38,890 bases of DNA from Candidatus Woesearchaeota archaeon (GTDB taxonomy: Archaea; Nanobdellota; Nanobdellia; Woesearchaeales; GW2011-AR4), in NCBI GenBank assembly GCA_016177615.1, contig JACOUX010000034.1:1-38890 (forward strand). The letters are read 5' to 3'. The notes beneath the pieces were generated by a model, which had not been told where the DNA came from, did not search any database, and saw only the letters and a program-made list of their open reading frames with translations. The translations under genes and the position numbers were made by a program. Every line of letters begins with the position of its first letter. Position 1 is the stretch's first letter. Shown here piece by piece: positions 1-38,890 of the stretch.

Positions 1-1083
1 GACTTAATAAAAATAGTGACAACTGCAAATTCAATAAATGACAACTTTACAGTATTTGAATTTCTAAGAAACAAAACCAATCTGATCTCATTCTGCATGA
101 GCCAGAAAGGAGAGATTTCAAGGATACTTGCGCCAAAGTTCAATTCCAAAATCACTTACGCATCCATGGGAGGGGAAAAAGAATCTGCTCCTGGGCAGCT
201 CACACTAAAAGAAATGCAGGAATTGTATCGCGTAAATTCCATTAACAAAGGCACCAATGTAATAGGGATAATAGGGGAATTTGCTGAAAACTCAATGTCA
301 AAGTACATGCACAATCCTAATTTTGTGAAAAATAATCTTAATTTTATATATGTTCCATTCAAAGTCAGCCCACCTGAGCTAAAAGAGTTCATGAAAAACT
401 TCAGGAAATTTAACTTTAAAGGAGCTGCCGTTACAATTCCCCACAAAGAAAGCATAATAAAATTAATTGACGAGCTGGACGACACAGCAAAACAGATTGG
501 AGCGGCGAACACATTAGTCAATAACAGCGGAAAAATAACAGGATACAACACAGACTATTACGGAGCTGTTCATGCATTGAAAGAGCAAACAGAAATCAAA
601 AATAAAAAAACACTCGTAATAGGCGCAGGCGGAGCTGGAAGGGCAATAGTTTACGGGCTAAAGAAAGAGGAATCAGGAATCACAATAGCCAACAGGACAA
701 ATGAAAAGGCAAAAAAGCTTGCAGATGAGTTTGAGGTACAGTTTGATAATTTTAGTAATATTAAAAAATTAATAAAAAACAATGATGTAATAATAAACGC
801 AACGAGCGTAGGAATGTCCCCAAAAACAAATGATTCAATATTAAAATGGCAAGACCTTGTAAAAGGCAAGATTGTGATGGACATAGTCTACAAGCCGATA
901 AACACAAAGTTAATCAACATGGCGAAAAAGAAAGGCTGCAGGGCAATCACAGGAGACAGAATGCTTATATACCAGGCAGTCAGGCAGTTTGAACTGTGGA
1001 CAAAGGCAAATCCGGGTTTCGGTAATATGGAAAGAGAGTTAGTTTCTGCTATCAACAGAACTGAGAAAGGTGAGCTGAAATGA
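1..1083 (+). CDS. aroDE: Bifunctional 3-dehydroquinate dehydratase (C-terminal part)/shikimate dehydrogenase, 5'-truncated by window edge
   Basis: Frame is open from base 1 ([11 protein letters not shown]...); [29 protein letters not shown] resembles the type I DHQase C-terminus; then [33 protein letters not shown] of shikimate dehydrogenase. Confidence 0.88.
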
Positions 1084-2174
1084 CAGGAAATTCGTTCGGG
1101 CAACTGTTCAGGATAACGAATTTTGGAGAATCGCATGGAAAAGCGATAGGCATAGTCATAGATGGCTGCCCACCTATGCTGGAATTAGGTGCGAAAGACA
1201 TCCAGAAATTCCTTGACAGGAGAGCGCCTGGGCAAAGCGAGGTCACGACACAAAGGCAGGAGCCGGATAAAGTTGAAATCATATCAGGAGTTTTCAGCGG
1301 AAAGACGACGGGAACTCCAATCTGCATGATTATTTTCAACAAAGACTTCAAGCCAGCAGATTACAGGGAAATATCGCAGGCATTCAGGCCAAGCCATTCT
1401 GATTTCACTTACCAGAAAAAATATGGAATAAGGGATCCAAGCGGAGGGGGGAGGAGCTCTGCAAGGATGACAGCAGGGAATGTGGCAGCGGGAGCGGTTG
1501 CTTTTAAATTACTAAATCAAAGATTCAAGACAGAAATAACTGCATACGTGAAACGGGTTAAGGATATTGTTGCGGACATCAATCCAGGCAACGTCAGCCA
1601 AAAAGATGTTGAGTCAAGCATTGTTAGGTGCCCGGACAAGAATGCAGCAAAGGCAATGATTGAGTTAATCGAATCTGCAAAAAACAGCGGCGATTCAGTA
1701 GGCGGAGTTATAGAATGCGTAATAAAAAATGTTCCAGCCGGACTAGGAGATCCAATATTCGACAAATTAGAGGCAGATCTGGCAAAAGCAATGCTCTCAA
1801 TCAACGCAACAAAAGGATTTGAAATTGGCTCAGGATTTGAAGGAATAAAGATGTTTGGAAGCGAGCATAACGATACATTCATAATAAAGAATAAAAAAAT
1901 TGCAACCAAAACAAACCACTCAGGCGGAATCCAGGGCGGAATCTCAAATGGAATGCCAATTATTTTCAGGGTTGCTTTCAAGCCAACATCAACAATCCAA
2001 AAAAAGCAGCAAACTGTTGACATTAAAGGAAAATCTATGAAATTGGCTGCAAAAGGAAGGCATGACCCTTGCGTCTTGCCAAGGGCAGTCCCGATTGTTG
2101 AATCAATGGCAGCATTAGTCCTGTGCGACCATTACCTAAGGCAGAGGGCGCAGTGCGGTGATAAATTTGATTGA
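1080..2174 (+). CDS. aroC: Chorismate synthase
   Basis: [61 protein letters not shown]; 4-bp overlap with upstream gene. Confidence 0.95.
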
Positions 2175-3207
2175 CGAGCTAAGAAAGATAATTGATGGGC
2201 TGGACGAGGAAATTTTGAAAATCCTCTCCAAAAGAAGGCATTTGGTTAAAGAGATTGCCAAACTGAAAGACGAGTTAAACATCCCGATCTTCGATAAAAA
2301 AAGGGAAGAGGAAATATTAAACAACCTGTCAAAAAAAGCTAAAGAACTGGGATTGGACCCTGATTCAATTTCAAGAATATTCTCCTCAATCTTCCAGGCA
2401 TCCAGAAACAATCAGCAGGGCAAAATGAAAAAGCCCGAATGCGATATAAAACAGATAGGGCTGATGGGCTTCGGAAGATTCGGAAGACTAATTGTAAATC
2501 ATTTGAAGGACTTTGAATTCCATGTTTTCGACTCTAAAAAAATAGAAGCAAAAGAAAATAACATGGTCCTTTCCTCTTTGAATGAGGCATGCAGTCAGGA
2601 CATTGTAATATTGGCAGTCCCGATATCGGAAATAGAAAGCACACTAAAAAAAATAAAAAATCTCGTCAAAAAAGATTCTGTAATAATTGACGTCTGTTCT
2701 GTAAAAGAGCATCCTGTAAAACTGATGAAATCCATTTTGCCAAAACATGTGCAGATTCTGGCAACCCATCCTATGTTTGGGCCTGATACAGCATCAGAGT
2801 CACTGGAAGGAAGAAAAATTGTCTTGTGCAAGGTAAGAATAAAAGAGGGAATGTACTGCCAAATAAAAAAATTCCTTGAAAGCAAAAAACTGGACATAAT
2901 CGAAACAACACCTGAAAATCACGACAGGGAAATAGCAAAGTCCCTTGCGCTGACCCAGCTCATAGGGAGGGCCCTCAACGAGATGAAACTGTCGGCCCTT
3001 GACATTGACACAAAGGGCTACAGGGAGCTGATGAGCATAAAAGACATTGCCAAGAATGACACCTGGCAGCTTTTTGAGGACATGAACAAATTCAACAGGT
3101 ATTCAAAAGAAGTGAGGAAAAAACTCGCTAGCTCATTAAATATCATAGAAAAAAAATTAAAAAAAAATGAAAATAGCATACCAGGGAATAAAAGGAGCAT
3201 ACAGTGA
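2158..3207 (+). CDS. tyrA: Chorismate mutase/prephenate dehydrogenase fusion (GTG start)
   Basis: N-terminal CM helix [30 protein letters not shown], then Rossmann [12 protein letters not shown] and HPMFGPD of prephenate dehydrogenase. Confidence 0.85.
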
Positions 3208-3985
3208 GTTAGCTGCCTACAAGCACTTTGGAAATGATGCAGAACCTGTCGGCTATGACACGTCAGAGGAAGTTTTTGAGGCTGTCCTCTCATCAAAGTG
3301 CGATTTCGGATTGTTGCCTTTTGATAACACCATTGCAGGCAGTGTTGCGATAAATTACGACCTTTTATTGAAGAATGATGTTTATGTAACCGCAGAAGAA
3401 TTTCTAAAGATAGACCACGCATTGCTCTCGCATAAGGGAAACAGAATTGAAGATATTAAAATAGTTTATTCCCATCCTCATGCCCTGGAACAATGCAGGG
3501 AGTTCATAAGAAAGCACAAGATGAAGGCAGTGCCGGAATACGACACGGCAGGCTCTGCTAAGCTAATCAAGGAACGAGACATTAAGCCAGAAGCATCAAT
3601 CTCCCCTGAATTTTGCGCATCCATATATTGGCTGGATATAATAGCGAAAGACATACAGACGAACAAAAGCAACACAACTAAATTTCTTGCATTCGTAAGG
3701 AAAGAAAATGTTCCTAAAAACTTAAAGCATGAAAAGACAAGCATTGCGTTCAAGACAAAGCATTACCCCGGCGCCTTGATAAACTGCCTGCAAAGGCTGG
3801 CGAAGCATAATTTAAACCTTACCAAGCTTGAATCAAGGCCTGTTCCTGAAAACCCATGGGAATATGTCTTCTACGCTGATTTTGAAGGAGGAATAGAAGA
3901 CGAAAATGTAAAGCTTGCATTAAGCGAGATGGAAGCTTCTTCTTTATTCCTGAAAATTCTGGGAAGCTATCCAAAAGGGAAATAA
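3167..3985 (+). CDS. pheA: Prephenate dehydratase with ACT domain
   Basis: [40 protein letters not shown]-terminal ACT with ESRPV; overlaps tyrA by 41 bp. Confidence 0.9.
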   Translation: MKIAYQGIKGAYSELAAYKHFGNDAEPVGYDTSEEVFEAVLSSKCDFGLLPFDNTIAGSVAINYDLLLKNDVYVTAEEFLKIDHALLSHKGNRIEDIKIVYSHPHALEQCREFIRKHKMKAVPEYDTAGSAKLIKERDIKPEASISPEFCASIYWLDIIAKDIQTNKSNTTKFLAFVRKENVPKNLKHEKTSIAFKTKHYPGALINCLQRLAKHNLNLTKLESRPVPENPWEYVFYADFEGGIEDENVKLALSEMEASSLFLKILGSYPKGK

Positions 3986-4044
3986 ATCAACATCATTTTT
4001 GTTTTAGAAAGTTATATAAACACTGTGGGAACTTTTTCCCTTTA

Positions 4045-4389
4045 ATGAGCAAGAAAAAGGAAGAGCAGGAAAGGCAGGAAAAATTCCAGCAGGAAATCTC
4101 AAGGATAATGCTTCCAAGGGGCATTCAGACTTTTGGCGTTATTGAGCAGAGGCTTGGCGGCTCAAGGATGAGGGTGAGGTGCCTTGACGGCAAGACGAGA
4201 ATCTGCAGGATACCCGGCAGGCTCACCAGAAGGCTGTGGGTAAGGGAAAACGACATTGTGATTGTTGAGCCATGGGAGTACAGCGGGGACGAAAAAGGCG
4301 ACATTGTCTACAAATACACGCCGACACAGGCTGGATTCCTCAGAAGGAAAGGCCATCTCAAGCAGCTTGAAGAGTTTGATGAGTTCTAA
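4045..4389 (+). CDS. eif1A: Translation initiation factor aIF-1A
   Basis: S1/OB fold sequence RLGGSRMRVRCLDGKTRICRIPGRLTRRLWVRENDIVIVEPW; TATA-like ttatataa about 30 bp upstream. Confidence 0.93.
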   Translation: MSKKKEEQERQEKFQQEISRIMLPRGIQTFGVIEQRLGGSRMRVRCLDGKTRICRIPGRLTRRLWVRENDIVIVEPWEYSGDEKGDIVYKYTPTQAGFLRRKGHLKQLEEFDEF

Positions 4390-4446
4390 ATTTATCACCA
4401 CTATCCAATAGAAATATTTAAATATGGACATTTACTACCAATAGCA

Positions 4447-5055
4447 ATGGCAAGGCAGAACATTAGCTTTATTGTGATGAATATTGTGCTGTTTTTTGTC
4501 CTGATGGGATTCATATTTTCAATATTTGACCTGCACGGGCTTTCCTTTATCTTCGAGTTAGGCGTACTTCTTGCGCTGATGTTTTTCCTTGCATTTTTGA
4601 TGTTTTCCTTTTACCACAGGAAGAGGGGCAGCTGGCTGATAATAGCGGGATTGCTGTTTTTGCTCCTGCTGAACATGCTCGTCGTGCTGATATTAAAAAG
4701 AAAATTCGGCATTGCTGACATTGTGACCGTATTTTTCTCCCTGCTTGGGATAATTATAGCCGTGCTTAACATGGCATTGGCAAGAAGCAGGGAGCCAAAG
4801 CGCGAGGAAGATGAATCAAGATATTATTATCCATACATGGGAAAAGCAGAGCCTGCTGCGGAGCACAGAAAAATAGAACCATCGGTTGAGAAAACGTTTA
4901 CTCCTGGCAAATATGTTGCCAGCAGGAAAGCGAACAAGTTTCATTCCGCAAAATGCGACTGGGCAGCCAGGATAAGCAGGGAAAACCGGGTCTGGTTTGA
5001 TTCCAGGGAAGAGGCTCAGGGAAAAGGGTTTATGGCGGATAATTGTGTGGCTTGA
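4447..5055 (+). CDS. Membrane protein with C-terminal Ada-like metal-binding motif
   Basis: Several N-terminal hydrophobic helices; C-term KYVASRKANKFHSAKCDWAARISRENRVWFDSREEAQGKGF. Confidence 0.6.
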   Translation: MARQNISFIVMNIVLFFVLMGFIFSIFDLHGLSFIFELGVLLALMFFLAFLMFSFYHRKRGSWLIIAGLLFLLLLNMLVVLILKRKFGIADIVTVFFSLLGIIIAVLNMALARSREPKREEDESRYYYPYMGKAEPAAEHRKIEPSVEKTFTPGKYVASRKANKFHSAKCDWAARISRENRVWFDSREEAQGKGFMADNCVA

Positions 5056-5071
5056 AATGACTATTTAGCGA

Positions 5072-5515
5072 CTATTTCTTCCATAGATGGAATATCAGGA
5101 TGATTACGCTTATTGTCACAGCGCTGTCCGCAATGTTAAACACTGGCCATATCCTGAAATCGAGGAAATCAGTTACTGCTCCATAAGCTATCCTGTCGAT
5201 TAGATTTCCAATTGTGCCGCCGAGGAGGAGCCCGGCGGAAAACTGCATGAGCTTCTCATTTTGCTTGATTTGCCTGATATAATAAATGATTATGAATGCA
5301 GCTGCAACTGAAAATAAAATGAAAAACAGGTTGTATCCCTTGAACAATCCGAATGCAGAGCCGGTATTTGTTATGTAAGTCATGTGAAAGAAATTTCTGA
5401 TTACAGGAATAGAATCATTAAGATTGATTAACTGCCTTGTCAGTAACTTGCTTACCTGGTCCAAAAGCACGGTCAAAATCGCAGTTAAGAAAATCATCAA
5501 GTGTTTCTTGCCCAT
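5072..5515 (-). CDS. lspA: Signal peptidase II (lipoprotein signal peptidase)
   Basis: ITNTGSAFGLF, GGTIGNLIDRI and VTDFLDF..FNIADSAVTI, the LspA signature blocks with both catalytic Asp; four hydrophobic segments. Confidence 0.88.
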   Translation of the reverse strand: MGKKHLMIFLTAILTVLLDQVSKLLTRQLINLNDSIPVIRNFFHMTYITNTGSAFGLFKGYNLFFILFSVAAAFIIIYYIRQIKQNEKLMQFSAGLLLGGTIGNLIDRIAYGAVTDFLDFRIWPVFNIADSAVTISVIILIFHLWKK

Positions 5516-5518
5516 TTT

Positions 5519-6475
5519 TTATTCTTTTTTACTGCGCCCATAACTTCTTATTTGGTCTATAATCAAATGCAAAATTCTGGAAATATACTCTTTGTAATCG
5601 CCTTTGTCAGCAATATCTAATGATTGGTAATAGCCTTCTCTTTTTTCAAATGGTATAAAAAACATTGGAAAACCTTTTTTCATTAAAATAAAGTTCATAA
5701 TTGCCCTTGCAGTTCTTCCATTTCCATCTTCAAATGGATGTATCCATGTTAATTTTGCATGAATTAGAGTAGCCAATTCAAAAGGATGCAACTTATTTTT
5801 ATTTGTGCTATACCACTTAAAGAAGTTAAGCATGTGTTTTTTGACTTCTGTATAAGATGGGGGAATATGCGTTGAGCCTTGTATCTGCACATTGAAAAAT
5901 CGTATTCTTCCACTATAGACTACACCTGTGTTTTTTGTAAGGATGCCATTGATTTTTTCAAGGAATTTTGTGTTTAAGTCTCCTTTATAACTTTTTATAT
6001 AATCCAAACATTCTTTTCCATTTATTGCTTCATTATAATCTTCTGCACGTATGCCCGAAGGAATCACTTTATCTTTTAGGATAAGGGCAGTCTGCCTTAA
6101 TGTTAATCTATTGCCTTCAATTGCATTAGAATGATAAGTAAAACGTATTACAAAATCCTCATTCAATTTTTCTTTTACACTTTTCGGAATGTGCTTTAGC
6201 CATGTGCTGTAACTCTCTTTTAAATCCTGTAAAGTTTCTGCGTCATGCTCTGCAAGATAAGCATAGTTTGAAGATTTCAAGAATGGCTTTGATTTATCTT
6301 CTATCTCTTTGGCATATTTTTTTAGTTCTTCTTTTGAAGGTTTTTTATCCCCTAAGAAAATTCTGATTTTTTTCCACTTGTTTAAGCTAAGCCTTACGTT
6401 TTTTGTAAGGTAGTAATATTCCTTATTGTTACGTTTTATGGTTTCTATGTAAGTCATATAGTATTGTATGGGCAC
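5519..6475 (-). CDS. Fic family protein (Fic_N + Fic core)
   Basis: HPFEDGNGRTARAIMN Fic core; TYHSNAIEGN inhibitory/Fic_N-type motif. Confidence 0.9.
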   Translation of the reverse strand: MPIQYYMTYIETIKRNNKEYYYLTKNVRLSLNKWKKIRIFLGDKKPSKEELKKYAKEIEDKSKPFLKSSNYAYLAEHDAETLQDLKESYSTWLKHIPKSVKEKLNEDFVIRFTYHSNAIEGNRLTLRQTALILKDKVIPSGIRAEDYNEAINGKECLDYIKSYKGDLNTKFLEKINGILTKNTGVVYSGRIRFFNVQIQGSTHIPPSYTEVKKHMLNFFKWYSTNKNKLHPFELATLIHAKLTWIHPFEDGNGRTARAIMNFILMKKGFPMFFIPFEKREGYYQSLDIADKGDYKEYISRILHLIIDQIRSYGRSKKE

Positions 6476-6533
6476 ATAATATATAAAACTTTCGGTTAAT
6501 TGTGCACATACATTAATTCAAGGGACCAATTAT

Positions 6534-6935
6534 TTAATAATACCTTTTCCTTCTTGAGTCTTCCTGCTCCCCCCTGGCAATTGCTTCTATGTTTGCAAGC
6601 CTTTGGTTGATGCTTTCGATGGATGCCCTCAAGGCATCTAATTTACTGGAGATCACCTCAAGATTTTTTGATGCAATGAAGCTGTCGCTTCCGCTATAAG
6701 AAGGCTGGGAGTAAGATGGCTGCTGGAAAGAGGGGCTTTGAAATGAAGGAGACTGCTGGAAGGAAGGATACTTCTGCAGAGGCTGGGGCTGCCCAGTGTC
6801 CATTCCCATTCCAAGGTCAGGAGAAGGCCCGGCTCCCACATCAAGCCCCATATCCTTATCAAGATTGAAGTCTTTGCCCAGGTCGCCAAAATCATCTTTT
6901 CTCTTCCAGAATGCAAGCTTGCCGAAAAATCCCAT
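6534..6935 (-). CDS. Hypothetical coiled-coil protein with Gln/Pro/Ser-rich linker
   Basis: ORF with low-complexity PSFQQ repeats then a predicted coiled coil; no recognised domain. Confidence 0.5.
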   Translation of the reverse strand: MGFFGKLAFWKRKDDFGDLGKDFNLDKDMGLDVGAGPSPDLGMGMDTGQPQPLQKYPSFQQSPSFQSPSFQQPSYSQPSYSGSDSFIASKNLEVISSKLDALRASIESINQRLANIEAIARGEQEDSRRKRYY

Positions 6936-6987
6936 CTATACACCTCTTTTATTAAGATATTTTAATTTTCCTATTTAAAGATTGTTA

Positions 6988-7146
6988 TTATATTCCCCCC
7001 TTTAACATCATGTAAGCCACTCCTACAGCAAATGCGATGAACGTGACAAAAAGCAGCATGTGAAAGAATTTCCTAAACAATTCATGGACTATGAGCATTA
7101 CCAGAAAATAGCCAAGGATAACAGCGACAATAACGGTCAATGCCAT
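6988..7146 (-). CDS. Small 52-aa membrane protein (not in ORF track)
   Basis: MALTVIVAVILGYFLVMLIVHELFRKFFHMLLFVTFIAFAVGVAYMMLKGGI*, two hydrophobic helices; fills the gap between neighbouring minus-strand genes. Confidence 0.45.
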   Translation of the reverse strand: MALTVIVAVILGYFLVMLIVHELFRKFFHMLLFVTFIAFAVGVAYMMLKGGI

Positions 7147-7149
7147 TTT

Positions 7150-7860
7150 TCAGTTATTAAGCGCCTCTTTTTTATAGTGACTGCAGCAGCCTTTGAGTGG
7201 GCATTTGTAGCACAGAGGCTGCTTCCTGCACACATTTTTGCCCAGTTCCACAAGCAATGCATGGTACTCATTAAATAACTTTTCGCTATTTTCAAGGCTC
7301 TTCATAAACAACTGCTGCAGCCCGCCATAGGATTGCTCCTTAAACCCAAGCCTCTGAAATATCCTTTTTGTGTAAGCATCAACGACAAAAATCGGCTTTT
7401 TTGCTGAGTAAAGTATTATTGAATCTGCTGTTTCTGGGCCAATTCCATTGACAGAGAGAAGCTCTTTTCTTAACTCCAGAATGTCAAGGCAAAACAATTC
7501 TTTTAAATTTCCATTATACCTCTTAAGCAGAAAATCACAAAAATTTTTCAGCTTCATTGCCTTTTGATTATGATAGCCGGATGATTTTATGATTTCTGCC
7601 AATTTTTGTTTTTTTATCTTGCTTATTTTGTCAATATTGATTAAATTATTTTTGTTCAGCTCAACAATAGCTTTCTCGACGTTTTTCCAGTTCGTGTTTT
7701 GCGTCAATATTGCGCCAAAGCAGACTTCAAGCTGCTGCTTTTCGTTTTTAGGGCCTCCGGAGTAATCTGGTTGGAGTTTTCCTTGAGGAGTTACTGGCCA
7801 CCAGAGCTGGGGGCCGAAACTAGAAAATAAATTTGTATAGATAGAATAAATCTTATTCAT
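7150..7860 (-). CDS. HhH-GPD DNA glycosylase, endonuclease III/MAG III-like with FeS loop
   Basis: FGAILTQNTNWKNVEKAI, LLSVNGIGPETADSIILYSAKKPIFVVDAYTKRI, Cys cluster CRKQPLCYKCPLKGCC. Confidence 0.85.
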   Translation of the reverse strand: MNKIYSIYTNLFSSFGPQLWWPVTPQGKLQPDYSGGPKNEKQQLEVCFGAILTQNTNWKNVEKAIVELNKNNLINIDKISKIKKQKLAEIIKSSGYHNQKAMKLKNFCDFLLKRYNGNLKELFCLDILELRKELLSVNGIGPETADSIILYSAKKPIFVVDAYTKRIFQRLGFKEQSYGGLQQLFMKSLENSEKLFNEYHALLVELGKNVCRKQPLCYKCPLKGCCSHYKKEALNN

Positions 7861-7912
7861 AGGGCTTGCATCTTGATTGTTATATTTAAGTTTGACTATT
7901 AAAATTGGTTAG

Positions 7913-8113
7913 TTAAGAATGGTAGTTTTTAGTTCTATTCTCATATCTGTTTAATAGTAATCTAAGCTTGGTTTCCAATACTTGATTTTGGATACGATCC
8001 CTTTGCGGCCTAACAGCGCCAAAGTCATGAGCAAACTGCTCAAAAGGCACTTTATACTTATCCCATACATGATGGCTTTCGTAAATTTTCTTAAGTGATT
8101 CCTGGCTCAGCAT
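7913..8113 (-). CDS. Hypothetical 66-aa protein
   Basis: ORF immediately after rps8e on the same strand. Confidence 0.4.
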   Translation of the reverse strand: MLSQESLKKIYESHHVWDKYKVPFEQFAHDFGAVRPQRDRIQNQVLETKLRLLLNRYENRTKNYHS

Positions 8114-8115
8114 TT

Positions 8116-8496
8116 TTAAGAAATCAGCACTGCATTTATAACTCCGTCTTGGCCTGGCCTTGAGGTTATCCTTGCCTTTCCCAGCTCCGTGTCAATCACA
8201 GAGCCTTTTGTCATTATGTTTCTCCTTATGAAGTGCCTGTTCGCAGGATTGTCTGTTATAGTTTTAATCCTGATTTGCTTAAATGATTTTGACTTTGGAT
8301 CATAGAGGTTGGCTGTGTCTGCTCCAAGCATCCTGAGCTTTCTGTTTGCGCCCATCACCCTGAGGATTTGGACTCTTTTCTTTCCAAGCTTTGTGAAAGA
8401 CGGCTCCCTACCTAATTCATGCTGCCTTTTCTTCCTGTAATCCTTGTACCTTGCGCCTGACTGCTTTCTTTTCGGCCTTGACTGCGATAATGCCAT
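8116..8496 (-). CDS. rps8e: 30S ribosomal protein S8e
   Basis: RPKRKQSGARYKDYRKKRQHELGREPSFTKLG...RILRVMGANRK-type sequence. Confidence 0.95.
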   Translation of the reverse strand: MALSQSRPKRKQSGARYKDYRKKRQHELGREPSFTKLGKKRVQILRVMGANRKLRMLGADTANLYDPKSKSFKQIRIKTITDNPANRHFIRRNIMTKGSVIDTELGKARITSRPGQDGVINAVLIS

Positions 8497-8658
8497 GACG
8501 AGAAGAAATTTTTATCGCTTTAAATAGGTTTCTATATTTTATTTTGCCCAATCCCAATGCTACATACAAATTTATTTTTATATTTCCAGATAAGAATATT
8601 TTTATTATTTTTCCAGAACTTCCATAAGCTTTAAATATTCAGGGAAAAATTCATTTTT

Positions 8659-9798
8659 TTGATGGAGCAAAAACTTAATCATTCTGCAAAAAAAGACGAG
8701 CTGAAAGCACAAATGCATGCAAGGGACAAGTCAAAGCTTGCTGCCACTTCACATAAGTTTGAGCCGCTCGAAGCCCTGGAACTAGCTAAGATAAAAAATT
8801 TTGACGACCTTGCGCTGGGAATGTCAAAGACAGCATTCGGCGGAAGAAGCGTCGGGGAGGCTGTTGATGTTATGTATGGGATGGTCTCGGATCCTGACTG
8901 CTTTGTTGTAGGGACTTTTTCCGGCGCAATGACTGTTGCGAAGATGGGCCTGATGATATGCGACATGATAGACAGAGGAATGATAAATGCAATCGTAACA
9001 ACAGGGGCATTAATGACTCACGGCTTTGTGGAATCTGTAGGGATGCGGCATTTAAAGTACGATTTTAAAACATCTGACATAGACTTGTATTTCCAGGGGT
9101 ATGACAGAGTGCATGACACATTGGAGGTTGAAAAAAATCTTGATGATGTAAGCGAAATTGTCGACACTATACTTGACAAGTTTGATCCCGATGAAGTGCT
9201 TTGCAGCCATAAGATGACAAAACTGCTAGGCGAATACCTGCACAAAAATTTAGAAGGGCGCGGCATATTAAAATCTGCTTATGAAAAGAATGTGCCTGTT
9301 TTCATTCCTGCCTTTACTGATTCTGAGCTGGGATTGGACATAGCCTTGCACAACAGGCAAAAAATTATCAGAGGCGAAAAACCGATAAATTTTAATCCAT
9401 TCTTGGACTTGGAATATTATACAGAAATCGTGCAAAAGCAGAAAAAGCTTGGAATTTTCACAGTAGGCGGAGGCGTTCCAAGAAACTGGGCGCAGCAAGT
9501 TGGCCCATACCTGGATCTGGTGAGATGGCGAATCCTCGAGAAGGGAAAAAGCGAGTCTTATTTCGCCAAGGAAGGTGACCCATACTTCAAGCGCTTTAAT
9601 TACGCTGTCAGAATCTGCCCAGAGCCCATATACTGGGGAGGGTTATCCGGCTGCAGCTATTCCGAAGGCGTTTCGTGGGGCAAATTCGTTCCTGAAAGCG
9701 AAGGGGGAAAATTTGCAGAAGTTCTGAGCGATGCGACAATTGCATGGCCGATAATCCTGAAAGCTGTGATGGAAAGGATGGAAAAGAATAAAAAATGA
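8659..9798 (+). CDS. dys: Deoxyhypusine synthase family protein
   Basis: TFSGAMTVAKMGLMICDMIDRGMINAIVTTGALMTHGFVES and SYSEGVSWGKF, retaining the lysine of the SWGK motif. Confidence 0.88.
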   Translation: MMEQKLNHSAKKDELKAQMHARDKSKLAATSHKFEPLEALELAKIKNFDDLALGMSKTAFGGRSVGEAVDVMYGMVSDPDCFVVGTFSGAMTVAKMGLMICDMIDRGMINAIVTTGALMTHGFVESVGMRHLKYDFKTSDIDLYFQGYDRVHDTLEVEKNLDDVSEIVDTILDKFDPDEVLCSHKMTKLLGEYLHKNLEGRGILKSAYEKNVPVFIPAFTDSELGLDIALHNRQKIIRGEKPINFNPFLDLEYYTEIVQKQKKLGIFTVGGGVPRNWAQQVGPYLDLVRWRILEKGKSESYFAKEGDPYFKRFNYAVRICPEPIYWGGLSGCSYSEGVSWGKFVPESEGGKFAEVLSDATIAWPIILKAVMERMEKNKK

Positions 9799-10292
9799 AG
9801 ACTTCTTGCTTGAATGTAAGAAAATCCAAAAATGGAAATGGGGTTTTTGCGGACAAAAATTTTGAGCATGGTGAAGTTATACTTTATTTTGAAGGGAAAT
9901 TTCTGGATGACGAAGATATAGAATTTGGCAGTTACGAAGACCAGCATGGTTTACAAATTGATAAAAGAACATATTTAGTTTCATATGGATTAGATGACTT
10001 TATTAATCACTCATGCAGCCCAAATTGCGGCGTTAAAGAATTCAATGGAAAGTTTATTTTAGTCGCAATCAGAAGCATAAAAAAATTCGAAGAGATAACA
10101 TTTGATTACTCGACTTGGGCTGATTATTCGACATGGATGAAAGGGCCTCTTTGGAAAATGAAATGCAGTTGCGGAAGCAAAAATTGCAGAGATATAATAC
10201 TGGATTTTAAGTTCATTCCCCTTCACCTTAAGAAAAAATATATTAAATTAGGTATGGTTCCCAAATATACTTTAGAAAAGAATAAAAAGTAA
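9795..10292 (+). CDS. SET-domain protein (putative lysine methyltransferase) with post-SET cysteines
   Basis: NGNGVFADKNFEHGEVI, DDFINHSCSPNCG, FEEITFDYST, CSCGSKNCRDII; 4-bp overlap with dys. Confidence 0.9.
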   Translation: MKTSCLNVRKSKNGNGVFADKNFEHGEVILYFEGKFLDDEDIEFGSYEDQHGLQIDKRTYLVSYGLDDFINHSCSPNCGVKEFNGKFILVAIRSIKKFEEITFDYSTWADYSTWMKGPLWKMKCSCGSKNCRDIILDFKFIPLHLKKKYIKLGMVPKYTLEKNKK

Positions 10293-10310
10293 TTAAGAAA
10301 TGTTCTATAA

Positions 10311-11483
10311 ATGGATTATATTGGTGATTTAGTCAAAAGGAAAATAGATATTTTGAGGGGGTATTGGTTCTTTAATGAATTTATGGATGCTGATTTGCCT
10401 AATAGGAAGGTGTTTCTTGAGGGTTTGATGCCTTTTTTGGGCGATTTGCGCAATAGGGGCTTTAATAAAAGAGAGCTAAAGATGCTTGAGCATCTTTCCT
10501 TTCTTTCAACTTATCCAAAGGAAAAAAGATCTTTTGCGCTTCAAAGATGGCTAACAGCAGAATTAACTTCTGAGTTCATGAGCATTAAGTTAGTTAAGAA
10601 CCCTCTTGATAAAGATTTAAGGAAATTTTATAATGAGATATATAAGGATGTTTTTAGCGAGGATGAACGTGAATCCTTAACAAAATTGAGGGTGTGGATA
10701 TTGGGAGAAGCTTGTGCAAAATGGATTCCGAGACGATTAGATGATTGGTGGGATTCTAAATATTACAGAAATTTTTATGGTGAAGTGGTGCACCCCAGAT
10801 CTTATGTGCTTATTGCCAAAATTAAAGGCGTAGTAGTCGGTGGAGCCTTTGTCAACACTCTTACTACAGATAAAATAAGCTTTATGACAATTGATTTTTT
10901 TCTGATAACGTTGCAGCATTTGAGCGAAATTGAAGAGCTTAAGGAATTCAATTCAGGCGAATACAAAGTGAAGCTGTCTATAGCATTGTTTGAAAGGTGC
11001 AAGCACTATGCGGTCAAGGATGCGGTTCGATTTGGCGATAAAAGGCCATTATTTCTTCTTGGTGAAGCTAACGATCCAGTAAAAATGTACAATAAAGGAA
11101 AACTTAATCGCGAACATGATACAGAAAATCCTGTGCTGAGGCTTCGCTTGTACTCAATAATCGGTTTTAGATTTTTGGATTTTCCGTATATCTCGCCTCC
11201 AATGGGAGGAGATTTGGAGCCTCTCGACTACCAATATTCAATTATTTACCCATTTAGCCCTGTTGGCAGCGAGCTTGATACTCAACTCTACAAACATGCT
11301 CTTGTAACCTATCTTAGCATGTGGGCGGATGTAGCCAAACAACCTGTTAAGGGAATGATTGATAATTTGGACAACCTAATAAGGCAAAGAAAAATGATTA
11401 AATTGCTGAATTTTAAGGAATTAGGAATCCCACAAGAAATTATAAATGCATGCAGACAAATTAAATGGAAAATAAAAGATTGA
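10311..11483 (+). CDS. GNAT-like acyltransferase-fold protein
   Basis: FLLGEANDPVKM...DTENPVLRLRLYSIIGFRFLDFPYISPPMG resembles the C-terminal GNAT signature (EINDP..RL..GF..LDFPYVQPPL type). Confidence 0.55.
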   Translation: MDYIGDLVKRKIDILRGYWFFNEFMDADLPNRKVFLEGLMPFLGDLRNRGFNKRELKMLEHLSFLSTYPKEKRSFALQRWLTAELTSEFMSIKLVKNPLDKDLRKFYNEIYKDVFSEDERESLTKLRVWILGEACAKWIPRRLDDWWDSKYYRNFYGEVVHPRSYVLIAKIKGVVVGGAFVNTLTTDKISFMTIDFFLITLQHLSEIEELKEFNSGEYKVKLSIALFERCKHYAVKDAVRFGDKRPLFLLGEANDPVKMYNKGKLNREHDTENPVLRLRLYSIIGFRFLDFPYISPPMGGDLEPLDYQYSIIYPFSPVGSELDTQLYKHALVTYLSMWADVAKQPVKGMIDNLDNLIRQRKMIKLLNFKELGIPQEIINACRQIKWKIKD

Positions 11484-11541
11484 ATATAGCAATATTAAGT
11501 TTATCCGATAAGTATTTATTCAAGCTAATTACTGATTTTTT

Positions 11542-11964
11542 ATGGAATTTTTTGAATTAACCGCCATTCTTGTATTCTTGCTTGTGGCTATATGGGTTGG
11601 CTATCTGATTGGGGTCTTTGTTTCAAAAATCAAGCATAAGGGCAAAATCCCTGAGATAAGGGAAACCGCGATAAGACAATCAAGGGCAGTCTTAAGCGGG
11701 CAATTTTCGGAGCAGATTGCACCTTACATGCCTGACTTTCCCTACAAGCCGACAGAGGCAAGGTTCATAGGCAAGCCAATTGATTTTATAGTGTTCAAAG
11801 GCATGGATGACAAAAAGATTGATGAGATTGTTTTTGTGGAAGTCAAGAGCGGGCAAAACAGGCTTAATGAAGTGCAGAAATCGATGAAGTCTGCTGTTGA
11901 AAATAAGAATATTAAATGGGCTGAGTATAAGATTCCTATAAATCTAACAAAAAAAATTTTGTAA
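11542..11964 (+). CDS. Membrane-anchored Holliday-junction-resolvase-like (Endonuc_Holl type) protein
   Basis: N-terminal TM; RFIGKPIDFIVFKGMDD..IDEIVFVEVKSGQNRLNEVQKSMKSAVENK. Confidence 0.7.
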   Translation: MEFFELTAILVFLLVAIWVGYLIGVFVSKIKHKGKIPEIRETAIRQSRAVLSGQFSEQIAPYMPDFPYKPTEARFIGKPIDFIVFKGMDDKKIDEIVFVEVKSGQNRLNEVQKSMKSAVENKNIKWAEYKIPINLTKKIL

Positions 11965-11968
11965 AGTT

Positions 11969-12517
11969 TCATTTCCGCAAGACTATCATCTTGCCATCAA
12001 CTGCATATTTGTAAGATTCCGAATCAAAATTAGGCCTAACATCAAAATCATAATAAACCTCAACTCCATCGACCATACCGCTTCTATCCCTCCTTCGTCC
12101 AGGAAAAAAAGATGAAGTCCCTCCGGCTGTCAAATCCTCAACTAGAAGAAAGTACTGCTCTAAGCCATCCTGCCTTTCCGCCTTAACACAACCACAAATT
12201 ACTGGAACTCTTTTTCCTTCTTGTTGTTCCAAGACTAGTTTATTGTGCATTGAAACTAAATCGTCTATATAACTTTCGCAATCTGCCCTCTGAAAATCCG
12301 GATACCAATCATCAGCCTGTCTGGTTGCTAGCCATAAATTTCCCACTTTGCCAATGCGATAATGATAATGGTTTGTCCCTTTATCAAGAAAAGAAATCTC
12401 CTTGTAACCCCTAAGCAGAGTAGGGTCGGTAAAAGCGTAAACTCTCAAGTTTCTCATAAATGATTCATCAAGCTCAATTTTCGGCTTGAAATCTAGAAAA
12501 TATTCAAAAGGATCCAT
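11969..12517 (-). CDS. Hypothetical protein
   Basis: Intact 182-aa ORF convergent with the resolvase-like gene. Confidence 0.5.
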   Translation of the reverse strand: MDPFEYFLDFKPKIELDESFMRNLRVYAFTDPTLLRGYKEISFLDKGTNHYHYRIGKVGNLWLATRQADDWYPDFQRADCESYIDDLVSMHNKLVLEQQEGKRVPVICGCVKAERQDGLEQYFLLVEDLTAGGTSSFFPGRRRDRSGMVDGVEVYYDFDVRPNFDSESYKYAVDGKMIVLRK

Positions 12518-12621
12518 TTTATTAGTGTGGGGGCATTTGACTTATAATCTTTTCTGTAACTACTTTCCAATAACTACAAAATCGAAACCTTTATAAAGGG
12601 TGGATTATATTATTACTATCT

Positions 12622-12792
12622 ATGAGTAATAACATTATGAAATGCGAATTCTGCACATATAGCTGGAGCTCCAGGGTTGAGAAGCCGAAATCCTGCCCAA
12701 GGTGCAAGAGAAGGTTCGACTACAAAGAGGCAAGGCTGGCTCTTGAAGAGATTGGCAAGCAGTTCGGATATAACCTGGGTGGTCTGCAATGA
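12622..12792 (+). CDS. 56-aa zinc-ribbon protein (not in ORF track)
   Basis: MSNNIMKCEFCTYSWSSRVEKPKSCPRCKRRFDYKEARLALEEIGKQFGYNLGGLQ*; CxxC..CxxC; ATGA overlap with next gene. Confidence 0.75.
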   Translation: MSNNIMKCEFCTYSWSSRVEKPKSCPRCKRRFDYKEARLALEEIGKQFGYNLGGLQ

Positions 12793-13469
12793 GCCTCGAT
12801 GAAAAAGTTGCGGACACAAAGGAAAACAGAGGCTTCATCAGGAAAGCAGGAAGCCTTTTATGGAAGCTTGGAATGGCTGCTGCAACGACTGCATTAAGCA
12901 TGGCGGCATTGCCTGCTATAGGCGCGTCCGCGTCGCTAGGCATAATAGTAGGAGGCGCGTTTGCAGGCGGTGGCGCCCTTGGAAATATTCTAAAAGGAAA
13001 ATCACTGTATGAAACGGTAAGCAGCGCTCTAACAACATACTCGGGCGTTAATGCGGTAATTGCACCGATGGTATGGCTAGGAGGCGCTACATTTCCGCTA
13101 ATTCCCAATGAAACAATCATCGGAAAGGCTGCAAGGACTGCTTACGCGATGACAGCGTACAACGCTGCGTTTGTCGGCCAATACAGGGCCGCAACGCACC
13201 TTGTAGATAATTATCTCAGCCCGTTTGGAATTACTAAATCAATAACAAATAATTTCTATAACGAGTGGAAGAGGATAGGCTTAGGGTTTGGATTAGCTTA
13301 CGGGCTAGACGCAAACGGAATAAGCACAATAATGGGATGGCCGACATTTGCCCTGAACGCGCTTCCATTGGGCTTCTATAACGCAGTGAAGCCAGTGCCT
13401 GTAAAGGCCCCCGAAGCAGGGAAAGGATATTCTCCCGGGGTTAAAGCTGCACCTGCTCCGGCCCACTAA
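12789..13469 (+). CDS. Hypothetical multi-pass membrane protein
   Basis: Several Gly/Ala-rich hydrophobic helices. Confidence 0.6.
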   Translation: MSLDEKVADTKENRGFIRKAGSLLWKLGMAAATTALSMAALPAIGASASLGIIVGGAFAGGGALGNILKGKSLYETVSSALTTYSGVNAVIAPMVWLGGATFPLIPNETIIGKAARTAYAMTAYNAAFVGQYRAATHLVDNYLSPFGITKSITNNFYNEWKRIGLGFGLAYGLDANGISTIMGWPTFALNALPLGFYNAVKPVPVKAPEAGKGYSPGVKAAPAPAH

Positions 13470-13558
13470 TTGATTTTTATTTTTAAATTCAGTTTTCAAA
13501 ACCTTTATAAAGAAGGCAAGTTTCTTTATCGATATAACTTTTGAGGTGTTTTTATTTG

Positions 13559-13783
13559 ATGGAACCAGCAAGACCATTGGACGCATTGAACAAGGCAAGG
13601 GACAAGAGAATTCTTGTTGAATTGAAGAACAACAAGCAGTACATAGGAAAGCTGAAATCATTTGACATACATATCAACATTGTCCTTGAGGATGCTGAAG
13701 AGAGGGCAAACGGCGAGGTAACCAGGAAGCTTGGAGTTGTTTTCATACGGGGAGATACAATTACAATAATATCCACAGACTAG
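13559..13783 (+). CDS. Archaeal Sm-like (LSm) RNA-binding protein
   Basis: PLDALNKARDKRILVELKNNKQYIGKLKSFDIHINIVLEDAEE...LGVVFIRGDTITIIS. Confidence 0.93.
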   Translation: MEPARPLDALNKARDKRILVELKNNKQYIGKLKSFDIHINIVLEDAEERANGEVTRKLGVVFIRGDTITIISTD

Positions 13784-13807
13784 ATTTCTGCGATAAGGTG
13801 ACATGTC

Positions 13808-13975
13808 ATGAAGGGAACATCTTCAATGGGCAAGAAGTCCGGAAAGAAGAACATGATTTACTGCCGGAGATGCGGCAAAAGGACTTTTAACCTCAACAAA
13901 TCAAAATGCGCCTCATGCGGATATGGCAAGAGCGCGAGATTAAGAAAATATAACTGGCAGAAGAAGATCAAATAA
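13808..13975 (+). CDS. rpl37e: 50S ribosomal protein L37e (not in ORF track)
   Basis: MKGTSSMGKKSGKKNMIYCRRCGKRTFNLNKSKCASCGYGKSARLRKYNWQKKIK*. Confidence 0.93.
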   Translation: MKGTSSMGKKSGKKNMIYCRRCGKRTFNLNKSKCASCGYGKSARLRKYNWQKKIK

Positions 13976-14045
13976 GCCATATTCTTGATATCATGCCATA
14001 TTCTTGTAAGGAAAATTGTTATACGTATTTTGCCCAATTGGTTTT

Positions 14046-14447
14046 ATGAATTCAATCAATTTAGAAAAAACTGCTTCTGCCCATACAAGACCAGTAACCA
14101 GGATTCAGCTCACGATTCCGAATATCGGATCCCTGGATGACTTGAAAAACTATCCGATAGGGGCATGGGTAAATGTAGCTCCCAGAGAGAGCGTAAATCC
14201 TGAGCCAATGATATTTGCGGGGAAGGATTTGCTGGACAACTATGGCCAATTTTATTTCATCAAGCCTGAAGGAAAAAGCTATACGGTTTATTTTGCACCA
14301 GGGAGCCTAATTGATTTTCCCGGCTATGTAAGCTTTAGGCTCTTTCAGAGCTTTGATCGGTCGGTTGAGCCAAATACTGAAGATTACACGAAAACTAAAA
14401 AGGTTTCTGAGCAGACGCCATTACTGAAGGCGCAGAGGATTAACTAG
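14046..14447 (+). CDS. Hypothetical protein
   Basis: ATG-initiated ORF, no recognised domain. Confidence 0.4.
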   Translation: MNSINLEKTASAHTRPVTRIQLTIPNIGSLDDLKNYPIGAWVNVAPRESVNPEPMIFAGKDLLDNYGQFYFIKPEGKSYTVYFAPGSLIDFPGYVSFRLFQSFDRSVEPNTEDYTKTKKVSEQTPLLKAQRIN

Positions 14448-14622
14448 TAGGATAAATCTTTGTCTCGTCGTCGACAGGTTTTCATCTGCCCCAATACTGA
14501 TTTGTAAGCTGATAAAACTTTCAAGCAATCCCAATAGTTGGCAAAGAATCCTGGCAAATAATACAGGCCCATCATCAAAAACAACAACTTTTTTAAAGAA
14601 TTATCTTTACTGTGTTCTTTAT

Positions 14623-14788
14623 GCGGAGGTGCCGGAGCGGTCAAACGGGATAGTGGACAATAATCCCTTTTTATGTCTGTCCAAGCTTAGGTTGACCATG
14701 GCAGTAGAAGGTGTAATGAGCATCTTGCTATGATTAAATGACACCTATTGGCTTAGTGCCTACGCAGGTTCGAATCCTGTCCTCCGCA
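14623..14788 (+). tRNA. tRNA-Leu, inferred anticodon TAG, two introns (14654-14684 and about 14692-14742)
   Basis: Acceptor GCGGAGG/CCTCCGC, A73, D-arm CCG..CGG, class II variable arm GGCTTAGTGCC, T-arm GCAGGTTCGAATCCTGT. Removing both introns gives anticodon arm ATAGG-CTTAGG(A/T)-CCTAT. Confidence 0.85.
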
Positions 14789-14860
14789 TTCATACTTTTT
14801 GTGATTTGAAGCGAAACATTTAAATAGTCTTTGACTTCTTAGGTATCTTGTGATGTAAAA

Positions 14861-16039
14861 GTGTCTCTAAAAGTTCATAACGAGGGAATAATAGATCCTC
14901 ATGGCAATAAGAAGAAATATGAAAATTGGGTTAAAGATGGAAGGCTTTTTAGTTATGTTAGCGGGCAAAATAGAGAACTAATATCCAGGTTTATGCAAGA
15001 CATGGAATCTGGCTATAACATCAATCTTCAAAAAAAAGGTGGCAGAAGCTATTCAAGGCTAAATGCTTTAAGGGTTAGACTGCCGCAAATTGCTGGTTTC
15101 TTTCAAACTAAATATAAAAAAGAATTGTCTAAATTGACGCCAAAAGAAGTTGTTTCTTTATTCAATGAGATGGAAAAGGGTAAGCTGAAAAAGAAAGATG
15201 GAAATTCATACAAGAGCTGGAAGGATTACGTTAAGGATTTTAAGAGTTTCTGGCATTGGTATATGAGATATATGAAAAGAGAAAAGCAAACTTTAATTGA
15301 AGATATAACAGAAGAATTGGATGGCACAAGCATAAAGAAAAGAGATTTTGTTTATGTTACCCATGAAGAACTCAAAAAGTTAGCGGATAATGCAAAATTT
15401 GAATATAAAGTTTTGCTTTGGTTTCTGTTTGATTCCGGAGTGAGAGCTCCGCAAGAAGCGGCAAACATTAAAGTTTCTGATATAACAGACGCTGGCGAAA
15501 AGGAGCCTTTGATGTTGGATGTAAGGGATGAAATTTCAAAAACATTCGGCAGAAAAATAAAATTGATGCTAAGCTCAAACTTGATAAGAAGGTATATTAA
15601 AGAGAATAATTTGGCAAAAAATGATTTTTTGTTTAGAATTTCTCCGAGAGTAAAAAACCAGTATATTAAGAGGCTTGGCGAAGTCGTGTTGAAGAAAAAG
15701 GGATTAACAATGTACGATTTTAGGCACGCCTCAGCCTGCTATTGGCTGCCAAGATATAAAACCCAGTCTGCATTAATGTACAGGTTCGGATGGAAAAATC
15801 CTGAGATGATTGAATATTACAGCCAATTCTTAGGGATGAAAGACAGCATTACTTCAGATGACTTGGAAGACTCAGAAACCAGAACTGAATTGCAGAAAGC
15901 TGTGGAGCAAGAAAGAAATCAGAGGCAGATAATGGAAGAAAGGATGAACTCAATGCAGCAGGAAATGGAGACATGGAAGCATGAAATAACCAAGATCATT
16001 GCTGCCGATTTAAAGAAAAAATTGAAGATAACAGCTTGA
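14861..16039 (+). CDS. int: Tyrosine recombinase/integrase
   Basis: DSGVRAPQEAANI (catalytic Arg box), YDFRHASACYWL, GWKNPEMIEYYSQFLG (catalytic Tyr region); C-terminal coiled coil. Confidence 0.88.
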   Translation: MSLKVHNEGIIDPHGNKKKYENWVKDGRLFSYVSGQNRELISRFMQDMESGYNINLQKKGGRSYSRLNALRVRLPQIAGFFQTKYKKELSKLTPKEVVSLFNEMEKGKLKKKDGNSYKSWKDYVKDFKSFWHWYMRYMKREKQTLIEDITEELDGTSIKKRDFVYVTHEELKKLADNAKFEYKVLLWFLFDSGVRAPQEAANIKVSDITDAGEKEPLMLDVRDEISKTFGRKIKLMLSSNLIRRYIKENNLAKNDFLFRISPRVKNQYIKRLGEVVLKKKGLTMYDFRHASACYWLPRYKTQSALMYRFGWKNPEMIEYYSQFLGMKDSITSDDLEDSETRTELQKAVEQERNQRQIMEERMNSMQQEMETWKHEITKIIAADLKKKLKITA

Positions 16040-16066
16040 TTAAACCTATTTTTTCTACAATTAAAA

Positions 16067-16279
16067 TTATTTTGTCTTGCGAGAAGGTGAGTGGATGTAG
16101 GAATATAACATGACCAAACCAATAGAAATTAACAATACAATTAACGCAAGCATAAAAGAATTGAATACAACACTAAAAATAATCAAAAAAAAGGATATGA
16201 ATATTATCATCAAAAATGAGCCTAAACTTAATTTCATTCCCTCTTTAACAGATAATTCTCTATCTTTGTCCATAGTCAT
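16067..16279 (-). CDS. Small membrane protein
   Basis: Two hydrophobic helices in a 70-aa ORF. Confidence 0.5.
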   Translation of the reverse strand: MTMDKDRELSVKEGMKLSLGSFLMIIFISFFLIIFSVVFNSFMLALIVLLISIGLVMLYSYIHSPSRKTK

Positions 16280-16293
16280 AATTGTATAAATTG

Positions 16294-16521
16294 TTATTTA
16301 AGAAATTTTCCACCTTTATCTGTGAAACTTCCAGTCAATATCATAATAATATCAATAATAATTCCAATACCAGCTACGCCTACCGTAAAAAAATAAATTA
16401 TTCCAGTGCCAACTTTACCTACATAGAACCTGTGCACCCCTAACCAACCTAAAAAAATTGCTAAAACTAAAGCAATCCATTTGTTTTTTACACTAACTTC
16501 CTTATGATATTTTTCAGCCAT
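16294..16521 (-). CDS. TM2-domain protein
   Basis: KNKWIALVLAIFLGWLGVHRFYVGKVGTGIIYFFT..GIGIIIDIIMILTG. Confidence 0.88.
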   Translation of the reverse strand: MAEKYHKEVSVKNKWIALVLAIFLGWLGVHRFYVGKVGTGIIYFFTVGVAGIGIIIDIIMILTGSFTDKGGKFLK

Positions 16522-16551
16522 AATTCCACTCCTAAATATTTTTACTTATCT

Positions 16552-17616
16552 TTAACACAAACCCTTAGTAAAATCTAACAATTCTGAAGTTCCTGAAGTC
16601 CACATATAAATTTCCATACAAGCACTTTTTAGCTCTAATTCTATTCCAAGAATGCCATCAGAACATTCTTTAGCTCTTTTGTAACAGCTATTTAGAGCTT
16701 CTTGTTTAGATGTTTCTCCACTCTGCGTCTCAGGGCTTTGTCCCACTAAATCATCTATCAGTTGATCTACTTCGCTTTGTTCGGTCATACAGCAAACTTG
16801 TCCTGAAGGGCAGTCCTTTTGACCTACATCAGAGTATTTAGCGCAGTTGGACGAACATTTGAAAGGTGAATTACATTTATTCATTAACTCTTTTACTTTA
16901 GCTTTGCTTTCTTCCATTGCTTCATCTATAACTTGGTCTACTTTTTCTTTCTGAGTTGTATCTATGCCTATATTTTTTATGTTAGATAAGGCTACTTTAA
17001 CTTCTTTGGTAGAAACCCAATCTCCCCTTATAATTAAATTTAAATTTTCTGATTCTTTTGGCAATTCAAAAACAACAGCTCCAGAAACTGTTAAAGAAGG
17101 CTGAAGTTGTTTGCCAAATTCTAAATAATCAGCAATATAAAAAATATCATCAGAAAGTCTATCAAATTGTCTTTCTTGATTATCAATTACTTTAAATCTT
17201 GGGGTAAATATTTCTTTAGTTTCTTTTGCAGTATTTGTTATATCAAGATAAACCTTTATGAATTTACCATTGGTTTTTTTGTCAGAAAAAGATGTCCCCA
17301 TTTCTGTGAATGTCTCTGCTTTTATTACTTTGTAAGTTAAATAATCAACATTTATATCTTCATTCATAGAATAAATCTTTTCCTTTACTTCTTGTTTTTG
17401 TGGGATTTGTGTTTTAATTTCATCCTCTTTTTGAGATTTTTGTTCAACTTCCTTACCCACATTTCCAGTTATTGCATTAATTTCAGATGTTTTTTGTGCA
17501 GGTTCAGTTTTTGCTTCAGTATTTGTTGGTATTTCTGCTATGCGCTCTGTGCATCCAATTATTAGAAAAATAGAGATTATTGAAATAAACGTATATACAA
17601 CGTTTGATTTCTTCAT
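16552..17616 (-). CDS. Lipoprotein with DUF4352-like domain and Cys-rich C-terminus
   Basis: Signal with lipobox LIIGC; YKVIKAETFTEMGTSFSDKKTNGKFIKVYLDITNTAKETKEI like DUF4352; CSPFKCSSNCAKYSD..CPSGQVCC. Confidence 0.75.
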   Translation of the reverse strand: MKKSNVVYTFISIISIFLIIGCTERIAEIPTNTEAKTEPAQKTSEINAITGNVGKEVEQKSQKEDEIKTQIPQKQEVKEKIYSMNEDINVDYLTYKVIKAETFTEMGTSFSDKKTNGKFIKVYLDITNTAKETKEIFTPRFKVIDNQERQFDRLSDDIFYIADYLEFGKQLQPSLTVSGAVVFELPKESENLNLIIRGDWVSTKEVKVALSNIKNIGIDTTQKEKVDQVIDEAMEESKAKVKELMNKCNSPFKCSSNCAKYSDVGQKDCPSGQVCCMTEQSEVDQLIDDLVGQSPETQSGETSKQEALNSCYKRAKECSDGILGIELELKSACMEIYMWTSGTSELLDFTKGLC

Positions 17617-17618
17617 CT

Positions 17619-17954
17619 TTAATCACTCTTTTTTATAACAGCCATTAAGCCAGCTATTATAAGGAGTATAAAAGACAAAGAATAGGCAAAACTTATAGAG
17701 ATTACTCCTCCAACTGCACTCACAATCATAAGCCATCCGCCCAATTTAGTTTTGCTTTTTACTAATGAAGCACCAACAATGCCCAGAATCGAAAATAAAA
17801 TTGCAACCCAGCCTAAATTTACAACCATTGACGCACTTTTAGCACCAAAAGCCCCAGCCAACCCTCCAACCATCAAAGCGAAAATTGCACCAAAAAATCC
17901 GAATATACCTCCAATTAATCCTAAAACAAATTCAACTGTTCTTTTTCCCATCAA
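17619..17954 (-). CDS. DUF4064-like membrane protein
   Basis: RTVEFVLGLIGGIFGFFGAIFALMVGG...WVAILFSILGIVGASLV. Confidence 0.65.
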   Translation of the reverse strand: MMGKRTVEFVLGLIGGIFGFFGAIFALMVGGLAGAFGAKSASMVVNLGWVAILFSILGIVGASLVKSKTKLGGWLMIVSAVGGVISISFAYSLSFILLIIAGLMAVIKKSD

Positions 17955-18015
17955 AACACCCCAAATTTACCTATATTTGAAAGTCCTATTTAAATAAATT
18001 TCGCTTATCTTTATG

Positions 18016-18058
18016 TTACGCTGATTATCACGCTTTCTTTTATTCTGATTATTACGCT
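18016..18058. repeat. Tandem TGATTATYACGCT direct repeats in divergent promoter (candidate operators)
   Basis: TGATTATCACGCT 18022-18034 and TGATTATTACGCT 18046-18058, 24 bp apart, plus TTACGCT at 18016. Confidence 0.65.
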
Positions 18059-18066
18059 ATGGTTTT

Positions 18067-18321
18067 ATGAATGACGAAATAAGGATATTCTTAGCAAGAA
18101 GTAAATTAAGAGCCAAGATTTTGCAAGAGTTAGAAGATAAGCCCCAGATAGCATCATTTTTGGCAAAGAAAATCAAAAAACATAGAGAAGTTATAAGCAG
18201 AATATTTTTGGATTTACAGAGAAGAAAGTTAGCTGTCTGTACAAATCCGAAAGCTCCGAGCTTCAGATATTATAAAATAACAGAGAAAGGCAAAAAGGTG
18301 CTTAAAGAGTTGAGAAATTGA
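18067..18321 (+). CDS. Winged-helix transcriptional regulator
   Basis: LRAKILQELEDKPQIASFLAKKIKKHREVISRIFLDLQRRKLAVCTNPKAPSFRYYKITEKGKKVLKEL. Confidence 0.82.
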   Translation: MNDEIRIFLARSKLRAKILQELEDKPQIASFLAKKIKKHREVISRIFLDLQRRKLAVCTNPKAPSFRYYKITEKGKKVLKELRN

Positions 18322-18334
18322 ATTTTCAAAATCT

Positions 18335-18348
18335 GACAAAATTTTGTC
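18335..18348. promoter_or_regulatory. Perfect 14-bp palindrome GACAAAATTTTGTC
   Basis: Between wHTH stop and the TATA box of the candidate ncRNA. Confidence 0.6.
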
Positions 18349-18392
18349 GAATACGGCAAGGCGACTTTATATAAGCCAAAAAGTTGACCTCT

Positions 18393-18960
18393 ACCCCCCT
18401 TTACTGAAGACATAAGAGAATAAACAAAACTGAGCACAAGCTAATGCAAAACGCGCACTATTGCTATACTTTAAGTTTGCAGGAGCTTTCCTCAGAACTG
18501 CCGGAGATAAAGCCATGTGGCTTGTTGTGATTATTTTAACCCACGCCTCTAAAATAGTTGGAAATTGGAATAGATACTCGTATCGTTATGACAATTTCCA
18601 ACACCACTTTAAAGTGGCATAGGCTTGTTTTTTGTTTCAGACTGAAAGGCTGGGGGTTTGTTAAAAGTCGGAGTTTCTGCCTTGCAGATACCGATTTTAA
18701 GCGACTTTGGAGCGGACAAGCCCCTCAAAAAACAAGCCTCAATAGAAAGGAGGCTTGAGAATGGGGAAAGACGTCAAAGGTTGAGGCGGTTGTGATTGAA
18801 ATGAGGAGCGGATTAGTGACGAGTTTTTAATCACGTTCGCCTTTGCTTTGACTGAATTTCAACCGCAACCAGCGCAAATCGATTTAAGTGCAGATTGTTT
18901 GGAACGTGTGAAGAATGAACTCGTGAGAAATTCGGAAAGCCTCTTTGTTGGGCGGGATTA
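18393..18960 (+). ncRNA. Candidate large structured ncRNA (about 0.5-0.57 kb)
   Basis: TATA box tttatata 18366-18373; many perfect stems, e.g. 18557-18567/18592-18602 (11 bp), 18622-18634/18726-18738 (13 bp), 18664-18670/18702-18708 (7 bp), 18788-18802/18856-18870 (14 of 15). Ends approximate. Confidence 0.72.
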
Positions 18961-19122
18961 AATAAAAAAAATGAGCTGTCAAATAAACGTCACCCATAAA
19001 AACATGAGCTGTTAAGTTAGAATGGTATAAATTTATTTTTAAGGTATGTTTTTTGAAACTGTTAAGTTTATGTTTGATAAGGGATTTAACATTATTGATT
19101 TTCATATGTAAAAATGTTGGTT

Positions 19123-19947
19123 TTATTCAGAACTTTTAATAAAATTATTTAAACCCACTTTATATTTATTCTCCCACATTTTAACTTCATTTTCATCCAT
19201 GTTTTTAATTATTCCCTTAAATTCATTTGTTGATTCAAATTCTATTAAATATTCTGTAAGACAATCCTTTAATTTATTGCATTTAGAACATAAAAATTTC
19301 AATTTTTCAAAATTATCTTCATAGGTATATGAAGTAGTGATAGGCTGTACTGGTAAATCAACTTCAATAAATGAAAAATTAAGTTTTTTATTTATTACTT
19401 CATCTAATAAATCCAATTCAATTTCATAACCTTCAGATGTAAGACTGATCTCCTTTCCATTAGAATCTAATTTTCCATACCTAAATGCCCATAAACCACA
19501 TTGTCCATCTGGTATTTTATTAGGATAATTATGATATCTCATTAATGAGAACACTTCAAATCTTTCAATTAAATATCTAAAGGAGTCTATGGCTTTATGT
19601 TTGATTCTATGTGCCATAACACAAGACAGGTTAGAATCTGAAATTAATTCTTGAAATATTTCTGATATGTAACTATAAGGAATTTTTCCAGAACCATCAC
19701 AAATAATCACAAAATTAGGAGGTTGGGGCATATTGTTTAGTGCGTCTAATATCATTCTGCCTTTTGGAGAAATTTCCTTAGATTGATTCGTTGCAACATA
19801 TGAATAATCTAAACCTGGAAATCTAACATCAATATGGTTAGCACCTAAAATTGTCAAATCTTTATGTATCTTATTACTTAATTCAAGAGTAATATCTGGT
19901 ATCTTCTTCTCATAGTTTCTTATGGGAAAGAGAAGAGCAATCCTCAT
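19123..19947 (-). CDS. GT-A (family 2-like) glycosyltransferase-like protein
   Basis: VIICDGSGKIPYSYI, MAHRIKHKAIDSFRYLIERFEVFSLM, IPDGQCGLWAFR, TSEGYEIELDLLDEVINKKLNFSFIEVDLPVQPITTSY. Confidence 0.6.
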   Translation of the reverse strand: MRIALLFPIRNYEKKIPDITLELSNKIHKDLTILGANHIDVRFPGLDYSYVATNQSKEISPKGRMILDALNNMPQPPNFVIICDGSGKIPYSYISEIFQELISDSNLSCVMAHRIKHKAIDSFRYLIERFEVFSLMRYHNYPNKIPDGQCGLWAFRYGKLDSNGKEISLTSEGYEIELDLLDEVINKKLNFSFIEVDLPVQPITTSYTYEDNFEKLKFLCSKCNKLKDCLTEYLIEFESTNEFKGIIKNMDENEVKMWENKYKVGLNNFIKSSE

Positions 19948-19959
19948 TTAAATCCTCAA

Positions 19960-20217
19960 CTATTTTGGAGAAGCAGCAATTGTAAATTTGTGTATATCAT
20001 TCAGAGGACCATTAACGGTTATATATGAATCTTTAACCAAAAGCAGATTATTTGCAGGATTGGTCCCTTTTAGTCTATTATCATTTGGGTCAATATACAT
20101 ATATTTAACAAACCTCAAATTAGGATATGCATTTCGTAAATCACCAATGGTTTTAAATTTTGAAAGCACATCGCAAGATTCCCTCAATGGCATTTCTAAA
20201 CTTATATTTTCAGACAT
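19960..20217 (-). CDS. Hypothetical 85-aa protein
   Basis: ORF directly upstream of the GT-like gene, same strand. Confidence 0.5.
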   Translation of the reverse strand: MSENISLEMPLRESCDVLSKFKTIGDLRNAYPNLRFVKYMYIDPNDNRLKGTNPANNLLLVKDSYITVNGPLNDIHKFTIAASPK

Positions 20218-20463
20218 TTGATTCCGACCTCTTTTTTAAATATAGATAAAACTAAATGGTTTATCTCGATAAATAAACTAGATGTTGGAGTTTATTTTTA
20301 TTTGTGTACTGGAGTATATAAGTGAGATATTTTCCATATTAACAATAATTATTTTATAATAACTTATATATAAAGATTTCGTTTTTTGACAAGAAAAAAT
20401 TTATAAATATATTTTTTGAAGAATAGGTGACGTTTAGTTGACAGCTTAAAAAAAGAATAAAAT

Positions 20464-20493
20464 AAATGGCTGTTTATTCAACAGCCATTTCAT
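20464..20493 (-). terminator. Hairpin terminator overlapping the 20474 gene end
   Basis: Perfect ATGGCTGTT-(5 nt)-AACAGCCAT stem followed on the minus strand by TTTATTTTATTC. Confidence 0.55.
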
Positions 20494-20866
20494 TCTCGAG
20501 TTCGCCGAGAATGTTGTAAAGTCGCTTCACAGCTGACTTAAAGCCCTTGGCTTTTGAGTCATTTCGACTCAAATCAGGCGGGGAGTTGGAATAAACCAAC
20601 TTCGCGCTCAAGCCAAGCCGAACTCCATCGATCTGCTTGTGAAGCTTACCGATGTATGTGCCTGCGTCTTTGAACTCAGGCTCATGCTCTTCTTCCTGAA
20701 GAGCTCGGTTTTTGGCTTCAGCCAAGCCAGCATTTATTACTTCGCTGGCTTCTCTTTTTGTGAGGTTTTCGAAATCAACCTCACCATCTACAAAACCCCT
20801 TTTCTGAAGGTTTTGTATAAACCTTAGCTGCTTTTCAGTTGCAGCTATATATTCTTGTGTTTGCAT
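20474..20866 (-). CDS. Hypothetical element-encoded protein with ATxKQLxFIxxL N-terminal motif
   Basis: IAATEKQLRFIQNLQKRGFVDGE..LTKREASEVI, as seen in phage/plasmid proteins. Confidence 0.5.
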   Translation of the reverse strand: MQTQEYIAATEKQLRFIQNLQKRGFVDGEVDFENLTKREASEVINAGLAEAKNRALQEEEHEPEFKDAGTYIGKLHKQIDGVRLGLSAKLVYSNSPPDLSRNDSKAKGFKSAVKRLYNILGELENEMAVE

Positions 20867-20884
20867 TTTGCAAACCTCAGCTTA

Positions 20885-21216
20885 GGGGAAGGTAACCTTC
20901 CTTACAGCTATTGATTTGCTGTGGGCATCCACGCCCAGAGTGGACATTCAGCTTGGCTGACAATCTGCGGGAAACCGATTTTCAGAATGGAAATTGGCGC
21001 TGGATACAACGGAGATTATAAGAGAAAACCGAAGAGGTTGTCTTTTATTTCGTTGGGTTTTAACCCGACTCAACCCTGAGTATCAAAACAAAGGCGGTTT
21101 GCCCGTTGTTCGAATTGAACAGCCTTTCCAACAAGAATAATAGAACTTGGAAAGGGAAATATTTTTGTTTGTTGGTGAATGAACCATAAGAACAAAAAAT
21201 CTTTCGGCAAACCGCC
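20885..21216. ncRNA. Second candidate structured RNA region (strand uncertain)
   Basis: Nested perfect stems: GGCGGTTTGCC 21093-21103/21206-21216 (11 bp), CCTTTCCAA 21123-21131/21147-21155, TTTTTGTT 21162-21169/21191-21198, GTTGGGTT/AACCCGAC 21052-21069, CGG-GAAA-CCG near 20968. Confidence 0.6.
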
Positions 21217-21252
21217 GACAAGTATAAAAAGAGGTTCTATTAAATTAATGGT

Positions 21253-21429
21253 ATGAACCAGCAAGGCAATCCAAATATTTCTGAAGAATCTCGCAAGTGG
21301 AGAGAAAGGACTCCTGATTGGCAAGATGTATTAGCTAAAATCTCTAAGGAACGTTCAACAGGTCCAAGAACAGACTTTGGAAAATTTAGGACTTCTTTAA
21401 ATGCTCTAAAAATTGAACAAATAGTTTGA
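21253..21429 (+). CDS. Small 58-aa protein (not in ORF track)
   Basis: MNQQGNPNISEESRKWRERTPDWQDVLAKISKERSTGPRTDFGKFRTSLNALKIEQIV*; TATA box tataaaaa at 21223, 30 bp upstream (leaderless spacing). Confidence 0.55.
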   Translation: MNQQGNPNISEESRKWRERTPDWQDVLAKISKERSTGPRTDFGKFRTSLNALKIEQIV

Positions 21430-21649
21430 TTTAGGCTTAATTTTTAAGTAGTGAAAACTTAAAATACATTTTTGTGGCTACGCCACTTAGTTATTTGATA
21501 TTTATTTCTCTTGCTCTACCCCTGAGATTTGCCAATTCTATACAATGGATTTTGTATGAAATCCCAAAATGTCTGGCTTAGAGCAAGAACTATGCATATA
21601 TGTTTTAGTTTTGATTGTTTTATTTCTCTTGCTCTTGCCTAAAGATTTG

Positions 21650-23578
21650 TTAGTTTTGTACAACTTCAACAACCTCTTTAATCGATTCTTGTATGCGATA
21701 ATAACTTCCATCCCTATAGACTAATCCCAATTCGCATAATCCTTCAATTTGGAACACAGGATTGTTGCAATCTAAATCTTGAACATGATTTACTTGTATT
21801 TTATTGCCATTTTGTTGCATTATTTCTAAGATATACCTCTGAGATTGGGTTAAAAGCTGTTTCTTTGCCATCTCATCTAATTCCTGCTTTTTGACATCAA
21901 TCCAATTTCTGAGCATTGTTCCCCACATAAGCTCTAAAAGCCGGTAATCTTCCTCTTTTGCTGCAAAGCTTGGATCAGGCTCGCATAAACATCTTGTCTT
22001 GATTAGCCCATCTATTAAGCAATTTATATGGTGTTTGTACCTTGCTGTATAAACATCCCTTACTTTTTCCGGCAAAATGTCTGTTTCTGTGTATCTGTTA
22101 TAGACTTCATTCACGTTTTCATTGTCATAAGAGGCCCTGAAGGTCTGCATATAATCATAAATTGACAGCCATTTGTCTTTGTCTATTTTCAGCTTAGTTT
22201 CTTCTTTACCTTCCCCTTTTTCTATAAATTTAATGTGCTTTTTATCCAGGTACCATACCAATAATCTTGACAAAAAAGGATTGTCTATTCTTTCGCATAG
22301 CTCGGGCATTGTTTTAGTGCCATATATATCATTGCTTACAGCCAATAGCTTTGATTTCATTGAGCCTACTAAGCTGCAATTCCCCGAGCCAAATTCCCTG
22401 ACAGAATGCTCTAATAAAGGGTTTAATGCGCCTAATTGTGGCTCTCTATCCTCTTTTGGAATTCTGCATAATATCCTAAGAAACTCATCAACGCAACAAA
22501 CTCTATTAGATTTTATCAATGCTCCCTGCTCAGCCTGGATATTCTTAAAGCTTGGAATCAAGACTTTTAGTGTGCTGCCGGAGCCATCTACTATGTCCTG
22601 GGTTTCGTCCATCTTTTCATGGATTGCTTCTATCCTGAAAGTTTTGCCGGCTCCTTGTCTTGCAATATCGAGCCTGTGCAGTGAATAAGGCTTGTCTCCA
22701 TACTTTGCGCTAAACAGAAATGCAGCATCAAGCTCTTCAAAATAAGAAGGATGCCTGTAGCTATTTCCGTCTGTTCGGCTATAGATAAAGCTAAACAGCT
22801 TATCTTTTGTCAAACTCATATTTTTAACATCTTTAAACAATTCATCATGGTTTTGGTATTTTATGATTCTTGGCTTGGCTTTATTGACAAAAATCAAAGG
22901 CAATTTTAACGATATTTTTGTGTGATGGCCTATGTCCCCTAAATCATCATTTTCTATAAGTATTCCTTCTATAAAATATTCTTCAGAGCTTAATTCTTCT
23001 TCAGAAAAAATAAGATATTTCTTTCTGTTGTAAATCAACTCATAAATAAAGAAATGACCGCATATTTCATCAATTATGCGCCAATGCCTGTAATCTGCCC
23101 TGTCGCCAATAAAGAAAATTTCAAACTCTTCTATGCCTTGTTTGTTTGTCCTTTTTCCTATTTTAAGTAATGATATATTTTCTTTATGCTTGTATTTAGT
23201 GTTTAGTATCTTACCCTTTATTGTTATAGATTTACTTATGATGAATGCTGCTTTTTGGTGTGTTTCATAGATATTCTTTATTGCTTTTTTGATATTTTCA
23301 TAAGGAAGAAGGCTATTTGAATAATAAATGCCATCAGATTCTAAAATATCCGGCATGACTTCTTTGAAATCATCTAATATATCCCCTTTGCCAATTAAGG
23401 CATCGTTAGTTATCTTAGAGAGATTGTCTTCAGGTTCAGATTTAGATTCAAATTTTAGAATTTCCATTTGTTTTTTGTATTCTTCAGGATCATGATTTTT
23501 TAAATCCATTAACTGATTGTATCTTTCTGTATCGGTTTTACCCAGCAATTTCATTATTTCATGTTCTTCGTATGTCAT
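21650..23578 (-). CDS. MCM-like AAA+ ATPase, putative replicative helicase of the element
   Basis: Walker A RQGAGKTFRIE; Walker B GALIKSNRVCCVDEFLRI (cf. MCM GxxCIDEF); sensor-1-like SKLLAVSND; Arg-finger-like NPFLSRLLVW; C-terminal wHTH-like region. Confidence 0.65.
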   Translation of the reverse strand: MTYEEHEIMKLLGKTDTERYNQLMDLKNHDPEEYKKQMEILKFESKSEPEDNLSKITNDALIGKGDILDDFKEVMPDILESDGIYYSNSLLPYENIKKAIKNIYETHQKAAFIISKSITIKGKILNTKYKHKENISLLKIGKRTNKQGIEEFEIFFIGDRADYRHWRIIDEICGHFFIYELIYNRKKYLIFSEEELSSEEYFIEGILIENDDLGDIGHHTKISLKLPLIFVNKAKPRIIKYQNHDELFKDVKNMSLTKDKLFSFIYSRTDGNSYRHPSYFEELDAAFLFSAKYGDKPYSLHRLDIARQGAGKTFRIEAIHEKMDETQDIVDGSGSTLKVLIPSFKNIQAEQGALIKSNRVCCVDEFLRILCRIPKEDREPQLGALNPLLEHSVREFGSGNCSLVGSMKSKLLAVSNDIYGTKTMPELCERIDNPFLSRLLVWYLDKKHIKFIEKGEGKEETKLKIDKDKWLSIYDYMQTFRASYDNENVNEVYNRYTETDILPEKVRDVYTARYKHHINCLIDGLIKTRCLCEPDPSFAAKEEDYRLLELMWGTMLRNWIDVKKQELDEMAKKQLLTQSQRYILEIMQQNGNKIQVNHVQDLDCNNPVFQIEGLCELGLVYRDGSYYRIQESIKEVVEVVQN

Positions 23579-23772
23579 TTCAATACCTCTACTCTTCTTA
23601 TATCAATTAACCGTAAGGCTTCTGTATTTCCATTCCTTTTGAGAATAAGATGGGTGTCTGTAATGCCTTCCAGAATTCCGTCTTTATGCTTTGGAATAGG
23701 GCTTGGCTTGTCTTCTATTATAACTCTTACATTCTTATTAAGAAATCCTTTCCAGTGTTCCAGTTGTTCCAT
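23575..23772 (-). CDS. Small LSm/SH3-like protein
   Basis: FLNKNVRVIIEDKPSPIPKHKDGILEGITDTHLILKRNGNTEALRLIDIRRVEVLK; 4-bp overlap with helicase start. Confidence 0.5.
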   Translation of the reverse strand: MEQLEHWKGFLNKNVRVIIEDKPSPIPKHKDGILEGITDTHLILKRNGNTEALRLIDIRRVEVLK

Positions 23773-23783
23773 TTTGTTGTTTT

Positions 23784-24509
23784 TTATCTACGTGCTAAAG
23801 ACCCCAATTCTCGTGCCCAGGTGTCATTCAAGAATGCTTTAATTTTATCTGCAATTTCCCTGGCGTCTAAGCCTGTGCCAGTTATGTAAATATTTGGGGA
23901 TGAGAAATTAATTGTCTGGCTTTCGCCTGCTGGGATCACAGATTCGCCTCGATGCAAATAGGCTAATGTATCCCTCGGCACAAAAGAGGTTCCCATCTGG
24001 AAGCTTGGAAAATTAGAAGACTTTATTCGGCTGAAAGATTCCTCAAACTTTGTGAACATCTCCTGAAAGCCTTCTTTCAGCATTAAAATAAGTCCTTTGA
24101 AGCCATCTGCCAGGGGCGTAAATACCCATTGCTTCAGCAGATTCATGGCAGGGCCCGTAAAGGGCGACAGATTTCGTAATTCTGACAACCCATATGATAA
24201 ATTTTTAAGCCTGTCCCTTACGTCTTCAAATGCAACATTTCCAAAATTTGATTTGATCGCATCTCCAAAGAGTAAGAAGTTCGATGCTAACGATTCTCCG
24301 AAGTTTCCGTAAAGATTGTTGAATTTTCCGATTCTACTGGTTATTTGTCCCATTCCCTGAGCAAAAGAATGAGCGGCTTGGGAAGCCTTTTGTTTAAATT
24401 CTTCTCGAAAAAATTTCATAGTTTCAGCTGCTTGCCGAAAACTATCCTGCAGTTTTGTCGTGTCGCTTCCTATTACAATCTGAATATCTTCAATCGGAAT
24501 TTTGACCAC
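23784..24509 (-). CDS. Phage tail tape-measure-like protein (short)
   Basis: C-terminal GTSFVPRDTLAYLHRGESVIPAGESQTINFSSPNIYITG, typical of tape-measure C-termini; helical N-terminal region. Confidence 0.6.
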   Translation of the reverse strand: MVKIPIEDIQIVIGSDTTKLQDSFRQAAETMKFFREEFKQKASQAAHSFAQGMGQITSRIGKFNNLYGNFGESLASNFLLFGDAIKSNFGNVAFEDVRDRLKNLSYGLSELRNLSPFTGPAMNLLKQWVFTPLADGFKGLILMLKEGFQEMFTKFEESFSRIKSSNFPSFQMGTSFVPRDTLAYLHRGESVIPAGESQTINFSSPNIYITGTGLDAREIADKIKAFLNDTWARELGSLARR

Positions 24510-24624
24510 CTTTTGGACTTACGCCAATGCACTGAAGTATGCACTTTTGCTGTTCTTCAAGCTCATTCCAATTTTTTAATAAGAATGATTCAAGTTCCTC
24601 ATCAGATTCATTTAATTGTTGCAT
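24490..24624 (-). CDS. Small 44-aa acidic protein (not in ORF track)
   Basis: MQQLNESDEELESFLLKNWNELEEQQKCILQCIGVSPKGGQNSD*; overlaps both neighbours, operon-like. Confidence 0.45.
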   Translation of the reverse strand: MQQLNESDEELESFLLKNWNELEEQQKCILQCIGVSPKGGQNSD

Positions 24625-24754
24625 TTTCTCTTTTCAATATTTGGATTGCACCTTGCCGAAAAATTGAAGAAATTTTCAAATCACATCTTCTGGCATGTCT
24701 CCTAATTTGATCATACATATCTTCTGGAACGCTAATCGAAATCTTCTTGAACAT
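24608..24754 (-). CDS. Ribbon-helix-helix (CopG/Arc-like) protein (not in ORF track)
   Basis: MFKKISISVPEDMYDQIRRHARRCDLKISSIFRQGAIQILKRENATIK*. Confidence 0.75.
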   Translation of the reverse strand: MFKKISISVPEDMYDQIRRHARRCDLKISSIFRQGAIQILKRENATIK

Positions 24755-24812
24755 TATGGAATTCTCCATACCCCGAAATATTTATAATCTTAGGCTTGTT
24801 TTACACACTACA

Positions 24813-25478
24813 ATGGTTTTTTTAAAGAACGAAAGAGGGAATTATTCTATCTGTAAAAGTAAGAGAATTAAGAGAAATGGTAAAAGTCCTTCAAGGCCAA
24901 TAGTACTCCAAAAACTTGGCAGGTATAGGTACTGGAAAGCTGAGGATATAGTCGAAGACTTCATGAGGGAATATCCAAATGAGATAAAAAATAAAAAACA
25001 ATATTTAAAATTATTTAATGACATTGAGGCGATTCCATGGTATAAAGATAATCCGAAATTTCAGGGCAGCAAGGATGAAAAATTGCATAATGAAATAACC
25101 AAAAACAAGATTTTTACTCAATATTTATTTAATACCATAAAGAGCAGTCAATACAGAGCATTATATCATCAAGATAAAGCTAAAGGGTATTCAGAAGATA
25201 TTGCAAGCTTAAATTTGGAAAAGGTAAAGGAATATTCTCTCAGAAATAAAAGGATCGGGACATTGGTGGGAAGGACTATCAGAACTACTGATGATACAAA
25301 GAAGTATACGGGATACAATCAAATCAGACTTCCTCCTGGATATGCTAAGTTTATTGAAAGATTCAGAAATAAGAAAAAGTGGCTTACTGAAGAAGAAAAG
25401 CAAAGACTTATAAGGAATATCTCAAAAGAAATCAAGAAGCATGGGCATCTTAATAAACACCCGGCATTATACTTATAA
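24813..25478 (+). CDS. Hypothetical basic protein of the element
   Basis: ATG at 24813 with TATA-like aatatttataat about 35 bp upstream; ORF track extends the start to 24747. Confidence 0.5.
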   Translation: MVFLKNERGNYSICKSKRIKRNGKSPSRPIVLQKLGRYRYWKAEDIVEDFMREYPNEIKNKKQYLKLFNDIEAIPWYKDNPKFQGSKDEKLHNEITKNKIFTQYLFNTIKSSQYRALYHQDKAKGYSEDIASLNLEKVKEYSLRNKRIGTLVGRTIRTTDDTKKYTGYNQIRLPPGYAKFIERFRNKKKWLTEEEKQRLIRNISKEIKKHGHLNKHPALYL

Positions 25479-25503
25479 TCTATAAGTGGTTTAAACTCCG
25501 ATG

Positions 25504-25565
25504 TAGTTTCACAAGCAATCACACAAATATATACTTCCTGTCCTCCGCATGTTTTAGTTTCACAA
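25504..25565. repeat. 11-bp direct repeat TAGTTTCACAA flanking the attR core
   Basis: 25504-25514 and 25555-25565, either side of 25536-25550. Confidence 0.6.
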
Positions 25566-25647
25566 ATGCGTTACTATTTACTGGAAGTAAACATTAAAAA
25601 ACTTAATCAAAATGTTTTTAAATAGGTTCTTTTCTTCATAATAAATA

Positions 25648-28600
25648 ATGAGGATAAGAAAAAGAATTACCCTGATTCATTTAATTATTTTATTTTGCTT
25701 TATTTTTATAATTAACACTCCTAAAGCCCATGCTTGGAATCAGAGTGATTATATGCCAGGAGAACTTATTGTAAAGTTAAAACAAATAAGCGATACCGGT
25801 AGAGTAGATTCTGATAGAGCATATTTAAAGCCTTTTGCCAAAAAAGATTCTCAAATACCAACAGGATCCACTTTGGACGGCTTAATTTCAAAGCATAATG
25901 TCAAATCAATTGAGAAAATAATAAAAAATGGCCGGGGTTTAAAAGAAACAGCAATAAATGCTTTGAATCCCTTACAAAGCCAGCATGGAATTGACAGGCT
26001 TTACTTGTTAAAATTGAATGAAAATGAAGATATTAATAATGCGCTCAGAGACTTCAGAAATGACCCGAATGTAGAATATGCAGAGCCAAATTATATAGTT
26101 TACACAACTTTAATTCCCAATGATCCAAATTTTGCAAATTTATGGGGCCTGCACAATACCGGACAAACTGGCGGCAAGGCTGATGCTGATATTGACGCTC
26201 CTGAAGCATGGAACATGAAGACAAATAGCAATGATGTGGTTGTTGCTGTGATTGACACAGGTGTTGACTATAGCCATGAGGATTTGGCGGGGAATATCTG
26301 GAATAATGCAAATGAGATACCTGAAAATAACATAGATGATGATGGCAACGGCTTTATAGACGATGTAAGAGGCTGGGATTTCTACAACAATGACAACAAT
26401 CCAGCTGACGATGGGGGGCATGGCACTCACGTCTCTGGGACAATTGGAGCTGTTGGAGACAATGGCAAAGGAATTGCCGGTGTTAACTGGAATGTCAAGA
26501 TAATGCCGATTAAATTTATAAGTTATTTTGGCTCTGGGACAGAGGCAGATGCAATAAAATCAATAAATTATGCAAGGTTAATGAATGTTGATATAATGAG
26601 CAACAGCTGGGGCGGCACTAAATTTTCTCAAGGCTTGAAAGATGCCATAAGCGCTGCAAATGATGCCAATATTTTATTTGTAGCGGCTGCTGGCAATTTT
26701 GGAAAGAATAGTGATTTGACTCCGTTATATCCTGCAGCATTTGATAATGAAAATATTATTTCGGTTGCTGCTACAGACCATAATGATAACCTTGCAGGAT
26801 TCTCAAATTATGGAGCAGTTTCAGTTGATTTAGGCGCGCCTGGAGTAAGCATATTCTCAACTGTGCCGACAGGCAACTGTTCTCTATGCGATCCAACCGG
26901 CTATAAGTATTTGAGCGGAACATCAATGGCAACTCCCCATGTTTCAGGAGCAGCTACCTTGATTAAATCAAAGTTTCCTTCATTAACTTATTTACAAATT
27001 AAAGCAAGATTATTAAATTCTGCTGAGCATTTAAAGGGCTTAGAAGGAAAATCTGTAAGCGAAGGCCGGCTTAATGCATTTAATGCGTTGGAAGATGATA
27101 TAATAGCTCCAGGAGCCATAACAGACTTAAGTGCAGCGAATATTTCACTTACTTCAGTCGCTTTGCAATGGACAGCAACAGGAGACGATGGAAGCGCAGG
27201 GACTGCAAGTCGCTATGATTTAAGGTACTCACAATCACCGATAGACGCTATAAGCTTCGAAAGCGCCACCAAAGTGGCAAATTTAACAAAGCCAAAGCCG
27301 GCTGGCTCTGCAGAATCGTTTAGGGTTACAGGATTGTACTCATCAACTGCTTATTATTTTGCATTAAGGGCTGAAGATAATGTAGGTAATAGTGGGCAAA
27401 TTTCAAATATGGCATCTGCAACAACAAAAGAGCCGAAAATTCTCTTCATGGACAATTTTGAATCAGGGGCTGATGGATGGTCAACTGAAGGCACTAGCAG
27501 CACAAACAGTTCAAATTTTTCCTGGCATCTGGAAACTTTGAAGTATAACAGCCCCACAACAAGCTGGACTTACAATTCTGGCGCTCCAAGCTATTACTAT
27601 TACACAGGAACTTCGCGAAATTTCGGCACTTTGACATCGCCTTCAATTAATTTAACCGGACAAATCAACCCAGCATTGAGGTTCTATGAATTTTATGAGA
27701 CAGAAACCGGTAAAGATCATGATCAAAGGTGGGTAAAAATTTCATCAAATGGCAAAAATTTTACTAACTTAGTGCAATTATCGAATGACACGATGAGCAC
27801 TTGGCATAAGCATGAAATTGACTTATCGCAATATAAAGGAAATGTTATAAAAATCGGATTTTATTTTGACACCATAGACAGCGTGTTAAACAATTTCTGG
27901 GGATGGTCAATAGATGATATGTCTATTTTGGTTGAAAATAATGCAAATAACTCAATACAGGGCGATGTTCCTGTCGCAAATGCAGATGGCCCGTATTTTG
28001 GAATAGAGGACACCATATTAATGCTTAACGGCTCCGGCTCTTTTGACCCGAATGGCGGAAATTTGATTTATAATTGGAATTTTGGCGATGGAACTTTGGA
28101 AATGGAAACAGTAGGGCCTTTTGTAAAGCATAATTATACATTTGGCGGCACCTATATTGTTAAGTTAATTGTCAATAATGGAATAGCCGATTCTGAGCCT
28201 TATGCAACCATAGCCAATATTACAGAGATTAATGATGCTCCTGTTGCAGATGCAGGGCCTGACAGAAATGTAAATGCAGGCTCATTGGTGATATTTAATG
28301 GCTCTAACTCCTCTGACGAGGAGGGACCGATAGCGTCATATAACTGGAATTTTGGCGATAACTCGACAGCCTATGGACCAATTGTCAATCATACTTATAT
28401 TTTTCCCGGTATATACTATGCAGTCTTAACAGTGAGCGACGGCCAGTTAGATTCAAGCGACGCTGCATTAGTTAAAGTTGCCTCACTCCCTTCTGCCGAC
28501 TTAAAAATAACAAGCCTTTCAACTGCAACAAGAGCTATTGCGCCAGGGAACTCTTTGTATCTCTCAAATACTGTAAAAAATGCAGGAAATGCCAATGCCG

Positions 28601-29946
28601 GCCCTTTTGCAGCCGGATTTGCTTTATCATCAGACCAAGCTTACAGCACAGACGACATTAACTTTTCTGCTACTCGTAAAATAGCGTCTTTGGCAAATGG
28701 CTCAAGCAGTACAGCTTCAACATACCTTCTTGTTCCAGCTTCAGTCCAGTTAGGAAATTATTATTTATGCTCTTTTGCCGATATTAACAATTCTGTAAAT
28801 GAGCAAAATGAGACAAACAATGGCTTATGCACGACTGCAGCAGTAAAAGTAACAAGGCCTGATTTAATCATGGCAGAGATAAGCCCATTGGCAGATACAG
28901 CAATAGGAGGCAAAAATCTATCACTTGTCAGCACTATTAAAAATAATGGTGAAATCGCAGCTCGCAATTCCTATGTCAGTTTTAGGCTATCAACAAACAA
29001 CATTTACGGAGACAGTGATGATATTGCAGTCTCAACCTTAAGATTAGCGCCAGCTTTGCAAGCTGATGCATTCAGCCAGAACGTCACCAATATTTTGATT
29101 CCCATTTCAGTAAAGGCAGGCAATTACTATGTATGCGCCAAGGCTGATTCAACGAATTTAGTAATTGAAATTAATGAAACCAACAATGCTATTTGCAGCA
29201 ACACCACTATAACCTTGCCGCCGCCTGATCTTATTATAAGCAACTTATCAACCGCAATAAGTGCTGTAGCCCCGGGACGAGCATTCTATCTATCAAATTC
29301 TGCCAAGAATTCAGGCAGCTCTGCTTCAGGGCCTTCCAACATAAGCTTCCACCTTTCTGTGGACCAAAACTATGGCGGCCTAGATGATGTTGCAATACAG
29401 AATTACCGCACTGTGAATCCTTTAAACCCAGGCGCAATAAGCACAACTAGCACTTATCTTGTAGTTCCATATTCTGCGCCTTTAGGAAATTACTACATAT
29501 GCGCCTTTGCTGACAGCAATAATTCTGTATTCGAAGGATTGAATGAAGATAACAATTTTTTGTGCACAAATTCCAGGGTTGAAATAACAAGGCCAGACTT
29601 ATTGATAACAATGGTTAACGGGCCGTCAAATGCAACAAAAGGCACTTACATAAGCGTCGAAAATAGCGTATATAATCAAGGCAAGGTTCCATCTACAGGA
29701 TTTTATGTAGGGATATATCTTTCAACAGACGCAAACATAAACGCATCTGACAGGTTTTTGAAGAACAGATATATTTCAGGGCTGACTGCCCTAAGCACAA
29801 ATACATCCAGCACCATCTTGCTGATTCCGGTAAATATTGCAAATGGCAATTATTATTTGGGTGCGATTGCCGATTATAGTAAGTATTTAATGGAAACAGA
29901 CGAGACAAACAATGCACTCAGGGGAAATTCAATAATTATCAACTAG
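25648..29946 (+). CDS. Secreted subtilisin-like (S8) protease with FnIII, PKD and multiple CARDB repeats
   Basis: Signal peptide; catalytic VVAVIDTGVDYSHEDL, GGHGTHVSGTIGA, LSGTSMATPHVSGAA; PKD NWNFGDGT/NWNFGDNS; repeated PDLIxxxxS...NYYxCAxADxxNxVxExNExNN. Confidence 0.95.
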   Translation: MRIRKRITLIHLIILFCFIFIINTPKAHAWNQSDYMPGELIVKLKQISDTGRVDSDRAYLKPFAKKDSQIPTGSTLDGLISKHNVKSIEKIIKNGRGLKETAINALNPLQSQHGIDRLYLLKLNENEDINNALRDFRNDPNVEYAEPNYIVYTTLIPNDPNFANLWGLHNTGQTGGKADADIDAPEAWNMKTNSNDVVVAVIDTGVDYSHEDLAGNIWNNANEIPENNIDDDGNGFIDDVRGWDFYNNDNNPADDGGHGTHVSGTIGAVGDNGKGIAGVNWNVKIMPIKFISYFGSGTEADAIKSINYARLMNVDIMSNSWGGTKFSQGLKDAISAANDANILFVAAAGNFGKNSDLTPLYPAAFDNENIISVAATDHNDNLAGFSNYGAVSVDLGAPGVSIFSTVPTGNCSLCDPTGYKYLSGTSMATPHVSGAATLIKSKFPSLTYLQIKARLLNSAEHLKGLEGKSVSEGRLNAFNALEDDIIAPGAITDLSAANISLTSVALQWTATGDDGSAGTASRYDLRYSQSPIDAISFESATKVANLTKPKPAGSAESFRVTGLYSSTAYYFALRAEDNVGNSGQISNMASATTKEPKILFMDNFESGADGWSTEGTSSTNSSNFSWHLETLKYNSPTTSWTYNSGAPSYYYYTGTSRNFGTLTSPSINLTGQINPALRFYEFYETETGKDHDQRWVKISSNGKNFTNLVQLSNDTMSTWHKHEIDLSQYKGNVIKIGFYFDTIDSVLNNFWGWSIDDMSILVENNANNSIQGDVPVANADGPYFGIEDTILMLNGSGSFDPNGGNLIYNWNFGDGTLEMETVGPFVKHNYTFGGTYIVKLIVNNGIADSEPYATIANITEINDAPVADAGPDRNVNAGSLVIFNGSNSSDEEGPIASYNWNFGDNSTAYGPIVNHTYIFPGIYYAVLTVSDGQLDSSDAALVKVASLPSADLKITSLSTATRAIAPGNSLYLSNTVKNAGNANAGPFAAGFALSSDQAYSTDDINFSATRKIASLANGSSSTASTYLLVPASVQLGNYYLCSFADINNSVNEQNETNNGLCTTAAVKVTRPDLIMAEISPLADTAIGGKNLSLVSTIKNNGEIAARNSYVSFRLSTNNIYGDSDDIAVSTLRLAPALQADAFSQNVTNILIPISVKAGNYYVCAKADSTNLVIEINETNNAICSNTTITLPPPDLIISNLSTAISAVAPGRAFYLSNSAKNSGSSASGPSNISFHLSVDQNYGGLDDVAIQNYRTVNPLNPGAISTTSTYLVVPYSAPLGNYYICAFADSNNSVFEGLNEDNNFLCTNSRVEITRPDLLITMVNGPSNATKGTYISVENSVYNQGKVPSTGFYVGIYLSTDANINASDRFLKNRYISGLTALSTNTSSTILLIPVNIANGNYYLGAIADYSKYLMETDETNNALRGNSIIIN

Positions 29947-30025
29947 CCTCTCTCCTCCGCATTTTTTGTCACTATTTCTTAACTACAACAAAATCTTTTA
30001 AATTGCCAGCAATAGTTTTATAAAT

Positions 30026-30116
30026 ATAGACAATTGCGTTGATTTGTTATATTTACACGCAATTGTCTATCTCGTAAATTGCGGCTATTTATTAGACTAA
30101 TTACTGCAATTTACGA
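30026..30116. repeat. Two consecutive long perfect inverted repeats upstream of MNT-HEPN gene
   Basis: ATAGACAATTGCGT 30026-30039 / ACGCAATTGTCTAT 30057-30070; TCGTAAATTGC 30072-30082 / GCAATTTACGA 30106-30116. Confidence 0.85.
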
Positions 30117-30150
30117 TATCCAAAATTAAGGTGATAAAAAAGAGGCCATC

Positions 30151-30957
30151 ATGAAGTTTGACATTCCGAGAAGAGAGCATCCCAACCTTGAGCGCTATTA
30201 CAAGGAAGATATTGACACTGCCTATAAGTTTGCGAATGAGCTTTATAAGGAGCTTGGCAGCTTTATAAGGGCTGCTGTCCTGTTCGGCTCTGCTGCAAGG
30301 CGCACCAAAGGCCCGGGAGGCGACATAGATGTTCTTGTAATTGTGGACGATTTGATGATGAACATGTCTCCTGAGGTAACTGAAGCATATAGGCTGATTG
30401 TGCAGAAGATAATAGTGAGGGTTTCCACAAAGCTTCACATCACAACAATGCGCTTTACTTCTTTCTGGGAATACATGAGGAACGGAGACCCGATTGCCAT
30501 CAATCTGCTTAGAGATGGAGTTGCAATGATCGACTCCGGATTCTTTGACCCGATGCAGGCTCTGCTTAAAAAAGGCAGGATAAGGCCGACGCAGGAAAGC
30601 ATCTGGACTTATTACACCAGGGCGCCAAACACCTTGCACAACTCAAGGTGGCATCTTCTGCAGGCTGTCATAGACCTTTATTGGGCTGTGATTGACGCTG
30701 CGCATGCAGCTCTTATGAAGGTAGGGGAAATACCGCCAACTCCGGAGCATGCCGCAGACCTGATGGAGCAGAAGCTTGTAAAAAGAAAGCTGCTGGAGCA
30801 CAAATATGTCCTTATAATGAGGAATTTCTACAGGCTGATGAAGATGGTGACCCATAGGGAGATTGTTGAAATAAAAGGTGAGGAATTTGAGCATTACTAC
30901 AAGGAAGCAGAGGATTTTGTAGGCAGGATGAGAAAGCTCATAGAGCATGGAAAGTGA
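30151..30957 (+). CDS. MNT-type nucleotidyltransferase fused to HEPN-like domain
   Basis: LFGSAARRTKGPGGDIDVLVIVD (GS..D.D); C-terminal helical region with RLMKMVTH (Rx6H). Confidence 0.8.
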   Translation: MKFDIPRREHPNLERYYKEDIDTAYKFANELYKELGSFIRAAVLFGSAARRTKGPGGDIDVLVIVDDLMMNMSPEVTEAYRLIVQKIIVRVSTKLHITTMRFTSFWEYMRNGDPIAINLLRDGVAMIDSGFFDPMQALLKKGRIRPTQESIWTYYTRAPNTLHNSRWHLLQAVIDLYWAVIDAAHAALMKVGEIPPTPEHAADLMEQKLVKRKLLEHKYVLIMRNFYRLMKMVTHREIVEIKGEEFEHYYKEAEDFVGRMRKLIEHGK

Positions 30958-30974
30958 AAATTAAATTTTATCAT

Positions 30975-33900
30975 TTATTCCGGCTGGTTTTCCTGATCAA
31001 CAGGCCTCGCAAAAATCATGATAGCAACAAATACAAAGAATATTGAGGCTATGAATACCGCGAAAACGCTGAAAAGCAGCCACTTATTTGTGCCTTCAAA
31101 TATCACTTCAAGCACCGGAAACTCAAGAGTCCTTTGAATAGTCTCTGTTGTTATTGACTGCATTGTTGCATTTGCCAATGTTGCGGTCTTTATTTCAGCC
31201 TTTGGCTTGATGCAGCCCTGCACGCTTAGCTGGATGGTCTTTTTGTCCTCAAGGTTTCCGCTGTCAGAGTATACGCTAACCTCCAATGGGTAATCTCCGT
31301 CTTCAACAATGTTGGCTATTTTAATGGGCTGCGATTTTGAGAGCACATTGTTGTCTATATCAGACTCTATTTCCAGACCTTCCTGCACATAGCTTATTCC
31401 AAGCTCATCGTTTCTTATCTGGACTGATGACTTTGTTTCATCATCCCTTCCAAGGTTTATTATCTGATAATTCAGGGTAATCTGCTCATTGCAGCTTACT
31501 TTAAGCTTATTGGCATTAAGCTTCAGCAGCCTTAAGTCATGGGATTCCTTGTCAACTTCCAAAGTCAAATCAATGTCGTCAGTGTGCAAAACCCCATTTT
31601 CATCCCTTCCTTCTGCCTCTATCCTGACATCAAAATCCCCATCTTCTATGCTCAAGGGCAGCTTAAATTTTGAAGTAACTGACTTGTCGCTCTGCGGCCT
31701 TAGGTCAAATTCATTTGGCTCATCTTCCATGTCATCGCCGTCGTCTATGCTTTCAATTGTAACCTTAACTTGTACGTCGTTTATCTTAAGGCCATTGGTG
31801 GAGTTGAAAAGATTTTTTACAGTTACCTTAAATTCAACCGAGGATTCAGGGTGGGCATTTCTGCTTATCCTGTCATTGTCGCTTAGGCTGCTGTCCCTTC
31901 TGCCGTCCACTTTGGCTTCAACGCTGCTGATTTGCAGTTTTCCTATGGGCTGAGTTGGGGTGCCTCCTGAGCTTACAGCCAAAGAGCCGCATGCTCTGCT
32001 GGCAACAGCTGTTTTTGAGTCTGTTGCTGTTATAGATGGGTTAAATATTCCTGCAGACTGGTATGCATGGCTTGCTGAGCTTGAGCTTCCAGGCGAACTT
32101 GTGCCATCCCCCCAGTTAACCATCACTGTAAATGAGTCTCCGTCAGGATCAGAAACCGCATAATTTATTGTCGTAGTACTGCCGACTGTAATTGATGATG
32201 ATGCTAAATTGCAGGATGATATCACAGGAGAATTATTGCCGGAAGGTGATGAAGTCACGGTAATAGAGCTGCACTGCCTTGAATTGGATAACCCTCTTGA
32301 ATCTGTCGCAGTAATAGTAACCGAGTAGGTGCCTGGTGAAGAATATGCATGGTTTGCTGAAGTTTGCCCGCCTGTTGAAGTTGTCCCATCTCCCCAATTG
32401 GCTGTAACTGTAAATGAGTCTCCGTCAGGATCAGAAACCTGGTAGTTTATTGTTGCAGTGCCTCCAATAGTAATTGATGAAGCAGCAAGATCGCATGAAG
32501 ATATTGTTGGCGGATTATTTTGCATGCTTGTTACTGCGACAGAACCGCATGATCTTACGGATGTTGCTCCCCTGGAATCTGATGCAAGTATTACAATATT
32601 ATAAGTTCCTGCAGCCGAATAAACATGGGAAGCAGAGCTTAAAGCGCCTGTTGACGTTGTCCCGTCCCCCCATTCTATTGTTATTGTAACATAGTCGCCA
32701 TCGGGATCTGATACAGAATATTGAATTATTGCAGTGCTCCCTGATTGCACAGACTGGCTTAATGGACTACATGAGCTTATGACAGGCGGCCTGTTTGCAG
32801 GCGGTGGAACCACACTTCTAACTATTATTGTTCCGCAGGATTTTATTGTTGTTGCGCTCTTTGAATCAGATGCAAAAATTGTAACACTATACGTGCCTGC
32901 AGCTGAATATATGTGAGACGCAGAGCTGGCGCCTCCGTATGTTGAAGAGCCATCGCCCCATTCAATCCTGACTGTTACTTGGTCACCATCAGGATCGTAA
33001 ATATTATAGTTTACTGTTGCAAGGCTTCCAAGGTTGATATTTGAATTGGCAGGGGTGCAGAACGCAATTATAGGGGCCCTATTTGTAGGTGGTGGAGGTG
33101 GTGGAGGCGGCGGCATCAAACTCCTGACTTCTATTGCTCCGCAGGATTTTATTGCCGTTTGGCCTTTTGTATCAGTGGCAAATATTGTTACTATGTATGT
33201 TCCTGCTGAATTGTAAACATGGGAAGCAGAGCTTGAAGCGCCAGTTGAGGTTTTTCCATCACCCCATTCTATTGTGACTGTAAAATAATCGCCATCCGGA
33301 TCAGAGATTTGATAATTGACTGTTGCTAAAGACCCGACGTTAACAATCGAATTGGCAGGAGCGCATGAAGCTATTATAGGAGCCCTATTTTGCGGCTGGC
33401 ATCCAATGACTTCAACTACTTCCGCGCCTGTCCAAGCAGTGTATTTCTGGCCGCTTGAATCTGTTGTAAGAAGCTCCCTTAAGGTGTAAGTTCCGCAAGG
33501 GTACTCATTGGTTACGTAATGGTATTTGAAAGGCCCTGTTTGCCATGCAGTTACATATCCTCCTTGTCCCGGGGCAGTGCTATCATAAACCGCATCAAAA
33601 ACCATATCACTTGGTATTGGCATATTGGCGGTAAATGTTGATGAATACCTCTCTCCTTGCCTGACCTGCCTCGGGCTTAAAGAAACGCTCGTAATAATAA
33701 ATCGTTGTTGTGATAAAACAGTTATAGTGCCGCATTGGATTGTTGAAGAAGCTCCTCTCTGGTCTGTTGCAGTAGCCCTGACAGAATAAATGCCTGCAGA
33801 AGTGTATTTATAATCTGCAGTTCCGACATTTCCTTGTGTAGTGCTTGCGCCGTCGCCCCAGTAAATTGTCACAGTGAATGGGTCATTTTGGGGGTCAGAG

Positions 33901-34733
33901 GCATGGTAGCTGGCTACTGCTGTGCCTCCTGCAGGTATAGTTTGCTGTGAAAGGCTGCATGATGAAAATTGCGGTCCGCTGTTTGGAGCTGAGCCCAAAG
34001 TGAAGCTCATAGGGGACCCTGTAAGCCTGTTATTTGACGCGCCTGAGCTGTCATCAGAATCGATAGCATAAGCATAGATTGTATGGCTTCTTCCATCCCT
34101 GTAATCTTGTGGTATGTTAGAATTAAATCCGTGATTTCCAGTTATTCCTTCAATCTGGTTTACATCAGGCCTGTATATATTTGTGGTTGCGCTGCCTGCA
34201 AAAACTCCTCCATGGCCTGCTTCACCGTCTATATATATATGGACATTTATTGGAGAGTCTGCATGATTTGGGTCATATGCCCATCCATGGACTATCCCAT
34301 CATCTGAAATTCCATCAATAAACCCTTTGGGAATCCTGTTTGCAAAAGGCTTTTGGGCAACCTGTATGGCCACATTTCCTGTCCATACAAGCTCTCCGTT
34401 GGCATATAGCTTTCTTAAAAAATATATTCCATAGGGATACTGGTCTGAAACAAAATGGTTTTGAACTGACTGGCTTAATCCTGTTGCCCTCTGCCATCCT
34501 GTAACATAACCTCCTTGCCCCTGGACAGTGCTTTCAAAGTAGGCGTCAAAAACAGTGTCAGAAGGGAAAGTTCCTGTAAATGTTGATGTGTAGAACTCAT
34601 TGTGGTCCACAACATCAGGGTTAAAATTGACAAATGTCACTATCACGCTTGGTTGTGATGCAAAAGCATAAATAGGTAAAACTAGGGAAATAACGGCAAA
34701 TAATGAAATTAATCTCAATCGGCTTAAATGCAT
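30975..34733 (-). CDS. Large PKD-repeat surface protein with signal peptide and C-terminal TM anchor
   Basis: Repeats of SCxxxxxSIxxGSxATxNYxVSDPDGDxFTVTxxWGDGTxS...CGxIxV; poly-Pro linker; TM near C-terminus. Confidence 0.9.
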   Translation of the reverse strand: MHLSRLRLISLFAVISLVLPIYAFASQPSVIVTFVNFNPDVVDHNEFYTSTFTGTFPSDTVFDAYFESTVQGQGGYVTGWQRATGLSQSVQNHFVSDQYPYGIYFLRKLYANGELVWTGNVAIQVAQKPFANRIPKGFIDGISDDGIVHGWAYDPNHADSPINVHIYIDGEAGHGGVFAGSATTNIYRPDVNQIEGITGNHGFNSNIPQDYRDGRSHTIYAYAIDSDDSSGASNNRLTGSPMSFTLGSAPNSGPQFSSCSLSQQTIPAGGTAVASYHASDPQNDPFTVTIYWGDGASTTQGNVGTADYKYTSAGIYSVRATATDQRGASSTIQCGTITVLSQQRFIITSVSLSPRQVRQGERYSSTFTANMPIPSDMVFDAVYDSTAPGQGGYVTAWQTGPFKYHYVTNEYPCGTYTLRELLTTDSSGQKYTAWTGAEVVEVIGCQPQNRAPIIASCAPANSIVNVGSLATVNYQISDPDGDYFTVTIEWGDGKTSTGASSSASHVYNSAGTYIVTIFATDTKGQTAIKSCGAIEVRSLMPPPPPPPPPTNRAPIIAFCTPANSNINLGSLATVNYNIYDPDGDQVTVRIEWGDGSSTYGGASSASHIYSAAGTYSVTIFASDSKSATTIKSCGTIIVRSVVPPPANRPPVISSCSPLSQSVQSGSTAIIQYSVSDPDGDYVTITIEWGDGTTSTGALSSASHVYSAAGTYNIVILASDSRGATSVRSCGSVAVTSMQNNPPTISSCDLAASSITIGGTATINYQVSDPDGDSFTVTANWGDGTTSTGGQTSANHAYSSPGTYSVTITATDSRGLSNSRQCSSITVTSSPSGNNSPVISSCNLASSSITVGSTTTINYAVSDPDGDSFTVMVNWGDGTSSPGSSSSASHAYQSAGIFNPSITATDSKTAVASRACGSLAVSSGGTPTQPIGKLQISSVEAKVDGRRDSSLSDNDRISRNAHPESSVEFKVTVKNLFNSTNGLKINDVQVKVTIESIDDGDDMEDEPNEFDLRPQSDKSVTSKFKLPLSIEDGDFDVRIEAEGRDENGVLHTDDIDLTLEVDKESHDLRLLKLNANKLKVSCNEQITLNYQIINLGRDDETKSSVQIRNDELGISYVQEGLEIESDIDNNVLSKSQPIKIANIVEDGDYPLEVSVYSDSGNLEDKKTIQLSVQGCIKPKAEIKTATLANATMQSITTETIQRTLEFPVLEVIFEGTNKWLLFSVFAVFIASIFFVFVAIMIFARPVDQENQPE

Positions 34734-34819
34734 TCTTTAACCCCCTTGTTCAGCTGATTAATTCTAGTCTTTATAAAGCTTTCGATTTTGTTACTATTAT
34801 AGAATGGTGTATTTGAGAA

Positions 34820-34993
34820 TCAGAATTTTAGCTTTTTAATCCATCCCTTAATTTCTTCCATTTTTGTCCCAAGAAGGAACATTCCTGCAATGACTAAAAC
34901 AAAGCCAGGGATTATGGGCAAGAAAAATGCAACTACCCCTATAAATATAAGAATCAAGCCTATTGTCACTTTTAATATTTTTATGTATACCAT
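34820..34993 (-). CDS. Small 57-aa membrane protein (not in ORF track)
   Basis: MVYIKILKVTIGLILIFIGVVAFFLPIIPGFVLVIAGMFLLGTKMEEIKGWIKKLKF*. Confidence 0.6.
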   Translation of the reverse strand: MVYIKILKVTIGLILIFIGVVAFFLPIIPGFVLVIAGMFLLGTKMEEIKGWIKKLKF

Positions 34994-34999
34994 TTTAGC

Positions 35000-35977
35000 C
35001 TATGCTGTTATGGAAATTGCCGATATAATTTTCCTGTCAAAAAAAGAAGCTCCAACCCCCTTTCCTATAAAAAATGATTGCTTGGCAGCAGCTTCTCCAA
35101 ATATATCCAGCAATGTCTTCTCCTTCTTGTATTCAGCAATCTCTGCCTTTATGCCTTCTTTTTTTTCAATGTAAGCAGTAACTTCTTCCTTTCCGCCAAT
35201 CTCATCAACCAGCCCAAGATCTTTTGCCTGTGCGCCAAGATAGAATAGCCCATTTGCAACCTTGTCAATGTCTTTTCTGCTCATTTTCCTGTTTTTGGCG
35301 ACATCGCCTGCAAAGTAGTCCCTCATCGCATCAAGCGCCTGCTGGAACACCTCATTTTCCTCTTCAGTCATCTCCTTATAAGGGCTTCCTATGTCCTTGT
35401 ATTTTCCGGAAACAAGCCTTCTGTATGTAACATTATACTCTTCCAGCAATCCTGGAAATTCCAGATAAGAGCCAACTACCCCTATAGAGCCGGTGACCGA
35501 CATTCTGTTGGCAACAACATAATCTGCTGAAGATGCCACCCAGTAGGCTCCAGATGCACCCATCTCCCTTATCCATGCAACCGTTGTCTTGTTAGTCTTT
35601 TTTACCGCATTTACAATTTCCTCTGATGCAACAGCAGAACCCCCAGGGCTGTTTATCTCCAGAATTATCGCTTTTATGCCTGGATTTCTATCGGCCTTTT
35701 CTATCATTTCTACTGCGTCTGCAGACGAAGTCACGCTTTCAAAAAAATACCCTGAATCATCGTCTCCGACTATCGCTCCGTTTATTGAGATGAGTGCTAC
35801 GTTTGAGCCTAATGAGCCCTCATCAAAGCCGGAAAACAATGAAATTACGCCGGCCAGCATAAAACTGATTGCCAGAAGAAGAAGCACAACAAATACAGCA
35901 AATCCCCATCTGAACCTTGGCTCCTGCTTTGCTGATAAATCGATTTTGTTTCCCCTCATTTTTTGACCTGTGTACAA
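35000..35977 (-). CDS. sppA: Signal peptide peptidase SppA (S49)
   Basis: IKAIILEINSPGGSAVASEEI, REMGASGAYWVASSADYVVANRMSVTGSIGVVG. Confidence 0.93.
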   Translation of the reverse strand: MYTGQKMRGNKIDLSAKQEPRFRWGFAVFVVLLLLAISFMLAGVISLFSGFDEGSLGSNVALISINGAIVGDDDSGYFFESVTSSADAVEMIEKADRNPGIKAIILEINSPGGSAVASEEIVNAVKKTNKTTVAWIREMGASGAYWVASSADYVVANRMSVTGSIGVVGSYLEFPGLLEEYNVTYRRLVSGKYKDIGSPYKEMTEEENEVFQQALDAMRDYFAGDVAKNRKMSRKDIDKVANGLFYLGAQAKDLGLVDEIGGKEEVTAYIEKKEGIKAEIAEYKKEKTLLDIFGEAAAKQSFFIGKGVGASFFDRKIISAISITA

Positions 35978-35987
35978 TTTTTATCGC

Positions 35988-36503
35988 TCAAACTGGCAGA
36001 TTTGACCCGTACAAGTCAAGACTATACGTTTGCACAACCCTTGTCCTGCTTAATATCTCGCTAAGCCGCTGGTTCGTCTTGGTGAAAAGCATGAACGCAG
36101 GGTCAACAATGACCAGCAGGTCAAATGGAAATAATGGAACTAAAAAAAGGTTTCTTACCGCAACCTGCCATCCCTTAAGCTGCCCATTGTCGCTTACAAT
36201 ATGCATGCTGAAAATCTTCTTGCCTATGCTTTGGCCCATATTGCTCTCCATCAGGTAGAAATACAGGAATGCCAATGCGGAAATCGAAAAATACATCAAT
36301 ATTAACCCTCCTGAATAATCCGAGCTTAAGCGCATTGAAGCCTCGATTATTGAGAGGCCTTTTGGCATTGCGCCTTCAAGAATTTTTCCAAATGGCACCA
36401 TGATTGTTGCGATTATCAGCATGTCAGCCAGAAACGCCATGATCCTTTTGGGCAGGGAAGCAGTGGCTGAAAATGTGCGCTCTTTTGGAATGTCAAGCTT
36501 CAT
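35988..36503 (-). CDS. RDD-family membrane protein
   Basis: PKRIMAFLADMLIIATIM...NMGQSIGKKIFSMHIVSDNG...VAVRNL. Confidence 0.85.
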   Translation of the reverse strand: MKLDIPKERTFSATASLPKRIMAFLADMLIIATIMVPFGKILEGAMPKGLSIIEASMRLSSDYSGGLILMYFSISALAFLYFYLMESNMGQSIGKKIFSMHIVSDNGQLKGWQVAVRNLFLVPLFPFDLLVIVDPAFMLFTKTNQRLSEILSRTRVVQTYSLDLYGSNLPV

Positions 36504-36600
36504 GTTTTTGCTAAAAGACCGTTATATATATAGTTTTGTTTTTGTGCGCTGTGAAGGGAATCTAACCAAACATTTATAAATAAAATTCTTCGTCATAATA

Positions 36601-36850
36601 TTGCCGGGGCAAAAGCTTCCAATGCCTATTGGCAGCCAGTTTGCCGGGGTAAAATAATCCCGAACGCGTAACCTGGACGTGTGAAAACAAAGCTTTAGCA
36701 GTTTTACACAGGGTAATATCGCGCAAGCCTGGAAAGCTTGTTTCCGAAAGGATATCTGGGTTCAAAATTGCAATGGCTTTATGGCAATAAGCGCGAGCTT
36801 CGTTGCCTGACTTAACAACTGCTGTTCAATTGAAAGTCCCAGCTCCGGCG
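36601..36850 (+). ncRNA. Candidate structured ncRNA (about 250 nt)
   Basis: TATA tttataaa 36573-36580; closing stem GCCGGGGC 36603-36610/GCTCCGGC 36842-36849; stem GTGT-g-AAAAC 36679-36688/GTTTTACAC 36701-36709; UCC-GAAA-GGA 36743-36752; CAAGC/GCTTG 36724-36740. Confidence 0.65.
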
Positions 36851-36881
36851 TATTACTTTCTGCCATTACCATTTCCTTTTC

Positions 36882-37235
36882 TTAATCAAAGTATCTTGGG
36901 TCGTCGCTTCTGACAGTTATCATGATTTTGCCGGCTTGCCTGCTGTTTTGGGTTGTACCATCTCCTTTAAAATCCCCGGCTGCTGGCTTTATCGCGTTGA
37001 GCTCCATAACCTTCTTCAAGTTCATGTTGCCGCACTTCATGCACGAGAAGAAGACTCCGAACTTGCCATGCAGCATGTCCAAAGTTGAGCCGCAGGCGCA
37101 TTTTAAGTCGCCAAGGGTTTCTTTCTTATGAGACTGGCAGACAGGAACTTTCTGGCTGTTCATCGATGTTGCATGCTTCCTGCAGAAAGGGCACATGTCA
37201 ACCCTGCTCTGGCCGTATCTCTTTGGAATGTGCAT
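36882..37235 (-). CDS. Conserved zinc-ribbon protein (topoisomerase-type Zn-finger-like)
   Basis: CPFCRKH, CACGSTLDMLHGKFGVFFSCMKCGNMN. Confidence 0.65.
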   Translation of the reverse strand: MHIPKRYGQSRVDMCPFCRKHATSMNSQKVPVCQSHKKETLGDLKCACGSTLDMLHGKFGVFFSCMKCGNMNLKKVMELNAIKPAAGDFKGDGTTQNSRQAGKIMITVRSDDPRYFD

Positions 37236-37347
37236 CCTTTTTGTGTAATGCGGTGGTTTAAATTAGTTGCTAATTATCATAAGAATTAAATCATAGAGCG
37301 CCACCTAGCTCCGCAATTCTTTACCAAGCTTAAAAAACTCAGAAAGA

Positions 37348-37614
37348 TTACTCTTCTGAATCACCAGCAGATTCCTGCGAACCATCCTCTGATTTTTCTG
37401 AATCAGCTGATGCTTTTGAGACGTTAACAGCTTTTGGGCCCCTGTCTCCCTGGCCTACATCAAAAGTGACTGAATCATTGTCGCTTAAAATGGCCCCTCC
37501 GTTCACTCCTGTCTGATGCACGAAATACTCTTTGCCGTCTTCACCAGCTATAAATCCAAATCCCTTGCCGCTGTTGAAAAATTTTACTGTGCCTTTCATT
37601 TTCATACCACCCAC
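37348..37614 (-). CDS. csp: Cold-shock domain protein with acidic tail
   Basis: MKGTVKFFNSGKGFGFIAGEDGKEYFVHQTGV..GDRGPKAVNV. Confidence 0.93.
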   Translation of the reverse strand: MGGMKMKGTVKFFNSGKGFGFIAGEDGKEYFVHQTGVNGGAILSDNDSVTFDVGQGDRGPKAVNVSKASADSEKSEDGSQESAGDSEE

Positions 37615-37691
37615 TTCTTGTTCTTATGTTACTATCACAGTGAAAATAAGCGTGCTTTTTAAATGCTTGGGTTTTTGGGTTTTTAATTTCC

Positions 37692-37747
37692 GGTAAATAA
37701 CGGCTCTTCGCATAATGTAGGCACATTATACGGATGCGTTATTTACC
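37692..37747. repeat. Two-tier hairpin between csp and the 77-aa ORF (terminator or 5' leader element)
   Basis: GGTAAATAACG 37692-37702/CGTTATTTACC 37737-37747 (11 bp) enclosing ATAATGT-AGGC-ACATTAT 37712-37729. Confidence 0.8.
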
Positions 37748-37959
37748 CGAAATGAAACTCCTTCAATGGAATTTAAACCTAAACTATTTTTAATGCCTTC
37801 AAATTTATCCATCTTGAGCTTTTTCATCCTTTCCAAAAGAGCCAAAATCGAGCGCTCGGCATTTTCAAACAAAAGAAGATCAGCTTTGGTGTCATTTAGT
37901 ATTCCTCTTCTTATAAAAATATTTTGGAGTTCCACATGCCTTGTAATCCGCGCCTTCAA
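37726..37959 (-). CDS. Hypothetical 77-aa protein
   Basis: Intact ORF, no recognised domain. Confidence 0.4.
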   Translation of the reverse strand: MKARITRHVELQNIFIRRGILNDTKADLLLFENAERSILALLERMKKLKMDKFEGIKNSLGLNSIEGVSFRVNNASV

Positions 37960-38105
37960 GAGGCTGAGCCACTATGCCAACTTTGTAGCCCTTCTTGTCT
38001 AACTTTAAAAATGTAAGTAGAAATTTAAACAGCTAGAAAATTACAGGAATGAATTTATTTAAAACCCCAACCTTTAAAAATTAAGAAAAATTCTAATGAT
38101 ATACC

Positions 38106-38262
38106 GCTCCCATAGTGTAGTCCGGAAACCTTTTTTGGCAAGCAAAAAAGCTTTACCAAAAATTCTGGGGTTTCGCAACTTCGTTGCTCAAGCCCCAGGT
38201 TGGACAACCAATCATACCGCCTTCTCGAGGCAGTGACTCGGGTTCAAATCCCGATGGGAGCA
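38106..38262 (+). tRNA. tRNA-Glu(CTC) with 82-nt intron in the D-loop (38126-38207)
   Basis: Exons join to GCTCCCATAGTGTAGTCCGG|CCAATCATACCGCCTTCTCGAGGCAGTGACTCGGGTTCAAATCCCGATGGGAGCA; bulge-helix-bulge at junction. Confidence 0.92.
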
Positions 38263-38282
38263 CTTTTTTATTTTACAAAATT

Positions 38283-38747
38283 ATGGCAAAATTTGGGAAA
38301 AGCTATAAATATGGAGAAACACCCATTTCTTTCATGAAGCCTAAAACAGAGCTCGCAACCTTTGCGGCAGGGTGCTTCTGGGGCGTTGAGTTCAAGTTCA
38401 ACAAAACCAGAGGAGTTGTAAAAACGGCAGTCGGCTATGCAGGCGGTCATACAAAAAACCCCACTTATGAAGATGTCTGCTCTGACGAGACAGGGCATGC
38501 AGAAGCTGTACAGGTTGAGTTTGACCCAAAGAAAATCCCTTATGAAAAACTGCTGGAAGTATTCTGGAACCTGCATGACCCTACAACTTTGAACAGGCAG
38601 GGGCCTGATTCTGGAAGCCAATACAGGTCTGCCATATTCTACCATGACAAAAAGCAAAAGAAGGCAGCCATACTGGGAGAAGAACGAGAGTTTTGTTTGC
38701 CATGTCTAAAACTAATTTGTTTAACGAAAAAATCTACGCTTTGCTAA
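38283..38747 (+). CDS. msrA: Peptide methionine sulfoxide reductase MsrA, unusual short C-terminus
   Basis: [75 protein letters not shown]. Confidence 0.88.
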
Positions 38748-38890
38748 AGAAAGTCCCAAAAGGCAAAGTTACCACGTATAAGGCGCTTGCTGAATCCCTC
38801 GGCACAAAAGCTTACAGGGCGGTGGGCCAGGCAACGAGGCACAATCCTTATGCTCCTGAAGTGCCATGCCACAGGGTTGTAAACTCGGAC
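38702..38890 (+). CDS. ogt: O6-alkylguanine-DNA alkyltransferase-like protein, truncated by window end
   Basis: [46 protein letters not shown] with PCHRV active site. Confidence 0.88.

Follow-up and report, generated by a model that had tools for sequence, protein, structure and literature searches.

Does an integrated element of a DPANN archaeon encode a large structured RNA, and if so, where does that RNA begin and end? The large structured RNAs so far described from mobile elements come mostly from bacteria and bacterial phages; a structured element RNA in DPANN archaea, if true, would widen this class. The locus lies in a 38,890-nt stretch of Woesearchaeota DNA, called the window throughout, in which an initial annotation had marked 18393–18960 as a highly structured RNA encoded by an element.

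Folding of block A exceeds chance

The marked region, hereafter block A (18393–18970, 578 nt), folds on the + strand with a dG of −177.7 kcal/mol at z −5.1 against 60 dinucleotide shuffles, and on the reverse strand with −150.5 kcal/mol at z −3.8. The shuffled-control check proposed for about 18380–18980 thus favours the region on both strands, and other window lengths and seeds give MFE z values of −3.8 (601 nt) and −5.4 (576 nt). Random 576-nt windows from this genome, 110 in all, have a mean z of −0.36 (sd 1.3), and a single one (1/110) lies below −3.6. This sole window (L032, z −6.6) holds a different palindromic repeat, a strong element at 14080–14250 of that host-genome locus between genes for an ABC-transporter ATPase and a PadR-like regulator, which looks like an insertion-sequence-derived repeat. 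Block A also has two perfect helices that reach 10 bp or more within 110 nt, one of them 14 bp long; two or more such helices arise in 1 of 200 dinucleotide shuffles and 14 bp is reached in none of the 200. Taken together, the excess over shuffles, the excess over genome windows and the long helices indicate that the structure of block A is real and beyond chance.

The description of this ~0.57 kb as lacking a convincing ORF holds, with a longest stop-to-stop frame of 66 aa and no family match for the three frames in PHROGs. The TATA box placed at 18366 is present as the TATA-like TTTATATA (18366–18373, +), 20–27 nt before the plausible start of block A (~18393) and the 5′ arm of a possible closing stem. 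Archaeal TATA-to-start spacing fits a predicted start at about 18393, from which block A would be transcribed rightward. The sequence directly after block A holds no T-rich terminator.

Helical architecture of block A

The complementary arms listed in the initial annotation all exist in the sequence, and those given with coordinates are correctly placed. The helices of block A are as follows.

18532–18538/18550–18556, + strand: TATTTTA/TAAAATA, read in the sequence
18557–18567/18592–18602, + strand: 11-bp hairpin GTTGGAAATTG/CAATTTCCAAC with inner stem GATACTCGTATC at 18573–18584, pair probability 1.00
18604–18617, + strand: CCACTTTAAAGTGG with stem CCACT/AGTGG, pair probability about 0.8 or more
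18621–18739, + strand: core, a 14-bp stem around 10-bp and 8-bp stems and TCTGC/GCAGA, probabilities 0.95–0.99
18622–18634/18726–18738, + strand: GGCTTGTTTTTTG/CAAAAAACAAGCC, 14 bp counting the flanking A-T
18653/18716, + strand: GGGGTTTGT/ACAAGCCCC, read in the sequence
18676–18688, + strand: TCTGC-CTT-GCAGA, read in the sequence
18773–18852, + strand: long hairpin GTCAAAG-GAGGCGG-TGTGATTGAA/TTTAATCACG-TCGCCTT-CTTTGAC, probabilities 0.82–0.98
18788–18802/18856–18870, + strand: GGTTGTGATTGAAAT/ATTTCAACCGCAACC, arms present in the sequence

The 14-bp stem of the core spans 91 nt, a nested and long-range arrangement. Two of the listed pairings are not the favoured ones: the arms AAAGTCG/CGACTTT exist, but the MFE structure instead pairs AAAGUCGG (18664–18671) with CCGAUUUU (18691–18698), and the outer stem 18788–18802/18856–18870 is displaced by the hairpin 18773–18800/18826–18852 (−31.4 versus −39.7 kcal/mol locally). 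In addition to the helices listed earlier, CTGAG/AAGCT/TGCAA pairs with TTGCA/AGCTT/CTCAG in a three-part hairpin at 18430–18495 (+, probabilities 0.83–0.87), and CCCCCC (18394–18399) may close the ends with GGGCGGG (18950–18956) at a pair probability of ~0.65, a stem that is lost once the flanks are included in the fold. G-U pairs are depleted on the + strand of block A (8% versus 15% in shuffles).

The Rfam scan proposed as a further check matched no family, neither at the gathering cut-off over the whole window nor, microRNA noise excepted, at E ≤ 5 over 18300–19120.

The element that carries the locus

Block A lies within an integrated element of 10.76 kb (14775–25550), inserted at the 3′ end of a tRNA gene.

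14775–14789, + strand: attL core TCCTGTCCTCCGCAT, the 3′ end of an intron-containing tRNA gene (14622–14789)
14861–16039, + strand: tyrosine integrase of the element (PF00589 E 1.4e-6; phrog_1 integrase E 3.9e-21)
18067–18321, + strand: small winged-helix regulator-like protein directly upstream of block A (HVO_A0261_N E 4.3e-7, below the Pfam gathering score)
21650–23578, − strand: AAA+ ATPase with Walker A (GxGxGKT-like) and DE motifs
25536–25550, + strand: attR core TCCTGTCCTCCGCAT, an exact 15-bp repeat of attL, with 0 expected by chance

The default ARAGORN scan misses the tRNA gene; with introns allowed it reports a tRNA ending at 14789, called Val(gac) with a doubtful anticodon. Further element proteins include one DUF4352 and one DUF4064 protein. 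Judged by its motifs, the AAA+ ATPase is probably the replication helicase of the element; no Rep or relaxase is recognised among the element proteins by Pfam, PHROGs or NCBIfam. Six other genomes of the order encode homologues of the ATPase (31–41% identity), as do GTDB records titled Woesearchaeota and one IMG/VR contig; the elements that carry them (L019–L024, L056–L061) are without A, B, C (the latter two defined below) or the other element proteins.

Several observations concern the surroundings of the ATPase gene. At and just past its 3′ end lies a 45-nt direct repeat (21501–21545/21619–21663, 78% identical, 118 nt apart), and a weak tape-measure-protein match at 23784–24509 (phrog_25966, E 3.6e-4) is the sole virus-structural hint in the element. 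Four related Woesearchaeota elements carry a long hairpin of ~100–150 nt just upstream of the AAA+ gene (L021 9400–9510; L022 12840–12990, −; L023 8390–8500; L020 7680–7860), with z down to −8.8, and in L021 and L022 this leader sits between the AAA+ gene and a conserved gene of 159–161 aa. The leader is a candidate conserved regulatory RNA and, with several homologues at hand, covariation could be tested there.

Structure resumes beyond an insertion

The structure does not end at 18960, as had been assumed; hairpins resume at 20450–21220, past an insertion. Block A stops at 18971 because the insertion starts at 18972.

18972–20448, no strand assigned: low-GC, AT-rich insertion with IS6/IS240-type ends
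20450–20880, − strand: block B, with a 130-aa gene (ORF 20474–20866)
20881–21220, no strand assigned: block C, upstream of the 130-aa gene, closed by GGCGGTTTGCC (21093–21103)/GGCAAACCGCC (21206–21216)

The ends of the insertion are 24-nt inverted repeats (18974–18997/20423–20446) of 92% identity. The same repeat in the same outward arrangement flanks an insertion sequence with a transposase on another contig of the genome (C27, 1984–4633, L052), and 18972–19004 is identical to the right end of that copy (33/33). The C27 transposase is of IS6/IS240 type (PF13610, E 3e-8; NF033587, E 4.5e-20, below the curated cut-off). In the window, the cargo is a glycosyltransferase-like ORF with a weak AglJ match (19123–19947, −) and an 85-aa ORF (19960–20217, −), without a transposase. 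With a glycosyltransferase-like gene in place of the transposase, the window copy appears to be a passenger or non-autonomous derivative. A-rich flanks on either side fit a short target duplication, though they are too simple to serve as proof, and the first IS end is abutted at 19004 by another, diverged one. The insertion site falls exactly between block A and the terminator of block B, and 18972–19500 inside the insertion folds at z +1.0/+1.3.

The abutment of block A on IS ends at 18972 also fits a decayed gene or transposon-end relic whose structure would derive from old insertion-sequence ends. We regard this as very improbable: block A resembles the C27 copy in nothing beyond the ends, its tested frames have no protein relatives, the same genome holds no second copy of block A, and Rfam returned no match.

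Hairpins fill the 130-aa gene of block B

No other part of the window, block A included, gives as strong a structure signal as block B. It folds at dG −175.0/−165.2, with z −8.5 (−)/−11.3 (+) against dinucleotide shuffles. When codons of the 130-aa gene are shuffled synonymously, its sense strand gives z −11.2, while 16 other window genes, in a comparison computed on shorter gene stretches, range from −2.3 to +1.3; the lowest value for 247 ORF pieces from related loci is −5.5. As such, neither the protein nor codon usage accounts for the structure of block B. Of the 30 perfect hairpins in the window whose stems reach at least 7 bp, nine begin within the 412 nt at 20464–20875, against at most 4 such stems in any 412-nt stretch over 241 kb of the same genome. 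These hairpins are short, local and all different, and G-U pairs, at 2–4% versus 11–13% in shuffles, are rare on both strands.

The gene itself looks real: its protein matches phrog_12286 (E 4.4e-5), a model folded without an alignment has a helical N-terminal domain (pLDDT 77–85; the remainder is of low confidence), and a terminator scan places a terminator-like 11-bp hairpin with a T-rich tail (20464–20490) at its 3′ end. Block B is the sharper surprise of the locus, a gene whose synonymous codon choice folds the message far beyond the other genes examined. Such folding might stabilise the RNA, shield it from nucleases or from RNA-targeting defence, serve packaging, or matter as DNA hairpins.

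The dominance of perfect Watson–Crick stems, with G-U rare on both strands of block B and hairpins that are short, local and all different, is also what template switching at quasi-palindromes would leave if element replication had perfected the hairpins without selection. Were this so, block B would be a clean record, left in nature, of the errors by which replication of an archaeal element makes palindromes. Such an origin seems improbable, given that the hairpins are limited to two blocks of one element while the adjoining insertion and genes show nothing of the kind, and that the nested long-range stems of block A (14 bp over 91 nt) are unlike the simple hairpins of template switching.

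Strand preference and the level of action

Block C folds at z −7.2 (+) and −5.1 (−) against dinucleotide shuffles. Across the three blocks the dinucleotide z is better on the + strand, whereas the synonymous z favours the − strand in block B. Joined without the insertion, A+B+C folds at −484.8 (+) versus −461.2 (−). The + strand preference would suit one giant RNA of ~1.35 kb that existed before the insertion, with the 130-aa ORF antisense or incidental. Pairing between A and B/C is, however, no better than chance (the longest joining helix is 10 bp, as in shuffles), so that a single giant RNA is possible and not required. The − strand ORF argues further against it, with its phrog_12286 match, its fairly confidently modelled N-terminus and, on the same strand as the ORF, a stem resembling a terminator, as does the synonymous z; a giant + strand RNA is accordingly a poor candidate.

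Structure on both strands (A −5.1/−3.8, B −11.3/−8.5, C −7.2/−5.1) raises the separate question of whether RNA is involved at all. The inverted repeats of A, B and C could act in DNA, as cruciforms or single-strand hairpins of an origin, packaging or strand-transfer region, with no special RNA. The blocks adjoin the AAA+ replication ATPase, G-U pairs fall below shuffles in A and B, and the hairpins extend across a coding gene, which is what one would expect were DNA the level that matters. On the other hand, A and C are clearly lower in energy on one strand, the element has no recognised Rep or relaxase, the hairpin arms are not repeated sites, and known plasmid origins are far smaller than 1.3 kb of hairpins. 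A purely DNA-level role is unlikely on this balance, though it deserves serious weight.

Relatives of the blocks

The proposed nucleotide search for relatives of block A returned none. Across 359 genomes of the order the matches are at noise level (20–46 nt), and those at E ≤ 0.01 per genome occur in 9 of the 359, its own included, which is about the chance expectation. A 215-genome phylum sample and phages yield no match, and plasmids one chance match. A single-sequence covariance model (R1) of the core (18621–18739), run on 292 genomes of the order, hits nothing but the core; on sequences of related loci its sole matches are the core and the reverse strand of the core. DNA patterns searched in IMG/VR recover seven contigs with a common 23–26-nt stretch and little else of note. 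Similarly, no relatives of the 130-aa protein turned up in the order, in phages or plasmids, in IMG/VR or in the phylum sample. Genome G145 has a weak phrog_12286 match, which was set aside because it looks like another small protein, one that lacks unusual structure.

A proposed convergent model of the locus

The explanation that we favour is a pair of convergent units. Block A would be a structured non-coding RNA gene of the element, ~565 nt long and read rightward from the TATA-like box at 18366, whose RNA would form a multi-stem scaffold held by 10–14-bp helices. A leftward C–B unit would converge on it, its mRNA encoding the 130-aa protein while itself forming a chain of hairpins and ending in the intrinsic-terminator-like stem at 20464–20490. 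The two units may once have stood tail to tail until the insertion bounded by IS ends landed in the 3′–3′ gap. Together, the two units would most likely provide stable, nuclease-resistant element RNA that aids maintenance or copy control of the element.

Several results point this way. Block A reads as an RNA gene because it beats both shuffles and genome windows without a credible ORF, because the TATA-like box precedes a possible closing-stem arm at a suitable distance, and because its + strand folds better than its − strand, with core helices at 0.95–1.0. The two-unit arrangement is suggested by the position of the insertion, precisely in the gap from A to the terminator of B, and a role in maintenance or copy control by the place of the two units between a small regulator and the AAA+ replication ATPase. 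Of the initial proposal of a highly structured, element-encoded RNA, the structured, non-coding and mobile-element parts stand; transcription and its strand, action at the RNA level, the maintenance role, and the function and mechanism of A, B and C are what we infer from the sequence.

Other results count against the favoured explanation. Since the searches above brought up no homologue of any of the three blocks, covariation lends it no support. Significant structure on both strands and the depletion of G-U pairs in A and B fit a DNA-level cause too; the scarcity of G-U suits either a very stable RNA or inverted repeats acting in DNA. The closing stem is moderately probable and disappears with the flanks, and no T-rich terminator follows block A. 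The favoured strand of block C is opposite to the 130-aa gene. Taken whole, the convergent model is tentative, falling a little short of an even chance. A bolder reading, in which the ~1.35-kb hyper-structured locus sets an ornate non-coding RNA facing a hairpin-chain gene as a dual protein-and-structure RNA system outside known families, serving element maintenance or packaging, is possible yet doubtful.

Comparison with known systems

Block A adjoins insertion-sequence ends as hairpin DNA, as palindromic small mobile repeats and IS605-derived elements do, but unlike these it is unrepeated in the genome. Neither IS605 nor TnpB nor IscB appears among the element ORFs (Pfam, PHROGs, NCBIfam) or in the frames of block A (PHROGs). 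An IS605/TnpB omega RNA was considered for block A and rejected, as these scans revealed no adjoining TnpB or IscB gene or remnant. The stretch at 18972–20448 shares its ends with IS6/IS240-type insertion sequences, the transposase-bearing form being that on C27, and differs from them in holding a glycosyltransferase-like gene instead of a transposase.

The initial annotation had likened the RNA to GOLLD and ROOL, large RNAs of bacterial phages and prophages that often lie near tRNA genes and form nanocages (PMC12286853). The likeness stands in style and setting, block A being a long multi-stem non-coding RNA candidate on an integrated element near a tRNA gene, and fails at the level of Rfam models, where block A matches neither GOLLD nor ROOL nor OLE (gathering cut-off, whole window; E ≤ 5, 18300–19120). 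Unlike these bacterial RNAs, block A has an archaeal host and a hairpin-coded gene as its neighbour, and is known from sequence alone; where GOLLD and ROOL form oligomeric cages (PMC12286853), it is a predicted fold without a conserved core.

Block B finds its nearest counterpart in genome-scale ordered RNA structure (GORS), which PMC7642675 and PMC3695492 describe for positive-strand RNA virus genomes. As with the GORS of persistent RNA viruses, the coding sequence of block B is structured beyond codon and composition controls. In contrast to GORS as set out there, block B is a single 0.4-kb gene of an archaeal DNA element, built of short perfect hairpins.
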